Translations under genes and position numbers: made by a program | Notes under the pieces: model-generated | Told to the model about the DNA's origin: nothing | The model's input: only the letters and a program-made list of their open reading frames with translations | Database searches by the model: none | Source of the DNA: Hufsiella arboris | GTDB taxonomy: Bacteria > Bacteroidota > Bacteroidia > Sphingobacteriales > Sphingobacteriaceae | Direction: 5' to 3' | Assembly (NCBI RefSeq): GCF_009834875.1 | Contig: NZ_WVHT01000001.1 | Coordinates: forward strand, 682,001 to 746,000 | DNA: 64,000 nucleotides | Shown: one piece after another, positions 1 to 64,000 of the stretch | How the letters are laid out: each line of letters starts with the position of its first letter | Numbering within the stretch: the stretch's first letter is position 1

Positions 1-41
1 CCGTCGACGATACTTTTATTATTAGAAGAGAGATCTTTCAT
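1..41 (-). CDS. Molybdopterin-binding subunit of xanthine-dehydrogenase-type enzyme (5' end only)
   Basis: The first 13 codons of a minus-strand gene (MKDLSSNNKSIVDG...) begin at 41 and run off the window. It starts 6 bases after the FAD-subunit stop codon at 48-50, so it is the third gene of the same transcript. In this enzyme family the order is 2Fe-2S, FAD, then the large Mo-cofactor subunit, so that identity is inferred from position. Too little is present for any motif. Confidence 0.6.
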   Translation of the reverse strand, partial: MKDLSSNNKSIVD

Positions 42-47
42 TTTTAC

Positions 48-1031
48 TTAGCTTAAACCTGACGCCTTACTTAAAGCTTCGACAATAGCAGCAGGAGCCA
101 TCTTCAGCTTGAAATCGTTATAACCGAATGATTTTGCACCCGCCATGGACAGTTTTGCAGCTTGTTCGAAATTCTCCGCGGAAGCTTTTTTTCCCGCAAG
201 GAATTTTTCAGCTTCCGAAAGGCGCCATGGCTTATGTGCAACTCCTCCCATTGCCAGGCGGCAAGCTTTGATCGTTTGTCCATCAAGGGATAAAGCCGCC
301 GCTACCGATACAAGAGCAAAAGCGTATGAGGCACGGTCCCTTAACTTCAGGTAGTAAGAATTTTTAGCAAAATCATTTTCCGGTATCGAAACCGATTCAA
401 TCAGCTCACCTTTCTGCAGTATGTTATCTTTCTCGGGATTCTGACCGGGCAGCTTGTGGAAATCTCCAAAAGGAATCTTCCTCGATCCTTTCGGACCGCT
501 AACCGTAACAGTTGCTTCAAGAGCTGTCAAAGCAACACACATATCGCTCGGGTGCACAGCGATACACTGGTTACTGGTTCCGAAAATGGCATGCATGCGG
601 TTGTAGCCGCCGATCGCGCCGCATCCCGAACCTGGCTTACGCTTGTTACACGGCATCGCCGTATCGTAAAAATACGGACAGCGTGTTCGCTGCATCATGT
701 TGCCGCCAACGGTAGCCATATTCCTCAACTGCGGGGAGGCTCCTGATTTCAGCGCCATCGAAAGCAACGGCTGCTGTTTTATGATCAGCTCATTTTCAGA
801 AACATCAGAATTAAGCGCCAGTGCGCCAATAGTTATTGATGTTTTATCCGATTTTACGTCCTTTAGCGGCAGGTTATTGATGTCGATCAATTTCTGCGGA
901 GCGGTAACTCCGCGTTTCATCAGATCCACCAGGTTGGTGCCCCCTGCAATGAATTGTCCGTCGCCGGCTTTTGCTAAAGTGCCGATTGCCTCTTTAACCG
1001 TGGAGGCACGCACATACTGAAAATTGATCAT
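48..1031 (-). CDS. FAD-binding subunit of periplasmic xanthine dehydrogenase/aldehyde oxidoreductase (PaoB/YagS-like)
   Basis: Medium subunit that passes electrons through FAD between the 2Fe-2S subunit and the molybdenum site. The 327-aa protein has the family's FAD-binding stretch near the N-terminus (FIAGGTNLVDLMK) and the second flavin-contact region ATVGGNMMQRTRCPYF, where the RTRCPYF...CNKRKPGSGC cysteines are typical of PaoB/YagS members that carry an extra 4Fe-4S cluster. The CO-dehydrogenase flavoprotein C-terminal domain follows (GELIESVSIP...). I chose the ATG at 1031 because it overlaps the stop of the upstream 2Fe-2S gene as ATGA; the reading frame continues upstream but would lie over that gene. 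No export signal is present, so it probably rides to the periplasm with the Tat-signal subunit. Confidence 0.93.
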   Translation of the reverse strand: MINFQYVRASTVKEAIGTLAKAGDGQFIAGGTNLVDLMKRGVTAPQKLIDINNLPLKDVKSDKTSITIGALALNSDVSENELIIKQQPLLSMALKSGASPQLRNMATVGGNMMQRTRCPYFYDTAMPCNKRKPGSGCGAIGGYNRMHAIFGTSNQCIAVHPSDMCVALTALEATVTVSGPKGSRKIPFGDFHKLPGQNPEKDNILQKGELIESVSIPENDFAKNSYYLKLRDRASYAFALVSVAAALSLDGQTIKACRLAMGGVAHKPWRLSEAEKFLAGKKASAENFEQAAKLSMAGAKSFGYNDFKLKMAPAAIVEALSKASGLS

Positions 1032-1669
1032 GCCTTTTGCCCTCCGTTCTTTACATCTGCGATCGCATCGACTATATTGGGATAAGCGCCACACCGGCAA
1101 ATGTTGCCGCTCATAAATTCACGGATTTCATCTTTTGAATTTGCATGCCCTTCATTGATACAAGCAACTGCCGACATAATTTGCCCTGGGGTACAATAGC
1201 CACACTGGAAACCGTCATGTTTGATGAAAGCTTCCTGCATAGGATGCAGTTCATCGCCGTTGGCCAGACCCTCGATCGTGGTGATCTTTTTACCCTGATG
1301 CATTACAGCTAATGAAAGGCAGGAATTAACCCGTTTGCCGTCAACATGTACGGTGCATGCTCCGCATTGCCCATGGTCACAACCTTTCTTGGTGCCGGTA
1401 AGTTGTAGTTGCTCGCGTAGAAAATCAAGTAAAGTAACTCGCGGTTCAACATTTACCTGTTGCATTTTTCCGTTTACTTCGATGCTTAAGGGAAGTTGTT
1501 CGAGCGCCGACGCGAACTTTTCGTCAAGTTCGGCTTCTGCAGCTTTAATCAGACTTCCGGGTGCAAGGGAAATAGCGGTGAGAAGAGAAGACTTTTTAAG
1601 AAAGTCGCGCCTCTCAGTATGCTTTATGTGCCGATGCGGCTTCTCGTTAGAAGTATCTTCAGGTTTCAT
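1028..1669 (-). CDS. 2Fe-2S subunit of xanthine dehydrogenase-type oxidoreductase, Tat-exported (PaoA/YagT-like)
   Basis: Small iron-sulfur subunit, 213 aa. Residues about 20-45 form a twin-arginine signal (RRDFLKKSSLL then a hydrophobic run), so the enzyme should act in the periplasm. The plant-type 2Fe-2S domain has the C-x4-C-x2-C pattern (CDHGQCGAC) and a later Cys (NSCLSL). The C-terminal all-helical domain carries the second cluster (CGYCTPGQ ... CRCGAYPNI). It is first in the operon: its TGA overlaps the ATG of the FAD subunit, and the Mo subunit follows. Aldehydes or purines are the usual substrates of this family; which one applies here cannot be told. Confidence 0.95.
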   Translation of the reverse strand: MKPEDTSNEKPHRHIKHTERRDFLKKSSLLTAISLAPGSLIKAAEAELDEKFASALEQLPLSIEVNGKMQQVNVEPRVTLLDFLREQLQLTGTKKGCDHGQCGACTVHVDGKRVNSCLSLAVMHQGKKITTIEGLANGDELHPMQEAFIKHDGFQCGYCTPGQIMSAVACINEGHANSKDEIREFMSGNICRCGAYPNIVDAIADVKNGGQKA

Positions 1670-1868
1670 AAAAGACGACTTTTGAAAAGTTAAATTAAGA
1701 AATAAATCTAAGCGGGATTCTCATTAAAAATAATTCAAAATCAGTCTAAATGTTTTATTAGCAAAAATTGAAGTAGTTGTCCAATCCTGCTGGTCACGCT
1801 TGTTATGATGTTATAAATCAAAATCATTAACTTGACTGGTAACAACCAGGCACTAAATTAAAAAGACA

Positions 1869-2222
1869 ATGGATGAGTATGTTTTAATTATGAGACACGA
1901 AGATGGCAGCAAGATCGCGTCGCCGGAGCAAATGCAGGAATGGATGAAGCAAACAATGGACTGGATCGGCGGGATTGCCGCACAAAACAAGTTTGTATCA
2001 GGCACGGGTTTGCCGTTTGATGGCGCACGCGTTGTGTCGTCGGATAAAATGGTAACTAATGGTCCGTTTGGCGATATTAAAGAAACAATTGGCGGTTTTA
2101 TCACCGTACGCGCCGAATCTGTTGAGGAAGCAGTCGAATTTGCCAAAGGCTGCCCCGTTTTGCAGGGGGAAGGCAACACGATGGAAGTTCGGAAAATTGC
2201 AAAAAACGATGGGACGCATTAA
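1869..2222 (+). CDS. YCII-related / DGPF-domain protein
   Basis: A 117-aa cytoplasmic protein of the YCII/DGPF superfamily. The DGPF-type motif is visible as TNGPFGDIKETIGGF, after an N-terminal strand (EYVLIMRHEDG) and the family's helix (MQEWMKQTMDWIGGI). The biochemical function of the family is not established. Its likely partner is the sigma factor that starts at 2634: ECF42-type sigma genes are known to sit beside DGPF genes and control them. The 410-base gap between the two is unusually large for that arrangement and holds a degraded repeat. Confidence 0.9.
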   Translation: MDEYVLIMRHEDGSKIASPEQMQEWMKQTMDWIGGIAAQNKFVSGTGLPFDGARVVSSDKMVTNGPFGDIKETIGGFITVRAESVEEAVEFAKGCPVLQGEGNTMEVRKIAKNDGTH

Positions 2223-2275
2223 GTGATTTGTTCAACCGGTGATCTGTCAGAAATTGCGAATGACATTGCATTTTA

Positions 2276-2401
2276 AACCCGACAGAAGGGAAAAGCCCGC
2301 AACGAAGCGGTGTCCATGCGTTCCGGATGAGGACTTGTACCGTATGGCGGGACTGCAGCGAATAGTAAGGTGAAACTGCGGTTTCCAAAAATTTTATAAT
2401 C
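2276..2401 (+). repeat. Dispersed intergenic repeat, divergent copy
   Basis: The stretch from about 2336 (GGCGGGACTGCAGCG ... GAAACTGCGGTTTCC AAAAATTTTATAA) resembles two other intergenic segments, at 13931-13999 and 56347-56415, which share a GGGACT/GGACTATCG block followed about 20 bases on by GAAAC..GCTTTTCAAAAT..TATAA. This copy is the least similar. I see no gene in 2223-2633; short reading frames there are out of register with any recognisable protein. Confidence 0.35.
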
Positions 2402-2633
2402 CCTGAAAATCCGTTCAATTTGTTATCCAGGCTTTAATTCCGTTCAATAAGTATAGCATTTAATCACAGATAGAAATTGATAAGATTTAGAAAGCAAGGC
2501 CATAATATCATTGGTTCCGGTAACTCCGTCGTAGGCTGTAACCCTCGTGCCTTCGGGCTGCCGCTTCCACCGGGTTTAAGACCGATAAGACAGTGCAAAA
2601 ACTGGGTAAATACGAAGTGTAATTAACAAACCT

Positions 2634-3887
2634 TTGGAACAGGAAGAACTATTACCTCATTTATTCCGGACCGAGTTCAGGAAAATAACCGCGGTGTTGT
2701 GTAAGGTTTTCGGCGCTGCTGATATCGAAACTGCAGAAGATATCGCCAGCGAAACGTTTACATCAGCGCTGGAAACCTGGCCATATAAAGGCATGCCCGA
2801 AAACCCGGTTGCATGGCTTTATTCGGTTGCTAAAAACAAAGCCCGAAACCACATAGCGCGACATGCTGTTTTCTCCAATAAGGTGTCTCCTTACGTTAGC
2901 GGCCAATTTTCGGAGAGCAGTCAGCCTGACATCGATCTGTCAAGTCAAAATATCCGCGACAGTCAGTTGCAGATGCTCTTCGCAATTTGCCACCCCGTTA
3001 TTCCACCAGAGTCGCAGGTCGGCCTGGCATTGCGCATTCTCTGCGGATTCGGAATTGAGGAAATTGCCAATGCTTTCTTAACCAATAAGGAAACGATAAA
3101 CAAGCGGCTTTTCCGAGCACGGCAAAAGCTTCGGGAGGAAAACATTCCAATAGCGTTTCCAGGTGATGAGGAAGTAGACAAACGATTGCAAACGGTTTTG
3201 CGAACAATTTACCTGCTTTATAATGAAGGATATTATTCTGAAAGCCAGGACGCATTGTTGCGGGAGGATTTATGCCTGGAAGCGATGCGCCTGGCTTTTA
3301 TGCTGATTGAAAATGAAAAAACCAATCAACCGACAGTCAACGCGTTGTTTTCATTGATGTGTTTTCATTCCTCGCGTTTCAAAGCGCGGCAAAATGAGCA
3401 TGGTGAAATGATCCTCTACAATGATCAGGATGAATCTTTGTGGGATCAGGCGTTGATAGCACAGGGAGTATTTCATCTAAAGGAAGCATCTCGCGGAACG
3501 GAAATCTCAAAATATCACCTGGAGGCTGGGATCGCCTTTTGGCATACAAAAAAAGCTGACACCGCCGAGAAATGGGAAAATATACTGCAGCTATATAATC
3601 ATCTGCTTCAGCTCGAGTATTCGCCCGTTGCGGCGCTGAACAGAACATTTGCGCTATCAAAAGTGCATAGTAAGCAGATTGCGATTGTTGAAGCGGAAAA
3701 GCTTAAACTCATAAATAACCGGTTTTATTTTTCATTACTTGGAGAGCTTTATATGGATATCGATTCTGAAAAAGCTAAAAGTTTTTTTGATGCGGCTTTA
3801 TTACTTGCCAAATCTAAAGAAGATAGAAAATTGATTTCAGAAAAATTACAGTCACTTGCCGGCTTAAGAAAGTCTATTGACTCTTGA
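2634..3887 (+). CDS. ECF42-type RNA polymerase sigma factor with C-terminal TPR-like extension (DUF6596)
   Basis: 417 aa. Residues 5-75 are sigma region 2 (LLPHLFRTEFRKI ... ENPVAWLYSVAKNKARN) and about 105-170 region 4 (QVGLALRILCGFGIEEIANAFLTNKETINKRLFRARQKLRE, given here only as landmarks). The remaining ~240 residues are the helical DUF6596/TPR-like extension typical of the ECF42 group, beginning with the DEEVDKRLQTVLRTIYLLYNEGY block. No anti-sigma factor is encoded nearby, as is usual for this group, where the C-terminal extension is thought to control activity. The start is a TTG at 2634: there is no in-frame ATG before the conserved ELLPHLFR, and an in-frame stop lies upstream. The DGPF gene at 1869 is the probable target. 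Confidence 0.93.
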   Translation: MEQEELLPHLFRTEFRKITAVLCKVFGAADIETAEDIASETFTSALETWPYKGMPENPVAWLYSVAKNKARNHIARHAVFSNKVSPYVSGQFSESSQPDIDLSSQNIRDSQLQMLFAICHPVIPPESQVGLALRILCGFGIEEIANAFLTNKETINKRLFRARQKLREENIPIAFPGDEEVDKRLQTVLRTIYLLYNEGYYSESQDALLREDLCLEAMRLAFMLIENEKTNQPTVNALFSLMCFHSSRFKARQNEHGEMILYNDQDESLWDQALIAQGVFHLKEASRGTEISKYHLEAGIAFWHTKKADTAEKWENILQLYNHLLQLEYSPVAALNRTFALSKVHSKQIAIVEAEKLKLINNRFYFSLLGELYMDIDSEKAKSFFDAALLLAKSKEDRKLISEKLQSLAGLRKSIDS

Positions 3888-3923
3888 AGGCAATTTTTAT
3901 ATTTGGTTATCAGATGCTTCTTT

Positions 3924-5174
3924 ATGCAATACAAAAGATACTTGTTACTCGCTTTCATTTTTGTCAGTTTATCACTTAAAGCTCAAAATCCAGCAAATAC
4001 AAATATTAAGTTTCGACAATTTGCTCATATGCAGGATAGTTTGCTTCACGTCGCTTACGTAAAGAGAGATATTAAGTCTTACAATACCGTTTTGAACCGC
4101 TTTTTATCTAGCTATCAAAAATTATCAAAAGAGGATCAACAATACTTCAAAGGGTACGATATCAACTTTCTCTATAACTTAAGTTGTACCTATTCATTGC
4201 TCAATGACAAGAGGATGGCTATAGAAAGTTTGGAACGGTCGATTAATGCGGGATACACGAATTACAATCATATTCAAGAGGATACAGACCTTGATAATAT
4301 CAGGAATGAACAGGGCTATAAAGATATTTTTGAAAAACTACGAAGGACATCCGATTATCTTTATATTCTGAAAGGGGCGACCAAATATAACCCAACCGAA
4401 AACCGCGAGTTGCCTAAATTTACTTACCAGTCACGCAGAGATTCGAATTTGATTTCTTTACGTAAATCTTTCAAGTTAGATTCTATAGCAGGCCAGGGCA
4501 GTGAGGTTTCCAAAATTCTGAATTTAATGCATTGGGTTCACAATCTTATTCCCCATGACGGTAATCACAATAATCCCGCTGTAAAAAATGCGTTGAGTAC
4601 GATCAGCGTTTGCAAAAGCGAAAAAAGAGGATTAAACTGCCGTGGGCTTGCGACTGTGCTTAACGAATGTTACTTGTCAATTGGCATAAAATCCAGGTTC
4701 GTCACTTGTTTGCCGAAGGACAGTTTAAAGGTTGACAACGATTGCCATGTTATCAACATGGTTTATTCTAATGAACTTAAAAAATGGCTGTGGATCGATC
4801 CTACTAATGACGCCTACGTAATGAATGAAAATGGCGAACTTTTAAGCATTGCCGAAGTTAGAGAACGAATTATAGCCGATAAGCCAGTTATACTAACTCC
4901 TGAAGCGAACTGGAATCATAAAGCCTCTATAAAGAAAGAAGATTATTTATACAATTACATGGCCAAAAACCTTTATCTGCTAGAGTGCCCATTGAACAGT
5001 GAATACGATGCTGAAACCCGGCAGCAGGGAAAAACAATAAATTATCTGCAATTAGTTCCACTCGACTATTTTAACAAGTCGCTGGAAACTTCAAAGATTA
5101 TTGATAATGATACGAAAACCTCGTTGAATATTTATCGAACAAATAATCCGGACGTATTCTGGACAGCGCCGTAG
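3924..5174 (+). CDS. Secreted transglutaminase-like (papain-fold) protein
   Basis: 416 aa with a signal peptide (MQYKRYLLLAFIFVSLSLKAQ). Residues ~30-150 are helical and look like a short TPR stretch (MAIESLERSINAGYTN...). The transglutaminase core follows with a plausible Cys-His-Asp triad: Cys in LNCRGLATVL, His in NDCHVINMVY and Asp in WLWIDPTNDAY. In bacteria such domains are mostly proteases or amidases, not cross-linking enzymes; the substrate is unknown. I took the ATG at 3924 rather than the upstream TTG at 3903 because it gives a clean signal peptide. It lies 36 bases after the sigma gene and may be co-transcribed. Confidence 0.85.
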   Translation: MQYKRYLLLAFIFVSLSLKAQNPANTNIKFRQFAHMQDSLLHVAYVKRDIKSYNTVLNRFLSSYQKLSKEDQQYFKGYDINFLYNLSCTYSLLNDKRMAIESLERSINAGYTNYNHIQEDTDLDNIRNEQGYKDIFEKLRRTSDYLYILKGATKYNPTENRELPKFTYQSRRDSNLISLRKSFKLDSIAGQGSEVSKILNLMHWVHNLIPHDGNHNNPAVKNALSTISVCKSEKRGLNCRGLATVLNECYLSIGIKSRFVTCLPKDSLKVDNDCHVINMVYSNELKKWLWIDPTNDAYVMNENGELLSIAEVRERIIADKPVILTPEANWNHKASIKKEDYLYNYMAKNLYLLECPLNSEYDAETRQQGKTINYLQLVPLDYFNKSLETSKIIDNDTKTSLNIYRTNNPDVFWTAP

Positions 5175-5229
5175 TTGTTTTAGCAATGAAATGGGTGAGA
5201 TATTATATTCACCCGCCATCAGTAAATCA

Positions 5230-6237
5230 TTATTTCTGCATAACCATCACGCCATTCAGCAGCAAAGTATTTCCTTCCTCAGCTTCGATATTGTAAACTT
5301 TCTGAGAACCTTCGCCGGCTTCAGTTTTATTTAACACTGTATAAAGTTCGTAGGATTTCGTCAGTTCATCAAAGCAGTACACTTTATCGCCGGACTTTAT
5401 TTCGCCTGCTTTTTTTAATCCTTCCGAGGTTTTCATCGGATGGTTGGGCGTTGCTTTAAGAAGTTTCCCCGAAAGTTTCACTACTATTCCCTGGTCGTTA
5501 GCCGACTCAACAGCATCGACCAATGTCAGGCTGGTAATGGCATAGTTCTTTGCCTCGTGTACGATAAGTGATTTAACCTTTATCGCTTCCTGTTTTTTTG
5601 TCGATTCGTTCAGTGTTAATACTTCATCGCCAGGTTTTAGATCTTTCAGCAATTTTTTACTGCCATTTAACATGGTTACTTCCTGTGAGCCGGGGAAGCA
5701 GATATCGTTGCCATAAGTGGCATGCTCGTCTTTCATTTCCTTGCCGCCGTTTAGCACAGAATATTCCAGCGAGGCAACTTCCTTCGAAAGAACATAAGAC
5801 AATTTCAGCACGAAGTTCTTTTCCATTTTGTCAATGCCGTGAATGTCTTCAAAATAGGCTTCCCACACTTTCGGATCGGCGCTTGCATTCGGCAAAAGTG
5901 CCTGGTAAACTTTGCCTTTCTCGTCGGTGTAAAAAATCATCAGGCCTAGTTCCTGCATACCTTCTTTTGCGATGAGCTTATATAGGTCAATGCGTTTTTT
6001 TAAGCCATCGTCGCCGGTTATAAAGTAGGGTTTTTTAGCCTGGTAACGGTCAAGGACATACGTGTTTTCAAATTTCACGTAGGTTTCGTTATCCAGATCT
6101 TTGATGGTGAAGGTTTTTGCTTTTTTATACTCATCCATTGTAAGCGGGCGCGGCGTTTTAGCGTCCTGGGCATGGCCTTTAATTACAATTAGAATGAACG
6201 TTGTTGCCAGTAAAAATCGTTTGATATTGAATGTCAT
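5230..6237 (-). CDS. Secreted protein with C-terminal Hint (hedgehog/intein) domain
   Basis: 335 aa with a signal peptide (MTFNIKRFLLATTFILIVIKGHAQ). Residues ~25-185 are an unrecognised N-terminal domain. The C-terminal ~140 residues are a Hint domain: block A begins with Cys in NDICFPGSQEVTMLNG, LKDLKPGDEVLTLN follows, block B is KATPNHPMKT with the T-x-x-H pair, then GEIKSGDKVYCFD and the block F-like KVYNIEAEEGNTLLLNG. The protein ends VMVMQK where inteins have a strand ending in His-Asn followed by Cys/Ser/Thr, so the C-terminal splicing residues are absent. N-terminal thioester chemistry, as in hedgehog or type-A bacterial Hint domains, remains possible. It is third in an operon 7 bases after the aminotransferase. 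The ATG at 6237 was chosen because it starts the signal peptide. Confidence 0.85.
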   Translation of the reverse strand: MTFNIKRFLLATTFILIVIKGHAQDAKTPRPLTMDEYKKAKTFTIKDLDNETYVKFENTYVLDRYQAKKPYFITGDDGLKKRIDLYKLIAKEGMQELGLMIFYTDEKGKVYQALLPNASADPKVWEAYFEDIHGIDKMEKNFVLKLSYVLSKEVASLEYSVLNGGKEMKDEHATYGNDICFPGSQEVTMLNGSKKLLKDLKPGDEVLTLNESTKKQEAIKVKSLIVHEAKNYAITSLTLVDAVESANDQGIVVKLSGKLLKATPNHPMKTSEGLKKAGEIKSGDKVYCFDELTKSYELYTVLNKTEAGEGSQKVYNIEAEEGNTLLLNGVMVMQK

Positions 6238-6244
6238 GAGTTGT

Positions 6245-7411
6245 TTAAGATAATTGTTTAAAAGCTTCGGCGAAGGCCTGCATCTCATCCATACGGCCGA
6301 TGCTCACGCGGCACCAGTCTTTGTCGTTAAATTTCCAGTAGCGGATCCCGACTCCCCGTTTCATCATTTCATCACTGAACTTCCGGCCATCCATTTTCAA
6401 CTGGAACATCACAAAGTTGGTTGAAGATGGAATATAATCGTAGCCTTCAGCTTTTAGTGTTTTGTATAAAAACTCCTTGGAGGCCATTGTTTTTTTGAAA
6501 GCTTCCTGCAAAAATGCCTGGTCCTGGTAGGCCGCTAGTGCCGCCATTATAGCGGGAGCGGAAATAGACTGGTCGCCAACCGTGTATATAGATAATTTCT
6601 GAAGCATTTCTTTTGATGAAGCAACATAACCAACACGCAGTCCGGCAAAACCGTAGAGTTTTGAGAAAGTACGGGCAACCAATACATTTTGCCCTTTTTT
6701 AACGGCATCGAATAATGTACTTGATTTTGGGTCCGGTAGATAATCTATGTACGCCTCATCGATAAACACGGTTACTTTTTTTGAAACCCTTTCTACAAAA
6801 TCCTTCAATTTTGTGGTATCTAAAACGGTTGCAGTGGGATTGTTGGGATTACAGATGTAAATCAGCTTTGTGCCGCTATCTATCTTTTTCTCCATTGCAT
6901 CCAGATCAAGTTTATATTCCGACGTTAATGGAACTTTAACAATTTTACCGCCAAAATCTGCCGCACAGCGGATCAGGTCATCGTAGGTTGGATCGCCGCA
7001 AATGATGCTGCCGCCATCTTTAGAGAAATACATTGCCGCAGCATGAAGTACGGGTGTGGAGCCAGCATCCAGGGCGATCTGATCTTCATTTAAACCTTCG
7101 TAAGCAGCAATTTTAGAAGTAAGTTCCGAAAAATGCAGGAAGGGATACTGATAACTATTCGCAATTGCATCCTGGATTGCCTTTTTTGCTTTATCGGATG
7201 GGCCGAAAGGGTTTTCATTTGCCAGTAAGCGGGCCTTCAGCTCAGGCATGGATGATAATACTGCTGCCTTATCCGTTAATGCAGTTGATTTAAAAGCACG
7301 AAATACGGGTGCAGCTAAAAGTTTTTCGGCCGCTCCGGAAATAAAAGCGAAGCTTCCGGCGAGCAGAGCTCCGGATTTAATCCAGGTGCGTCTTGTAATT
7401 TCGTTTGCCAT
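6245..7411 (-). CDS. Tat-exported PLP-dependent aminotransferase (histidinol-phosphate aminotransferase-like, class I/II)
   Basis: 388 aa. Residues 1-35 are a twin-arginine signal (ITRRTWIKSGALLAGSFAF). The fold-type I aminotransferase body follows: NENPFGPSDKA near the start, the cofactor-site aspartate in VFIDEAYIDY, the Schiff-base lysine in ARTFSKLYGFAGLRVGY, and the C-terminal substrate-carboxylate arginine in WCRVSIGR. HisC-like enzymes normally act in the cytosol, so a Tat signal on one is notable: it should fold with PLP inside and be exported to the periplasm. It lies between the amine oxidase (16 bases upstream) and the Hint protein (7 bases downstream), suggesting a shared role on an extracytoplasmic amine or amino acid. 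Confidence 0.92.
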   Translation of the reverse strand: MANEITRRTWIKSGALLAGSFAFISGAAEKLLAAPVFRAFKSTALTDKAAVLSSMPELKARLLANENPFGPSDKAKKAIQDAIANSYQYPFLHFSELTSKIAAYEGLNEDQIALDAGSTPVLHAAAMYFSKDGGSIICGDPTYDDLIRCAADFGGKIVKVPLTSEYKLDLDAMEKKIDSGTKLIYICNPNNPTATVLDTTKLKDFVERVSKKVTVFIDEAYIDYLPDPKSSTLFDAVKKGQNVLVARTFSKLYGFAGLRVGYVASSKEMLQKLSIYTVGDQSISAPAIMAALAAYQDQAFLQEAFKKTMASKEFLYKTLKAEGYDYIPSSTNFVMFQLKMDGRKFSDEMMKRGVGIRYWKFNDKDWCRVSIGRMDEMQAFAEAFKQLS

Positions 7412-7427
7412 AATTTTATAGTTTAGT

Positions 7428-9026
7428 TTAACCTTTTGATTCAGTTGTTGGGTATGCTATTCGCTGTTCACTTAACCGGGCATGTACGTCAGCGACTACG
7501 CTTCTTGCCGATTCAAAAGCCCCGGCCATCCACGCATTCAGATAAGTAAGGTGTTCTCCCGCGAAATAGGTTTGCTTATCCGGTTTTAGTAATGCCTGGT
7601 ATTGCGTCTTGCGTGTTTCGCTGGTGTAAACTGCCCACCCTCCCAGGTTTTCAGGAACCTTGTGCCAGCTTACCGAAAATGCATTTTCAAATTCGTTCGC
7701 ATATTGCGGATGGATCAGTGAACCTTTGCTCAGTGCCAGTGTCAGCCTGTCCTGGTAAGAAAGATCGCCAACCGCTTTGGCCTTGTCATTAAAGTTATAG
7801 TATCCCAGCAGTATTCCTTTTTTGCCCTGGTAGTCGTTTGACGGATAAAAGATCTGCGTCAATTCGTTATTTGTGTGAGTGATGCCACCATATATAGCTT
7901 CGTCTTCCTCCCAGAAACGGCGCTTAAATTGCAGGCCCATTTTGCTTGTCTGGATATAACTGGCGAAGTCGATCGACCGGGAAACGTCGCCCGAAAAATT
8001 ATGATTGATATTGCTGAGAACCGGCAAAGGAATCGTGCAAATACACAGATCAGCTGTAATTGATTTGCTTACTCCTTTTTCGGTATAAGTAACTTTTACA
8101 CCCTGATCGAGATTGGTAATCGAATCGACCTTCGCGTTGAGTTTCAGGTTTGCCGCAACTTTCTTTTCCAGCGCTTTAGCGATCTGGTCCATGCCTCCTA
8201 CTGCCTGGAACATGGTCATCTGCAATTCATAGGTATACTCCGCCACGTTATAAAAGTCGGGTTCCATCAAACCGGAGCCTAAGATCTCGGAAAGCGTGTA
8301 TGGATCAGAGATCTTACCGGAGCGATTTTTTGGTCCCGGTTGTTCGATATATCCGCGTCTTGCCGATGCTTTGTAAAGCTTATCCGGATCCAAACCGCCT
8401 TCTGCCATTAACCAGGAGATTACCTTTTCGCTATCCTCTTTGGTAAAGCCTGTGTCCAGCTTGTTTTGATCTATAGCCTTAGCAAGCAACTCGGTGGTAT
8501 AACCTCGCAAATCATTGTGGATTTCCCTTACCCTTATCTTTTTATTTGACAGCGCTCCTTTGCCTTCGCTGAAATAATAGGCGTTTTCATTTACATTATT
8601 ATATATCTGTAGCGGAACGCCGAGCTCTTTGCAGTAATGAAGGGTTAGCTGATGGTGGTGTGGAATCCGTGACGGACCAGCGTTAAAATAGAGATCATTG
8701 TCAAATTTTGCCTGCTGCTTACCGTTGGTTATTTCTGTTGACAGGCTGCCATTGCGTACACTCCAGCAACGGCCGCCAGAACGTTCGCGTGTTTCAAGGA
8801 TTGTGCAGGTGTACCCTAACTTATTTAATTCATAAGCCGCGGTCATTCCGGCAATTCCCCCGCCTAATATCACGATGGACTTTCCATTTCCGTTGCCCGT
8901 TAAGTCAAAAGCAAGGGCAGGTGCCGACTTTAGCATACCCAAAGCCAGCATTATTGGTAAAGTTCCGCCGGTTAAAGCGCCGCTTTTTTGTAAAAAATCT
9001 CTTCTTGATAATTTTTCGAGACTCAT
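7428..9026 (-). CDS. Tat-exported flavin monoamine oxidase / L-amino-acid oxidase family protein
   Basis: 532 aa. A twin-arginine signal occupies residues ~5-40 (LSRRDFLQKSGALTGG). The Rossmann dinucleotide-binding motif is at ~50-80 (IVILGGGIAGMTAAYELNKLG, abbreviated landmark) with the ERSGGRCW flavin contact after it. The C-terminal FAD motif is TYFAGEHLTYLNAWMAGAFESA (start TYFAGEH), as in the GG-family amine oxidases. Expected reaction: oxidative deamination of an amine or L-amino acid giving H2O2 and NH3 in the periplasm. First gene of a three-gene operon with the aminotransferase and the Hint protein. The ATG at 9026 gives the Tat signal; the frame extends upstream without need. Confidence 0.92.
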   Translation of the reverse strand: MSLEKLSRRDFLQKSGALTGGTLPIMLALGMLKSAPALAFDLTGNGNGKSIVILGGGIAGMTAAYELNKLGYTCTILETRERSGGRCWSVRNGSLSTEITNGKQQAKFDNDLYFNAGPSRIPHHHQLTLHYCKELGVPLQIYNNVNENAYYFSEGKGALSNKKIRVREIHNDLRGYTTELLAKAIDQNKLDTGFTKEDSEKVISWLMAEGGLDPDKLYKASARRGYIEQPGPKNRSGKISDPYTLSEILGSGLMEPDFYNVAEYTYELQMTMFQAVGGMDQIAKALEKKVAANLKLNAKVDSITNLDQGVKVTYTEKGVSKSITADLCICTIPLPVLSNINHNFSGDVSRSIDFASYIQTSKMGLQFKRRFWEEDEAIYGGITHTNNELTQIFYPSNDYQGKKGILLGYYNFNDKAKAVGDLSYQDRLTLALSKGSLIHPQYANEFENAFSVSWHKVPENLGGWAVYTSETRKTQYQALLKPDKQTYFAGEHLTYLNAWMAGAFESARSVVADVHARLSEQRIAYPTTESKG

Positions 9027-9378
9027 TAATTGTAATTTTTTCCCTTTTGCAAACAAAGGCGACAATTTATATAAAAAATCAAATAATTTGTCAGCAACTT
9101 TTATTAAAACACAAAATATACAGAATGAAATTTAAAAAATCGGAAGCGCGGAGTTTCGGCTTATTATAGGAGCGGATAACAAAATTAAAGATAATTAAAG
9201 CAATCTGTGTATTACTTGTGGAAAGGCTAAGATAAAATTAACGAATACTTAGGGAGTAGTCATAAGCCATACCTTACTGTGAATTAAGCTTAAAAAAATG
9301 ATCATAAATTGATCAAGGTTTTGCAAGCTCCTGTTAGTAATTTCGGCGCAATTGCCTTAAATGCGAAATGTTTATGTC

Positions 9379-10092
9379 ATGAAAACCTGCTTCATTTGCT
9401 TATGTTCATTACTGTTTATCTGCAAGGATAGCTTTGCGCAAGGCATTTTAGGAAGATTGAAGCAAAAAGCCCAGCAAATTACCGAACAAGCCATAAATAA
9501 AGCGGCCGACAAGGCACTCGAACAAAAGCCGCCGCAGAACGATGCGCCAGGCCAGGAAAGTTCGTCAGGCACCAATGCTGGTTCAACCCAAGGTGCGGGT
9601 GAACCGAAATCTTCAAATTCGGCTATCGTTAATTCGATGATCAAAACAGATACGCTTATAAACGGAATCGACACCGTTTATCATTTCAACACTTCAGCAA
9701 TTACACCAAAGGATTTTGTTTCCTATGCTTTGACGCTTAAAGGAACGCCGTATGTTCCTGGTTCGATTGATCCGCAATACGGGCTTGACTGCTCGGGCTT
9801 CATAACGCATGTTTTTAACCATTTTAACATCTCCGTACCAAGAAGGACTTTCGATTTTAAAAATGCGGAGAAGAAAATTTCTATATCAGAGGCACAGGCT
9901 GGCGATATTATTCTTTTTACCGGATCAGATCAAACACAAAAGATTCCCGGCCACATGGGGATAATTACTGCAAAAAGCAAGGATATACAATTCGTCCATG
10001 CTTCTTCAGGCTTAACACATTCCGTTACTACTTCTACGTTGAGCGACAGCTATTTCAAAAGCAGGTTCCTGGCAATTGTGCGGGTATTTTGA
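9379..10092 (+). CDS. Secreted NlpC/P60 (C40) peptidoglycan hydrolase
   Basis: 237 aa. Signal peptide MKTCFICLCSLLFICKDSFAQ, then a polar, Gln/Ala-rich linker (residues ~22-110) with a coiled-coil-like QKAQQITEQAINKAADKAL. The C-terminal NlpC/P60 domain shows the catalytic Cys in YGLDCSGFITHVF, the His in GHMGIITA and the second His in FVHASSG. These enzymes cut the D-Glu-meso-DAP bond of stem peptides. Two Met codons upstream (9361) are possible starts, but the ATG at 9379 gives the better signal peptide. Alone on the plus strand between two minus-strand units. Confidence 0.9.
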   Translation: MKTCFICLCSLLFICKDSFAQGILGRLKQKAQQITEQAINKAADKALEQKPPQNDAPGQESSSGTNAGSTQGAGEPKSSNSAIVNSMIKTDTLINGIDTVYHFNTSAITPKDFVSYALTLKGTPYVPGSIDPQYGLDCSGFITHVFNHFNISVPRRTFDFKNAEKKISISEAQAGDIILFTGSDQTQKIPGHMGIITAKSKDIQFVHASSGLTHSVTTSTLSDSYFKSRFLAIVRVF

Positions 10093-10109
10093 TTAACTCG
10101 TCCTCTTAA

Positions 10110-11855
10110 TTATTGAGCGTTACCTGTCATTTGGGCCGGCTGCAAAGTAACCTGCAGGCCATCTCCGTTTTTGTAGAATGAGTTGATGCTAACAGGCAGT
10201 TTGCCATTCGCCGTCATCATGTGGCTGATGAGTTTTACATTGCTCCGCTGCCCCATCTCGTTGTTCTCATAATTCATTACCAACGTTTTGCTTTTTTCAA
10301 TTCCCGGTAATCCAGCTATTGTGTAAGGATTTGCAAACACGCATGTAATGGTATTCAGCCTGGAAAGCTCGGCAATAAAAACTTTCAGTCCGGCCGAATA
10401 GTCAAGTGTGCTTTGTGGCCGTTTGCGTGTATCATGAACGGATAATACAATCTGATCATAGGTCTTCAGCTGCTTCAGCATTGCGTTCATATCGGCAGCC
10501 GTAGCAGTTTTTGACATGACGAAGTTCATGGAGTTGCTGAACTTGGCTTTCAAATCTGCCTGGAAAGGTGTGATGTCAGTTACTCCAATGCTGATTATAG
10601 CAGTTTTTGCATTGTAATTTACATTTTGCAGCAGGCTGTCGCTGTTCAAAACGGTTACAGCAGCATCGCTTAATTGCTGTTTTAGTGTTAATGCTTCGGG
10701 CCGGTTCACATCGGCGGTTAGGTTTTGCAGATTGGTTGCCTGGTAGTTGTTTAATCCGGTCCAGTATTTTGCCGTGAGGATTTTTTTAACGCTTTCATTC
10801 ACGCGGTCCCAGGTAAGACGATGATTGCGTATGGCTTTCCTGATAAGATGAATAGCACGATCAGTATTCTCGGAAAGCTCGATCACATCGTTTCCGGCAA
10901 TTACAGCACGAACATCCGCTTCGCCGTTAGGAAAATATTTTACCACTCCTTTCATTTCCATTGCATCCGAAAATATTAAGCCCTTAAAGCCAATCTCTTT
11001 TTTAAGGATACCGGTTACGATAGGTTCAGAAAGTGTTGATGGCAGGTGCGGTGTATTGTCAAGGGCCGGAATGTTCATATGCGCTACCATTACGCCGGAA
11101 GCGCCCTGTTTAACCAATTCCCTGAATGGATACATCTCCAATGAATCAAGCCTTTCTTTCGTGAAGTTCAGCTGCGGGAGATCAAAATGAGAATCTACGT
11201 CAGTATCCCCATGGCCCGGGAAGTGTTTCAGGCTTACGAGGATTCCGGCGTCCTGCATGCCCTTCATATACGCGCCGGCTTTTGCAGCGACGTTAGCTTT
11301 ATTATCACCGAATGAACGGTAGCCGATCACCGGGTTTTTTGGATTGTTATTGATATCAGCGTCTGGCGCGAAATTAACCTGCATACCCATCCGGATAAAT
11401 TCGCGGCCAACTTCCTGGCCCATCCGATAGATAAGATTATTGTCCTGGATGGCACCTAGCGTCATTTGGTATGGAAATGAAATTGTACTGTCGAGGCGCA
11501 TCCCTAAACCCCATTCAGCATCCTGGGAAATCAGCATAGGAACATCAACCAGCTTTTGATAGCGGTTAATCAAGGCCGCCTGCCGTACTGGCCCTCCCTG
11601 GAAAAATACGAGTCCGCCAACGCGGGTATCTTCAATCAAATCAGCGACTGAATCCTCATAAGCTTTTCCTTTATCGGTATGCGCTCTTACAAAAAACAAC
11701 TGGGCGATGCGCTCACGGCGTTTCATGTGCTTAAACGTTGAATCTACCCATGCATTGTTCTGCTGAAGAGATTCAATAAACGATGTTTTATTTTGGGAGT
11801 AGCAAACGGAAGAAACAAAGGAAAACAGGAAAGCTGTAACAGATATTTTTCGCAT
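10110..11855 (-). CDS. Exported glycoside hydrolase family 3 protein (beta-N-acetylhexosaminidase-like)
   Basis: 581 aa with a signal peptide (MRKISVTAFLFSFVSSVCYSQ). The GH3 TIM barrel spans ~35-390: the NagZ-type motif KHFPGHGDTDVDSH is present, as is the FSDAMEMKGV strand near the usual catalytic Asp. The second GH3 domain follows. Many Bacteroidota relatives are about 950-1000 aa because a serine beta-lactamase-type hydrolase is fused at the C-terminus; this one stops after the GH3 C-terminal domain. The probable role is turnover of N-acetylglucosamine-containing wall fragments in the periplasm. Confidence 0.9.
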   Translation of the reverse strand: MRKISVTAFLFSFVSSVCYSQNKTSFIESLQQNNAWVDSTFKHMKRRERIAQLFFVRAHTDKGKAYEDSVADLIEDTRVGGLVFFQGGPVRQAALINRYQKLVDVPMLISQDAEWGLGMRLDSTISFPYQMTLGAIQDNNLIYRMGQEVGREFIRMGMQVNFAPDADINNNPKNPVIGYRSFGDNKANVAAKAGAYMKGMQDAGILVSLKHFPGHGDTDVDSHFDLPQLNFTKERLDSLEMYPFRELVKQGASGVMVAHMNIPALDNTPHLPSTLSEPIVTGILKKEIGFKGLIFSDAMEMKGVVKYFPNGEADVRAVIAGNDVIELSENTDRAIHLIRKAIRNHRLTWDRVNESVKKILTAKYWTGLNNYQATNLQNLTADVNRPEALTLKQQLSDAAVTVLNSDSLLQNVNYNAKTAIISIGVTDITPFQADLKAKFSNSMNFVMSKTATAADMNAMLKQLKTYDQIVLSVHDTRKRPQSTLDYSAGLKVFIAELSRLNTITCVFANPYTIAGLPGIEKSKTLVMNYENNEMGQRSNVKLISHMMTANGKLPVSINSFYKNGDGLQVTLQPAQMTGNAQ

Positions 11856-11932
11856 AATTTATCAGGCTGAGCCGCTGCAAAAGTACTAAACAATGGCAAA
11901 ATTGTTTTACGAAAACAAAGCTGTTACAATGA

Positions 11933-11996
11933 AACTCCTTACGCCAAACAAGTTAACTGAGGCGATATGCCCAGGTCTCGCCCGGTGTAAGGAGTT
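11933..11996. repeat. Inverted repeat with 13-base arms
   Basis: AACTCCTTACGCC (11933-11945) is matched by GGTGTAAGGAGTT (11984-11996), 12 of 13 positions complementary, with a 38-base loop. It lies between the GH3 gene start and the small lipoprotein gene that precedes it on the minus strand. It could be an intergenic terminator-type structure or a leader element for GH3; there is no long T-run. Confidence 0.45.
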
Positions 11997-12023
11997 ATTT
12001 GTCTTGTGCTGACAGGGCCGGTA

Positions 12024-12254
12024 TTATGGGCGCTGTGGTGGTTTAGCAGTTGTATCTGATGTTGATGTGCCGGTTTTGGTAGTATCAGTGGTAGTTCCGG
12101 AAGTGCCGGTTTTTGTTGTATCAGTCATCGAGCCGTTGGTCGCAACACTGTCTGACGTAGCTGTTGAATCAGAGCTATTTTGCCCCTGTTTACTGGTTGA
12201 ACATCCTGCATAACTCAAGCTTGCAGCCAGCAGGATAAAAAGTACTTTTTTCAT
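12024..12254 (-). CDS. Small low-complexity lipoprotein
   Basis: 76 aa. Signal sequence MKKVLFILLAASLSYAGC with a lipobox-like YAG-C, then a tail made almost wholly of Thr, Ser, Asp, Lys and Gly with a repeated DTTKTGTS unit. No recognisable domain. Such short Thr/Ser-rich lipoproteins are common in Sphingobacteriaceae and are usually annotated hypothetical. The ATG at 12254 is the start that puts the signal peptide at the N-terminus. Confidence 0.75.
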   Translation of the reverse strand: MKKVLFILLAASLSYAGCSTSKQGQNSSDSTATSDSVATNGSMTDTTKTGTSGTTTDTTKTGTSTSDTTAKPPQRP

Positions 12255-12379
12255 AGTTTGATGTTTAAATTGCTTATTTACAACTATTAACGTTTGTTTA
12301 ACCATTTAGTTTTAACAGTAACATCTGAAGCCGTGAACACAGATTTTAGCAATCAAAAACATCTGTAACTTGAAAGGGT

Positions 12380-12387
12380 TATCTTTG
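12380..12387 (+). promoter_or_regulatory. Bacteroidota-type -7 element (TATCTTTG) before hflX
   Basis: TATCTTTG matches the Bacteroidota TAnnTTTG consensus and lies 18 bases before the hflX start codon. No good TTG is visible at the -33 spacing, so the call is tentative. Confidence 0.4.
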
Positions 12388-12405
12388 CACATTGGAGATA
12401 ATTGA

Positions 12406-13590
12406 ATGCCAAGACAAAAATTTTATGATACCGCGGTACAGCCTGAAAAAGCTGTTTTAATTGGGATTGTTACGCCCGGACAAACCGAGCAACAAACGGA
12501 AGAATACCTTGAAGAACTTAAGTTCCTGGTCGATACGGCTGGTGGTGAAACCGTAAAGTCCTTTACCCAGCGCATGCAGAAGCCTGATAGGGCAACTTTT
12601 GTGGGTACGGGCAAGCTCGAAGAAATCAAAGCATTTATCGATTCAGAAGAGATCGATATCGCCGTTTTTGACGATGAACTTAGTCCGTCGCAATTGCGGA
12701 ATATAGAAAATGAACTGCAGATCAAGATTTTGGATCGGAGTAACCTTATCCTCGACATTTTTGCAAAACGCGCGCAAACGTCGCAGGCGAAAACACAGGT
12801 CGAGTTAGCGCAACTGCAATACCTGCTTCCGCGATTGACACGTTTATGGACCCACCTTGAGCGTCAAAAGGGCGGTATCGGTATGCGCGGGCCAGGTGAA
12901 TCACAGATTGAAACCGACAGGCGTTTGATTTTAAACAAGATCTCATTGCTTAAAGAGCGTTTAAAACATATCGACAGACAGAATGAAACGCAGCGAAAAA
13001 ATCGTGTCGAATTGGTGCGGGTTGCCTTAGTTGGATACACCAACGTGGGTAAATCAACGATTATGAATATGATTTCAAAATCGGAGGTATTTGCCGAAAA
13101 CAAGCTGTTCGCAACACTTGATACTACGGTAAGAAAGGTCGTTATTGAGAATCTGCCGTTCCTGCTTTCCGATACCGTAGGGTTTATCCGGAAACTGCCT
13201 CACCACCTGGTAGAGTGCTTTAAATCAACTTTGGACGAGGTTCGTGAAGCGGATATCCTTATTCATGTTGTCGATGTATCGCATCCTAATTTTGAGGATC
13301 AGATCAACACGGTAAATGAAACATTGAAAGATCTTGGCGCAATTGATAAGCCGATGATTACCGTTTTCAATAAAATTGATGCCTACAAACCGGAAACACA
13401 TCCTGGTGAAGACGAGCAGCCTGTCACCCTTGCTGATTTTAAAAACAGCTGGATGGCGAAACATAATAGTCCGGCGATTTTTATTTCGGCTTTAAAGAAA
13501 GATAACATTGAAGAGTTTCGCTCGATGTTGTATGAGCGGGTGAAGGCCATTCACACGGAGCGTTATCCGTACGATCAGTTGCTGTATTAG
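12406..13590 (+). CDS. hflX: GTPase HflX, ribosome-associated
   Basis: 394 aa, the usual length. The N-terminal HflX domain covers ~1-195 with the signature TFVGTGKLEEI, the helical linker and GGIGMRGPGESQIETDRR (landmark). The G domain has G1 GYTNVGKST, G3 DTVGF and G4 NKID. HflX splits and rescues stalled 70S ribosomes, especially under heat stress. Monocistronic on the plus strand. Confidence 0.97.
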   Translation: MPRQKFYDTAVQPEKAVLIGIVTPGQTEQQTEEYLEELKFLVDTAGGETVKSFTQRMQKPDRATFVGTGKLEEIKAFIDSEEIDIAVFDDELSPSQLRNIENELQIKILDRSNLILDIFAKRAQTSQAKTQVELAQLQYLLPRLTRLWTHLERQKGGIGMRGPGESQIETDRRLILNKISLLKERLKHIDRQNETQRKNRVELVRVALVGYTNVGKSTIMNMISKSEVFAENKLFATLDTTVRKVVIENLPFLLSDTVGFIRKLPHHLVECFKSTLDEVREADILIHVVDVSHPNFEDQINTVNETLKDLGAIDKPMITVFNKIDAYKPETHPGEDEQPVTLADFKNSWMAKHNSPAIFISALKKDNIEEFRSMLYERVKAIHTERYPYDQLLY

Positions 13591-13930
13591 CAAGTAAGAA
13601 GGTGTGTTCAAAATTATCAGTTTAAGGTCTGGGCTAAAATTATCAGCTTTAATCGTAAAGTTGATTTTTGAAAACGAACGGTAGCGTTTCTTCGCAACTT
13701 CAGCCCTGCTCTTTGTTGCAAGTTTTTTTGTGAACGGTTTGTAATTATGAGTGGAAGTGAAACAAAAAAGCTTTTCACGACGATCAGGTTTATTGCACAA
13801 AATCCTGTTTTCCATCGGATTAAAGCCTGCGTCGGGATCTTGAAATAGCAGCAATGCATGAACGGTTATAAACCTGATATACGCGGAAAGCTTAAAGTTG
13901 CAACCGTTTTCTATACCCAATTCGCTTCAC

Positions 13931-13999
13931 TTTAAGCTTGCAGCATTAGCAGGACTATCGGAGGCGAAATGTACAGAACAGTGCTTTCCAAAATTTTAA
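13931..13999 (+). repeat. Dispersed intergenic repeat, copy A
   Basis: From TTTAAGCTTGCAGCATT this segment matches 56347-56415 closely: TAAGCTTGCAGCATT, then GGACTATCG, then TACAGAA, then GCTTTNCAAAAT.TTA at the same spacing. The rest of the 543-base gap 13591-14133 holds no gene I can support: the minus-strand reading frames there start inside hflX or lack any family resemblance. Confidence 0.6.
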
Positions 14000-14133
14000 T
14001 TTATTCCATTTTAAAGCAATAGGTTGCCTACCCCAACAGCAATAGTGTATCAATATTACGCCACCCTAAAATGTATCGAATATGATTTACGCCCACTTTT
14101 ACGTTTATTTGTAAGACATCTCAATTAAGTACA

Positions 14134-14514
14134 ATGGAATCAAAACGTCAACAGAAATTTGCGGGAGTAATACAGAAGGATCTGGCACAAATATTCCAGC
14201 GTGAAGGGATGAGCTTTTTGCCCAACACACTAGTTACTATTACAAAAGTGCGCGTCACGCCGGATTTGGCTCTCGCGCGTGTCTTTTTAAGTTTTTTCAA
14301 TAACACCAATACAACGCTGGCATTAAATACGGTTAAGGCACATGCCGGCGAAATCCGTTATAAACTTGGTGCCCGGATCAAGGACCAGGTGCGTGTAGTG
14401 CCGCAACTCGAATTTTTTGTGGATGATACAAATGAATACGTTGAGCGGATGGATAAATTGTTCGAAAAAATCAGTAAGGAACCGCGTCAGCCTGATACCG
14501 AAGAAGAGAATTAA
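14134..14514 (+). CDS. rbfA: Ribosome-binding factor A
   Basis: 126 aa with the RbfA KH-like fold: N-terminal helix SKRQQKFAGVIQKDLAQIF, then LVTITKVRVTPDLALARVFLSFF and the C-terminal helix/strand IRYKLGARIKDQVRVVPQLEFFVDD (landmarks abbreviated). It assists maturation of the 16S rRNA 5' end in the 30S subunit. Its stop overlaps the start of the M23 gene (TAATG), indicating translational coupling. Confidence 0.96.
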   Translation: MESKRQQKFAGVIQKDLAQIFQREGMSFLPNTLVTITKVRVTPDLALARVFLSFFNNTNTTLALNTVKAHAGEIRYKLGARIKDQVRVVPQLEFFVDDTNEYVERMDKLFEKISKEPRQPDTEEEN

Positions 14515-15209
14515 TGTCCGTCTGCAGTTCTCAAAGCCTGGAAATTTATTTATCAGAAACAAAAGTTTGTCCGATAGTTGACTTTAATAAGGACGCAGAT
14601 CGGCTACTTGTACTGGATTTCACTGCCGCCAATAAGGATCTTACAAAGGAAATTTTAAACGACGTAAACGCCTTTTCCACCTGGGTTAAACAGTCGATAG
14701 AAAGTCGGCATTGCCGTTATGGAATCGGAGGCTACACCGAGCATCGCACAATTTATAGTGTAAGCCCTCATTTTGATGCCGGAGAGGAACCACGAAGGCT
14801 GCATCTGGGTGTTGATATCTGGTCCGGCGCTGGTACTGTTATTTATGCTCCCCTGGCATCAACCGTACATAGTTTCGCTTTCAACGACAACCGGGGCGAT
14901 TACGGCGCGACTATCATTTTAAAGCATGATTTGGCAAACTGCACTTTTTACACGCTGTATGGCCATCTTTCTTTAAAAAGCCTTGACGGTCTAACTGAGG
15001 GGCAGGTTTTTGCTGCGCGTGATAAATTGGCAACACTTGGCCCGCCTGCGGAGAATGGCGGCTGGCCCCCGCATCTTCATTTTCAGCTCATCTCCGATAT
15101 CGGAAATTATCATGGAGACTATCCTGGTGTCTGCAGGTTTTCGGAAAAGGAGATGTGGTTGAAAAATTCACCCGATCCGCAAATGATTTTGAAATATACG
15201 TTTAACTAA
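14514..15209 (+). CDS. M23 (LytM) family metallopeptidase-like protein, cytoplasmic
   Basis: 231 aa. The LytM domain has the Zn-binding HLGVDIW (H-x3-D), the core strand TLYGHLS and the HLHFQL (H-x-H) motif, so the metal ligands are intact. There is no signal peptide and the N-terminal ~85 residues are unlike a secreted endopeptidase; related Bacteroidota proteins are often annotated as peptidoglycan DD-metalloendopeptidase. The gene is coupled to rbfA through TAATG. Confidence 0.85.
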   Translation: MSVCSSQSLEIYLSETKVCPIVDFNKDADRLLVLDFTAANKDLTKEILNDVNAFSTWVKQSIESRHCRYGIGGYTEHRTIYSVSPHFDAGEEPRRLHLGVDIWSGAGTVIYAPLASTVHSFAFNDNRGDYGATIILKHDLANCTFYTLYGHLSLKSLDGLTEGQVFAARDKLATLGPPAENGGWPPHLHFQLISDIGNYHGDYPGVCRFSEKEMWLKNSPDPQMILKYTFN

Positions 15210-15234
15210 AAAAGCATAATGTTATTTTTATAAA

Positions 15235-15891
15235 ATGCTCTACTGGATATTTTCAATCATTTCGATAATTTTTAACCAGCCTGGGAATCCTGAGTTTAAA
15301 GGCGGTAACGACAGGCTTAATACCTTTATTGGTAATTCGATTGTCTATCCCGAATTTTCCAAGCAAAACTGTATCCAGGGAACGGTGCAGGTAAGTTTTT
15401 TGCTTGATCACCAGGGTAAAATCGTAAGTTCTAAAATTAACAAAGGTTTTGGCCTGGATCTGGATGCCGAAGCGCTTCGGGTTGTCCGCCTGACTTCCGG
15501 AAAATGGATCGTACCGGCCAGTTACGATACCACTTATTCGGTGATATTGCCTATTAACTTTGCCCTGCAAGACTATCAATGCAATACACGTTCAAAAGAC
15601 GATATTAATAAAGCGATTGAAAATTACCGTTCAAGGCAGGATCTCTCGAAAGCTGTTGTGAATTTTTACCGCAACAAGGAAAAAGGAACGGATAACGCAG
15701 CAGATGAAATGACGATTCTTGACCTAAAGGCACAGTTAGGCTATGACGACCGTTACATTGACCAGAAACTTCGCGAAGCACAAACAAAGCTGAAACAAGG
15801 CGATAAAGAAAGTGCCTGTGAAGATTTTAATTTTATCCATTACATCGGCAGCGATAAAGCCGATAAACTCCGCAGCCAATACTGCAACTAA
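15235..15891 (+). CDS. TonB C-terminal-domain protein
   Basis: 218 aa. A hydrophobic N-terminus (MLYWIFSIISIIF) serves as signal or anchor. Residues ~25-110 match the TonB_C fold: YPEFSKQNCIQGTVQVSFLLD, GKIVSSKINKGFGLDLDAEALRVV and a final GKWIVPASYD (abbreviated landmarks). The rest is helical and polar. A full TonB would have a Pro-rich spacer and ExbBD partners; neither is here, so it is an energy-transducer-like protein of unknown partner. Part of the rbfA-M23 transcript by spacing. Confidence 0.8.
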   Translation: MLYWIFSIISIIFNQPGNPEFKGGNDRLNTFIGNSIVYPEFSKQNCIQGTVQVSFLLDHQGKIVSSKINKGFGLDLDAEALRVVRLTSGKWIVPASYDTTYSVILPINFALQDYQCNTRSKDDINKAIENYRSRQDLSKAVVNFYRNKEKGTDNAADEMTILDLKAQLGYDDRYIDQKLREAQTKLKQGDKESACEDFNFIHYIGSDKADKLRSQYCN

Positions 15892-15895
15892 TTCG

Positions 15896-16282
15896 ATGAG
15901 AAATTCCCTCAAACTTTTTGCCTTCCTGGATATATTAAGCATTGCTTTACTGAGCCGGCAGGTAGTTGGTATTTTTACCAATTGGAGCCAGATTCCCCAC
16001 GAAACCTTATCGCAATTAAAAATATTGATTGTTTTACTGGTGTTCATTTCCCTGTTTGGATCAGCGTATTTCCTGTTCTTCGCAAAAAGAGCCGGTGCGA
16101 TAATCTATTATGTACAGTTTCCCCTGCGATTTATAGTATGGATATTTTCATTTGGATTTTTAACGTTGCTTGCTCAGTACAGCTCATCTGAAACTGTTTT
16201 CGACTGGCTGTTTCGCCTGGTGGTGTTACTGGAGTTTCTCAGGTTATATTTTACGATTAAAATTCACCGGGAACTCTGGTAA
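15896..16282 (+). CDS. Small integral membrane protein, unknown function
   Basis: 128 aa with about four hydrophobic segments (IALLSRQVVGIF, ILIVLLVFISLFGSAYFLFF, FPLRFIVWIFSFGFLTLLA and LFRLVVLLEFLRLYF). No family recognised. It starts 4 bases after the TonB_C gene stop, so the ATG at 15896 is preferred over an upstream start that would overlap that gene by 80 bases. Confidence 0.75.
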   Translation: MRNSLKLFAFLDILSIALLSRQVVGIFTNWSQIPHETLSQLKILIVLLVFISLFGSAYFLFFAKRAGAIIYYVQFPLRFIVWIFSFGFLTLLAQYSSSETVFDWLFRLVVLLEFLRLYFTIKIHRELW

Positions 16283-16371
16283 CAAGTTTCTTACCAAACG
16301 CATTTACATTGTTAAGTTTACAATTTCTTAATTAGTCATTCCGATATTTACGGCTTCAAAACAATTCAGTA

Positions 16372-18021
16372 ATGAAATTGAGGAACAAAATTTTATTAGC
16401 CTTTACCTTATTTTCCGCATCGGCTCTGGCACAAAAAACAAATACAGCCAACATACAAAGTTTACCGCGTCCGAAACTGGTGGTCGGTATTGTTGTGGAT
16501 CAAATGCGTTGGGATTACCTGTACCGCTATTATGATCGTTACTCTGCCGGAGGATTCAAACGTTTGCTGAATGACGGGTTTAGTTGTGAGAATACATTCA
16601 TAGATTACGTTCCAACGGTTACGGCAATTGGCCATAGCTGCATTTATACAGGTTCTGTGCCGGCCATTCACGGCATTGCTGGTAACGATTGGACTATACA
16701 AGCGACCGGAAAAATGATGTATTGCACGGAAGACACGACTGTTCAAACCGTAGGAAGTACATCAAAGGCAGGTGAGATGTCACCAAAGAACTTGCTCGCC
16801 AGCACCATTACTGATGAGTTAAAGCTTGCTACAAATTTCCGGTCGAAAGTTATTGGCATAGCATTAAAAGACCGGGGAGGTATTCTGCCTGCGGGTCATA
16901 CGCCAAATGCGGCTTACTGGTATGATGATCAAACCGGGAACTGGATCAGCAGCACGTATTACATGAAAAATCTGCCGGCCTGGGTTGATGCATTCAACGG
17001 CCAGGCAATAGGGAAGAAATATATGTCACAGCCCTGGACAACGTTGTATCCTGTAGCCAGCTATCAGCAAAGCACAGCAGACAACAGCCCGTATGAAGGC
17101 CCGTTCCGCGGCGAGAAAACCACAGCCTTCCCTCATGACATTTCTTCTCTAAAAACTATGGATTCCGGAATTTTGCGTTCAACGCCCTTTGGAAACACGT
17201 TTACACTTGATTTTGCTAAAGCGGCGGTGCAAAGTGAAAACATGGGAGGCTCGGGATTTACCGATTTTCTGGCTGTAAGCCTTTCGTCAACCGATTATGT
17301 TGGTCATCAGTTTGGCCCTAATTCGATCGAGGCTGAAGATACTTATCTCCGTCTCGATAAAGATCTCGCTTCTTTTTTTAGTTACCTGGATTCTAAGGTG
17401 GGTAAGGGAAATTATACAGTATTTCTGTCTGCTGATCACGGAGCAGCGCATAATCCACAATTTTTAATTGACCACGGAATTCCGGCCGGCCTATGGCCAA
17501 TCGGACAAGTTTCCGCCGGCCTGAATGCTTTTCTAAAAGAAAAATATGGCCAGGATAAAATCGTTTTGAACCTGGGAAACTACCAGGTGAACCTGAACAA
17601 CCAGCTTATCGCTTCAAAAAAGCTGAATGAAGACGCCATTCGGAAAGATTGTGTGGATTATCTTAAAAACCAGGATGGGGTGCAGTATGTAGTCGACATG
17701 AAAGATGCAGCTTCCGCTACGGTTCCAGCCGGCTTGTCGAATCAAATTGTAAACGGTTATAATAAAGACCGAAGCGGCGTTGTGCAAATTATTCTCAAAC
17801 CGGGATGGTACAGCGGTTCGAGCAAAACTGGCACTACGCACGGCACCTGGAATCCTTATGATGCTCATATTCCACTGGTCTTTATGGGTTGGGGCATTAA
17901 GCATGGCAAAACCAATGAAATAACACACATGACGGATATTTCGGCTACGCTCGCTGGATTGCTTAGAATACAGGCACCTAGTGGTTGTATCGGCAAGCCG
18001 ATCACCGAGGTGCTTAAATAG
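16372..18021 (+). CDS. pafA: Periplasmic PafA-type alkaline phosphatase
   Basis: 549 aa, signal peptide MKLRNKILLAFTLFSASALAQ. Alkaline-phosphatase superfamily: first metal Asp in VVGIVVDQMRWDYLYRY, nucleophilic Thr in DYVPTVTAIGH, the Asn in GIAGNDW, the K-x-R pair in GIALKDRGG that binds phosphate in PafA, metal ligands in SSTDYVGHQFG and SADHGAAHN, and the final THGTWNPYDAHIPL. It is a calcium-/zinc-type phosphomonoesterase that releases phosphate from organic phosphates, not repressed by phosphate in the characterised homologue. Confidence 0.95.
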   Translation: MKLRNKILLAFTLFSASALAQKTNTANIQSLPRPKLVVGIVVDQMRWDYLYRYYDRYSAGGFKRLLNDGFSCENTFIDYVPTVTAIGHSCIYTGSVPAIHGIAGNDWTIQATGKMMYCTEDTTVQTVGSTSKAGEMSPKNLLASTITDELKLATNFRSKVIGIALKDRGGILPAGHTPNAAYWYDDQTGNWISSTYYMKNLPAWVDAFNGQAIGKKYMSQPWTTLYPVASYQQSTADNSPYEGPFRGEKTTAFPHDISSLKTMDSGILRSTPFGNTFTLDFAKAAVQSENMGGSGFTDFLAVSLSSTDYVGHQFGPNSIEAEDTYLRLDKDLASFFSYLDSKVGKGNYTVFLSADHGAAHNPQFLIDHGIPAGLWPIGQVSAGLNAFLKEKYGQDKIVLNLGNYQVNLNNQLIASKKLNEDAIRKDCVDYLKNQDGVQYVVDMKDAASATVPAGLSNQIVNGYNKDRSGVVQIILKPGWYSGSSKTGTTHGTWNPYDAHIPLVFMGWGIKHGKTNEITHMTDISATLAGLLRIQAPSGCIGKPITEVLK

Positions 18022-18037
18022 ATGCGGCGATTCCAAT

Positions 18038-18055
18038 AAAAGGGCGCTCCTTTTT
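18038..18055 (+). terminator. Weak hairpin terminator after pafA
   Basis: AAAAGG - GCGCT - CCTTTTT, a 6-bp stem running into five Ts, 16 bases after the pafA stop codon and before the convergent acetyltransferase. Confidence 0.4.
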
Positions 18056-18077
18056 ATCAAAATATGATTAGCCAGAA

Positions 18078-18641
18078 CTAGTCTCTCTTAAGCTTTCTTA
18101 TAACCTTACAGGGATTTCCAGCGGCAAAAACGTCGTCCGGAATATCTTTTGTCACCACACTGCCGGCTCCGATCACAGTCCGGTTGCCGATCGTTACACC
18201 CGGACAAATAATAGCACCCCCTCCAACCCACACATCTTCGCCGATTGTAATCGGCTTAGCGTATTCCAAGCCGGAAGCACGCTCCTGGTGATCCAGCGGA
18301 TGTGTGGCAGTATAGATCTGTACCGCCGGGCCAAACATTGTCCGGCTGCCGATACTTACCTGGCATACGTCCAGTACCACGCAATTAAAGTTGAAATATA
18401 CTTTATCGCCTGTTTTTATATTATAGCCGTAATCGCAATAAAAAGGCGTTTGTATCCATAATTCGCTCCCCTTATCCGGGATAAGCTCGTCGAATATTTC
18501 CGACTTCTTAAGGGTTTCATCTTCCCGGCTTTCATTCAGCTCTTTCAGCAGCAATCTCGTCCGTAGCCGGTCATTGCTCAGCTGTTCGTCCAGCGCATTG
18601 TATAACTCGCCGGCAAGCATTTTTTCCTTTTCCGTTTTCAT
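18078..18641 (-). CDS. Maltose/galactoside-type sugar O-acetyltransferase (Maa/NodL/LacA family)
   Basis: 187 aa. N-terminal MAC helix (KMLAGELYNALDEQL) and hexapeptide left-handed beta-helix with FNFNCVVLDVCQVSIGSRTMFGP, the catalytic His in IYTATHPLD, the WVGGGAIICPGVTIG turn and GAGSVVTKDIPD..AAGNPCKVIR (landmarks). Uses acetyl-CoA to acetylate sugars. ATG at 18641 lies 4 bases after the stop of the RBBP9-like gene, so the two form a unit; the longer frame upstream is that gene in another frame. Confidence 0.93.
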   Translation of the reverse strand: MKTEKEKMLAGELYNALDEQLSNDRLRTRLLLKELNESREDETLKKSEIFDELIPDKGSELWIQTPFYCDYGYNIKTGDKVYFNFNCVVLDVCQVSIGSRTMFGPAVQIYTATHPLDHQERASGLEYAKPITIGEDVWVGGGAIICPGVTIGNRTVIGAGSVVTKDIPDDVFAAGNPCKVIRKLKRD

Positions 18642-18645
18642 GACC

Positions 18646-19173
18646 TCAATCCAGTTTTTTAAGAAATTCCAGGCCCTCGTTCCATTTATAAAATCCCGAG
18701 GCGGCGTTGATGTGCCCGGCTTCACCAATATCAACGAATCTGCTGCCCCAGCAATCTGCAAAGTATTTGGCGCGTTCAATGCTTACCCACTCATCGTTCA
18801 CACTTGCCACCACCAGCGTTTTGAAATCGAACCGGTCCAACGGCATTGGTGCGAAGCCGATAGCGGGAAATGTGTAATTAAGCGCCTCTACATCGCTTGG
18901 CGCAACAAGCATCGCGCCTTTAATCCGTTTACCCGAATGCTTCGCCCAGTGAGCGATGGTTGCGCACCCCAGGCTGTGTCCGATCAGGATCACTTCGCTT
19001 AGATCTGCGTCTTTCAGCGCTTCATCAACCGACAACAGCCAGTCGGAGCACACCGGCGCATCCCATTCTTTCTGGTCAATACGGGTGAAGTTGGCCGCTG
19101 ATTCTTCAAAATAGGTTTGCCAATGAAGAGGCCCGGAGTTGCCTAGTCCGGGAATAATAAAATAAGAACTCAT
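18646..19173 (-). CDS. RBBP9/YdeN-family serine hydrolase
   Basis: 175 aa, cytosolic alpha/beta hydrolase of the RBBP9/YdeN type. It begins with the family motif FIIPGLGNSGPLHWQ; nucleophile Ser in LIGHSLGC, acid in VASVNDEWV, and His in GEAGHINAASG. Function in bacteria is unknown. Start ATG at 19173 lies 28 bases after the M1 peptidase stop, so M1, this gene and the acetyltransferase likely form one transcript. Confidence 0.92.
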   Translation of the reverse strand: MSSYFIIPGLGNSGPLHWQTYFEESAANFTRIDQKEWDAPVCSDWLLSVDEALKDADLSEVILIGHSLGCATIAHWAKHSGKRIKGAMLVAPSDVEALNYTFPAIGFAPMPLDRFDFKTLVVASVNDEWVSIERAKYFADCWGSRFVDIGEAGHINAASGFYKWNEGLEFLKKLD

Positions 19174-19201
19174 ATTGCTTAACTGATCGTATAACCGGAA
19201 A

Positions 19202-21166
19202 CTATCTAACCTTAAACACATTATTTGCACGATTCGTATCAGGCAAGCCTGCATCCGGATCAACCGACACAGCGCTCACTTCCTTATCTACCGCGAGACT
19301 CAATGTAACCGACGCGTTTTGCATCCAGGTTTCAACCGGGAGTTTTACCCGCTGGCTGCTTCCATCTTTAAATTCCACTTGCACCATTACCGGGAAAGCC
19401 ATTTTATCAAGATTCACCAGCGTGTACTGCAGATTTTTCTTCGCCGCGTCATACCTGGCGTCCTGTACAGCCACATCGAATTTCCAGTTGTTGAAATAGA
19501 AGCCGCGCCAGAACCAGGCCAGGTCTTCACCTGCGCCGTTTTCCATAGCATGAAAGAAATCCATTGGATACGGATGCTTATAAGCCCATTGCTCGGTATA
19601 CTGCTTAAAGGCGTAGTCAAAGCGCTCGGAACCAAGAATCTGCTCGCGCAGCAGCACCATAGCGAAGGCCGGTTTAAAGTAAGTGATAGTATGCCGGTAT
19701 TTTTCAGCAACCTGGTCGGGGTTGGTCATGATCACCGGCGTATTTGGATCGGCCATTGCTGCAACGATCTCATCCGCGGGATTACCGCCGCCGGGTGCAT
19801 ACTCGCTGTCGCGTTTAGGTGAGTATTCGCCTTTGTTAAATTCATCAGACGCGAAAATATCGATAAAGGTATTGAAGCCCTCATCCATCCAGGCAAAACG
19901 CCGCTCGTTCGAGCCGACGATCATCGGAAACCAGTTGTGGCCAATCTCATGCGCAGTTACCCAGAAAAGTTCCTTTCCCTTGTCATTAATACCGTCGAAT
20001 ACGATACCAGGGTACTCCATGCCGCCGGCGACACCGGCTTCATTGATTGCCGTCGGATAAGGATATACGAACCATTTCTTAGAAAATATTTCGATCGATT
20101 CTTTCAGATACTCGGTAGCCCGTCCCCAGGCCTCATTTCCTGCGCTTTCAACCGGGTAAACCGACATAGCCAGCGACTGCTTTCCTTCCGGAAGGTTTAC
20201 CCGTGCAGCATCCCACATATAAGCTTTCGAGGCGCCGAAGGCCACGTCGCGGGTATTGTACATTTTGTAATGCCAGGTTAAATTGCCTTTTTGAACAGGC
20301 CTTGATGAGGCCTGCGTCACTTCTTCCGGCGTGCGGATCATAATAGTTTTGTCGCTGTTCCTGGCACGCGTAAGACGTTCGAGCTGTTTCGGGGTAAGTA
20401 CTTCCTGCGGATTCTGCAGCGTGCCCGGCCCCGCCACGATCATATCCCATGGTACCGTTACGCTATAGTCGAAATCCCCGTACTCCAGGTAAAACTCACC
20501 GCTGCCAAGAAAGGGCAGGGTATCCCAGCCACTCATATCATCATAAACACACATGCGCGGGTACCACTGCGCGATCTCGAAGATCTTGCCATTCTTCGTT
20601 TTTGCGAAATCCGTTCGCCCGCCGAAATCGCCAGGAATGGTATAATGATATTTTATTGCCAGCGTGATCCTGCCGCCTTTCGCCGACAAAGCTTTCGGCA
20701 GCCGAACCTGCATACGGGTATCTGTAATTATAAAATCAGCTTTTGATACATTTCCGTTATACCCTGCTTCCACCGACTCGACCTGGTAACCGGAAGTGAA
20801 ATCCGCCGGTTGCCGGCCGGTAAAATAGTTGGACCGGGCACCTTTCTGGTAGGTATTCTGATCCAGCTGCAGCCAAAGGGAGTTCAGCGGATCGGGACTG
20901 TTATTCGTGTACGAAATTATTTCATTGCCGCTTAATTGGTTACTGGCGGTATCGATACTTGCGCTCAGCTTGTAATCTGCACGGTTCTGCCAGTAATAAA
21001 CGCCCGGTAAACCATTAGCCGAACGTACAGTGCCTCCGTTTTGCGTATAAAATAAAGGCGCAAACAGTGCCTGCGGATCATATACTGATTTTAAGGGTTT
21101 TTCCTGGGCGACAGCAAACACTGTACAGCTTCCAGAAACTAATAGAGCAACAATATTTTTCAGCAT
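19202..21166 (-). CDS. Exported M1-family zinc metallopeptidase (paralogue 1)
   Basis: 654 aa, signal peptide [21 protein letters not shown]. The M1 catalytic motif is [16 protein letters not shown] with the third ligand in FAWMDEGFN; the preceding [12 protein letters not shown] is the exopeptidase GxMEN-like substrate loop. The N-terminal beta domain ([26 protein letters not shown], landmark) and the C-terminal [17 protein letters not shown] stretch are typical of the Bacteroidota group. It resembles the M1 protein at 56567-58438 (shared order [25 protein letters not shown].xH, WF...FNNW/FSNNY). Role: periplasmic peptide breakdown. Confidence 0.95.
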
Positions 21167-21325
21167 GCAAATAAGATTTGCCGTAAAAATAAGATTTGTC
21201 ACGAAAGTCCCGCTAAAAACCAGGCTTCTTTTCCGGGCAGCTAAGGCTCACATTTTCAAGGACTCACAATTCTGATCGCCGCGGAAATATCCTGTAAAAT
21301 TTGTAGATTTGTTATAACCGGCAAA

Positions 21326-21559
21326 TCAACTAACAGTATGGACATTCCAATACCACATGGCCACAAAAGCAGGTTTCGCTTTATCAAGGAGTTTGAATAC
21401 ATCGATTTGTTTCCCTATAGCATCTGCCTGATTTCTATCATCGGTGAAATATACCTGATTCACCTGGTGCTGAAAATTACGGAATCGTTTTCGTAAGGGT
21501 GGTTGAGGGTAGGCCTTTTCCTGCTCAAGGTGTTCTACTTTCCCCAAAAGCAATACACA
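21326..21559 (-). pseudogene. Remnant of ABC ATPase domain of the C39 exporter
   Basis: This stretch continues the reading frame of the exporter at 21560-22921 after its TGA (21560-21562). It encodes the usual linker (KVEHLEQEKAYPQPPL) and what looks like the first strands of a nucleotide-binding domain (NFQHQVNQVYFTDDR...IDVFKLLDKAKPAFVAM) with small irregularities, then breaks down just where the Walker A loop should begin, ending at 21326. No Walker A, signature or Walker B motif follows to the next gene. It is best read as the decayed 5' part of the lost ATPase domain. Confidence 0.65.
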
Positions 21560-22921
21560 TCAGCCATGTTCTTTGCCCATCAGGCCATACAACCGGTTAA
21601 GGGCATCTGTATGATCGCGCAATTGCAGGATGTGCTGGTAAATTTTCTGCGTCGTTGCGCTAACCGCCAATGTCAGCATAAAGGCAGGCATCAGTGTTGC
21701 TAAAGTAATCGTATTATTCATACACTCGTAGCTTAAATTCGCCGCCGCGATAAACAGAAAACCGCCGCATAACATCTCAAGCCGCAATGCGAACTTTCTA
21801 CTTAGCTGGTGATAATTTAATATTGCATGATTAAGTTCAGTTAAATTAAGATGCCCTTGAAAAGCCTCAAATTGAATTACATTCTCCACCTGCTTATATA
21901 AAAAGGAAACGTTCAATCGTTTTTCACTCAAAATCCATTCAGCCTTTACGGCTAAGCTAATTGCCACTAGCATACCAGTGCACAGCACAAGCGCGGTAAT
22001 AAAGGAGTAATAGCAAAGGCCGGCAAAAAATATAATTATCAATAAGGCATCATTCAGCAATTGCGGGAAAACGCTCTGCAAACCTGACAAAAGTTTTGAT
22101 ATATCATGAAACCGTGTAACAATATCTTGCCGGCTGAAAAAATGACTTGAGGCAGCTGTAAACTTTTTAAAGGCCCCGGCAAACGAGTCCAGCAGCCTTG
22201 CATTTGCATCGTTCAGCAGTTCTGCAAGTATACTTTGCCGGGTGACCGACAACCAGTATCTGCCGGCGATCATCACTGCCATCAGAAACATGTATAACAG
22301 GTAAGTTTCAAAGCGGGCAGCCCTGTGGATCTTGTCGGCAAGAGTTTGAAAATTGATCATAATACCCAAGCTGGTAAAGGTCAGCGCCAAACCAAGAATC
22401 ACGCTTAATAACCATAATGCAGTGCCACCTCCGAGAAGACGCAATAACCAACGCCATTTGCCAACAGCGGTTGCGTGGTATATACTGACCTTGCAAGGAT
22501 TGATTATTAACGCGGCCCTACTAACCCATATATCCTGCAATTGAGTATCGTTTAACAACAGTAAGCCTTTAGCCGGATCTCCGATAAGGAATTTTTTCAG
22601 AAAAACGCTATAGCCATAACAAACAGCAAAATGATTTCCGGCAGACCCTTGCGTATGTAAAAGCACCGGCTCATGCTCCCTCAAGTCATAAGTTTCAAGC
22701 CGGCAGGCGCTTGTATTGAAGTTCAGTAAAATGGCAGCTTGCTTAATATCGAAAAGTGTACATCCCGAGTCACGCCTTATCTGACAAAGGTCGGCTATTT
22801 CCAGCGGGTGAACAGCAACTCCATAGTAAGACACCAGTGATTGCAAGCAGGCAGGGCCACAGTCATTCAAGCTTTGCTGTTTAGCGAAGCTTTTGTAAAT
22901 CTTCCAATAATTAAGTGACAT
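21560..22921 (-). CDS. C39 peptidase / ABC exporter membrane domain, truncated before the ATPase domain
   Basis: 453 aa. Residues ~5-140 are a C39 (bacteriocin-processing) peptidase with Cys in NDCGPACLQSLVSYYG, His in GNHFAVCYGYSV and Asp in LIGDPAKG, all catalytic residues present. Residues ~160-440 form the ABC exporter membrane domain with about five to six hydrophobic segments. The protein ends LYGLMGKEHG at a TGA, whereas a complete exporter is about 720-740 aa with an ATPase domain. C39 exporters cut GG-leader peptides and export them; the peptide gene at 24309-24476 is the obvious substrate. As it stands it could cleave but not pump unless an ATPase is supplied from elsewhere. ATG at 22921 avoids overlap with the upstream membrane gene. 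Confidence 0.85.
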   Translation of the reverse strand: MSLNYWKIYKSFAKQQSLNDCGPACLQSLVSYYGVAVHPLEIADLCQIRRDSGCTLFDIKQAAILLNFNTSACRLETYDLREHEPVLLHTQGSAGNHFAVCYGYSVFLKKFLIGDPAKGLLLLNDTQLQDIWVSRAALIINPCKVSIYHATAVGKWRWLLRLLGGGTALWLLSVILGLALTFTSLGIMINFQTLADKIHRAARFETYLLYMFLMAVMIAGRYWLSVTRQSILAELLNDANARLLDSFAGAFKKFTAASSHFFSRQDIVTRFHDISKLLSGLQSVFPQLLNDALLIIIFFAGLCYYSFITALVLCTGMLVAISLAVKAEWILSEKRLNVSFLYKQVENVIQFEAFQGHLNLTELNHAILNYHQLSRKFALRLEMLCGGFLFIAAANLSYECMNNTITLATLMPAFMLTLAVSATTQKIYQHILQLRDHTDALNRLYGLMGKEHG

Positions 22922-22932
22922 GACAGCAGAAT

Positions 22933-23562
22933 TCAAAGCGTGCTTACTTTTACCGTATAAATCATAGTCATGCCCGTCCACAGTATTAATAGAGGCAGGT
23001 ATGTTTTCAAAATAATACGCAGCGAAGTATTGTAATCGCTCATAGTATCGCGTTTGAACAAAAATGCGAGCACAAGGAGGTATAATAATTCGAATGCGTT
23101 AAGAATCCTTAAAGGGTACAACCACATCATGTCCAGCCGAGCCGGGTCAACCAGGGACAGCAACGATAGCGGGTAAGAATTTTGCCATTCATTAAAGCCG
23201 GACGGCGGATGGATCAGGAACCAGGCGACTTTGAGTGCGGCCGGCACCAGGAAAATCATGTCGGCCAGCAGCACCGCCTCTGTACCCTGCCGGAAACTGA
23301 TGCGGCAGCCGGCTAGCTTAAATCCAGAATAGAAGAGCGCTGCCAGCAACAGGCATTTTGCAAGATTTAACAGAATGGCAACGGAATAAATGAGCCATTT
23401 CAACTGCTCATCCGGAAAAATATTTTCTATACTGCCTGCATTCCATTCAGCTATCGCGCTTGCATAGAAGCTGTTTGTCAAAATCCATTTATCAGAAATC
23501 AGCATTAATGATAACTGAATGATACAATTTAAAATTAAAAGAAATTTAAGGCTAAGTTTCAT
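22933..23562 (-). CDS. Integral membrane protein of the peptide cluster, unknown function
   Basis: 209 aa with about five hydrophobic segments: residues 5-25, ~55-85 (LIYSVAILLNLAKCLLLAALFYSG), ~98-120, ~150-170 and ~185-205. No family recognised with confidence; there is a faint likeness to Yip1-type proteins. It sits 11 bases before the C39 exporter gene and so belongs to its transcript. It might be an exporter accessory or an immunity protein; nothing in the sequence decides. Confidence 0.75.
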   Translation of the reverse strand: MKLSLKFLLILNCIIQLSLMLISDKWILTNSFYASAIAEWNAGSIENIFPDEQLKWLIYSVAILLNLAKCLLLAALFYSGFKLAGCRISFRQGTEAVLLADMIFLVPAALKVAWFLIHPPSGFNEWQNSYPLSLLSLVDPARLDMMWLYPLRILNAFELLYLLVLAFLFKRDTMSDYNTSLRIILKTYLPLLILWTGMTMIYTVKVSTL

Positions 23563-23670
23563 ATATTAGTTAACGGTTATTTAACAATGCCGTAAAATTG
23601 GCGAACCAAAACCTTAATTGCTATTACTCAGAATTTTAAATTATAACCTATAGTTATTGCTTTCTTAAAT

Positions 23671-24549
23671 ATGAATTTCGTAAAAAGCTTTTTATCTCCG
23701 GAAACGCTGCTGTTTGTAATGATTCTTTGCATGGCAAGTATTTATGCACTGCGAAATAATAGCATCTACCGCTTACTTCTGCACCCATACAGTATCGAAA
23801 AGAAAAAGGAATTTCATCGCTTGATCACTGCAGGTTTTGTACATAACGATTATGCGCAATTGTTGATAAATTCGTTGACCCTGATTTTTACCGGGCCATT
23901 TTTGCGGAAAAGCCTACCTAACGGAATACCGGGAACCCTGGAATGGCTGTTGATTTATCTAGGCAGCTGTGTTGCCGCGAATTTGCTATGTTATTTATAT
24001 AACCGGAAGGATTTTTATTACAGCAGCTGTGGGGCGAGCGGTGCAATCATGGGCTGTATGTATGCCTATCTCTACCTGCATCCTTTTGAGAAGGCGCTCA
24101 CTATCATGTTTGTTGTCCTTCCGAATTTTATAACAATTCCGCTTTGGTCATTGTTGATGCTGAGGTTATTGAAGAAATATAAAACTTCCCGGGTGGATGA
24201 CCTGATGCATCTTTCCGGAGCCTTGGCAGGCTTGCTGATAACGATGCTGCTCAGTTATCAGATAAATGGAAAAGATAACGAAAAGGCCGGGATAAACCCG
24301 GCCGCCTGTTACCACCATTCAAGGCAATTAGGTCCGGTTGCGGCGGATATTCCGCCGATAACTGCGCCGACTCCGCCGAACAAACTTCCAACAGAAGTTG
24401 ATACGGCAATCGATACAGCGCAAGGTGTTGAGCCGCCTTCAAGCTCTTTTAACTCTTCATCAGTAATTACATTCATTGTGAAAAATTTTGGTTCCTTCCC
24501 TCTATTGGGAATTAATGTAAATCTTCAAAAGTGCCCTGGCCGATGCTAA
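23671..24549 (+). CDS. Rhomboid-family intramembrane serine protease with antisense-overlapping tail
   Basis: 292 aa as an open frame. The rhomboid core is residues 1-~205: helix 1, then FHRLITAGFVHNDYAQLLINSLTLIFTGPFL (landmark FVHNDYAQLLINS), the catalytic Ser in YSSCGASGAIMGCMYAY (G-x-S-G) and the His in LMHLSGALAGLL. Catalytic Ser and His are both present. The last ~85 codons run antisense over the terminator and entire coding region of the GG-leader peptide gene, are Pro/Ser-rich and resemble nothing, so the true functional protein may effectively end near residue 205. It is divergent from the exporter transcript, 108 bases from its start. A processing role in the cluster is possible. 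Confidence 0.8.
   Translation: MNFVKSFLSPETLLFVMILCMASIYALRNNSIYRLLLHPYSIEKKKEFHRLITAGFVHNDYAQLLINSLTLIFTGPFLRKSLPNGIPGTLEWLLIYLGSCVAANLLCYLYNRKDFYYSSCGASGAIMGCMYAYLYLHPFEKALTIMFVVLPNFITIPLWSLLMLRLLKKYKTSRVDDLMHLSGALAGLLITMLLSYQINGKDNEKAGINPAACYHHSRQLGPVAADIPPITAPTPPNKLPTEVDTAIDTAQGVEPPSSSFNSSSVITFIVKNFGSFPLLGINVNLQKCPGRC
24281..24303 (-). terminator. Rho-independent terminator of the GG-leader peptide gene
   Basis: On the minus strand GGCCGGG - TTTAT - CCCGGCC followed by TTTT, a perfect 7-bp GC-rich stem (24285-24291 with 24297-24303) beginning 5 bases after the peptide stop codon. It supports the peptide gene being real and transcribed alone. Confidence 0.85.
24309..24476 (-). CDS. Double-glycine leader peptide precursor (bacteriocin-like, 55 aa)
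   Basis: A short gene hidden antisense to the rhomboid frame. Leader: MNVITDEELKELEGG, a classic double-glycine leader with the acidic EELKELEGG pattern cut by C39 peptidases. The predicted mature peptide is 40 residues, starting STPCAVSIAV, with two cysteines (core positions 4 and 36) able to form a disulfide, a Gly/Ala/Val-rich middle with GxxxG motifs (GSLFG, GAVIG), and the end NCLEWW. The core has no basic residue and a single Glu, unlike most cationic bacteriocins; the hydrophobic GxxxG middle suits membrane insertion. A strong terminator follows at 24281-24303, and the C39 exporter lies 1.4 kb downstream. A divergent XRE regulator starts 128 bases away. Confidence 0.88.
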   Translation of the reverse strand: MNVITDEELKELEGGSTPCAVSIAVSTSVGSLFGGVGAVIGGISAATGPNCLEWW

Positions 24550-24577
24550 AACCCATCATTGTAATTTATAACTGTAG

Positions 24578-24588
24578 GTTGTACCAAC
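24578..24588. promoter_or_regulatory. Short inverted repeat between peptide and XRE genes, possible operator
   Basis: GTTG-TAC-CAAC, an 11-base inverted repeat in the 128-base divergent region, 16 bases before the XRE start codon. Position suits autoregulation of the XRE gene and control of the divergent peptide gene; the motif is short enough to be chance. Confidence 0.35.
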
Positions 24589-24604
24589 TCTTAAATGCTT
24601 TATT

Positions 24605-24892
24605 ATGAATAAGAAAGATATTGGCGAAAAAATCCGTATTCAACGGGTCATCAAACAGTATAGCCAGGAATATGTGGCCAACTGTATGGATATCTCCCAG
24701 GCTGCTTATTCGAAGATTGAACGCGGCGAAACGGAGCTTTCCGTTGAGCGCCTTTATGAAATTGCCGAAATACTGGAAGTTTCGCCTTTTACATTCCTTC
24801 CTAAACCTAAACATGGCAGAATGATCAATACGGCAGGCTTACGAAAAACTATCGTTACAGGCTGGAAGCGATTGGCTGTCTTATTCGGATAA
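24605..24892 (+). CDS. XRE-family helix-turn-helix regulator
   Basis: 95 aa. Residues 6-62 are a Cro/C1-type HTH: IGEKIRIQRVIKQYSQEYVA, recognition-helix region ISQAAYSKIERGETELSVERL and IAEILEVSPFTFL. The C-terminal ~30 residues are basic. No sensor domain. It is divergent from the GG-leader peptide gene and is the likely local regulator of the peptide cluster. Confidence 0.88.
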   Translation: MNKKDIGEKIRIQRVIKQYSQEYVANCMDISQAAYSKIERGETELSVERLYEIAEILEVSPFTFLPKPKHGRMINTAGLRKTIVTGWKRLAVLFG

Positions 24893-25011
24893 TTGCCAGC
24901 TTAGAGTCTGTCGGTCACAGTTTATAAAACATCTAGGAGTAATTTAGTTTCGGCGGTTGTTAAAAGCGATCCCGTGCTTATCCAATTTTGGGCTGTCAAC
25001 CAACACAGATA

Positions 25012-25443
25012 ATGAAAAGGATAGTATGGCAGGATGCGACCGTTGCATTGCTAATCTTATTATGGGTTTATGCTGCTGGCAGTAAACTGCTGAACTATGA
25101 ATACAGCCGGCAGCAAATGATGAACCAGGTTTTTTCGGCGAACATGGCGAAGCTCCTCACCTGGATGGTGCCTGTCTCCGAGCTATTTACAGCGGCATTG
25201 CTATTGTTTACCAGCACTCGCTATTACGGTTTGCTTGCTTCTCTCTCGCTCCTGCTCGCATTTACGGCCTATATCACCCTAATCAAACTCAATACTTTCG
25301 GCCGCATTCCCTGCAGCTGCGGAGGCGTCATCGCTAAACTGAACTGGCAACAGCACCTGGCCTTCAACATCATCTTCCTCCTTCTCACGGCACTTTCATT
25401 ATTTACGAACCAGCACAGAAAGGAGGCAACGGAAAAAAGGTAA
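25012..25443 (+). CDS. MauE/DoxX-like redox-associated membrane protein
   Basis: 143 aa with four hydrophobic segments. The family-like start VALLILLWVYAAGSKLLNYEYSRQQM matches the MauE/DoxX fold, and a Cys motif IPCSCGGV lies on the loop before the last helix. MauE-type proteins are membrane redox partners for disulfide formation in exported proteins. It is followed by a DUF6520-like small exported protein and, convergently, a TlpA thioredoxin, a context that fits thiol chemistry at the envelope. ATG at 25012 chosen over an upstream TTG. Confidence 0.85.
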   Translation: MKRIVWQDATVALLILLWVYAAGSKLLNYEYSRQQMMNQVFSANMAKLLTWMVPVSELFTAALLLFTSTRYYGLLASLSLLLAFTAYITLIKLNTFGRIPCSCGGVIAKLNWQQHLAFNIIFLLLTALSLFTNQHRKEATEKR

Positions 25444-25550
25444 CCAAGCAACGCGCATCTCCGGGCAGCCCGGGGAGCCTGATACGATCAATTAAAATTT
25501 AAATCACCTAAAGTTTTTCCTGCTTTTTGATTTATAAAAGCCTGCTTGTT

Positions 25551-25820
25551 ATGAAAAAGTTAAAAATTAATTTGGCGGTTATTGCTGTATTGTTGGGCGG
25601 AGGCGCTGCTTTTGCAGGTGCCGGCAAATTTCAAACGCTCAACGTTTACAATACAAAAGCCAATTCCGACTTCAGCGCACCCAATTGGGCGCCTATTTCC
25701 GGAGGTGCGGGTACCGGCGCGTGTGACGCTGCTACGCAAAGACAATGCAAGGGCCATAAAAACAACCCTTCTAATCCAAGTGAAATACCAACTGACGTAG
25801 TTCTGGGTAACAGGAATTAA
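25551..25820 (+). CDS. Small exported DUF6520-like protein with two cysteines
   Basis: 89 aa, signal peptide MKKLKINLAVIAVLLGGGAAFA. The mature part (about 65 aa) contains DFSAPNWAPI, then a Gly-rich GGAGTGACDAATQRQCKG with two Cys six residues apart, and a polar tail. It resembles the DUF6520 family of short Bacteroidota exported proteins that usually follow MauE/DoxX-like genes; function unknown. The Cys pair may be the substrate of the neighbouring redox proteins. A strong terminator follows immediately. Confidence 0.8.
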   Translation: MKKLKINLAVIAVLLGGGAAFAGAGKFQTLNVYNTKANSDFSAPNWAPISGGAGTGACDAATQRQCKGHKNNPSNPSEIPTDVVLGNRN

Positions 25821-25826
25821 TATCAT

Positions 25827-25860
25827 AAAAGCATGGTCAATTTGCCATGCTTTTATTTTT
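25827..25860. terminator. Strong bidirectional terminator
   Basis: AAAAGCATGG - TCAATTTG - CCATGCTTTT followed by ATTTTT, a perfect 10-bp stem. It ends the plus-strand MauE/DUF6520 unit and the minus-strand SusC-SusD-TlpA unit, whose last stop codon (25837-25839) lies inside it. Confidence 0.9.
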
Positions 25861-27186
25861 TTCACTTATTGTCAATACCATTACTTCTGCCTCTTTTTTT
25901 ATAAATTTCAAATCGTATTTATTGAGCTCCTTATTTAAATGATCCATATCTGAGATATTTCCATTAAGAACAAGATCTGCCGGCAAAGAGTAACCAGTTT
26001 CGTCGATCAAACAATACGGGCTTATATCATAATACCAGAAATTCAAGTCACTTAAAAGTCGTTTGAGTTTTACATTTCCCAACTTGTATCCAAACTCATT
26101 CATATCAGCAATCGGAGTACCGCCTTTGGACACTATTTTATCTTTTTGAGAAGTCCGGACCAACACGTAGCATAATCTTTGCTGTTTACCAATGCTGGCG
26201 TTTAAATCGGGTAAATTATATTCCAGATCCTTTTGCATGATCTCCCAGGCTTCCTGTTTTAGCTCTGAGGGCAGAGATAATTCATAACAATAAGTGTAAT
26301 GCTCAAGCCATCGCTTACCAAATATTGCTTTGGTATCTCTTACTTTTACAGTATCCCGGACTTTAATATCAATGCAGGCATTGGGTATGTAATGGCTTCC
26401 TCCATATGCCAGCCTGAATAACCAGAAAGGAGACATGTTTGTACAGGTTATCCGCCAATCATTCAACCTGAGTGAATCATTATTTTCCAAATGGTATCCG
26501 GCGGGCAACCCCGGCACATAATTTGAAAAAAAACTGTAGCGTTTTTGAGAAAGCGTTATGTTTTTTGGAGCCCCATATAAAAGCTCTACCAGCGGGTTGG
26601 CAAGATCATAATCAAATTGGCGATAGTCGCTCTTCTGCTCTAATTCTTTAACATTATTATCCAGTACCCGGGAGATTGATTTCGAGTTAATCTCATCGTA
26701 CCCCGTAATAGCTAATACTTTACCTGCCGGACTGATCCACACATAATGCGGATATAGGTTGTGAGGAAACATGTTAAAAAGAATCGTATCCTGTACCACT
26801 TCCGGGAATTTGAAATTACTTCCGTTCTGGCGGCCCAACTTCTCAAGGAACGGTAAAACCACTTCAGCTTTTTGCCCCGTAACCGGCAGAAACTGAACCT
26901 TACCATTGAACTGCTTTTGCAGCTTTTCCATCTCCGGTATCATGCTCACACAACTGGCGCACCAGGTACCCCAAAAATCAATGATCAGTAACTTCCCTCT
27001 AAAATCTGAAAGTTTGGCACTGTTACTTTTATAATTGTGGATATTTAAAATTTCAACATCAGGCACCGTATCGCCGACCTTCAGGTTTGAAAGTACCGGT
27101 GGTTTCTGAGCCGTTATATTATTGCTAAACAGCAATGTCAGTAATGAAACGGTCATTAGCTTTTTGAATATTTTACAAGTAATCAT
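25837..27186 (-). CDS. TlpA-family thiol-disulfide oxidoreductase, exported
   Basis: 449 aa, signal peptide ending near SNNITAQ. Residues ~45-180 are a TlpA/AhpC-type thioredoxin domain: LKVGDTVPDVEIL, LLIIDFWGTWCASCVSMIPEM with the CxxC active site, and YPHYVWISPAGKVLAITGY. The C-terminal ~250 residues are an unrecognised domain found with TlpA in some SusCD-linked Bacteroidota genes. It ends the susC-susD transcript. The start is the ATG at 27186, 4 bases after the SusD stop; an ATG at 27210 overlapping SusD is an alternative. Confidence 0.9.
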   Translation of the reverse strand: MITCKIFKKLMTVSLLTLLFSNNITAQKPPVLSNLKVGDTVPDVEILNIHNYKSNSAKLSDFRGKLLIIDFWGTWCASCVSMIPEMEKLQKQFNGKVQFLPVTGQKAEVVLPFLEKLGRQNGSNFKFPEVVQDTILFNMFPHNLYPHYVWISPAGKVLAITGYDEINSKSISRVLDNNVKELEQKSDYRQFDYDLANPLVELLYGAPKNITLSQKRYSFFSNYVPGLPAGYHLENNDSLRLNDWRITCTNMSPFWLFRLAYGGSHYIPNACIDIKVRDTVKVRDTKAIFGKRWLEHYTYCYELSLPSELKQEAWEIMQKDLEYNLPDLNASIGKQQRLCYVLVRTSQKDKIVSKGGTPIADMNEFGYKLGNVKLKRLLSDLNFWYYDISPYCLIDETGYSLPADLVLNGNISDMDHLNKELNKYDLKFIKKEAEVMVLTISEKNKSMAN

Positions 27187-27190
27187 GCGC

Positions 27191-28588
27191 TTATCTTTTA
27201 TTTTGTTCAATGCCGCTTCCGCTGATCTCGTCGTCGGGAACAGCGAACGTGTATTTTAAATCATTAGCAGGGAGTGTAAACTTGGAGCCTTTATAGCTGC
27301 GGGTAAGAGCTACTGCGAAGCGGCTGTCTTTATTCAAGCGGCGCAGATATGTCCAACGTAACCCCCGGGCCACCAATTCTTTGCGCTGCTCATTCAAAAC
27401 GATCTGTAGCACCGCTGCGGGATCTGTTACGGTATAAGGAACATAGGTTCCGGTCTTCCACCTCTTAATTAATACAGTATTAATGTCGGCCAAAGCGTTG
27501 TCCGCATCATTTTTTCTTGCCGAACATTCCGCGCGGATCAGGTAAAGTTCGTCTACCGCCAGGCCGCCAAATGGATACGCGGAGGCCAGGTAGGTTCCTT
27601 TGTAATTTCCGCCTTCAGTAAAATAGAGACGCTTGCGCAGGTCATTGTCATCATAAGAGTTGTATAAGGCAGGTTCGGCAGTGACGGTCAGCTGGTTCAA
27701 AAAGGCCGTGTTCACACGACTATAATAGATCATTTCAGGGTTGCCGTCTGTCAAAGGAATAGGAAATGGTCTTGCCGCCGCCGTATCGAGGTCGTTATAA
27801 TCGACCAATTCATGTGCAAGCTCCAGTGCCGAAGTGGCAAACTTCGCCGCCTGCTCATAATTCTCCATGGCTTGATAAACCCTTGCCAGCAGTGCACGGG
27901 CGGCCGATTTACCGGGCCGAGTGAGCGCAACTCCTTTATCGGGCAGCAAGGTCTCTGCCTCTTGCAAATCGTCCACTATACGTGTATAAGTATTAGCAAG
28001 CGTCCCCCTGACTGATTTGATGTTCACGTCTGACTCAAGCCGCACCGGGATCCCCGGCGTTTTATCGGCTGTCGCAGCATCATAAGGTTGTGCGAATTCC
28101 TGCGCCAGGTTATAAAAAGCTAATGCCCGGTAATACAAGGCACTCCCTTTAATGGCCTGATACCGTTGTACATCTGCGCCGTCAGTATTCAACTCCTTTA
28201 ATCCGTCTAACACTACGTTGGCATAAAACACCTGCTTGTAGGGCCGGTACCAGTCGTCGACAACCGTTGTTACGTCATAAATATCGCTTGCCCAGGTATA
28301 TAAATTCCGGTATTGCGGTAGTTGTCCGTCCAGGCCCTCATCACTCATTACAAAGTCGCCGTCGGAAATAGTATTGTAAAAAGGCACGACATTCATCACC
28401 TCGCTGCTGTTATCCAGCAATGCCTGGAAATCGTCCAGTTTCTCAGGCACCAGCAATCCCTTATCCGGTACCGTGTCTAAGAAGTCCTTCTGGCAGGAAT
28501 AACTTATACAGCTAAGAAGTAATATGGAAAGGTAGCCGCGCCAGGCTATCAGGCGGCCGGGTTTTAATTGTGTCAATCTGTTATTCAT
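27191..28588 (-). CDS. RagB/SusD-family outer-membrane nutrient-binding lipoprotein
   Basis: 465 aa. Lipoprotein signal with Cys in CISYSCQKDFLDTVP, the typical SusD opening. Helical TPR-like core (GSALYYRALAFYNLAQEFAQPYDA, landmark) and the SusD C-terminal region with AFPFGGLAVDELYLIRAECSARKND... and VLNEQRKELVARGLRW. It forms the lid of the SusC transporter immediately upstream (7 bases). Substrate not deducible; no carbohydrate-active enzyme is encoded nearby, and linked TlpA and MauE genes suggest a peptide or other non-glycan ligand. Confidence 0.95.
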   Translation of the reverse strand: MNNRLTQLKPGRLIAWRGYLSILLLSCISYSCQKDFLDTVPDKGLLVPEKLDDFQALLDNSSEVMNVVPFYNTISDGDFVMSDEGLDGQLPQYRNLYTWASDIYDVTTVVDDWYRPYKQVFYANVVLDGLKELNTDGADVQRYQAIKGSALYYRALAFYNLAQEFAQPYDAATADKTPGIPVRLESDVNIKSVRGTLANTYTRIVDDLQEAETLLPDKGVALTRPGKSAARALLARVYQAMENYEQAAKFATSALELAHELVDYNDLDTAAARPFPIPLTDGNPEMIYYSRVNTAFLNQLTVTAEPALYNSYDDNDLRKRLYFTEGGNYKGTYLASAYPFGGLAVDELYLIRAECSARKNDADNALADINTVLIKRWKTGTYVPYTVTDPAAVLQIVLNEQRKELVARGLRWTYLRRLNKDSRFAVALTRSYKGSKFTLPANDLKYTFAVPDDEISGSGIEQNKR

Positions 28589-28595
28589 TTGTCGT

Positions 28596-31500
28596 TCAGT
28601 TAAAATTTATTCGTACGCCTGCCGCAATGGTACGCACAGGCGGAAAGTTGCTGACAGCGTAGTCAGGGTCAATGCCGCCGCCTGCCGATTTCCAGATGAT
28701 ACCCAGGTTATTGGCGTATAGATATACCTGTGCGCTGTTAAAAGGCAGGCCAGGCATCTTCGCTTTCAGCAAGTCGTAGCTAAATGTGATATCCTGCAGG
28801 CGTATGTGATCGCCTTTTTCAACCAGCACCGATGAACTGGCATAAAAAAAATCCCTGTCATAATCCACAAAGGCCGGAGTAGAAGGCACATTGGTGACCT
28901 TCTCATCGCCGGGCTGACGCCAGCGAAAGCTGTAGTCGCCGTGTCCGCCGGTTCCCTGCAACAGGGAAACATAGGATATTGAGTTATTCCGGAAATAATA
29001 GCCAAAGCGGTAATTGATCGTAGCCGATAAGGAAAAACTTTTGTAAGAAAAAGAGTTCCGGAACGATCCAAAGTAAGTGGGGCGGGCAGGCCCATTGTAC
29101 ACGATATTGACGGGCGTTGCAGCTCCTATTATCGCGCTGTAATCCTTACTTAGCTCCCCATTAAAATACCCTTGCGGATCGCCGGTTTGCGGATCAAGGC
29201 CAGCCCAGGGCAGGCTGTAAACCGAATACAAGGGCTTGCCTTCCAGCGGCACGGTCATTGTACCATCGGCCGAATTCAGGTAACTGGTTACATAATCTGT
29301 CACCGTATAATGTGTTACCTTGTCGACCGCATGGCTCAGTATCAGGTTGCTCGTCCACCCGAAAGCGCCCGTAAGGTTGAGGCTGTTGAGACTTATATCA
29401 TAACCGTTGCCACTCGTATTCGCATAATTGCCGGTAAAGGTCCTAACTCCCGATGATCCCGGATACGCGGTATTCCCGATAATGTCGTAACCTTTTTTCA
29501 GGTAAAACTCCAAGGTACCGCTGATCCTGTTATTATGCGAAGCGAAATCCAGACCTGCGTTCGATATCTTGTATTTCTCCCACCTCAGATCGGGGTTTGG
29601 AGGGTTTACGATGTTTGCATAAGGCAACCGGGTGATGTCATCGTTCGGATTATAGTAAGCGGTAGTATAAGCAGAAAGACTTTTATTGACATTGCCGCTA
29701 TACCCGTAAGTAGCTCTAAGCCTGAGATAGGGCAGCCATTCAGCATTGTAAAATGATTCGTTTGAAACCGCCCAGGCCGCACCGATTGAATATAGCGGAA
29801 CGCCTTTCTGATTTGTCTTTACTCCAAACAAATTACTCTGATCAAAACGCAGACTGGCAGATAATGTATAGCGGCGATCATAGGTATAAGCGCCGTTTGT
29901 AAAATAAGAAAGATAACGATCGCTCAATTCTGTTGTCCGGTCGGCATAAGGAATATTACTACCGTAGCCATACAGGTAGAGAGGGTATGGGTTTACGTAA
30001 TCAACAGCCTTTGCCGATGCGTGAACTGCATCGTAACCATATAAACGGGAATAGCTTCCAAGGGTATTCAGGTTCCGCACCTCCATGCCGCCCAGCACAG
30101 AAACGTCATGCTTGTCCTGCCAGTTCCTGACGTAATTCAGTTGGCCCCGTACATTATAATAAGATGTCGCCATAAGTGCCTCATCGCGTATGCCGCCTGT
30201 CGGAACCGGCCGCGTAAGGAGGCCTGAAACGGCATCAACCTGTGTATACTGGTTAACAAGGTCACGCGCATAATAGGAGTTTTCGTGGTACAGGTTTCCA
30301 TTGTTCTGTGTGCTCTTTCCATACTGATATAATATCTGCGCCTGTAAGCCCTGAATGATCTTATAGCTGAGGCCCGTGTTAATCCGGTAGTCGTCCCCGG
30401 TGCCAGTGTTATCCGCCATCTGGAGTTCAGCCAGCGGATTATAGTTCCAGTTTAACAATCCTTGCTGTGCGGCTGCCTGCGTGAATGACAGCCGATAGTT
30501 TTTAATTACATCCAGGTAATTACCCCGCCAATCTGCCAGCTGCGCATAGGGATATAATTCAACTGACGGATTATAGCCGTCCGGACTGCTGTAGGTTGGT
30601 ATACCTAGGCTGTTTAACTGGCTTTTCTGATGCGTATAATACACCGCCGCAGAAAGTTCGAGCTTTTCGCCCAGGAACTTATAACGGTTGCCGGCCGTGA
30701 AACTCATGCGCCCGAAGGCGTTGCCTACTGCATTATCCTTGTTATGATCGTAACCGGCTGACAAGAAATAGCTCTGTTTCGTTCCGCCTCCCTGCAAATT
30801 GAAGGCGTACTGCTGGTTGAAACTGTTCCTGTACAAGTATCGGTCATAGTCCTTCCGTACATCCTGCTGTTTCAAAATACCGAGTTGTTCCTCCAGCTGC
30901 GATTCCGAAATTTTACCATCGCGGGCATCGATCATTAATTCAACAGCCGGCGTGAAAGGCGGATGATTATAAGCTTCTTCAAAACCTGTATAATAGCCCT
31001 GGTTAAAAAGATCCTGTTCCTTCCCGATAAAATCGGCGCTCGAAATCTTTGGCTGATAGTAGATGTCGGGCTTCGCGCCAAGCGTAAAATTCGTATTAAA
31101 CGATAATTGTACAGGCTTATCATAACGGCCTCGCTTCGTGGTTATCACAATCACGCCATTACCTGCCCTTGCACCCCAGATCGAAGCGGCGGCCGCATCC
31201 TTCAGTACCGTTACGCTTTCTACATCATTGGGGTTGATGTTATTGACATCACCCTCGTAAGGAAAATTGTCGACGACAATCAGTGGACTCGCATTGGAAA
31301 ATATGGTGCTCTGCCCGCGGATCACCAGCCCGGCGGCAGCTCCCTTGCCTGTGTTTACAATCAGCCCAGGAACATTATCCTGCAGCCTGCTGATCACATC
31401 CGTACTCACCCTGCGGTTAAACAATTCATTATCCACTTTGGAAAAAGAACCGGTGGCCCGCTCCTTCGGCAGCTCCTGGTAGCCTGTATTTACGGTTACC

Positions 31501-31931
31501 TCTCTCAGTTGTGCGACATCAGGTTGCAACGTGATCCGGAGATCGGCACCTACATTTAGTACTGTCTGCTGAGTTTTATAACCGATAAAGGATATGTCAA
31601 GCACTGCCCCATCGGAAACACCCTGTAAGCTGAATTCCCCTTTGCCATTGCTGCGTGTCCGGATGGTATTGTTCTCTAACTGTAACGTAGCACCTGCAAG
31701 CGGCTCATTCTTTTCATCTGTAACGATACCCCGAACCGTTCCCGGCGGTGATTTTTCCTGTGCATACACTGATGGGATGGTTGCAGACAAGGCCAGGTAT
31801 AAAAAGAAAGCACCTGCATTTTTAAAAAAGGAACCGCGGGCTGCAGTTCCATGAGTGTTTAGTAAAGCGTAATAAGGGATATAAAAGATCTTATAAACAG
31901 GCCATAGCATGCCCGTTAAGCAATTTCTCAT
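28596..31931 (-). CDS. SusC/RagA-family TonB-dependent outer-membrane transporter
   Basis: 1111 aa. After a signal segment (FFLYLALSATIPSVYAQ) comes a carboxypeptidase-D regulatory-like domain (~66-145, GTVRGIVTDEKNEPLAGATL), the SusC-type motif LREVTVNTGYQELPKERATGSFS, the plug domain with NVPGLIVNTG and ASIWGARAGNGVIVITTKRG, and a beta-barrel ending in VRTIAAGVRINFN. No STN domain is visible, so anti-sigma signalling is unlikely. The first ~35 residues before the signal peptide are unusual and an internal Met may be the true start. First of susC-susD-tlpA. Confidence 0.95.
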   Translation of the reverse strand: MRNCLTGMLWPVYKIFYIPYYALLNTHGTAARGSFFKNAGAFFLYLALSATIPSVYAQEKSPPGTVRGIVTDEKNEPLAGATLQLENNTIRTRSNGKGEFSLQGVSDGAVLDISFIGYKTQQTVLNVGADLRITLQPDVAQLREVTVNTGYQELPKERATGSFSKVDNELFNRRVSTDVISRLQDNVPGLIVNTGKGAAAGLVIRGQSTIFSNASPLIVVDNFPYEGDVNNINPNDVESVTVLKDAAAASIWGARAGNGVIVITTKRGRYDKPVQLSFNTNFTLGAKPDIYYQPKISSADFIGKEQDLFNQGYYTGFEEAYNHPPFTPAVELMIDARDGKISESQLEEQLGILKQQDVRKDYDRYLYRNSFNQQYAFNLQGGGTKQSYFLSAGYDHNKDNAVGNAFGRMSFTAGNRYKFLGEKLELSAAVYYTHQKSQLNSLGIPTYSSPDGYNPSVELYPYAQLADWRGNYLDVIKNYRLSFTQAAAQQGLLNWNYNPLAELQMADNTGTGDDYRINTGLSYKIIQGLQAQILYQYGKSTQNNGNLYHENSYYARDLVNQYTQVDAVSGLLTRPVPTGGIRDEALMATSYYNVRGQLNYVRNWQDKHDVSVLGGMEVRNLNTLGSYSRLYGYDAVHASAKAVDYVNPYPLYLYGYGSNIPYADRTTELSDRYLSYFTNGAYTYDRRYTLSASLRFDQSNLFGVKTNQKGVPLYSIGAAWAVSNESFYNAEWLPYLRLRATYGYSGNVNKSLSAYTTAYYNPNDDITRLPYANIVNPPNPDLRWEKYKISNAGLDFASHNNRISGTLEFYLKKGYDIIGNTAYPGSSGVRTFTGNYANTSGNGYDISLNSLNLTGAFGWTSNLILSHAVDKVTHYTVTDYVTSYLNSADGTMTVPLEGKPLYSVYSLPWAGLDPQTGDPQGYFNGELSKDYSAIIGAATPVNIVYNGPARPTYFGSFRNSFSYKSFSLSATINYRFGYYFRNNSISYVSLLQGTGGHGDYSFRWRQPGDEKVTNVPSTPAFVDYDRDFFYASSSVLVEKGDHIRLQDITFSYDLLKAKMPGLPFNSAQVYLYANNLGIIWKSAGGGIDPDYAVSNFPPVRTIAAGVRINFN

Positions 31932-31979
31932 GTTTTTTTGCTTTTAGGTTTGGTTAAAGAAGGTTGATTGTTTGCGTGG

Positions 31980-32025
31980 AAAGCGGCGGCCTTGTATTAG
32001 CGTATGAACAAGCGGCCGCCGGCTT
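31980..32025 (-). repeat. GC-rich inverted repeat between the 81-aa gene and susC
   Basis: AAAGC..GGCGGCC-TTG and CAA-GC-GGCCGCC.GGCTTT pair around a 14-base loop. It lies in the 136-base gap on the minus strand between the 81-aa gene and the SusC gene. It could terminate or attenuate transcription into susC, or protect mRNA ends; there is no clear T-run. Confidence 0.5.
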
Positions 32026-32067
32026 TCACCGGTTTATTCAGGCGGGCAAATTAATAAGGTCCAGGGT

Positions 32068-32313
32068 CTATTCACCGGCTCCTCCTTCTGCGCAATCGTT
32101 TAAGTGGTGAACAGCATCAAGCAGCTCATTTAGCTGAGAATAAAATGTGAACAGGTTGTCTTTCTCGATAGAGCTGAGCTCCGCAAAGTTGCCGCAGGCA
32201 GCTGCGTTAAGCAATTGCCATAAGAGTTTCTTGCTTTCTGCAAGCGTGTGAAGATCAAAAAAATCGTTGATCTTGCCGTCAGACTGTAGGTTGTTATAAT
32301 TTTTAGCATCCAT
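32068..32313 (-). CDS. Small helical protein upstream of the susCD operon, unknown function
   Basis: 81 aa, acidic and mostly helical (FDLHTLAESKKLLWQLLNAAACGN, then LSSIEKDNLFTFYSQLNELLDAVHHL). No signal peptide or membrane segment; no family recognised. The ATG at 32313 is chosen because the frame upstream runs into the structured leader. It is the first gene behind the promoter at 32525-32555 and may be a regulator of the susC operon. Confidence 0.7.
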   Translation of the reverse strand: MDAKNYNNLQSDGKINDFFDLHTLAESKKLLWQLLNAAACGNFAELSSIEKDNLFTFYSQLNELLDAVHHLNDCAEGGAGE

Positions 32314-32515
32314 AAGACATTGTAAAGGGGATGCCTGCGAAAAAAAACACCGCAGGCGTGGTAACCCTACTAAACGTCTTAGAGGCCGTAGGAGGCCCGG
32401 AAACGAATAAGCAAGGCCCACGCCTGCGGCGTGAGCACTTGGACTTATCTCTCGTTTCCTGTTGAAATTTCCTACGTTTCTAAGACGAGAACCTAAGTGC
32501 GAATGCTTCTTAGTG
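32314..32515 (-). ncRNA. Structured 5' leader RNA (possible riboregulator)
   Basis: Between the promoter and the 81-aa gene lie about 200 bases with several nested helices on the minus strand. GCACTT-AGG pairs with CC-AAGTGC (about 32492-32500 with 32430-32437), enclosing TTCTCGT with ACGAGAG. CACGCC-GCA-GGCGTG forms a hairpin near 32399-32413. GCCTGCG pairs with CGCAGGC (32333-32339, 32351-32357) just before the gene. A second-level symmetry pairs CGTCTTAGA..CGTAGGA with itself in inverted form (32374-32406 against 32452-32487), so alternative folds are possible. I do not recognise a known riboswitch class. Confidence 0.55.
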
Positions 32516-32524
32516 AAGTATTCA

Positions 32525-32555
32525 CAAAAATACTAATACATCGTAATTAACAAAA
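32525..32555 (-). promoter_or_regulatory. Bacteroidota-type promoter for leader RNA and 81-aa gene
   Basis: On the minus strand TATTTTTG (TAnnTTTG, 32525-32532) with TTTTG (32551-32555) upstream, separated by 18 bases, near the family consensus spacing. Transcription would begin around 32515, right at the start of the structured leader. Confidence 0.6.
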
Positions 32556-32704
32556 TTACTCTCAAATTATCCTGTTTCCTGATTTTAGATTTTAAAATAT
32601 AATTTACTATACAATAATATAATATATTATACATTATTGCAAATATTTTTAGCAACTTTTTTAGAATATTGTTCATACTATATTTAAAGCTATAATTTAT
32701 AGCA

Positions 32705-33100
32705 TTGAATAAAGACAAGAAGAAGTTAAGCCGGGGAAAAGTATTACACAAAATTGCCAAACAAAGCAATCTGAGCATCAAGGACCTCGCAGATAAAGCC
32801 GGCTATAAATATCCCACGTTTTATATACACATCAAGCGGGACGATCTGCCATTCGAAACCCTGGCTCGTTATGGCAAAGCCCTTAATCATGATTTTTCCA
32901 ATGAGTTTCCGGAAATGGCCGACATCATTCTGAGCGAACCCGGGTCGAAATATTCTGAAAAAATGGGTTACGATGCGCTAATGGCCGACCGGGACAAGTG
33001 GAAAGAAAAATACATTACCCTTTCAGACAAGTATAATGCTGTAGTTGAGCGTTATCAGAAAATACTGGAAGAGAAGCTGGGGATTAATGAGGATGAGTGA
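32705..33100 (+). CDS. HTH DNA-binding protein with C-terminal coiled coil
   Basis: 131 aa. Residues ~10-62 resemble an XRE-like HTH (GKVLHKIAKQSNLSIKDLADKAGYKYPTFYIHIKRDDL, landmark SIKDLADKAGYKYPTFY). Residues ~90-127 are a heptad-rich helix (DKWKEKYITLSDKYNAVVERYQKIL) that could dimerise. The start appears to be a TTG at 32705 within a very AT-rich upstream stretch. Divergent from the leader/81-aa/susC unit and a candidate regulator of it. A similar HTH plus helix layout is seen at 48997-49383. Confidence 0.78.
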   Translation: MNKDKKKLSRGKVLHKIAKQSNLSIKDLADKAGYKYPTFYIHIKRDDLPFETLARYGKALNHDFSNEFPEMADIILSEPGSKYSEKMGYDALMADRDKWKEKYITLSDKYNAVVERYQKILEEKLGINEDE

Positions 33101-33232
33101 TGCCTAGTACAAAATATTAAACAACGCAATCTTAAATTTACAAAGATAAACGAAACTTGAGTATCAAATACGACAATCTCAGTTTAACTACATACTCATT
33201 CTGATAATGTAAGCTAAATAGCAACTATCTTC

Positions 33233-34303
33233 TTACTTGTAATTTTCCACCGCCTCTTCCAGCTGCCTGCTATAATTATAAATATCATCCAAACTCGTTA
33301 AATCGTATTTCGTTTCTTTACGATCTTCCCCAAAAATTCCAATGCATTTCCGGCTAAGGGTATTAAAATATAAGCGGCATATCGGCTTCCGATTATTATC
33401 ATCCAGTAGAATACCGAAGTAAGATTGAACGTCGCGGGCAACTATACGCTTGGCTTCAACTTTTTTACGAATGATTGATTTTACAATATGATATCCCTCC
33501 AATTCTTCTTCTGTTGTCGTGACGCCGTTCTCGGTACCCATTACCGGATCCGCAGTAACTTTACTATCCGTTGCCACACTGTTCGCTTCTTCTTTGGTTA
33601 AAGCTGTCTTTAGCCTGCTTGTTATTGCATCGTTCAGCACCTGGTTAGACGAGCGCTTTACGAGTTCCGAAAACTGGTTCAATATCTTTTCCGTCAGTTT
33701 TCCGCCTGTATATACCTGCCCGGCAAAATGCTTGACAAATACCGGTGAAGGATTGGTAAGCTCAGAAGTAATAATCGTTTTTAACTCACTGGTGTATTTC
33801 AGATCAAGAGCTGTATTCGATATATTTTCAACATCGAAATATGATTTATGAAATTTTTTCAATTCTTCGATCTGCGCGTCTTTCATCTCAGTGATATTGA
33901 ATTCAAAGAATGGCTTGTCGTCCATCTTATTCGGATCCTTCAAATCGGTATAAAAGCGATAGTTTAGCCCGTTGGTTAGCAAACTGAAGCGAGCCTTCGA
34001 AACATGAAAGTAGCGGAATAACTGGGAATTATGCGGATCGAGCTGCTCTTTATGATGTTTACACTCTATAATAAGAATTGCCTCACCGTCCTTCATAATT
34101 GCATAATCAACCTTCTCTCCCTTTTTTATGCCAATATCCGCCACGAATTCCGGGTTCACCTCGAAGGGATTAAACACATCATATCCGAGTATCTGGATAA
34201 ACGGCAGTACGAGTGCATTCTTGGTTGCTTCCTCTGTCTGTATCTGGGGTAAAAGTTTTTCTACCCGTGAGGCAAGTTGTGAAATCTGATCTTTGAAATC
34301 CAT
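33233..34303 (-). CDS. Stand-alone type I restriction HsdR-N-like nuclease-domain protein
   Basis: 356 aa. Residues ~20-165 match the HsdR N-terminal PD-(D/E)xK domain: ATKNALVLPFIQILGYDVF, the Asp in KGEKVDYAIM and the ExK in AILIIECKHHKEQ, then QLFRYFHVSKARFSLLTNG. The active-site residues are intact. The C-terminal half is unrecognised and no helicase, HsdM or HsdS gene is adjacent, so it is not a complete type I system. Related orphan proteins are widespread and may act in defence or repair. Confidence 0.85.
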   Translation of the reverse strand: MDFKDQISQLASRVEKLLPQIQTEEATKNALVLPFIQILGYDVFNPFEVNPEFVADIGIKKGEKVDYAIMKDGEAILIIECKHHKEQLDPHNSQLFRYFHVSKARFSLLTNGLNYRFYTDLKDPNKMDDKPFFEFNITEMKDAQIEELKKFHKSYFDVENISNTALDLKYTSELKTIITSELTNPSPVFVKHFAGQVYTGGKLTEKILNQFSELVKRSSNQVLNDAITSRLKTALTKEEANSVATDSKVTADPVMGTENGVTTTEEELEGYHIVKSIIRKKVEAKRIVARDVQSYFGILLDDNNRKPICRLYFNTLSRKCIGIFGEDRKETKYDLTSLDDIYNYSRQLEEAVENYK

Positions 34304-34390
34304 TTGGTTAGTTTTTAAGCCAGCCAAAAGGCATGTTTTTGATAAGAAGGTTCACAAATATGGAAATACGATGTCAAAATATACCAATGC

Positions 34391-34441
34391 AAAACACCCA
34401 ATTTTATACCCGTGAAACCCGCAAAACTAGCCGGGTGTTTT
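34391..34441. repeat. Inverted repeat, 9-base arms
   Basis: AAAACACCC (34391-34399) and GGGTGTTTT (34433-34441) are perfect complements around a 33-base loop. It is the only structure I see in the 420-base gap 34304-34723. Confidence 0.45.
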
Positions 34442-34723
34442 ATCTGAAAGGGCGTAATGCTAGTAAAAAGGCTTTTTATTAAGGTATATCACGTTCGTTT
34501 TCAGTAAATGTTCTTGATTTTGTTCGCATCCATTGTTCTCACTCTGAAACGTGCTTTTAAAATCAAATCTGATTATAATTGCAAAATAATAATGTACGAT
34601 TTTACGATAAACGACCTTAAGCTATTCGGATATAACAATACCTGCTAAACACTCATTTTTAAAGTGTGCGGAATTTTACAATTTTACCGGCTGGCAAATT
34701 ATTCTTTTTGAAAAAAAATAACC

Positions 34724-35173
34724 ATGAAAAGAATAATCATCACAACTGTGCTGCTAACAATAGTTTGTATAGCACAAGCACAATCAAACAACAGTCAGTT
34801 TGCGGAAGTAAGAAAAACAATTGAAGCCAGTAATGCTATTTATGCTGAACTGGCTAATAAAAACGACGGTTCCATTTTAACACGATATACAGATGATGCC
34901 TGCTTATATCCACCCAATTCGGCGCCTGTTTGCGGAGGCAAAAATATGCTTGCCTTTTTTAAAAGCGGACCGAAAGTGCATGTCAAATTTACGATCCAGC
35001 ATTTGTATGGTGATCCGAAAAGTTTTGTAACAGAAGAAAGTTTTTATGAGATGGCAGATATGAGCGGTAATAAAATTGACGAGGGAAAAGTAATCGTGAT
35101 CTGGAAAAAAACCGGCGCCGGCTGGAAAATGTACCGCGACATGTTTAGCAGTAACATGAAAGCAAAAAGCTGA
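34724..35173 (+). CDS. Exported SnoaL-like (NTF2-fold, DUF4440-type) protein
   Basis: 149 aa, signal peptide MKRIIITTVLLTIVCIAQAQ. Mature part has the NTF2-like pattern: first helix VRKTIEASNAIYAELANKNDG, the strand LTRYTDDACLYPPNSAPVCGGKNMLAFF, and the last strands GKVIVIWKKTGAGWKMYRDMFSSN. In related proteins the pocket binds a small ligand or is catalytic; no function assignable. Stands alone. Confidence 0.85.
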   Translation: MKRIIITTVLLTIVCIAQAQSNNSQFAEVRKTIEASNAIYAELANKNDGSILTRYTDDACLYPPNSAPVCGGKNMLAFFKSGPKVHVKFTIQHLYGDPKSFVTEESFYEMADMSGNKIDEGKVIVIWKKTGAGWKMYRDMFSSNMKAKS

Positions 35174-35194
35174 GGTATCAGGCGTTTCTGACTA

Positions 35195-35344
35195 TCAAAA
35201 GCCAATGTTAACGGCTTGCTGAAAATCCTGCCCGTTCTTTACGAGTGAAAGCCTTGCTTCTGATGGTGTGATCGCGGTAAACTTTTTAAACTCTTTTATG
35301 AAATGCGCCTGATCGTAATAACCGTCCTTTAGATGATTAAACCA
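35195..35344 (-). pseudogene. AraC-family regulator, C-terminal remnant
   Basis: A 49-codon minus-strand stretch encodes the second HTH signature of AraC regulators (GYYDQAHFIKEFKKFTAITPSEAR) and a normal C-terminal end, but an in-frame stop lies two codons upstream and the remaining ~230 codons of an AraC protein are missing. A decayed gene. Confidence 0.7.
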
Positions 35345-35510
35345 TTAATAAATTACAGCATAGGGATTAAGAAATTGAAATAGTGTAAGCAGTTAGAGCA
35401 TGTCCTGTTCGGTATACCCTGGCCAAAGAAAACAACACATTAAAAATTAAACTTATTTACCATGTCGAAACTTTCGTAAAGTTAGTTTCGTAAAACAAAA
35501 TAAAAGTTGC

Positions 35511-37037
35511 ATGAGAAATATTTACTATATCTGTTTTTTGTTTAGCCTTATTATTTTTATCAGCAGTTGTAAAAAAAATGAGCCAGCTGCATTATCGGAT
35601 ACTGACCGAATAACCAGTGCACGTCAATACTTTGAAAAGGACATCCAGCGTTTTCAGACCGACGGCTCAGCTTCTTCCGGCTCCAGACTAAAACGGCAAT
35701 CCATTTTTAAAAATGCTTTATGGAATGAGGCATATGTAAAAGATATTTCACTTGGTAAAGCCGTAGTTGTTCCCTTGCATTATGATAAAACAATATATAC
35801 CAGGCGCGGCGAAGCCCAATCGTCTTTATCTTTAGATAATTTAAGTTACTTAATGATCTATGAGGGTAAGGATCATAAGATGCGGACAGAAGTGGTTACA
35901 TGGATTCCCGATAACGACTTTTGGGATAAAAAGAATAAGAAAAAACTGGCTTTTAAAGGAGTTATTCTAATCGACGACTGGCAGGGTAAATTTATCAAAG
36001 GTTATAAGTATTTAGGCAATGGTGAGGTTAAAAACGTTTCTGCGGATACTTATACAGGAACCGATGTTCATACCTCGATGTTGCAATGTGTATTGGTTAC
36101 CTGGTATTCTTGTTCGTCGTCCGATGGAGGAAATGTCTGGTATTGCAGTACACTTTACAGTGAGACAATTTGCGAAGATGATGGGTCAGGCAGTGGAGGT
36201 GGCGGCGGTGGAGGGGATCCGGGAGATTATCCTCCGCCGGGATATGATCCTTGCGGGCCGCCTATGACAGGTAGTGTCCATGTCTCTACATTGCCATGTA
36301 GTCCCGCTGGAGGAGGATCGGAATATGATTTGAAATATGATAGTCTAAAAAAAGACTATCCTTGCGCTGTTAAATTAATAATCAAAAAACTTGAAACTAT
36401 AGCACAATACCAAAATTTGATTAGCCCTTTTAATACAGTGAATAGGCCCAATATTATATGGAATCACAGCGTTCAGGATTATGGCAATAATAATATTTAT
36501 TCACTTGGAAATACAGAAAGCGATCCTTCTGGTTTGGGATTAAGTTCTACGATTAAATTTAATAATTCTGCACTAAATAACTCGTCGCTTTTACTGCTTG
36601 CCGCAACTGCAATTCATGAAACTTCACATGCTTATTCTAATTATGCAATTAAGATAAATGGGTATAATGCCCAATATCTCGAAGATTACGGATGGGTGGA
36701 ATCAATGTTTACTTTTCATTTATTAGACTCGCTTCATAATGCTAATCCAAATTACATTGATCATTTCTCATTTATCGCAAATTCCTTTGACTCAATGGTG
36801 CAAACTTTATCGGCATGGGATAATAATCAACATTCGACTGACGAATATCGGATGGCAATGATGTTCGGGTTAAATAATCCAGGATCTAATGCTACAAGTT
36901 CCCAAGTAAATTTGTTAAATAATTTATATTCACAACTAATGAACAGATATAACTTAAGTGCTTCAGAAATGAATTCCTTTTACAATACTAATTTGCATGC
37001 AACGACAGATAAGCGATTACCTACAAATTGTCCTTAA
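35511..37037 (+). CDS. Lipoprotein with poly-Gly hinge and C-terminal HExxH (zincin-like) domain
   Basis: 508 aa. Lipoprotein signal with Cys in LIIFISSCKKNEP. Residues ~25-220 are an N-terminal domain with strands such as GKAVVVPLHYDK and SYLMIYEGKDH, ending in a Cys-rich knot (VTWYSCSSSDG...WYCSTLYSETICEDDG). A hinge of Gly/Pro/Asp follows (GSGGGGGGGDPGDYPPPGYD). The C-terminal ~240 residues have the zinc-peptidase-like motif AIHETSHAYSN. The second lipoprotein at 46286-47479 has the same N-terminal plan and Gly hinge but a different C-terminal domain, which suggests a modular delivery protein. The next gene starts 10 bases downstream. Confidence 0.75.
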   Translation: MRNIYYICFLFSLIIFISSCKKNEPAALSDTDRITSARQYFEKDIQRFQTDGSASSGSRLKRQSIFKNALWNEAYVKDISLGKAVVVPLHYDKTIYTRRGEAQSSLSLDNLSYLMIYEGKDHKMRTEVVTWIPDNDFWDKKNKKKLAFKGVILIDDWQGKFIKGYKYLGNGEVKNVSADTYTGTDVHTSMLQCVLVTWYSCSSSDGGNVWYCSTLYSETICEDDGSGSGGGGGGGDPGDYPPPGYDPCGPPMTGSVHVSTLPCSPAGGGSEYDLKYDSLKKDYPCAVKLIIKKLETIAQYQNLISPFNTVNRPNIIWNHSVQDYGNNNIYSLGNTESDPSGLGLSSTIKFNNSALNNSSLLLLAATAIHETSHAYSNYAIKINGYNAQYLEDYGWVESMFTFHLLDSLHNANPNYIDHFSFIANSFDSMVQTLSAWDNNQHSTDEYRMAMMFGLNNPGSNATSSQVNLLNNLYSQLMNRYNLSASEMNSFYNTNLHATTDKRLPTNCP

Positions 37038-37047
37038 CTATTTAACT

Positions 37048-38079
37048 ATGAACCTTAAGACAACTTTAAATATTCTATTCTTTGCTATTATTTCATTTGA
37101 AGCATCGGGACAATCTTACATGATTTTTGAGGTCAACAAAGGGATAAACCTTAAAAAGATCAGCGAACGGGTAAGTGTATCAGAAAATGTAATTGAACTG
37201 CAAGCAGCAGATACTACATTGTCGATATTTAATTTTTATTTCACTACTAATAATTTTAAAAAAACAGGGTTTGATAAGGAAGGACTTACAAAAAGCAAAT
37301 CCGGTATCGATTATCTGCAAAATGATGTGCTGGTATCAATTGTTCCTTTAATAAAACCAGGCGAAACGCTTCGAATTAAAAACTTGACGTATAAAGAGCT
37401 TCAAAAGCTAAAAGCTATAAAGCCTGAAGAACTTTTAACAATGGCGATAGCCAGGTTAACTAAGTCAATAGATGACAGGAACTATTCCAGACCATCGCTG
37501 AAAACCTTAGAATTCAATCTCATTATTAAGGATGGGAATGCTTATCACTTGATTGAACAAATCCCATTAACAACTTTTTTTGTGACCTGCTCTGAGCCAT
37601 GGTATTTCCCAAATCAATTTAAGGATGGGGTATTAAATATAGCCGAGGCTAACTATTTAAAAGCTTATTCATTTAGTGATTTGAAAAAAATTATCAACCA
37701 AACTTACGCTGGTTATATTGCAAATGAATTAAAGGGCCGCATATATCTTGAAAAGATTGATATTCTTAAGGATATATCTTCGGCACCTGTCTACCATTAC
37801 TGGGAATACCCCGGGGCGGGCCCTTGGCAATTTTCGATTAAAAACAGAACGATTAGCAGTTCACATCCAGGCTTAGGCAGTTTTCTTTTTTTAGAAAAGA
37901 TAGGCGTCGTCAATTGTACGTTAGACTTTTATTTAAATGAAAATTGGAAAAAGAACTTCGGGGAATGCTGCCAGGATTCAATTCATTTTAAAATAAAGTC
38001 TGTTAATAATATTGAGCTTTCTTCTTTTAAAAATCTTTATAATGCAACCTTGTCAAAATCGATCCGGGGAGGTGAATAA
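37048..38079 (+). CDS. Exported protein of unknown function, partner of the HExxH lipoprotein
   Basis: 343 aa with signal peptide MNLKTTLNILFFAIISFEASGQ. Mixed alpha/beta, no recognised domain and no catalytic motif visible. It starts 10 bases after the lipoprotein gene (ATG at 37048), so the two are co-expressed; it might be an immunity or accessory protein by position. Low GC and AT-rich codon use match the lipoprotein and set both apart from the core genes. Confidence 0.7.
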   Translation: MNLKTTLNILFFAIISFEASGQSYMIFEVNKGINLKKISERVSVSENVIELQAADTTLSIFNFYFTTNNFKKTGFDKEGLTKSKSGIDYLQNDVLVSIVPLIKPGETLRIKNLTYKELQKLKAIKPEELLTMAIARLTKSIDDRNYSRPSLKTLEFNLIIKDGNAYHLIEQIPLTTFFVTCSEPWYFPNQFKDGVLNIAEANYLKAYSFSDLKKIINQTYAGYIANELKGRIYLEKIDILKDISSAPVYHYWEYPGAGPWQFSIKNRTISSSHPGLGSFLFLEKIGVVNCTLDFYLNENWKKNFGECCQDSIHFKIKSVNNIELSSFKNLYNATLSKSIRGGE

Positions 38080-38170
38080 ATAAAGATCAGTTTTTTCTTC
38101 GGCAGTGATTATTCTATTAAGACAACAAATTGACAGGATTGCAATAACAAATAATAACCATAAACATAGA

Positions 38171-38668
38171 ATGATGCTATGTGCAAATAAGTCCGTTACA
38201 TTAGCAATACTGACAACATTTTTATTAATGTTATTATCAGGTGCAATCATTGCCCAGCAACAAACCGACACTAAAGCGTTTGAAAAAAGTTTTGTCAGGC
38301 GATTATGGGTGCCTGCTGAAACATCCGATAGTTGCATTTCTCTAATAACGTTACTAAAAGTATTATTTACCAAACAATCAAAAATTCCTGGTATCGTATT
38401 TTCTGACAGTGCTGATTCACTTTTAAAGAAAGAGTTGAATCGGATAAAAAGCAAGTTAGACTATGCAGAACTTAAGGGCATTGCCGGAAATAACAGTGTA
38501 ACCTTTATATTTCCGGTTATAATAAAGCCAGCAGTTGATCAATATGCTTGTTTCAACAAGGAGTTGACGGCTTTTGAAAATTTTAATAAGTTTTCCGGAA
38601 AAGCAATTAGCGAAAAATGTTTTTTTCGCCCGGAAATCGAAATAATCACCTACCATTCTGTTCAGTGA
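38171..38668 (+). CDS. Small exported protein, unknown function
   Basis: 165 aa with a signal peptide (MMLCANKSVTLAILTTFLLMLLSGAIIAQ). No family recognised. Third in the AT-rich gene run after the HExxH lipoprotein, 91 bases after its neighbour. The ATG at 38171 is the start that places the hydrophobic segment at the N-terminus. Confidence 0.6.
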   Translation: MMLCANKSVTLAILTTFLLMLLSGAIIAQQQTDTKAFEKSFVRRLWVPAETSDSCISLITLLKVLFTKQSKIPGIVFSDSADSLLKKELNRIKSKLDYAELKGIAGNNSVTFIFPVIIKPAVDQYACFNKELTAFENFNKFSGKAISEKCFFRPEIEIITYHSVQ

Positions 38669-38849
38669 ACAAGATTTTAAGAGATACAAATTACAGACAT
38701 TTTCGGAGAAGCTTACATACGCAGTCGTTTACCCGTGCTAAATTTAAGCCAAGTTGACCAAGCGTCCCTTATTCCCGGAATCTTTAATCAAAGAGGCTAT
38801 TAGGGAACGGTTCAAGTTCATAACAAAAGCCAATAAACTCCAGCCTGCA

Positions 38850-39446
38850 ATGAAATTTTTACTGATATTTTTATGTGGGTTAGTTAGTTGCCTTTCCTCC
38901 CAGGTGTGGGCTCAAAACAAATTAAAGGCAGGTAAAGAGCAACAATTTATAAGTCAATACTTAAATGTGTCTGAAAACACTGTAAATGAAAAAAAAGAGA
39001 TTCTTTATGCGGATGCCTTGTATAATGGAGAAGTAACTGCTTTTGCGGTAGCAGTGAAAAAAGACACCCTTTTTGATTTTGCCAAGAAAAATAAATATTT
39101 GATTCTTACAAAATCTGAAAAAGAAGACATTCAAACAGAATTGGCTAAAATTTCCGAACAAAGATGGCCTGATGGGATAATTCAGCATTCATCAAAACTA
39201 AGCCTGGATAGTCTAAAAGGGATTATCGGCCCTCAAGGACTTGGCTGGAATGACAATTACTATAAAAAGTATAAAACTGGATTCTATACCTTATCAAAAC
39301 CGGTATTTATCAGGAATGAGACAATTTGTTTCTTCTATGCCGGCTACCACTGCGGCAATCTCTGTGGACATGGCAGTGTAGCAGTTTATCTTTTTAATAA
39401 AGGGAAATGGGAAAAATGGCTGGTGCTGGAAGAATGGCGCAGCTAA
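38850..39446 (+). CDS. Exported Cys-containing protein, unknown function
   Basis: 198 aa. Signal peptide MKFLLIFLCGLVSCLSSQVWAQ. The C-terminal part has a compact Cys/His cluster (FFYAGYHCGNLCGHGSVAVYLF) followed by KGKWEKWLVLEEWRS. The two Cys and nearby His might bind metal, but no catalytic family is recognised. Fourth in the series after the HExxH lipoprotein; same AT-rich composition. Confidence 0.7.
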   Translation: MKFLLIFLCGLVSCLSSQVWAQNKLKAGKEQQFISQYLNVSENTVNEKKEILYADALYNGEVTAFAVAVKKDTLFDFAKKNKYLILTKSEKEDIQTELAKISEQRWPDGIIQHSSKLSLDSLKGIIGPQGLGWNDNYYKKYKTGFYTLSKPVFIRNETICFFYAGYHCGNLCGHGSVAVYLFNKGKWEKWLVLEEWRS

Positions 39447-39470
39447 TTAAAACTGCAATTTCCACCAGGT

Positions 39471-39487
39471 CGTAGCATCACGCTACG
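39471..39487 (+). terminator. Short hairpin after 38850-39446
   Basis: CGTAGC-ATCAC-GCTACG, a perfect 6-bp stem 24 bases after the stop codon, followed by ATTTAAAT. Weak terminator at best. Confidence 0.3.
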
Positions 39488-39574
39488 ATTTAAATAACCT
39501 GAAGCAAGGTCCAGGAAGTGACGTGGCGGCACGTTACGACCAGTGAAATAATTGGTCCCGTTCCGATACAAGCC

Positions 39575-40480
39575 TTAAGCCAGAATAAATCGTAAAATAT
39601 TCAGGGAATCCTCAATTTTTCTGAGCAGCGAGTCGTCAGCCCCTTTATGGAAACCTTTGATAATATTCTCAATCTCCTGTGCCTCGCTTTTAGTGATAAA
39701 ATTGTTTCTCGCAAGCGTATCGAAAGAGACAAGAATGGAATACCTGGTATAAAGCTGCGTAGCCAGTCCTGAAATATTCTTCAGAATGGATAAACTGTTT
39801 TCATCGGGCCTTAACTGCACTGCATAAGCCAGCGCCAGCAACATTCCTTCCGATTGATTCCTGGCGAGAAGGTCAGTTGCCGGCAAATTGTTCCTGACGA
39901 TGATCTCACCCATCTTTCTTCCAAGCTCGGCTTTTACTTTCAGCCTTTTAGCATAGTCGGGGATACTTGTTCTCGAAATAAAAGTGTCGACTAATTCCTG
40001 TAAGGCATCTTCCCGGGAGGAATTTGCCTGAAAGGAATCTTTCTGGATTGTATTCAGATCCACGGCGAGTTTAACGGTCTCAATTCTTTCCGCATTTGAC
40101 GAAACTTGATTTTGTGTTGCTTCAAGACCTTTTTTTGCTTCCTCTGCCGCTTTTTTGGCACTGTTTGCTGCTTCCAGGACTTTTTCGCCAATTGTGCCGA
40201 TAAAGCGCCTTGAAAATATTGCGGCGATCAGGCAAAAACCAGCAAATATCAGATAGTCAACGTCGGAAGAATGCCTGTTTACCAGGTCACTCGCGATCAT
40301 TTTCAGGAAAGCAGGTACGAGAAATGCTGAACCGATCCCCAAAAGAGTATAGCGCAGGCCAGCGGGCATCCCTTTTTTATCCACAGAGATTGTGTCAAAG
40401 CCGTGGAGGTAATTTAAAAACCCACCGAATCCGCCGGCGACAATCATAATGCTGATCAATATAACTACATGAGTATCCAT
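39575..40480 (-). CDS. Three-TM plus coiled-coil membrane protein, YEATS-associated (YLATT)-like
   Basis: 301 aa. Three hydrophobic segments (VVILISIMIVAGGFGGFLNYL, YTLLGIGSAFLVPAFLKMIA and YLIFAGFCLIAAIFSR), then an Ala/Glu/Lys-rich coiled coil (AANSAKKAAEEAKKGLEATQ) and a helical cytosolic domain. The arrangement resembles the YEATS-associated three-TM (YLATT) family described in predicted bacterial conflict systems with pYEATS proteins. No YEATS domain gene is adjacent, so the assignment is by layout. Confidence 0.5.
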   Translation of the reverse strand: MDTHVVILISIMIVAGGFGGFLNYLHGFDTISVDKKGMPAGLRYTLLGIGSAFLVPAFLKMIASDLVNRHSSDVDYLIFAGFCLIAAIFSRRFIGTIGEKVLEAANSAKKAAEEAKKGLEATQNQVSSNAERIETVKLAVDLNTIQKDSFQANSSREDALQELVDTFISRTSIPDYAKRLKVKAELGRKMGEIIVRNNLPATDLLARNQSEGMLLALAYAVQLRPDENSLSILKNISGLATQLYTRYSILVSFDTLARNNFITKSEAQEIENIIKGFHKGADDSLLRKIEDSLNILRFILA

Positions 40481-40760
40481 ACCTTTACGTATCTTTTGTA
40501 ATCCTCATAGTTTCCCTTTAAACAGGAATTGTCATATTCTGCGGGCTGAATGCATCTCCTTATGCGTTTGCTGAATCATTTCCATGGCATGAGTGCCTGA
40601 AACTAACCATTCAAAGCGTTGTGCGGCGTGCAATTACATAATGGAAGTTAATCGTTTCTTCTAATTCCGGAAATGACGATTTGTAGCCATTTTAGTTCAT
40701 CAAACCAGATCCGGTATAAGTCAAAATTCTCCGGGCCTCCTGCTCATGCCAACCTGCGAT

Positions 40761-41618
40761 CTAATAAAACAGTCCCTCCTTATCCGAGGTCATCCCCGCC
40801 ATCCTGCTTAACGCGCTTTTTCTCAGCTGCCTGACCCGTTCAGTGGAAATTCCCAGGCATTCACCGATATCTTTCGGAGCGAGCGGTTCTTTGCCCGAAA
40901 GTCCGAAGTTCAGTTCGATGATGGTGTGCTCGCGCGTGGTAAGTTTCGCCAGCAGGCGATTGATCAGGTAACGGTCGGACTCGTCTGACAGCCGCTCAGA
41001 TACGCCGCGTTCCTTGTCGCCAAGCTTGTCGAGCAAAGTGAAGTCGCCATCGGAATTTGCGAGAGGAGCATCATAGCTGAAAGTCTGTCCCGTATCATAC
41101 AGGCCCTCGAACAGCCAGGATTCATCGACTTCCATAAATTCCGCCAGTTCGTTTTGCGAAGGCTGACGTTCTAGCCGCATCTCCAGCTGGTCAGAAGCTT
41201 GCCTGGTCTTGAACAAGAGGCTTTGCTTATTCACCGGGAGGCGGATCACTCTTTTCTGGTCGGCAAGTGCAGCCAGTATCGCCTGCCGGATCCACCATAC
41301 GGCAACAGAAATAAATTTAAAGCCGCGGGTATCATCAAATTTATAGGCCGCGCGGATCAGTCCGATGTTCCCCTCATTGATAAGGTCGCTCAGCGGCATA
41401 CCGAGGTTCTGGTATTTCTTAGCGATAGAGACCACGAAGCGCAGGTTTCCCCTGATCATATTATCTGCAGCGACTTTGTCGCCCTTTCTGATTTTGCGGG
41501 CCAGCTCAATCTCGTCCTCCTGCGACAAAAGAGGGATCCTGGAAATTTCATTCAGGTAACGGTCTGTAACATGCGTTTCCCGGTTGGTAATGCGCTGGGA
41601 GACCTGCAGGTTTCTCAT
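40761..41618 (-). CDS. Sigma-70 family (RpoD/SigA-like) paralogue, probable alternative sigma factor
   Basis: 285 aa with regions 1.2 to 4.2: DRYLNEISRIPLLSQEDEIELARKI, core region 2 (AADNMIRGNLRFVVSIAKKYQNLGM...SDLINEGNIGLIRAAYKFDDTRGFKF...), 2.4-3.0 AVWWIRQAILAALADQKRVIRLPVNKQ, and region 4 ERLSDESDRYLINRLLAKLTTREHTIIELNFGLSG (landmarks abbreviated). It lacks the long region 1.1, as normal for Bacteroidota, but differs from the highly conserved primary SigA in 2.4 and 3.0. It is therefore likely a second, conditional copy. A pair of direct repeats lies 70-115 bases upstream. Confidence 0.9.
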   Translation of the reverse strand: MRNLQVSQRITNRETHVTDRYLNEISRIPLLSQEDEIELARKIRKGDKVAADNMIRGNLRFVVSIAKKYQNLGMPLSDLINEGNIGLIRAAYKFDDTRGFKFISVAVWWIRQAILAALADQKRVIRLPVNKQSLLFKTRQASDQLEMRLERQPSQNELAEFMEVDESWLFEGLYDTGQTFSYDAPLANSDGDFTLLDKLGDKERGVSERLSDESDRYLINRLLAKLTTREHTIIELNFGLSGKEPLAPKDIGECLGISTERVRQLRKSALSRMAGMTSDKEGLFY

Positions 41619-41688
41619 AAAAAAAGAATTGGTTAGTCTCCAAAAGTGAGGATATGCCTGTCCTCATGCTACAAGTTGCATACAATCA

Positions 41689-41734
41689 GACAATTTTTCT
41701 TTTTAAAAGACGGTGGCCGACAATTTTTCTTTTT
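41689..41734. repeat. Two 16-bp direct repeats, 30-bp spacing, upstream of the sigma factor gene
   Basis: GACAATTTTTCTTTTT occurs exactly at 41689-41704 and again at 41719-41734. A 30-base centre-to-centre distance is close to three helical turns, as expected for binding sites of the same protein. They lie between the sigma gene and fbp, which are transcribed apart from each other. Confidence 0.7.
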
Positions 41735-41908
41735 TATACCGGGAGAGTGGCTGTGAGCCGATAAAAATTCTTATCTCCCTCCAGTACCTTAATTAATATT
41801 TACACTAAGCGCCTGGAATTTTCTATACGGATTCAAAATATTTTTCATAAAAGCCATTTAGCATAAGCTAATACATAATATAGTTTAGCTGAATAAACCC
41901 AGCGCATT

Positions 41909-42949
41909 ATGACACATATTGTCAGTTCTACACTAAGCCTTTCGGTTGCCGGCCCGTATTTAAAGAATGAACAGGCAGAACATGGCCCGGAAGAAAAGGA
42001 AATTCCTGTAATCGTGCAGGCCATTTGCACGGCGGCAAAAAACATCAGCGATACGCTGAGGCGGGGAGATTTTACCGGTGCAGGTCGCAATACGTGTAAC
42101 AGTTCGGGAGAAATTCAGCATGCTTTGGATATATACGCCAACGAACAATTTATCGCCTCACTAACAAACTGCGGCGAATGTGCCGCCCTGGTATCGGAAG
42201 AGTGCGACGATATACTCGTGTTAAATCCCGGAGGCCAGTACCTTGCGGCAATCGACCCGCTCGATGGATCTTCCAATACCGGCGTCAACATGTCACTTGG
42301 GAGTATTTTCTCGATCTACCGGAATAATATCGGCGAAACACCGGTGCCGGGCAGTCTTTCCGATAGCACAGGGCAGCTTGCCGCGGGCTACATTTTATAC
42401 GGCCCGGCGACCGTTCTGGTTTATACCACCGGCGATGGACTGAACGGCTTTACACTTGACCCGGCAAGCGGCAATTTTCTCTTGTCTCATCCTGGCATAC
42501 ATATACCTGCCAGTGGTTACTCGTACTCGGTTAACGAGGGCAATTACAGCTTATTTCCTTCCGGGGTAAAAGATTTTATTCGCCACTGCCGGCCGGGTAA
42601 GGCCGCCTGCTCCGCCCGATACAGCAGTCGCTATACCGGGACCATGGTGGCCGATATACACCGTATTTTATTTCATGGCGGCATCTTTATATATCCCGCT
42701 CTTTTGCCAGCCTTCCCGGAAGGCAAGCTTCGTTTACTTTATGAGTGCCGGCCTATGGCTTTCATCATCGAGCAGGCAGGTGGAAAAGCGTCCGACGGTT
42801 ACCGGCGGCTAATGGATATTGAAGCATGCCGTCTTCACCAGCGTACTCCTGTTTTTATCGGCTCGCCGATACTCGTATCGCTGGCAGAAAGCCTCATAGC
42901 TGGTGCACATCCGCATTCAAAACAATCGCTAAGCAATTATAAACTATGA
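41909..42949 (+). CDS. fbp: Fructose-1,6-bisphosphatase class I
   Basis: 346 aa. Key motifs: metal-site Glu in ALVSEECDD, DPLDGSSNTG, the substrate-contact SSRYTGTMVADIHR and KLRLLYECRPMAFIIEQAGGKASDG. Removes the 1-phosphate of fructose-1,6-bisphosphate in gluconeogenesis. Its TGA overlaps the ATG of pckA, making a gluconeogenic operon. Divergent from the SigA-like gene. Confidence 0.96.
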   Translation: MTHIVSSTLSLSVAGPYLKNEQAEHGPEEKEIPVIVQAICTAAKNISDTLRRGDFTGAGRNTCNSSGEIQHALDIYANEQFIASLTNCGECAALVSEECDDILVLNPGGQYLAAIDPLDGSSNTGVNMSLGSIFSIYRNNIGETPVPGSLSDSTGQLAAGYILYGPATVLVYTTGDGLNGFTLDPASGNFLLSHPGIHIPASGYSYSVNEGNYSLFPSGVKDFIRHCRPGKAACSARYSSRYTGTMVADIHRILFHGGIFIYPALLPAFPEGKLRLLYECRPMAFIIEQAGGKASDGYRRLMDIEACRLHQRTPVFIGSPILVSLAESLIAGAHPHSKQSLSNYKL

Positions 42950-44496
42950 AGACGACAACAATAAGCCCGGGTGTTCTGCCTGGCTTTAACGAACCGCAAA
43001 AATGTTATTTCCAGCTGCCGCCTGCAGATCTTGTGAAATTGGCTTTACTAAAAAACGAAGGAACTACCAGCAGCTCCGGCGCACTCGTAATCAACACGGG
43101 AATATTTACCGGGCGCTCGCCGAAAGACCGTTACATCGTTCATGACGAACTAAGCTCCGGCCCGGTAAACTGGGGTGAGATTAATATTCCGTTCGAGGAG
43201 AATGCATTTGACCGGCTGCACCGGAAAATGACCGCCTATTTATCAGGGAAAGCATTTTTTGTACGAAATGCTTTTGCCGGCTACAACGAAGACAGCCGGA
43301 TTTCGCTTCGCATCATTACCGAGCAGGCCAGCCAGGATCTCTTTGCCTATAACCTGTTCATAAGGCCGGAACAGTCGCAACATGTTGAGCCGGAATGGAC
43401 GGTCATTGCCGCTCCGGGTTTCCGGGCCGATCCTGCCGTCGAGCAAACGCGGCAGCCTAACTTTTCGATCATCAGCTTCAGCCGGAAGACGATCCTGATC
43501 GGCGGCACCGCCTATACCGGCGAGATAAAGAAAGCCGTTTTTTCCGTGCTGAATTTTCTTCTTCCGCAAAAGGGAATCCTGCCGATGCATTGTGCGGCCA
43601 ACCGCGGCAAGAATGGAGATGCCGCGATCTTCTTCGGACTATCCGGTACGGGGAAAACAACCCTATCCGCCGACCCGGCGCGTATGCTTATCGGCGACGA
43701 CGAACACGGCTGGGACGATTCTTCAGTGTTTAATTTCGAAGGAGGATGCTATGCAAAAACGGTAAACCTTTGCAAAGAAAATGAGCCACAGATCTACCGG
43801 GCAATACGGCAAGGTTCCTTACTGGAAAATACGGCTTTTTTCCCGGGATCGGACAAAGTGAATTACCGTAACACCTGCAAAACCGAAAACACACGTGTTT
43901 CCTACCCGCTTGATTACATTGAAAACGCGCTGACACCTCCCGTTGGGCCTCCTCCGGAAAACATCTTTTTTCTTACTGCGGACGCATTCGGCGTACTTCC
44001 ACCCGTTGCCAGGCTTACGCAGCAGCAGGCGATCTATTACTTTACCCTGGGTTATACCGCTAAGGTTGCCGGAACGGAGTTTGGAATAAACGAGCCCCAG
44101 GCAACATTCTCAGCATGCTTCGGCAAAGCATTCATGCCGCTGCATCCCTCGGTTTATGCAAGGTTATTGAATGATAAGATCGAAAAATATAAACCCAGCA
44201 TCTGGCTGATAAATACCGGCTGGTGCGGCGGGGCGTATGGCACCGGTAGCCGGATCAAGCTGGAATACACCCGCGCGATATTGCAGGCAATATTTACCGG
44301 CGAACTGAAAAAAGCAAGATATGAGCAGCTGCCCGTTTTCAACCTGATGATACCGAAAAGCTGTCCGGGAATACCGGCAAGCCTGCTGAACCCGGCCGAT
44401 ACCTGGGCTGATAAAGATGCCTACTACCCGGCGGCGTTCAAACTGGCGGAGATGTTTACGAGGCAAATGGATGAGTTACTGGCAACAATCGCCTGA
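42946..44496 (+). CDS. pckA: Phosphoenolpyruvate carboxykinase (ATP)
   Basis: 516 aa. Signature motifs: GIFTGRSPKDRYIV, PMHCAANRGKNGDAAIFFGLSGTGKTTLS with the P-loop (GLSGTGKTT), IGDDEHGWDDSSVFNFEGGCYAKTVNL and NTGWCGGAYGTGSRIKL. ATP-type by length and these motifs. Converts oxaloacetate to PEP in gluconeogenesis. Start overlaps the fbp stop as ATGA, showing coupling; fbp-pckA is therefore co-regulated, possibly by the adjacent SigA paralogue or the Lrp regulator. Confidence 0.97.
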   Translation: MKTTTISPGVLPGFNEPQKCYFQLPPADLVKLALLKNEGTTSSSGALVINTGIFTGRSPKDRYIVHDELSSGPVNWGEINIPFEENAFDRLHRKMTAYLSGKAFFVRNAFAGYNEDSRISLRIITEQASQDLFAYNLFIRPEQSQHVEPEWTVIAAPGFRADPAVEQTRQPNFSIISFSRKTILIGGTAYTGEIKKAVFSVLNFLLPQKGILPMHCAANRGKNGDAAIFFGLSGTGKTTLSADPARMLIGDDEHGWDDSSVFNFEGGCYAKTVNLCKENEPQIYRAIRQGSLLENTAFFPGSDKVNYRNTCKTENTRVSYPLDYIENALTPPVGPPPENIFFLTADAFGVLPPVARLTQQQAIYYFTLGYTAKVAGTEFGINEPQATFSACFGKAFMPLHPSVYARLLNDKIEKYKPSIWLINTGWCGGAYGTGSRIKLEYTRAILQAIFTGELKKARYEQLPVFNLMIPKSCPGIPASLLNPADTWADKDAYYPAAFKLAEMFTRQMDELLATIA

Positions 44497-44552
44497 GGGA
44501 AAGTTTGCCATATACCATTTTTTCAGAGAACCAGCATTCATAAATAGTTCAA

Positions 44553-45035
44553 TTAAACCGCGGCGCTTTCCCGATGCAGGGGAATCGCCGTTTCCATCTT
44601 CGATTCTTTCATCACGAAACTGCTCTCAACATGAGCAATGGCTCCCGAGCTGAATATTTTATCCATCAGGAACTGGTGATAAGCAGCAAGATCGCATGCC
44701 GCTACCTTTAAGATAAAATCATAGGTGCCCGATATATGGTAGCATTCCATCACTTCCTCGTAGGTTGTAATGGTCGACTCAAAGCACTGCATACCCTCTT
44801 TGGAATGATCTTTCAGCTGCACATTGGTAAAGGCGATAAGCTGGCGGTTCAGCTGTTTATTGTCGAGGATAGCCACATATCGTTTAATGACGCCATGCTG
44901 CTCCATCCGCTTGATACGCTCGTAAATGGCCGTGATCGACTTATGAACTTTAGCGCCAATTTCCTTGCTGGTTTGACGGGCATCCTGCTGAAGTAAAGTA
45001 AGTATCTTCAGATCAAGAGAATCTAATGATATCAT
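44553..45035 (-). CDS. Lrp/AsnC-family transcription regulator
   Basis: 160 aa. N-terminal winged HTH (LDSLDLKILTLLQQDARQTSKEIGAKVHKSITAIYERIKRMEQHGVIKRYVA, landmark SITAIYERIKRME) and C-terminal RAM domain (VMECYHISGTYDFILKVAACDLAAYHQFLMDKI). Binds an amino acid or related effector. It is convergent with pckA, 56 bases away. Confidence 0.95.
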   Translation of the reverse strand: MISLDSLDLKILTLLQQDARQTSKEIGAKVHKSITAIYERIKRMEQHGVIKRYVAILDNKQLNRQLIAFTNVQLKDHSKEGMQCFESTITTYEEVMECYHISGTYDFILKVAACDLAAYHQFLMDKIFSSGAIAHVESSFVMKESKMETAIPLHRESAAV

Positions 45036-45184
45036 AGGGGTTCAGAAATATAACTGGTTATTAGGGGTTTAAGTTAGCTATTTTCTCTGGAATTGTGAAT
45101 GCATATGAAAGGTTCTCCGAAAAATTATGATCGAATCTCGCCCTGAATGTTTGCTAATTAATTTAGCATTTTTATATTTGCTTT

Positions 45185-45634
45185 ATGACGAATCTTCTTA
45201 CGCCGGCAGAAAAACTCAGGATAATATCGAAATTCATCGGCCAGAAAATCTGGGTAAGAAGTTTACAGGGTCATCTGCACAACAGGGAGCCGGAGCACCA
45301 GTTCGGCATCCTGATGGGCGTCAAGAGTAATGCCGTGCAAGTCGCAATAGGCAAGCAGCTTACCTGGATGCACCTGGATGAACTTCCTTACTATGAGCTG
45401 AAGCTTTTGCTTAAGCCCTTGTCTAAATTAACCCCTGAGATCATGAAAACCGCCAATGAGCTGCCGGTCACAGTTTTCATTACGCAATACTATACCAACC
45501 TTGGCTTTGACATGCCGGTATTTCTTGCGCCCGAACACCCCGGCAATTGTAAATATGTTCATGAGCTCGGATTAGCTGATTACCGTTCGGAGGATGAGAT
45601 TATCGAAATGGAGACAAGTGTGGTATTGCGATAA
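45185..45634 (+). CDS. Conserved-looking protein of unknown function
   Basis: 149 aa, cytosolic, no recognisable domain. It begins MTNLLTPAEKLRIISKFIGQKIWVRS and has strands around GILMGVKSNAVQVAIGKQLTWMHLDEL, so an OB- or beta-barrel-like N-terminal part is conceivable. No operon partner. Confidence 0.65.
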   Translation: MTNLLTPAEKLRIISKFIGQKIWVRSLQGHLHNREPEHQFGILMGVKSNAVQVAIGKQLTWMHLDELPYYELKLLLKPLSKLTPEIMKTANELPVTVFITQYYTNLGFDMPVFLAPEHPGNCKYVHELGLADYRSEDEIIEMETSVVLR

Positions 45635-45737
45635 ATTTTAAAACCTGACACACCTTAACTTAACCTTACATAGCTGACGCGACGAATTAGATGGATGTCA
45701 TTTATAACAAAATTGAAAAGAAATAGAGCTAAATTCG

Positions 45738-46271
45738 TTAAAGCAAGGTTCGAAGACTAAATATGAAGTCGCCGATAGACGGAACATATAAGCTATCGTG
45801 ATTATTGGGGACGACTATATCATTCAATTTATAGGAATATGGATTTTCTATATGCATAAATCCTGGAGAATATTCGGCTACTAACATTTCGATGTCGTTT
45901 TTGATATCTGCGATTTCTTGATGCGTCAAGCTTCCGGGATCTACGAGAACCAGATTGTAACAATTAACAATCACGCTCAGCTGTAATAAAAAATAAGCAA
46001 ATTTTTTTTTCTCGAATACTATGGACACCCTGTACGATGGTTCATTACCTATCAAAAGTGTATTTTCTATTAAAGAAATTCCAAAGAATTTGATCAACAA
46101 CTGTCCTTTAAACCGTAGCCATGATTCTTGGTTAGATTCATGATATTGACAAACTTCCGTTAATTTTTTTAGTGATTTATTCCCCGGATATATTTCGAAA
46201 TCATATTCCTGAATATCAGGGTAGTATTCACGAATTACATCAATTATTTGATCAATTATTTGTTGAGTCAT
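45738..46271 (-). CDS. Cytosolic partner of the second Gly-hinge lipoprotein, unknown function
   Basis: 177 aa without signal peptide or membrane segment. N-terminal helix TQQIIDQIIDVIREYYPDIQEYDFEIYP, then alpha/beta. It begins 14 bases after the lipoprotein stop. Position, size, solubility and AT-rich composition would suit an immunity-type partner, but no immunity family is recognised, so this is inference from context only. Confidence 0.65.
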   Translation of the reverse strand: MTQQIIDQIIDVIREYYPDIQEYDFEIYPGNKSLKKLTEVCQYHESNQESWLRFKGQLLIKFFGISLIENTLLIGNEPSYRVSIVFEKKKFAYFLLQLSVIVNCYNLVLVDPGSLTHQEIADIKNDIEMLVAEYSPGFMHIENPYSYKLNDIVVPNNHDSLYVPSIGDFIFSLRTLL

Positions 46272-46285
46272 TTATTCGTGAATTG

Positions 46286-47479
46286 TTATGGACAATCGTT
46301 GGGCCCTATATAGACAGCATTTACACCATCAGCTACAGTTAATGTATTCAAAGAGCCAACGGTTGCGGCATTTACGCCCAAATTTCTATTTATGTTTGTT
46401 TGTGCAAAGCTCATTAGGTCTTTTTTAATTTGAACTTGGGCGGCTATTCTGGTCATACTAGAATAGCCGCCTGCAGTAATCTTTTCTGCGACAACTTGCT
46501 CTGCATAATTCCAGGCATTTGTGATCAGCCTCCTTGGGTTATAAACATCCTGAGTGCCATTTTTAATCTTAAAGGGAAGACCAACCTCGAAAGAGAAGTT
46601 CACTTCATAATCGACAATTGTGCCTTTTTGAGTTCCACCGCCCAGTACTCCTACGAATATATACCGATAATTTGTCACATAAGCCGCCTGCCAATTGGAA
46701 GCGGTCGCTTTCAAATTAAAAGACGAAGCGCACAACAGGACGTTGGATGACAAGTTTGAGCTAATGTTCGACCTTGGATTTCCGCTACTGCCGCCTCCAG
46801 AGCTCGATCCACCGCCAGGCAAATCACCGCCGGCCGGAGGATCACAATCTGAAAAAAGCAGATCTTCTGTTACAAGGCCTGACGGATAGTAGGTAACCCA
46901 ATACCAATCTCTACAAACGCTAACTGTATTTATATTGGAAGTTGACCATCCAACGGATGTTGCCACGGGTGCTGTAAACAAACCATTTCTAATGCATTCA
47001 TTCAGAACATTTTTTCCTGCTAAATTATAATAAGCCAGATAGCCGTCTACTCCAGATATACTATCTACCACCTTATTACCTAACGAATGAATGTAAGCAT
47101 TGGCAATTGCTAGGTCAACTTTTTTTGATTCAGTTATATCTTTACTTATAAAATTGTTAATATAAATAGTTCTAATGCCAGAACGATTTAATAATACGAT
47201 ACGTTTGTGCTCAACACCGATAAAGGGTGACCGCAAAGAACCTGATACGTTTATGACGACCAGATATGAAAATTTATCTATATCTATTTGTCTAGACTGG
47301 CTCTTGTCGATGTGCAATGAAATGTCTGACTTCGATATGCTAGAATCGATAAAACTTATATCTTTTTGATTTATCTGCTTACTTGCAACGTATTTATTGA
47401 AGCTCTTTTCCTTTTTGCAATAAAACTGAGATGTTAAAATAACACTTAGTATAAAAAAAGCTAAATAATTTCTTTTCAT
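46286..47479 (-). CDS. Lipoprotein with Gly/Ser hinge and unrecognised C-terminal domain
   Basis: 397 aa. Lipoprotein signal with Cys in LTSQFYCKKEKS. Residues ~30-205 follow the plan of the protein at 35511-37037 (strand FSYLVVINVSGS matches SYLMIYEGKDH in place, and VSVCRDWYWVTYYPSG...LFSDCDPP parallels VTWYSC...WYCSTLYSETICEDD). The hinge is GGDLPGGGSSSGGGSSGNP. The C-terminal ~160 residues contain repeated Gly-rich strands (YRYIFVGVLGGGTQKGTIVDYEV) and no HExxH, so it differs from its counterpart. Paired with the downstream cytosolic gene. Confidence 0.72.
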   Translation of the reverse strand: MKRNYLAFFILSVILTSQFYCKKEKSFNKYVASKQINQKDISFIDSSISKSDISLHIDKSQSRQIDIDKFSYLVVINVSGSLRSPFIGVEHKRIVLLNRSGIRTIYINNFISKDITESKKVDLAIANAYIHSLGNKVVDSISGVDGYLAYYNLAGKNVLNECIRNGLFTAPVATSVGWSTSNINTVSVCRDWYWVTYYPSGLVTEDLLFSDCDPPAGGDLPGGGSSSGGGSSGNPRSNISSNLSSNVLLCASSFNLKATASNWQAAYVTNYRYIFVGVLGGGTQKGTIVDYEVNFSFEVGLPFKIKNGTQDVYNPRRLITNAWNYAEQVVAEKITAGGYSSMTRIAAQVQIKKDLMSFAQTNINRNLGVNAATVGSLNTLTVADGVNAVYIGPNDCP

Positions 47480-47758
47480 ATCTGTTTTAAGAATTTAAAA
47501 TTGTCACTTTAACTAAATGAGTGGGTTGTTTTTATTTCTAATTTTCGGAATAAAACTTTCTCGAAATGAAATTCAAATGCAAACAGACATATTTCGCCAC
47601 ATAATTGTAAAAAGATCTTAGTTATTACTTTTTTTTGCCCAAAATTGAATTGTAATTTCAATTAATTCATCTCAATTTTTGAACGTTTTCTTTGAAAAAT
47701 CCTATAGAATTATACAAAATTCAAACAGAGGCGGAAAATTGCAACAATTTGTTATGTT

Positions 47759-47986
47759 CTATTTCAAAATATACCTGTTAAGCAGCTTAGAAAAGTGAAT
47801 GCGATGTCCGACTGTTCTAAGCTTTCCAATCATCCTTTTTGCCGTCCCCGGGCTGCAACCAAACACCTCCGCCAATTGCGACGGCGATTGCGCCCGTCCT
47901 TTGCGTACAAGATCGAGCAGGTAATCCAGTTTTCTTCCGGTTTGGTAACTCATGGAGTTAGATAAGGCGGCTAAATTACGTTGCAT
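47759..47986 (-). CDS. Small HTH-domain protein
   Basis: 75 aa with a winged-HTH-like core (KLDYLLDLVRKGRAQSPSQLAEVFGCSPGTAKRMIGKLRTVGHRI, landmark SPSQLAEVFGCSPGTAKRMI), similar to HTH_11/DeoR-type domains. No other domain. A Met at residue 12 is an alternative start. Confidence 0.7.
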   Translation of the reverse strand: MQRNLAALSNSMSYQTGRKLDYLLDLVRKGRAQSPSQLAEVFGCSPGTAKRMIGKLRTVGHRIHFSKLLNRYILK

Positions 47987-48124
47987 CGTCTAATCACACT
48001 AAAACCTGTGTTGGTAATTTACAACCACAGGTTTTGGTAAACGTCCCTATACTATCCCGAATTTTAGCCCGGTCATGATAGCCAAATGACTTGATGAAAT
48101 CCTGAACTATCAACCTGAATTCAC

Positions 48125-48412
48125 ATGTATCTGTTAAAAAAACTGATCATCGCCGTAGTCAGAATTGACACGACACTCTGCCAGATCCACAATTTGCTGA
48201 TTGTATACCAGCAACAGCAATTATCACACTTGCCGGTCGGGGACGTGTGGTACGACAAACAGGATGTCATGCAAAAGCTGCACATCAGCGAAAGCACGTT
48301 GCTTCGGCTACGCAGGCAAGGCAAGCTGCCTTATTTTCGCATAAAGGGTAAGATCTATTATCGCCCTGCAGACTTAGACGAATTGCTGGACAAAGGAGCT
48401 TCGATTGTATAA
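48125..48412 (+). CDS. Excisionase-like (HTH_17, MerR-type) DNA-binding protein
   Basis: 95 aa. The C-terminal half is a helix-turn-helix of the excisionase type: YDKQDVMQKLHISESTLLRLRRQGKLPYFRIKGKIYYRPADLDELLD. In Bacteroidota such proteins are typical of mobile elements or plasmid-derived islands. No integrase or relaxase is visible in the window. Confidence 0.78.
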   Translation: MYLLKKLIIAVVRIDTTLCQIHNLLIVYQQQQLSHLPVGDVWYDKQDVMQKLHISESTLLRLRRQGKLPYFRIKGKIYYRPADLDELLDKGASIV

Positions 48413-48436
48413 TTTATCATCTCACTTTTATTGGGC

Positions 48437-48547
48437 CTGAAAGGGGTCTGAAAGGGGTCTTGCTCGCCCCTTACTGGGCGTTTGTTTGGCGGAAACACTG
48501 TTCGAGCCGAAGCAGAAGCGAAGGAGAACCAAAGAAGAACCAAAGAA
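48437..48547. repeat. Two tandem duplications of 11 bp
   Basis: CTGAAAGGGGT is repeated back to back at 48437-48447 and 48448-48458, and GAACCAAAGAA at 48526-48536 and 48537-48547. The rest of the 584-base gap (48413-48996) shows no gene I can support; the short plus-strand frame at 48662 is doubtful. Confidence 0.6.
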
Positions 48548-48996
48548 CCGCCGAAGAAAATGTGTACTGTCTCGTCCTGAAAAACTATATGTTTAGTCGG
48601 AATTTATTTCTTGCTTTATTAAAAAGCCTTCCGCATTTTAGTGATCTTGTAATCAGTTGAATTGAAGAAAGTTATTCCTATCAGGTTTGATGGTTATATG
48701 CAGTCCGCGATGCTCTGCCGCATTGACAAAGCCGCGGCCGACCGAACTTCCCGGCTTTTAAAACCAAAACAAAAGATCGCCTCCGAATGCCAGCGCATAA
48801 CTAGTGAAGCGACCAGCGACTATAAGCCTTTGTACTGCAGGATGCTGAGTGTAAGCGGGTGAGCATTCATAAGCCGGACTTTGAATTCGTTCATTCAAAA
48901 TTGGCCGGGCAAACGCCGGTATCCTACTCAAAGCATAAGTATTTTACTTATCTTCATCACTGTTTTACTCGCCGCTAAATCGCATATATTTGAACT

Positions 48997-49383
48997 ATGG
49001 AAACAACAGCTAAACCTCATATCGGAAGAAAGATCAGTCGCATCCGTGAACTGCGCGGGATGAAACAGGATTACCTGGCAACGGAGCTTGGCGTAAGTCA
49101 GCAGACGGTGTCGAGGATTGAGGCAAGTGAGACGGTTGAGGAGGATATGCTGAAGAAGATTGCAGATGTGTTGGGGGTTTCCGCTGAAGCTATCCATAAT
49201 TTCAGTGAAGAAGTTTTGATTTTTCATATCCAAAATATGCACGATCAGTCGACTGCCTATCAATACAACTATCAATGTGAGTTTAATCCAATTAGTAAAG
49301 TTGTTGAGCTTTATGAGCGGCTGGTGCAGGCGGAAAAGGATAAAGTGGGGTATTTGGAGAAGTTGCTAGAAGATAGAAAATAA
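48997..49383 (+). CDS. XRE-family regulator with C-terminal helix
   Basis: 128 aa. Residues 8-65 are an XRE HTH (IGRKISRIRELRGMKQDYLATELGVSQQTVSRIEASETVEEDML, landmark GVSQQTVSRIEAS). The rest is acidic and ends in a heptad-like helix (VVELYERLVQAEKDKVGYLEKLLEDRK). Same layout, HTH then coiled coil, as the protein at 32705-33100. Confidence 0.88.
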   Translation: METTAKPHIGRKISRIRELRGMKQDYLATELGVSQQTVSRIEASETVEEDMLKKIADVLGVSAEAIHNFSEEVLIFHIQNMHDQSTAYQYNYQCEFNPISKVVELYERLVQAEKDKVGYLEKLLEDRK

Positions 49384-49641
49384 ATCGTTTGCGAAAATAA
49401 ATTAATCAATGGAGTTTTTATACATCAGGTGGGAATTCCCTTATTTATATCGCTAGGAGTGAATACAAATTTTTCAATAACACACAAGCAATAGAGTATA
49501 TAGTACAATAAAGCAACCAATCCTGAAATCGTTCAGCATTTAGACGAAAGCGAATCATATAAATTATATTAAGTATTTTCTAAGCTATTCCGGTAATAAT
49601 AGTCCATATTTCATTACCGATTAAAACCTTACCAATATCCT

Positions 49642-51132
49642 ATGTCGAAAACCACTCAAATAGATGTCAAGGATTTAAAACTTGATTTAAAAAATTTTAG
49701 AACCATCCCGCAAAAGGATGAAACTGATGCAGTTAATGCAATGATTATGATAAGCCCCGATCGTTTTTGGGCACTGATGTTGAGTTTAATTGAAGATGGG
49801 TATATACCGACCGAAAATATAATTGCAATCAAATCTGCCACTGAACAGAAGGAGATTACTGTCAAAGAAGGAAACAGGCGCATAGCCGGTTTAAAACTAA
49901 TTCATGGGTATCTTAATGCGGGTTCATTTAATTTGCCAACTAATATTGCAACTAAAATTTCTACAATTTCTCAAGAATGGAAAAATGAAAATTCTCAAGT
50001 TCCATGTACAGTTTATGAAGAAACGGATAGTGGAAAGGTCGATAAAATTATCAATCTAACACACGGTAAAGGTGATAAAGCGAGTCGCGATAAATGGACT
50101 TCGGTTGCAACAGCCCGTCATAATCGTAATATGAACAAGGCTTCAGAACCTGGTCTTGACTTACTCGAAAAATATTTTTTAAGCGGTAAAAATATAACCT
50201 CTGATCAGAAAGATACATGGTCAGGTGATTACCCAATAACTGTTCTGGATGAAGCATTGAAAAAAATAGCGCCTCGTGTTGAGGAAGCAAATGCGGTTGA
50301 TGTTGCTAAAAAATATCCTGCTGTCAAATACAGGGACGCAGTAGAGAAGATACTTTCCAATATTGGTGTAGGCAATATTGGCTTTAAAGATGTAAGAAAT
50401 ACAGTTGAAGACTTTTGTGAGAAGTATGGATTGCCGTCATTACCACCAACGGCAGCTACTAATACAGCTGGCACTTCTTCTGGGACATCGTCTTCCAATA
50501 ACACTATAAATAACAGTAATACTGCTAATACTAATCAAAACACAGCAACAGGTACAAGAAGTTCTAATACAAATTCCAACAGTCAATCATCTTCAAATCA
50601 AACAAATGGTGGACAAACGGGAATCACTACATCTAACACAAATTCGACCACCAATAATTCAGCCGGAAAAGCTTACGCAATAAATGACCCCAAAGGCGTT
50701 ACCAAATTATTGAAAGGCTTTAGTCCTTCCGGTCTTAACAGACAAAAAGTGGTTACATTAAAAAACGAAGCGCTTAACCTCAAGCTTGATAAAAACCCAA
50801 TAGCTTTCTGTTTTTTATTACGGTCTATGTTTGAAATATCTGTAAAAGCTTATTTTACAGATCAAAGCTTTCCGACCACAAAGACAAATGGCAAGGATAA
50901 AACGCTAAAAGAAATGCTAAACGAGGCTAAAACCCATTTAACCAACAACGGACAAAACAGTACTCTGATTAAGGAACTGCATGGCGCAATAACGGAATTA
51001 AACAAGTCAGAGGGGATTTTATCTGTAACCTCGATGAATCAATTGGTTCATAACTCCACATTTTCAGTAACCGAATCGGATATTTGTACTTTATTCGTAC
51101 AGGTATTTCCATTATTAAAAGCTTTAAATTAA
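49642..51132 (+). CDS. ParB/Srx-like N-terminal domain protein with Asn/Thr/Ser linker and C-terminal helical domain
   Basis: 496 aa. Residues 1-110 have a ParB/sulfiredoxin-like domain, including the ParB-type ITVKEGNRRIAGLKLI strand-helix. Residues 110-270 are mixed. Residues ~275-350 are a Asn/Thr/Ser-only linker. The C-terminal ~140 residues are helical with LLRSMFEISVKAYFTDQ and VTSMNQLVHNSTFSVTESD, resembling HEPN- or Abi-type helical domains, though the catalytic R-x4-H pattern is not obvious. A D12 DNA methylase gene begins 12 bases after the stop, so they form one unit. No ParA is present; plasmid partition is unlikely. Confidence 0.75.
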   Translation: MSKTTQIDVKDLKLDLKNFRTIPQKDETDAVNAMIMISPDRFWALMLSLIEDGYIPTENIIAIKSATEQKEITVKEGNRRIAGLKLIHGYLNAGSFNLPTNIATKISTISQEWKNENSQVPCTVYEETDSGKVDKIINLTHGKGDKASRDKWTSVATARHNRNMNKASEPGLDLLEKYFLSGKNITSDQKDTWSGDYPITVLDEALKKIAPRVEEANAVDVAKKYPAVKYRDAVEKILSNIGVGNIGFKDVRNTVEDFCEKYGLPSLPPTAATNTAGTSSGTSSSNNTINNSNTANTNQNTATGTRSSNTNSNSQSSSNQTNGGQTGITTSNTNSTTNNSAGKAYAINDPKGVTKLLKGFSPSGLNRQKVVTLKNEALNLKLDKNPIAFCFLLRSMFEISVKAYFTDQSFPTTKTNGKDKTLKEMLNEAKTHLTNNGQNSTLIKELHGAITELNKSEGILSVTSMNQLVHNSTFSVTESDICTLFVQVFPLLKALN

Positions 51133-51144
51133 TCTGAATAATAA

Positions 51145-52041
51145 ATGGGGCAAAGTAGAACTCCCTTAAGATATCCCGGCGGAAAACAAAAGTTATCACC
51201 GTTTATTTTCGAGCTTTTAAAAGAAAATGATCTGGTTGGCGGCCATTATGTTGAGCCATACGCTGGCGGAGCAGGAGCAGCTATGGATTTACTGTTGAGC
51301 GGAAAAGTTGATAGTGTTCATTTAAATGACTCAAGTTTTGCCGTTTATGCTTTTTGGCGTTCAATTCTTAATAGAACAGAAGAATTTTGTAGGCAGATAA
51401 GGTCTGCATCTTTAACTGTAGAAGAATGGCAAAAGCACAAATATATAATCAAAAACCACAATGAATTTGATGAATTTGAGGTTGGTTTTAGTACTTTTTA
51501 TCTTAATCGATGTAATAGATCCGGGGTTTTAACAGCGGGGCTTATTGGTGGAAATGACCAAAGTGGTAAATGGAAAATGGATGCGCGGTTTTCAAGAAAT
51601 GATTTGATTAAACGAGTTGAGGCAATCGCTATTAACGCTACGTCCATTTCATTAAGTAACCTCGATACTGAAGTTTATTTGAGAGATTACGGAAATCAAA
51701 TGCCTGCTAATACACTTATATATTTCGACCCTCCCTACTATGAAAAAGCAAGTGGACTTTATTTGGATTTTTATAAGAAACAGGATCATTCAAGGTTATC
51801 GGACGTCATCCAGCAACGAGTAAATCAAAAATGGGTGTTGTCTTATGATGGAGCGGAAGAAATTATATCACTTTATAATCAACGAAGACTTTTCCTTTAT
51901 GATTTGCAATACAATGCTTCAACTGTTTATAAGGGTAAAGAAGTATTTATATTCTGCGATGATTTGCGGTTACCAGCATCATCGTGTTTATCATATATTG
52001 ACAGAGGATTACGGAATATTGAAATTGAAATGCCAGTTTAG
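51145..52041 (+). CDS. D12-class DNA adenine N6-methyltransferase (Dam/DpnM-like)
   Basis: 298 aa. Motif I region TPLRYPGGKQKLSPFIFE and YVEPYAGGAGAAMDLL bind S-adenosylmethionine; the catalytic motif IV is FDPPYYEKAS (DPPY). FYLNRCNRSGVLTAGLIGG is the D12-type central stretch. It methylates adenine in a short recognition sequence. Paired with the ParB-like protein (12-base gap). No classical restriction endonuclease gene is adjacent, so any effector would have to be the ParB-like protein. AT-rich compared with prfA and other core genes, suggesting transfer. Confidence 0.92.
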   Translation: MGQSRTPLRYPGGKQKLSPFIFELLKENDLVGGHYVEPYAGGAGAAMDLLLSGKVDSVHLNDSSFAVYAFWRSILNRTEEFCRQIRSASLTVEEWQKHKYIIKNHNEFDEFEVGFSTFYLNRCNRSGVLTAGLIGGNDQSGKWKMDARFSRNDLIKRVEAIAINATSISLSNLDTEVYLRDYGNQMPANTLIYFDPPYYEKASGLYLDFYKKQDHSRLSDVIQQRVNQKWVLSYDGAEEIISLYNQRRLFLYDLQYNASTVYKGKEVFIFCDDLRLPASSCLSYIDRGLRNIEIEMPV

Positions 52042-52212
52042 AAATAAAATTATTTACCAATGATTAACCATGAAATGGCTTCGCGATTAATTTCAACGGC
52101 ATTCTTATCAAAAACAAAATTTTCTCCATCGTTAATGCGAGCTTGCAGCTCGTATTTTTTCATCACAGATTAATCAGAAGCTGGCTCTGCTAAAACTTCA
52201 CAACTGCCAACA

Positions 52213-52287
52213 AACGCGGAGATTCTTCCTCTTCTCTCACATAGCCTTCTGCACGTCAGAGTGACAATAGGGTAGTAAGGCAGTGCG
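52213..52287 (+). repeat. Direct repeat, copy 1
   Basis: A 75-base unit (starting AACGCGGAGATTCTTC and ending GGTAGTAAGGCAGTGCG) recurs at 52631-52701 in the same orientation with a few gaps and mismatches; shared blocks include ATAGCCTTC, CGTCAGA.TGACAAT and TAGTAAGGCAGTGCG. Neither copy has coding potential. Confidence 0.75.
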
Positions 52288-52433
52288 CAATGGAGTTACG
52301 TAAAAAAGCAAAAATCTGACATCCTCGCAAGACGCTAGGACGGAAGGAGATTTAGCTGGCACATGGAACTTCCTTACTAACGACAGTGAAACACCGGTCA
52401 CAGCGAAATTCTTTCCTTCAGGGCTTATTTAAA

Positions 52434-52565
52434 TTAATCTCCTTTCTTGTGCTTATGAGGCTTTAGTGACGGTGTATTTCCGGGACTTTCTTTGTTATCG
52501 TGTTGACGTTTGTCTGGTTTTCCCGTTGATTTAGCAATTCTTTTTGGACCTGGTTTAATTCCCAT
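52434..52565 (-). CDS. Small basic protein (43 aa)
   Basis: A short frame missed by length limits: begins MGIKPGPKRIAKSTGKPDK and ends PHKHKKGD, rich in Lys, Pro, Gly and His, without hydrophobic segments. A good Shine-Dalgarno (AGGAG, 7 bases before the ATG) supports translation, which is notable because Bacteroidota rarely show one. It is otherwise isolated between the two direct-repeat copies. Confidence 0.5.
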   Translation of the reverse strand: MGIKPGPKRIAKSTGKPDKRQHDNKESPGNTPSLKPHKHKKGD

Positions 52566-52630
52566 AATTTCTCCTTTTTACGTTATCTTTTGATTACTAT
52601 AAATTTAAAAATTTTTCGAGCAAACTTATA

Positions 52631-52701
52631 AACGCAAAGATTCTTCTTTTTCGCGCATAGCCTTCACGCGTCAGATTGACAATGAATAGTAAGGCAGTGC
52701 G
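52631..52701 (+). repeat. Direct repeat, copy 2
   Basis: 71-base partner of 52213-52287, same strand, separated by 343 bases that contain the small basic ORF. It begins AACGCAAAGATTCTTC and ends AGTAAGGCAGTGCG. Confidence 0.75.
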
Positions 52702-52789
52702 TATCGACTGGTGCTGATGCCGGTAATTGAACCTGTAAATTTATAACAGGATTATTAAAAAATGTGTAAACTTTTCCAGACGGCACAAC

Positions 52790-52832
52790 CCGTCAGACGG
52801 CAAATCTGCAAGCTGCCTGAGCCGTCAGACGG
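52790..52832. repeat. Repeated CCGTCAGACGG motif
   Basis: CCGTCAGACGG occurs at 52790-52800 and 52822-52832. Each copy is near-palindromic (CCGTC-A-GACGG), so it is a small inverted repeat that occurs twice. Function unknown; could be protein-binding sites or paired hairpins. Confidence 0.55.
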
Positions 52833-53095
52833 GTAATTCCCAATCACCCACCTAACCTCCCTCAAAGGAGGAACCGAATAGTGCAAAAATTCAAACCACC
52901 GGTGATTTTATAATGCAGTGCTGTTGGCAGATGCCGCTTGTACTTTCGACTCACTATTGGAAAGGCTTATTTAAGACCGGCGCATACTGAATCGTTAGCT
53001 TAAGCCGAATAGAAAACCGGCGATGTACTTTATGCCAGGATGAAGCCTTCGACTCCGCTCAGGCTGACGGTTGTATCAATGCAGATTTCTCCTGT

Positions 53096-53160
53096 CGTCA
53101 AAAAGAGGGAAACGTCAAACGCCGTCAAACAACGTCAAACCCGGTCAAACGCTGTCACGG
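53096..53160 (+). repeat. Iteron-like array of GTCAAAC with 10-bp period
   Basis: CGTCAAAC at 53113, 53123 and 53133, GGTCAAAC at 53143 and a degenerate TGTCACGG at 53153, exactly 10 bases apart (one helical turn), with an outlier CGTCAAAA at 53096. It lies 121 bases before the DUF6266 gene. The constant phase suggests cooperative protein binding on one DNA face. The stretch 52042-53280 otherwise holds the two direct-repeat copies, the CCGTCAGACGG pair and the 43-aa ORF. Confidence 0.7.
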
Positions 53161-53280
53161 CCTCCCAAAAATGAAAATTATCACAAAACCCGCTTTACAT
53201 TCGTTCCGGCAGCAGCATCGTACCGGTACAAACGAGCCGCCATAATTAACAGATTCATTAACATTTAAAAATCTCAGAAA

Positions 53281-53919
53281 ATGGGAAAATACAACAAAGG
53301 GATCCTGGGATCCTTTAGCGGAAAAGTAGGTACCGTTATCGGCGCGAGCTGGAAAGGTATCGATTACATGCGTAGCCTCGCCAAGCCGGGCTCACGCACG
53401 GCATCGAATGATCAGATCATTCAGCGGGCGAAGTTCGCCTTAGCCTCAACATTTTTAAAACCTGTAAGCGCATTGCTGACCATCGGCTTTAAGAACGATG
53501 CCAGCAAGCAGACACCCTACAACGTAGCGACCTCGCTTTTTCTGAAAAATTCCATTACCGGTGTTTACCCGGACCTGGAAGTCGATTATGGCAACGTTCT
53601 GATCAGTCGCGGTCCGCTGAGCATTCCAGCCGGTGTGCAGTTAAGTTCTCCGGAAAGCGGAAAGCTGCAGCTTACCTGGGCCGATAACTCTGCCGCAGGT
53701 ATTGCAGCCGGGACCGATAAAGCGCTGGTCATGATCTTTAATCCGGAGCAGCGCAAATACCAGACAGAAACCAATGGGGGTACACGCGGTAGTGGCGGGC
53801 AAGTGCTGGATGTACCGGCTTTCATGGGCGCTGTTGCTCATGTCTGGCTGGCCTTCATCTCACAGGACGGCAAAACACTTTCAACAAGCGTTTACGCCGG
53901 AACAGTAACCATTAATTAA
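53281..53919 (+). CDS. DUF6266-family protein
   Basis: 212 aa. The N-terminus MGKYNKGILGSFSGKVGTVIGASWKG is the DUF6266 signature, followed by beta-rich sequence with SSPESGKLQLTWADNSAAGIAAGTDKALVMIFNPEQRKY. Family members are abundant in Pedobacter and Mucilaginibacter and have no known function; no signal peptide is evident. The gene is followed by a small membrane protein gene, 52 bases downstream. Confidence 0.88.
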   Translation: MGKYNKGILGSFSGKVGTVIGASWKGIDYMRSLAKPGSRTASNDQIIQRAKFALASTFLKPVSALLTIGFKNDASKQTPYNVATSLFLKNSITGVYPDLEVDYGNVLISRGPLSIPAGVQLSSPESGKLQLTWADNSAAGIAAGTDKALVMIFNPEQRKYQTETNGGTRGSGGQVLDVPAFMGAVAHVWLAFISQDGKTLSTSVYAGTVTIN

Positions 53920-53971
53920 TTTTAAACCAAAGCGGCAGGTGGGCACGCCTGCTGCTTTTTAAATTTCAGTA

Positions 53972-54145
53972 ATGAGAAACAAAGATTTTATTGCGAGTGT
54001 AGCCTGCGGCACCTTGGTAAGCACACTGGTTAACTTTAGTGTGGCAGATGCTATCAAAACAGCCATATTTGCCGGTATCGGCGCGTTGGTAAGTTTTTTT
54101 GTAACGCTTATCATGCGACAGCTTACCCGAAAATTCGAAAAGTGA
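53972..54145 (+). CDS. Small membrane protein (57 aa) after the DUF6266 gene
   Basis: Too short for the usual cut-off: MRNKDFIASVACGTLVSTL then a second hydrophobic run AIFAGIGALVSFFVTLIM and the basic end RQLTRKFEK. Two probable membrane helices, holin-like in size and pattern. The ATG at 53972 lies 52 bases after the DUF6266 stop; a terminator hairpin follows at 54171. Confidence 0.6.
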   Translation: MRNKDFIASVACGTLVSTLVNFSVADAIKTAIFAGIGALVSFFVTLIMRQLTRKFEK

Positions 54146-54170
54146 CTGCACTGCCATTTATAAAACATAA

Positions 54171-54193
54171 AAGCCGCTCCACTGGAACGGCTT
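54171..54193. terminator. Bidirectional terminator
   Basis: AAGCCGCTCC - ACT - GGAACGGCTT, a near-perfect 10-bp stem (one C/A mismatch) between the small membrane gene and the convergent prfA gene, with T-rich sequence on both sides. Confidence 0.8.
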
Positions 54194-54222
54194 TCTTTAT
54201 AATATGCACTATAAAATTTTAT

Positions 54223-55296
54223 CTACGCTATCGATCCTTCTTTCATCTTCTCCGCGTTTTCCGCAAATTGCAGGGCATCGATGATTTCCTGTATGTCGCC
54301 ATCCATGATCGCCGGCAGGTTATACAGCGTTAAGCCGATGCGATGTTCGGTAACACGGCCCTGGGGGTAGTTATAGGTACGGATCTTTGCTGAACGGTCG
54401 CCGGTAGAAACCATGGTTTTACGCTTGGCGGCGATATCGCCGTTATGCTTCTGCAGTTCCAGGTCGTACAATTTGTTACGCAGCATTTCCATAGCACGTT
54501 CGCGGTTACCCAGCTGGGAGCGTTCGATCTGGCATACCACTACGATACCTGATGGGCGGTGGGTAAGCTGCACTTTTGTTTCCACCTTGTTCACGTTCTG
54601 ACCGCCGGCGCCGCCTGAGCGGGATGTCTGCAGGTCGATATCGGCAGGATTCAGGTACACGTCTACCTCCTCCGCTTCGGGCAATACCGCTACCGAGGCT
54701 GCAGAAGTGTGCACACGACCCTGGGTTTCGGTGTCGGGTACACGCTGTACACGGTGAACACCCGATTCATATTTTAAGGTGCCGTAAACATCTTCGCCGC
54801 TTACTTTCAGGATCACCTCCTTATAGCCGCCGGCTGTGCCTTCGGTCACATCGATCACTTCGACTTTCCAGCCACGGGTTTCGAAGTAGCGGGTATACAT
54901 GCGGTACAGGTCGCCGGCAAAAAGCGCAGCCTCATCACCGCCGGTACCGCCACGAATCTCGAACATGGCGTTTTTGGCATCCTCCGGATCCTTCGGAATC
55001 AGCATCAGGCGGATGTCGGCTTCCATCTTGTCCTTTTTCTCTAAAAGTTCGTCAAGGTCTGCCTTTGCCATTTCGCGCAGCTCGGCATCACTTTCTTCGG
55101 CCAGGATTTCACGGTTCGCGTCGATATTGCTTACCACGTTGGCGTAGATCTTATATTCGTCGACGATCTTACCAAGGTCCTTATACTCCTTATTGAGCTT
55201 GGCGAACCGCTTCATATCGCTCATCGTTTCGGGATTGCTCAGTTCACGTTCTACCTCTTCCCAGCGTTCCTTTATTGCTTCTAATTTTTCTAACAT
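54223..55296 (-). CDS. prfA: Peptide chain release factor 1
   Basis: 357 aa, usual length. Stop-codon reading region [16 protein letters not shown] (the P-x-T tripeptide is PDT), the GGQ motif in [16 protein letters not shown] for peptidyl-tRNA hydrolysis, and [15 protein letters not shown]. Recognises UAA and UAG. ATG at 55296 is chosen; the frame runs 30 codons further upstream without conserved sequence. Confidence 0.97.
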
Positions 55297-55403
55297 GATA
55301 TCATTTTTAAAAGCAATGGCAGTACTATCATAACAGTCCTGCTTTACATCGCAACCCATAGTTGGAGCATTGCTAAAAACGCACAAAAATACAGTATTTC
55401 AGC

Positions 55404-56198
55404 CTAATTTTCAGCGCTGAGAGCTGGTTTTGACATTTCCATCGCCGAATCCTCTTCGAAGTATTTTAACTCAAGATCCTTCCCGTTAAAAACGGCATAG
55501 GAAGTATAGTTCACCCACTCGCCCAGGTTTAGGTAACGGCTGTTGCCGATGGGGATATCAAGCGGGATATGGCGATGCCCGAAAATCATATAGTCGTAAA
55601 ATGTCTTTTGCAATATTTCCCTGCAGTATATCACCAGCCACTCCTGTTCATCACTTTTAAATTCATGGGGCCGCTTTTTTCCTGCGATGCGGCTGTTGAG
55701 CGACCAATAGTTGGCTATACCGATTCCCAGGTTCGGATGAACACGGGCGAAGAGCCATTGACATACGCGGCTCCGGAAAAACTTTTTCAGGAATTTATAC
55801 TTGGCGTCTCCCGGGCCAAGGCCATCGCCATGGTGCAGGAAAAATTTTCGGCCGTTAAGCTCGATCACCAGTTCATCGGAACAGATCTCTACACCCAGTT
55901 CTTTCGTAAAGTAATCGAACATCCACATGTCGTGATTTCCACGGAATAAAACGATTTTAATGCCGGAGTCGGCAAGCTCGGCAAGCTTGCCTAGGAAACG
56001 TATATAACCTTTCGGGATGGCGTGCTTATATTCAAACCAGAAATCGAAGATATCGCCAAGCAGGTAAATCTCGGCGGCGTCGCGGCTTATCATATCCAGC
56101 CAGCGTACGATCCTGTCTTCGCGTTCGCGGCTTGACGCATAGGAAGGCGCACCCAAATGAAAATCAGAAGCGAAGTAAATGTTTTGCTTTCCAGGCAT
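55404..56198 (-). CDS. lpxH: UDP-2,3-diacylglucosamine diphosphatase (LpxH-like)
   Basis: 264 aa metallophosphoesterase with all five metal motifs: IYFASDFHLG, LLGDIFDFWFEY, FRGNHDMWM, LHHGDGLG and MIFGHRHIPLD. It removes UMP from UDP-2,3-diacyl-GlcN in lipid A synthesis, at the inner membrane face. The start at 56198 (MPGKQNIYFAS) gives the normal N-terminus; upstream codons are not conserved-looking. Confidence 0.93.
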   Translation of the reverse strand: MPGKQNIYFASDFHLGAPSYASSREREDRIVRWLDMISRDAAEIYLLGDIFDFWFEYKHAIPKGYIRFLGKLAELADSGIKIVLFRGNHDMWMFDYFTKELGVEICSDELVIELNGRKFFLHHGDGLGPGDAKYKFLKKFFRSRVCQWLFARVHPNLGIGIANYWSLNSRIAGKKRPHEFKSDEQEWLVIYCREILQKTFYDYMIFGHRHIPLDIPIGNSRYLNLGEWVNYTSYAVFNGKDLELKYFEEDSAMEMSKPALSAEN

Positions 56199-56346
56199 GC
56201 CTGCAAAAGTAAGGAAAGTTTGGATGAGTTTTGACGGTGGAGTTTGAGCAGGGTTTACGTTAATGGCAGCAATATCCTTCCGGTAGTAAACCCGGCATTC
56301 GCGTAAAGCCTTAAAGCTGTACCGCCGCTCGATCGTTGCCACCGAT

Positions 56347-56415
56347 CAATTAAGCTTGCAGCATTGACGGGACTATCGCGGCCGATTGGTACAGAAACCT
56401 GCTTTTCAAAATCTT
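56347..56415 (+). repeat. Dispersed intergenic repeat, copy B
   Basis: Begins ATTAAGCTTGCAGCATTG and matches 13931-13999 over about 65 bases in the same orientation (TAAGCTTGCAGCATT, GGACTATCG, TACAGAA, TGCTTT-CAAAAT). It lies in the gap between lpxH and the M1 peptidase. Confidence 0.6.
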
Positions 56416-56566
56416 ATAAAATGAAGGTCGGGTTACTTATACTTCGTAAATAGCCTGGTTTGATCCGCTTACTTATACAAGAATCCAGTAACATTCTGAC
56501 TGGTTTTTCGTCTTGTTTAGACAGCCGTATAATTTTCGTTTATATTCGCTGATTAAGATCAAACTG

Positions 56567-58438
56567 ATGATGAGAAAACATGTTACTTTAAGCTTGCTGA
56601 TGCTCTGCGCGGCGTCGCCTCTTTTAAAAGCGCAGGAACTCTATATGCCGCGAAATATTAAAGCGGCCTATCAAAAGAACACCCGCTCGGCTGATGGAAA
56701 GCCAGGGAAAAATTACTGGCAGAACCACGGCAAGTACGATATGGCGATTACCGTCGACGCGAAAACGAAGATGGTTAGCGGATCGGAAACAATTCAATAC
56801 ACCAATAACAGCCAGGATACGTTGAAGGGTTTGGTTATCCGCTTTGTAAATAATTTACATAAACCTGAATCGCCACGCGGCGGCCAGGCCAGCCAGGATT
56901 TTTTAACAAGGGGCCTTGAAATAACTTCATTCTCGGTAAACGGTGAAACGTATAACGTTGATGCCAAAAACTGGGGAACAACAGGCGATGTCCGTTTAAA
57001 AAAAGCGCTGCTTCCAAAAACATCAGCTACTGTTAAAATCGACTGGAACTACCCTTTATCAAAAGAAAGCGGCCGTGAAGGGCAGATTGACAGCACAACG
57101 TTTTATGTAGCTTATTCATACCCGCGTGTTTCGGTGTACGACGACTATAACGGTTGGGATCGTCTTCCGCACACCGACAGGCAGGAGTTTTATAATGATT
57201 TTAATGATTATGTCTATTCGGTTAAGGCGCCAAAGAATTACGTTGTTTACGGAACGGGCGATTTCCTGAATCCTGATGAAGTTTTGCAGCCGACTTTCGC
57301 GGATCGTTTAAAAAAATCATACAAATCAGGCGAAATTATCCACGTAGCGAACGCTGAAGAAATGCGCAGCGGAAAGGTTACCAAACAAAATGAATGGAAT
57401 ACCTGGAAGTTCTCGGTAAATAACATTTCTGATGTATGTTTCGGGCTAAGCAATCACTACGTTTGGGACGCTTCAAGTGTGATAGTCGACAGTAAAGCCA
57501 ACCGTCGTACAAGTACACAAGCTGCTTATGATGAGAAAGCGGCCGATTTTCCTGGTTCCGTTGACTGGAGCAATAAAGCCCTGGCATGGTTTTCAACAAA
57601 CTGGCCCGGAGTAGCGTACCCGTTTTCAAAGATGACCGCTTTCCAGGGATTTGCAGATATGGAATACCCAATGATGGTAAATGACTCGTCGACCCCGGAT
57701 CCAAAATTCTCGCAATTTGTGCAGAACCACGAGATCGCCCACACCTATTTTCCGTTTTACATGGGTATCAATGAAACCCGCTACGCGTACATGGACGAAG
57801 GCTGGGCGACAACACTGGAATACCTGATTGGTATCGACCAGATCGGCAAAGATGCTGCTGTTAAAGCTTACAAAGCATTCCGCGTAAATCGCTGGATTAA
57901 TGACCCTTCAACGGAAGAAGATCAGCCTGTTATCGCTATGTCTACGCAATTATCGGGTGCCGGATATGGGAATAACGCCTATGTTAAAGCGTCGTTATCA
58001 TACCTTGCGTTGAAAGATATGCTTGGCGATGACTTGTTCAAAAAAGCGCTTCACACATACATGGATAACTGGAACGGCAAACACCCGATTCCATGGGATT
58101 ATTTCAACTCCATGAACAGCGGATCTGGGCAAAATCTTAATTGGTTTTTCCAAAATTGGTTCTTCAGTAACAACTATATCGATCTTGCAGTTGAAAAGGT
58201 AAACGGAAACACCGTCGTTGTAAAAAACATTGGAGGTTTTGCTGTTCCTTTTAACGTAAATGTGGAGTACGCCGACGGCAGCAAGGAAACATTCCATCAA
58301 ACTCCGGCAGTTTGGAAGGCTAATGAAAAAGCAGCAACGGTCACTTTAAAGTCGTCGAAAAAGATCGCTTCAGTGGTTTTGGATGGTGAAATATTTATGG
58401 ATGCGAAGCCGGCGGATAACAGCTGGAAGGCAAATTAA
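56567..58438 (+). CDS. Exported M1-family zinc metallopeptidase (paralogue 2)
   Basis: 623 aa, signal peptide MMRKHVTLSLLMLCAASPLLKAQ. The catalytic motif is VQNHEIAHTYFPFYMG with the third ligand in YAYMDEGWAT. ADMEYPMMVND is the substrate loop. Shares the beta-domain and C-terminal layout with 19202-21166 (YPRVSVYDDYNGWD, WFFQNWFFSNNYIDLAV) but is clearly diverged. Probable periplasmic aminopeptidase. ATG at 56567 is followed by a second Met. Confidence 0.94.
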   Translation: MMRKHVTLSLLMLCAASPLLKAQELYMPRNIKAAYQKNTRSADGKPGKNYWQNHGKYDMAITVDAKTKMVSGSETIQYTNNSQDTLKGLVIRFVNNLHKPESPRGGQASQDFLTRGLEITSFSVNGETYNVDAKNWGTTGDVRLKKALLPKTSATVKIDWNYPLSKESGREGQIDSTTFYVAYSYPRVSVYDDYNGWDRLPHTDRQEFYNDFNDYVYSVKAPKNYVVYGTGDFLNPDEVLQPTFADRLKKSYKSGEIIHVANAEEMRSGKVTKQNEWNTWKFSVNNISDVCFGLSNHYVWDASSVIVDSKANRRTSTQAAYDEKAADFPGSVDWSNKALAWFSTNWPGVAYPFSKMTAFQGFADMEYPMMVNDSSTPDPKFSQFVQNHEIAHTYFPFYMGINETRYAYMDEGWATTLEYLIGIDQIGKDAAVKAYKAFRVNRWINDPSTEEDQPVIAMSTQLSGAGYGNNAYVKASLSYLALKDMLGDDLFKKALHTYMDNWNGKHPIPWDYFNSMNSGSGQNLNWFFQNWFFSNNYIDLAVEKVNGNTVVVKNIGGFAVPFNVNVEYADGSKETFHQTPAVWKANEKAATVTLKSSKKIASVVLDGEIFMDAKPADNSWKAN

Positions 58439-58450
58439 CAGGGCTCATAA

Positions 58451-58516
58451 AAAACGACACGTCGTTTTACTAAAGAGGACGCGGCCAATTAAGAAAAAGG
58501 ACGCGTCCTTTTTCTT
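58451..58516. terminator. Paired palindromes after the M1 gene
   Basis: AAAACGAC-AC-GTCGTTTT at 58451-58468 and, at 58491-58516, AAGAAAAAGGAC-GC-GTCCTTTTTCTT, a perfect 26-base palindrome. The first lies 12 bases after the stop codon and can end transcription on the plus strand; the second can act in both directions. Confidence 0.6.
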
Positions 58517-58608
58517 CGACGTATGTAACAATGACCGCTTTCAAACACTCGGTTTAAAAAACGTTTTAAGACTGCTTCGTACCTCGCAGTGACGCAATAA
58601 AGAATATC

Positions 58609-59391
58609 TTATTTCTCTTCCAACGGCTCATTATGCAAATGCACCGGCTTTTCGCTTTTCGATTTCATTTTAAGGTTGAGCATTTCGACCAGTACCGAGA
58701 ACGCCATAGCGAAGTAAATGTATCCCTTCGGGATATGCTGCTCAAATGCTTCGGCAAGTAAGGAAACACCGATCAGCAACAGGAACGACAGCGCCAGCAT
58801 CTTCACAGTCGGATGATTGTTAACGAAGTTGCTTATGCCTCCGGCCGAGAACATCATAATAATTACCGCGATAATAACAGCTGCGATCATCACCTCAATA
58901 TGCTGCGCCATACCCACGGCTGTAATTACCGAGTCGAGCGAGAAAACAATGTCGAGTAGCAAAATTTGGGTTATCGTTCCCCAGAAAGACATCGGCGCCT
59001 TGGCAGTATTTTCGTGATCTTCCCCTTCTAATTTATCATGAATCTCGGCAGTACTTTTATAAATCAGGAATAACCCCCCGATAAGTAAAATTAGATCACG
59101 CCCCGAGATAGCTGCCTTTTCCAGGATTTCAGGGTTTGTAACTCCCACCCATTCGCCCATGTTAAATAACGGCGTAGTAAGTGTCATGATCCAGCTTAGC
59201 GATAATAATAGCAATACGCGTGTGATCATCGCCAAACCCAGGCCAAGCTGGCGCGATTTCTTCTGTTGGTTTTGAGGAAGTTTTCCCGAAAGGATCGAAA
59301 TAAAAATGATGTTGTCGATACCCAAAACAATTTCGAGCACCGTTAAAGTGATAAGCGATATCCACGCTTCGGGTTGACTAAGCCATTCCAT
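58609..59391 (-). CDS. TerC-family integral membrane protein (probable metal ion exporter)
   Basis: 260 aa with about seven hydrophobic segments. TerC motifs: EIVLGIDNIIFISIL and the paired acidic LLLDIVFSLDSVITAVG. These two Asp-containing helices are conserved across the family, which includes manganese exporters and tellurite-resistance proteins. A Glu/His/Asp loop (EIHDKLEGEDHENTAK) lies between the halves. Confidence 0.93.
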   Translation of the reverse strand: MEWLSQPEAWISLITLTVLEIVLGIDNIIFISILSGKLPQNQQKKSRQLGLGLAMITRVLLLLSLSWIMTLTTPLFNMGEWVGVTNPEILEKAAISGRDLILLIGGLFLIYKSTAEIHDKLEGEDHENTAKAPMSFWGTITQILLLDIVFSLDSVITAVGMAQHIEVMIAAVIIAVIIMMFSAGGISNFVNNHPTVKMLALSFLLLIGVSLLAEAFEQHIPKGYIYFAMAFSVLVEMLNLKMKSKSEKPVHLHNEPLEEK

Positions 59392-59440
59392 AATTTCCGG
59401 TTACGTATAGTTCCCGAAAATAGGGGAAGCATTCGAATAA

Positions 59441-59471
59441 AAAAACCTTCCGGAGAAGGTTTTTGTGTATG
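59441..59471 (-). terminator. Strong terminator of the ECF sigma/DUF4097 operon
   Basis: AAAAACCTTC - CGGA - GAAGGTTTTT, a perfect 10-bp stem with a run of Ts on the minus strand, 24 bases after the DUF4097 gene stop and 50 bases before TerC. Confidence 0.9.
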
Positions 59472-59487
59472 GTTAATAATAGTTGAT

Positions 59488-60900
59488 CTATAAGAAGTTA
59501 ACTGAGCCGTAGTTCGAGCGGATAATAACCCTGGAATCTGATCCTTTTCCGTAAGTACCCTTGTAATTTTTACTTGGGCTAAAACCTTTGGCGCTGTCAT
59601 CAGGCGTTTTGCTAACAATGTTCACTTTACCGTCGTCATATTTAAACCCTGCGTAATTAACGGTTACGTCAAAATTAAAGCTTGATGAAGTGTCAAAGCC
59701 CAGTGATACTGAAGAGTATGAAGCATCAACATTCAGGTTTTTAACATTCCTGTCGATCTCACCAACTTTAAACCCACCGGTATAACGCAATGTGATATCG
59801 CCATCTCCGCTTAACTTCCCGATCTTAGCTGAAGAATAGCTCACATCGGCATTCAGTTTTTCAGCTGCGCCAAGGTTTAAACTGCCATATTTCACACTCA
59901 AGCTGCCAGAACGTAGGCTTTCAATATTCGCAGATCCATAAGAAACTTTAATATTATTGGCTGCATTGCTCAACGTCTTGCCGCTAAAACTTCCATAACC
60001 TGAAACTATGTTAAGAGGACCTTCAAAATCTGGAACTTCTGTACTGCCGTATCTGTTTGTCACGTCCAGTGGATTTTTTGCAGGCATGTAAACGGTATAA
60101 TTGATCCAGACGCCACGTCGCTCTTCGTTTCCGTTACTCCGGCGAACGCCCCACCAGCCATTGTTACTTTTGGTAATAGCTGTTTTAAAACTAATAAGGT
60201 TGCTGGTTTTAGATTCGTTAATAACTACGCCGTCGAGCATTTCTTGGGCGCGGCTGTCAGAACTGTCGTAGGCCTTGATGTCTACATCAACACGGACTTC
60301 GTTTTTCGCCCAGGTGTTAATGACAACTTTTCCGTACTGGTTATCGATTGATAATTTATCGTTTTTATCTACCGAGTATGACTTGCTGATCGTTTTTGAT
60401 TTTTCGATTCCTTTGTAATCGGGATCTAACCCTTCAAAGCTTTTACCAAAATTTTCAACCTTTAAATCCTGAAGATCTACGTTGATATTATTATTGATTT
60501 TATTCCAATCAATAGCAGCCAGCTTTGAATTTACAAGATCAAGACTCTTTTGAGAAACATTAAGCTGCGACAGTGCCTTTTTCGAAGCAAGCGCGGCTTT
60601 GTCGCTGACATCTTTTATCTTCAGTTTGAACTCTTTGCTGTTAATATACTCGAGTTGTTTTTGCGAGATTTTCAGCTGCTCTTTTGATATTTTCAGTGCA
60701 TCCTGCGCTTTTAGATTTGCATCATTCAGCACTTTTTGCAGTTCCTTGTCGTCAATGAATTTTTCCGGAGGCTCGGGCGCTATAACCGTAGCATCAGGCG
60801 CTACCGGTGGAGCCGGAGGTGCAGGCTGTACTTTAACCTGCGCATTTGCAGCGTTAAAAGCCAGTAAAAAGGCGAGCGTTTTATATACTGTGCGTATCAT
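59488..60900 (-). CDS. Exported DUF4097-like beta-repeat protein
   Basis: 470 aa with a signal peptide (MIRTVYKTLAFLLAFNAANAQ), a Pro-rich stretch (APPAPPVAPDATVIAPEPPE), a coiled-coil-like helix (~55-140, LKISKEQLKISQKQLEYIN) and then a long right-handed beta domain of repeated short strands (YGSTEVPDFEGPLNIVSGYGSFSGKTLS...YGSANIESL...). This fits the DUF4097/adhesin-like fold. It overlaps the upstream gene's stop by 20 bases, so it is in the sigma-factor operon and probably regulated by it. Confidence 0.85.
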   Translation of the reverse strand: MIRTVYKTLAFLLAFNAANAQVKVQPAPPAPPVAPDATVIAPEPPEKFIDDKELQKVLNDANLKAQDALKISKEQLKISQKQLEYINSKEFKLKIKDVSDKAALASKKALSQLNVSQKSLDLVNSKLAAIDWNKINNNINVDLQDLKVENFGKSFEGLDPDYKGIEKSKTISKSYSVDKNDKLSIDNQYGKVVINTWAKNEVRVDVDIKAYDSSDSRAQEMLDGVVINESKTSNLISFKTAITKSNNGWWGVRRSNGNEERRGVWINYTVYMPAKNPLDVTNRYGSTEVPDFEGPLNIVSGYGSFSGKTLSNAANNIKVSYGSANIESLRSGSLSVKYGSLNLGAAEKLNADVSYSSAKIGKLSGDGDITLRYTGGFKVGEIDRNVKNLNVDASYSSVSLGFDTSSSFNFDVTVNYAGFKYDDGKVNIVSKTPDDSAKGFSPSKNYKGTYGKGSDSRVIIRSNYGSVNFL

Positions 60901-61435
60901 TTTTTTGTTCTTGTTTAATCTGATTTATTTGTTGTATAATGGATAACTGCTGATTTAACACCTGAATTTGTGATTGCAAGTTCCGGATCATTGCTTTCAC
61001 TGTTTCTTCCTGGTTGGGACTGGTTGGTAAATCACTTTTAAGGCGTTGATAATTCAATTCCATCTTTTTAATCTCCGACGAGAATTCGCTGTACAGCTGC
61101 GGATTTTCTTTTTCGATCTGCTTTAGCTCATTTCGCTTGGTTTCAATCATCGATGCGTAATGAACCTGTTGCTTTGCCAGGCCGGGACTAATATTGCTGA
61201 TATCTGCAGCTTCTTTTTTCTGATAATTGAAAAACAGGATTCCCGCGGTTATCGCAATAAGCAGGGAAGCGGCAATGCTCAAAACAAAACTTAAGCGGAC
61301 TACTTTATTTTTTTTTGCAGAGGCTTTTTGTTCGTCAAGCTTCTTTTCAATTTTGTTCCACAAATCAGCAGGCGGCTCAAATTCGTCGAGTTCCCGTCGA
61401 TTTTTCTTAATAAAACTTTCTAATCTGTCGCTCAT
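60881..61435 (-). CDS. Single-pass membrane protein next to ECF sigma factor, anti-sigma-like
   Basis: 184 aa. Cytosolic N-terminus with FEPPADLWNKIEKKLDEQ (as in Bacteroidota proteins paired with ECF sigma genes), one TM segment (LSFVLSIAASLLIAITAGILFF) and a Gln/Glu-rich periplasmic coiled coil. It could be the anti-sigma factor, although no zinc-binding HCC motif is present. It starts 15 bases after the sigma gene and overlaps the next gene. Confidence 0.78.
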   Translation of the reverse strand: MSDRLESFIKKNRRELDEFEPPADLWNKIEKKLDEQKASAKKNKVVRLSFVLSIAASLLIAITAGILFFNYQKKEAADISNISPGLAKQQVHYASMIETKRNELKQIEKENPQLYSEFSSEIKKMELNYQRLKSDLPTSPNQEETVKAMIRNLQSQIQVLNQQLSIIQQINQIKQEQKNDTHSI

Positions 61436-61450
61436 AATCCTTTTCCTTTA

Positions 61451-62014
61451 TTAATTATAACTGATACCATAATGCTTGAGCATTTCTATTAATTTACGTT
61501 TGGCCCGCATAAACTGGGTTCGTGATGTGTTCTCGCTGATCTTTAAAATATGAGCGATTTCTTCATGATCATATCCCTCCAGTAAATACAACGAAAGCAC
61601 GACCCTGTAACCATCCGGCAGCATTTGTATTGCCTTTTTCACTTGCTGAACCTGGTACTGTATTTCCGTATCGTCCGACTGTTCTTCATCTGCAACATCT
61701 TCTACGTTCGTTTCATCCAGGGCAACCAATTCCATTTTCCTCTTTCGCAGCTGGCTGATTGATTTATTAATTACAATCTGCTTCATCCACAATCCGAATG
61801 TCGTTTCCTGCCGGAAATCCAAAATCCGGCCGAAAGCGTCTACGAAAGCATCCTGCAATACATCTGCAGCTTCAGCCGTATCATTTACAATTCGCATAGC
61901 AACGTTGTACATAGCCTTTGAATACAGCTTGTACAGTTCGTATTGTGCCTTACGGCTTCCATGCTTGCATTCAACCACCAGGTTGTAATGCTGATCTACA
62001 AAAACGGCTTCCAA
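61451..62014 (-). CDS. ECF-subfamily RNA polymerase sigma factor
   Basis: 187 aa. Region 2 (YELYKLYSKAMYNVAMRIVNDTAEAADVLQDAFVDAFGRILDF...) and region 4 (QMLPDGYRVVLSLYLLEGYDHEEIAHILKISENTSRTQFMRAKRKLIEML; landmark EGYDHEEIAHILKIS). Start is TTG at 62014: the ATG at 62030 gives only two codons. Transcribes the membrane and DUF4097 genes downstream by inference. Confidence 0.94.
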   Translation of the reverse strand: MEAVFVDQHYNLVVECKHGSRKAQYELYKLYSKAMYNVAMRIVNDTAEAADVLQDAFVDAFGRILDFRQETTFGLWMKQIVINKSISQLRKRKMELVALDETNVEDVADEEQSDDTEIQYQVQQVKKAIQMLPDGYRVVLSLYLLEGYDHEEIAHILKISENTSRTQFMRAKRKLIEMLKHYGISYN

Positions 62015-62345
62015 ATTTTTAAGCTTTCATTCATCAGACGCAGCGTTTTTCACAACGTTGCACCGCCATAAAAATACTTGAAATAACGGATACGGTAAGC
62101 AGTGGAACTGCGTAGAGTTGATAGTTTCGTTTGCATATTTCAGGCTATTAGCTACAATGTACCTGTCTTAACTTAATAAATTTTCCAGGTTGTTTTGGGC
62201 GTTGCCTGCGGCCCGGGCTTTTCGTTGCAATCTTTTCCGCCCTCCGGGACGAAAAAGGATTTTCACTGCAATCCCTAACGCGGGCCGAACCAATTGGCGG
62301 CGGTTTCCGTGAGACGTCCGTTCATCGAAAACCGATAAAAACGGC

Positions 62346-62505
62346 TACCGGCCAATGTCATTAAGTAAAGCAAATTACGGTCGGGCTTAGGTGCTCGAAG
62401 TCCTGTAATTTGCTTGCTTCGTTTTAAAAAATGTCGCATTTCGAGTGCCTCAATGTGACATTTTTATTGGGTATTCTCTTTACTTAATGACATTGGGATA
62501 CCGGC
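62346..62505. mobile_element. MITE-like element: 19-bp perfect terminal inverted repeats, flanking 7-bp direct repeats
   Basis: CCAATGTCATTAAGTAAAG (62352-62370) is exactly repeated in inverted form at 62478-62496. TACCGGC flanks both sides (62346-62352 and 62499-62505) like a target-site duplication, the right copy 2 bases beyond the inverted repeat. Inside, two hairpins are visible: CAAATTAC with GTAATTTG, and AAAAATGTCGCA with TGTGACATTTTT. No coding capacity. It lies in the 785-base gap 62015-62799, where nothing else is supported. Confidence 0.65.
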
Positions 62506-62799
62506 CTGGTGCGCAATGCCCGGAGGCGTATAAGTTGATAGCCGGACCGGCGGCAAATAGCAACAGCATCTGTTCGTTTTCAAAAGGTTGACGTTCGTTG
62601 GTTAACGGTTCATAGATGATTCATGCTGATAATCATATCTTGCAGGAGTATATGATTCCAGGTCTATTTAAGTAACTATAAAAAATGCAGGCTTTTCGTT
62701 TTTTCACCCCGCATTTTCACTGCAAAAGTTTATAAAATTCTCGTTACCGGATTTTCCCAACGAAAAATCGCTCTATATTTAATCTTTTATAATTAGCGA

Positions 62800-64000
62800 A
62801 TGAAAAAACTGTTACTCATCTTGTTTTTGTCAGGGTGTTTTCTGGAAAACCATGCCCAGGAAACATTTCCCGTTAACGGATCATACGATATCCGTCCCGG
62901 ATTATTTGCATTTACTAATGCAACGATCGTAATTAACGCCGATCAAACTATTCAAAACGGCACTTTATTAATTAAAGACGGCGTTATTGAATCGGTAGGA
63001 ACGCAGGTTACTGTACCGAAAGGTTATGTTTCGGTCGACTTAAAAGGTAAATATATTTACCCCTCGTTGATTGACGCGTTCAGCACCTACGGCATGCCCG
63101 AAGCGCCACGGCAAGCTTTCAACGCCGGAGGCGGCCGCACCGTGCGTCAGCAGGTTTTCACAACTACAAAACCCGGCGCTTACGCATGGAATGAAGCCAT
63201 CAGGCCGGAAATGAACGCTAAAGCCGTTTTCAGCGTGAACCAAAAGTCTGCTGAAGATTTCAAGAAGAACGGTTTTGGTATAGTGCAAACGTTGATCAGG
63301 GACGGGATTGCACGCGGCAGTTCGATGGTAGTTTCACTTGTTGATGATGCAGCACAGAAAGTAGTTTTAAAAGATGAGGCCGGAGCTCAGTACTCATTCA
63401 GCAAAGGCACCGCGGCGACAAATTATCCCTCATCACTTATGGGGTCGATCGCTTTGTTACGCCAAACCTATTATGATGCTCAATGGTATAAATCGCAGAA
63501 CAAGGAATACAATATCTCGCTTGCAGAATTTAATCGTCTCCAAAATCTGCCGCAGTTTTTCGAAACCGGGGACGTACTGAATGTTTTACGCGCAGATAAA
63601 ATTGGCGATGAGTTTGCCAAACAATATGTTTTCAAAACGGATGGAAAAGAATATCAGCGCATTGACGCTGTTAAGGCAACGGGCGGTAGTTTTATCATCC
63701 CTGTAAGCTTTCCAAAGCCTTACGACGTCGAAGATCCTTATGATGCACGGGATATTAGTTATAGCCAGTTAAAAGATTGGGATCTGGCCCCGACCAACCC
63801 GGCGGTATTGGAAAAGGCAGGCGTAAAATTCGCTATCACTTCCTATGGATTGGACAAACCCGCAGATTTTTGGACGAACATACGTACGGCGATCGAAAAC
63901 GGGCTGAGCGAGAAACAAGCGCTGAAATCACTCACAGAAACGCCGGCCGAACTCCTCGGAATATCATCTAAAACCGGTAGCCTGGCAAAAGGAAAAAATG
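62800..64000 (+). CDS. Exported amidohydrolase-family protein (5' part)
   Basis: About 400 codons are visible before the window ends. Signal peptide MKKLLLILFLSGCFLENHAQ. The N-terminal beta-sandwich and start of the amidohydrolase barrel are recognisable (ITNATIV-like FTNATIVINADQTIQNGTLLIKDGVIESVG, and KYIYPSLIDAFSTYG, where metal-binding amidohydrolases have HxHxx). Here the stretch reads SLIDAFSTYG, so the HxH pair is not present at this position. The last visible stretch, KALKSLTETPAELLGISSKTGSLAKGKN, is the usual C-terminal composite of the superfamily. Because the gene continues, a second, catalytic half may follow. Confidence 0.85.
   Translation, partial: MKKLLLILFLSGCFLENHAQETFPVNGSYDIRPGLFAFTNATIVINADQTIQNGTLLIKDGVIESVGTQVTVPKGYVSVDLKGKYIYPSLIDAFSTYGMPEAPRQAFNAGGGRTVRQQVFTTTKPGAYAWNEAIRPEMNAKAVFSVNQKSAEDFKKNGFGIVQTLIRDGIARGSSMVVSLVDDAAQKVVLKDEAGAQYSFSKGTAATNYPSSLMGSIALLRQTYYDAQWYKSQNKEYNISLAEFNRLQNLPQFFETGDVLNVLRADKIGDEFAKQYVFKTDGKEYQRIDAVKATGGSFIIPVSFPKPYDVEDPYDARDISYSQLKDWDLAPTNPAVLEKAGVKFAITSYGLDKPADFWTNIRTAIENGLSEKQALKSLTETPAELLGISSKTGSLAKGKN

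Follow-up and report, generated by a model that had tools for sequence, protein, structure and literature searches.

Does the minus strand opposite a rhomboid frame of Hufsiella arboris carry a genuine peptide gene, and if so, what might its product do? The question arises at positions 24309-24476 of a 64,000-nucleotide stretch of this genome (hereafter the window), where an earlier note had read a short minus-strand frame as a bacteriocin-like gene with a double-glycine (GG) leader while leaving a bacteriocin, a signal peptide and an envelope factor as possible products.

A conserved peptide gene

The features of the peptide gene and of the DNA next to it are as follows.

24309..24476 (-): GG-leader precursor gene of 55 aa with two invariant Cys, a member of a conserved family of 26 loci
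24432-24476 (-): leader (15 aa)
24312-24431 (-): core (40 aa)
24285..24303 (-): intrinsic-terminator-like hairpin past the peptide stop, seven G-C pairs
24496..24511 (-): 5-bp hairpin TTCCC-AATAGA-GGGAA, its end 19 nt ahead of the ATG
24526..24578 (-): conserved intergenic stretch between the HTH and peptide genes, from alignment
24545-24578 (-): candidate operator, from alignment of the intergenic stretch
24526-24533 (-): candidate -7 element CACTTTTG, from alignment and a promoter consensus

The precursor is encoded by an ATG frame and consists of MNVITDEELKELEGG followed by a 40-aa core that bears Cys19 and Cys51 and ends in LEWW, in agreement with the earlier note. The core of the window copy contains no Lys, Arg or His and a single Glu, which bears out the absence of basic residues reported before. 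The terminator that had been placed 5 bases past the stop was likewise found: the hairpin GGCCGGG-TTTAT-CCCGGCC begins there and is followed by the T-rich tail TTTTCGTTAT, and the fold of positions 24270-24312 gave z = -4.3. A hairpin of -13.8 kcal/mol or below lies within the first 45 bases after the stop at 25/26 loci (the exception being L051), with a shuffle control that covers three loci.

A profile search of 399 Sphingobacteriaceae-family genomes identified 26 peptide loci at E < 1e-15 in 25 genomes, mostly Mucilaginibacter, a count that leaves out seven genomes with partial matches at E 0.001-0.01; the locus of the window's own genome scored 1.8e-27. Twenty-one carriers belong to genus g14 and one each to g1 (that of the window), g15, g18 and g21, and this patchy spread over five genera is consistent with horizontal transfer. 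Near relatives of the peptide were reached via close rhomboid homologues, to which their genes are convergent, and a search of 100 relatives gave one distant match, inside the same gene arrangement. Scanning genome contigs with the single peptide sequence returned no match, and the profile scan of genome contigs returned 11 loci (ten Mucilaginibacter and one Daejeonella). Across 300 genomes of the order the profile found 17 matches, all within the window's family and none beyond the loci already found, and a profile scan of viral contigs confirmed no relative.

Family members share the leader consensus MKxLSDxxAxxLxGG; the GG is replaced by AG or GA in some of them and reads VG or FG in both G181 copies. 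Among 23 aligned members, core residues Cys19, Gly30, Phe33-Gly34-Gly35, Gly37, Gly41, Ala45, Pro49 and Cys51 are invariant. The core (38-44 aa) varies in length only ahead of the first Cys and beyond the last, and the two Cys are spaced by exactly 31 residues in 26/26 members, with the midpoint, residue 35, inside the invariant FGG. From this spacing and the central FGG, a helical hairpin with a disulfide closure is the most likely fold of the core, since a single spanning helix would place the Cys on opposite membrane faces. Lys, Arg, Asp and Glu are all missing from the core of 19/26 members, and Lys and Arg from that of 23/26.

Calculated from uncorrected proportions, with pS near 0.7, mean pN/pS was 0.33 for the core and 0.47 for the leader, and pN was lower than pS in 325/325 pairs for the core and 319/325 for the leader. 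This pattern indicates that the peptide is translated and under purifying selection. Conservation across the family rules out a chance open reading frame. Conservation borrowed from the opposite-strand rhomboid is likewise ruled out, because the rhomboids of 22 other loci with an unbroken frame end 11-42 bases short of the peptide stop (a measurement that excludes L136, where the frame is split, L135, which has none, and L104, which gave no value). Thus, the small GG-leader gene is confirmed as real, beyond chance. The earlier note had made its case depend in part on conservation of the leader and cysteines in relatives; leader, both Cys and the adjoining C39 gene are all kept, and together they support its bacteriocin-like reading of the gene.

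Database models gave weaker signals. Pfam Bacteriocin_IIc (PF10439) matched the window peptide at E 9.1e-6, with 26.0 bits under a curated cut-off of 27.1, and matched 6/23 family members at E <= 0.1. NCBIfam returned weak matches to pheromone VP1 (2/23) and to the EntF induction factor (1/23). A PDB profile search gave nine matches (E 0.0015-0.9); by name, seven are macrodomains or deacetylases, and the matches were set aside as composition noise.

The region ahead of the start codon is also conserved. At 25 loci the 16-base hairpin ends 16-24 bases ahead of the start codon (L051, where no such hairpin aligns, is omitted); 99.2% of cells are paired, compensatory changes occur at 5/5 pairs, and slid versions drop to 59-69% pairing. 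Shuffles gave 0/500 for four of five measures and 16/500 for the fifth (further pair types), values to be read knowing that the structure was taken from the same sequences and that kinship among loci inflates the test. Rfam held no match for this hairpin. It is absent from the 60 bases before the start in 10/11 other GG-peptide candidates, and the eleventh has a different one. It may act as an RNA hairpin near the 5' end or as a DNA palindrome. In alignment, the intergenic DNA that separates the peptide gene from the divergent HTH gene is conserved and resembles an operator plus promoter, the candidate -7 element being read by the Bacteroidota consensus TAnnTTTG.

The surrounding cassette

The peptide gene lies in a conserved cassette composed of an Xre regulator, the peptide, a convergent rhomboid, TM209 and a C39 peptidase. 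In the window these genes and their neighbours are:

21560..22921 (-): C39 peptidase joined to a permease of the ABC-exporter type, lacking an ATP-binding domain; the frame extends to 22981
22933..23562 (-): TM209, a 209-aa membrane protein with five long helices in its model and no Pfam family
23671..24549 (+): intramembrane serine protease of the rhomboid family, encoded convergently to the peptide gene (PF01694, 3.8e-22)
24605..24892 (+): regulator with an Xre-type HTH, encoded divergently from the peptide gene (HTH_3, 9.3e-12)
24988..25443 (+): MauE/DoxX-like redox membrane protein, 0.5 kb beyond the peptide (PF07291, 1.8e-27)
25527..25820 (+): DUF6520-like small protein (PF20130, 22.6 bits, cut-off 25.4)
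25837..27210 (-): thioredoxin-domain protein of 457 aa, ~1.4 kb beyond the peptide (AhpC-TSA, 4.8e-10)

TM209 is present at 26/26 peptide loci, a C39 gene at 25/26 (none within the fetched L051 stretch) and a rhomboid at 25/26, intact in 24. An HTH homologue adjoins the peptide at 25/26 loci, L140 being the exception; the HTH alignment also has rows for two non-adjacent regulators and for the distant one at L140.

The peptide had been described as antisense to a rhomboid frame. This holds for the tail of the frame, which in the window extends 241 bases past the peptide stop (24309-24549, +) and covers the entire peptide gene on the other strand, but not for the rhomboid domain, which comprises residues 46-196 of 292. 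Catalytic Ser123, within a GxSG motif (GASG), and His180 are kept in the window copy, and Ser and His are found in 23/24 rows, the exception being a frameshifted copy; these rows omit L104, where an overlapping frame was called and the rhomboid is evident by tblastn, and L135. Within the HxxxN motif the window rhomboid keeps Asn67 and has Gln in place of His63, which is His in the other 23 rows. No rhomboid was found at L135, where peptide, TM209 and C39 are all kept. At L136:10139-10709 (-), in G263, the rhomboid is split over two frames beside an intact peptide gene.

Neighbouring genes suggest that the association is specific. Among the 29 best rhomboid loci (L056-L084), nine carry peptide, TM209 and C39 and match the cassette profile at E 1.3e-68 to 5.8e-91; the other 20 match at 1.8e-45 to 1.8e-53 and have no peptide, TM209 or C39 within ~1.5 kb, with a weak HTH match at one of them (L075). 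These scores are partly circular, since the profile was built from cassette rhomboids, whereas the evidence from neighbours is not. Taken together, the cassette rhomboids look like a separate, peptide-specific set, and the rhomboid is a conserved and probably functional partner, not a frame that overlaps by chance.

The earlier note had also placed a C39 peptidase/ABC protein 1.4 kb downstream on the same strand. Its place and its C39 domain stood, but the protein is not a full ABC exporter: the 473-aa frame, whose likely start at 22921 (Met in 24/25 rows) lies ~1.4 kb downstream of the peptide stop, contains a C39 domain and a permease, and no ATP-binding domain was found by Pfam scan or by tblastn over a 22-kb stretch of the window. 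Catalytic residues Q35, C41, H117 and D135, those expected of a peptidase-containing ABC transporter (PCAT), are invariant in 25/25 rows. The C39 proteins of 23/25 loci, including the window, span 451-505 aa and lack the ATPase, while those of the two G181 loci span 691 and 688 aa and contain ABC_tran. We also considered whether an ATPase is encoded separately in the vicinity of the C39 gene, and rejected this: tblastn with five ATP-binding domains over all 26 stretches matched only the two G181 stretches, one of which (L143) also has a second site. The window's own genome encodes a single Peptidase_C39 protein, the one described here. An ATPase-less permease with every C39 catalytic residue poses the question of how the peptide crosses the membrane.

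The C39 protein, as modelled by AlphaFold with middling confidence (pLDDT 76), matched PCAT1 (6v9z; 715 residues) at E 2.1e-17 over 469 alignment columns with a TM-score of only 0.42 of query, which points to a different arrangement of the two domains or to a loose model. Eleven other C39-permeases are 18-27% identical to that of the window. A single origin of the ATPase-less form was not supported, as a tree of 38 C39 proteins, with long branches, needs at least two changes.

TM209 gave only chance-level matches in Pfam and no match in the PDB at E <= 0.001 (Foldseek); VIA-align gave Z up to 6.1, a middling value that is uninformative for a helical bundle. Plasmids held no TM209 match. Its profile matched 31/301 family genomes and, at class level, 14/295 genomes. 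Twelve of the 31 lack the window-type peptide. GG-leader candidates are present in 11 of these 12 stretches, one of which (L164) has no more than a TM209 fragment, and their C39 frames are full-length (704-748 aa) in 10, broken in L158 and absent from L164. None has a rhomboid within the cassette; one lies ~6 kb off in L166. Of seven such stretches inspected, six have a CxxC thioredoxin-like gene separating TM209 from C39, Pfam identification of such genes covering the copies of L155 and L051 only. In other cassettes, TM209 is flanked by diverse GG-peptide candidates on one side and C39 proteins on the other, which marks it as an indicator of a general GG-peptide export cassette and offers a handle for finding more hidden GG-peptide genes. 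The window cassette represents a subtype distinguished by a peptide and a rhomboid of its own, and it has neither the thioredoxin gene between TM209 and C39 nor the ATPase.

Two other loci showed further features. At L163:5355-7836 (+), an ABC-ATPase-like frame and two permease-like frames lie between the GG-peptide candidate and TM209, arranged, by appearance of the frames, as in a transporter-type immunity set. At L052:3073-3422 (-), in G037, two tandem small GG-leader candidate genes lie ~3 kb from a 723-aa C39 frame.

Beyond the regulator, MauE-like homologues occur in 24/26 stretches by tblastn, mostly ~1 kb from the peptide and in some cases 2-5 kb, and the MauE-like protein is a possible disulfide partner of the peptide. 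Homologues of the 457-aa thioredoxin-domain protein lie near 18/26 loci, typically ~3 kb from the peptide. Both genes are possible members of the cassette. The DUF6520-like gene is probably a mere neighbour outside the cassette. Individual loci hold additional genes. Between the regulator and MauE genes, L095:11280-12662 (+) encodes a protein of 460 aa that combines RamC_N and kinase domains, possibly a modifying enzyme, and L091 has a 482-aa frame at a similar place. At L051:16594-17024 (-), in G036, rhomboid and TM209 flank two extra GG-leader candidate genes, and three peptides may thus be made from this locus. An M1-type aminopeptidase gene is found 3' of the C39 gene both in the window (19202-21202, -) and at a G181 locus (L143:5183-7051, -), which may be coincidence. 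In a search for the empty site, the G001 and G002 stretches around the best M1-peptidase match shared only that type of peptidase with the window, and neither of these two genomes yielded such a site.

Possible roles of the cassette

The reading we favor, at a probability of about 0.5, is that of a bacteriocin-like peptide cassette in which C39 cuts the leader, the peptide is exported and the rhomboid cuts the peptide in the membrane. The Xre regulator would control the divergent peptide promoter, and the 15-aa leader would be cut after GG by the C39 domain of the permease-peptidase, working with TM209. The released core of 38-44 aa would form a nearly neutral, very hydrophobic hairpin of helices closed by a disulfide, perhaps with the aid of the neighbouring MauE-like protein; it would enter the inner membrane, be exported and act on membranes of related bacteria. 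Export is the least sure step: an ATPase from elsewhere might serve the permease, or the hydrophobic core might insert unaided once its leader is gone. Translated from a convergent transcript of its own, the rhomboid would cut the peptide within the membrane, most likely for self-protection and less likely as a final maturation cut. Self-protection is favored because the gene is convergent, goes with this peptide, and is missing from L135 without loss of the rest.

Several findings described above argue for this bacteriocin-like reading, namely the conserved leader and core with its low pN/pS, the kept order of the cassette, the C39 and rhomboid catalytic residues, the peptide-specific rhomboid and the Bacteriocin_IIc match. 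TM209 adds to these through its presence in other GG-peptide/C39 cassettes, whose kinds of parts are the same as those of bacteroidetocin clusters (PMC6671954). Against it stand the sole Peptidase_C39 protein of the genome without an ATPase, which leaves active export unexplained, the nearly uncharged core, the intact peptide genes of L135 and L136 beside a missing and a split rhomboid, respectively, and Gln63 of the window rhomboid. The Pfam match itself falls under its cut-off and extends to a minority of members, bacteroidetocin producers showed no immunity protein, and there is rather little variation in the core from species to species, as would suit a signal equally well. On balance, the peptide is most likely a new variety of bacterial weapon peptide, conserved together with a leader-cutting enzyme and a membrane protease. 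Tentatively, and with less confidence than in the reading as a whole, we suggest a new bacteriocin architecture composed of a dedicated rhomboid partner, a neutral disulfide hairpin and an ATPase-less C39 protein, in which insertion and rhomboid cleavage would replace ATP-driven export. The peptide family is new and sits in a new cassette variant, and since the cassette has few genes it is tractable for testing.

It is rather unlikely, by our estimate, that the rhomboid serves maturation or release instead of self-protection in an otherwise bacteriocin-like system. The Gly/Ala-rich core does contain a helix-breaking ATGP segment, and rhomboids cut helix-breaking segments of this kind. TMcins, moreover, are matured by an intramembrane protease (PMC13252029). 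However, the rhomboid gene is convergent with the peptide gene, unlike those of TM209 and C39, and L135 retains peptide, TM209 and C39 without any rhomboid.

A second alternative concerns the mobile context of the cassette. A gene clustering with RteC homologues lies 3' of C39 on the same strand at 21/26 loci (Mucilaginibacter), and a CHC2-primase-like gene, whose Pfam CHC2 match is under the cut-off, lies 3' of C39 at 19/26; both identities rest on Pfam assignment of the L095 copies, and L095 also holds a NikA/MobC-like gene. RteC is the excision regulator of CTnDOT. It was found in 62/121 family genomes, and in four cassette carriers of this sample (G100, G110, G120 and G127) its sole match is the copy beside the cassette. 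The peptide might be a pheromone by which carriers of the element are informed, with the rhomboid as its maturation protease; signals released by membrane proteases are known from Providencia (AarA) and enterococci (Eep). Conservation of the core across species and the weak NCBIfam matches to pheromone VP1 and the EntF induction factor are consistent with this possibility. Nevertheless, we regard a pheromone as unlikely. RteC does not adjoin the cassette at 5/26 loci (the window, L051, L093, L142 and L143), and there are two RteC copies apiece in G036 and the window's own genome, none of them beside it. Furthermore, the Xre regulator is ~100 aa long with no peptide-binding domain found in the window copy, the cassette genes include no sensor kinase, and a very hydrophobic closed peptide would make a poor diffusible signal.

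The missing ATPase raises the further possibility that the peptide stays in its producer, with C39 only removing the leader, the core acting as an envelope factor or toxin-antitoxin-like factor of the inner membrane, and the rhomboid removing the core. The ATPase-less state of 23/25 C39 proteins, including the only one of the window's genome, would suit such a role, as would the hydrophobic, nearly neutral core and the convergent protease gene. Retention in the producer nonetheless appears doubtful, as the two G181 loci keep a full C39-ABC protein with the same peptide family and a rhomboid, and other TM209 cassettes resemble plain GG-peptide export clusters. Very unlikely, finally, is a decaying cassette that has lost its exporter engine and persists as mobile-element cargo: the fast divergence of the C39-permeases, the repeated change of their ATPase state, the split rhomboid of L136 and missing one of L135, and the window rhomboid frame without the stop seen in relatives would fit decay, but the four invariant C39 catalytic positions and purifying selection on the peptide argue against it.

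Comparison with known systems

To our knowledge, no bacteriocin cluster that includes a rhomboid protease has been described, and little is on record about peptide weapons of environmental Bacteroidota. Searches of one open-access library returned nothing on rhomboid with bacteriocin and double-glycine leader, on bacteroidetocin with rhomboid, or on Sphingobacteriaceae with bacteriocin and leader peptide; a search for rhomboid protease with bacteriocin gave no such cluster among the matches listed. Intramembrane proteases encoded beside bacteriocins are known in the form of CPBP/CAAX-protease immunity proteins. These work alike but belong to another protease family; that of the window is a rhomboid, and its immunity role is putative. 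Rhombosortase (TIGR03902) is a small rhomboid too, which the window protein matches weakly (41.3 bits, below the cut-off of 84).

Like PCAT1 (6v9z) and other C39-ABC exporters, the cassette C39 protein has a C39 domain, a permease fold and the catalytic Q-C-H-D residues. Unlike PCAT exporters, it lacks the ATP-binding domain at the 23 loci described above.

Bacteroidetocins (proposed class IIf) are described in PMC6671954 as products of a four-gene cluster in which full toxin activity requires a five-TM protein that confers no immunity; producers inhibit themselves, and no immunity protein is shown. As in that class (leader of 15-16 aa, mature peptide of ~35-50 aa, at least two Cys), the window peptide comes from a Bacteroidota member and combines a 15-aa GG leader with a Cys-bearing core of ~40 aa, and two Cys are present at 26/26 loci. 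Its small gene likewise lies beside those of a multi-TM protein and a C39 transporter, and TM209 is likened to the five-TM protein by its five modelled helices and similar place, not by sequence. There are also differences. Bacteroidetocins A and B have four Cys, whereas the window peptide, compared by description, has two and no positive charge. The described clusters mostly include a thiol oxidoreductase; in the window no thioredoxin-type gene lies between TM209 and C39, and the MauE-like and thioredoxin-domain genes lie 0.5 kb and ~1.4 kb beyond the peptide, respectively. The window C39 protein, without an ATPase, departs from the peptidase-ABC transporter of those clusters, and the dedicated convergent rhomboid sets the window cassette apart from them.

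TMcins, as described in PMC13252029, are disulfide-closed membrane bacteriocins matured by an intramembrane protease, and they work alike in pairing a hydrophobic, disulfide-closed antimicrobial peptide with an intramembrane protease of the cluster, a likeness of operation and not of demonstrated homology. According to the same text, their protease is of S2P type and removes a 45-aa leader, their producers are Gram-positive and their ABC exporter is separate. By Pfam, no S2P-type protease and no split ABC exporter are found among the cassette genes of the window, which instead combine a rhomboid and an ATPase-less C39 permease with a 15-aa GG leader.
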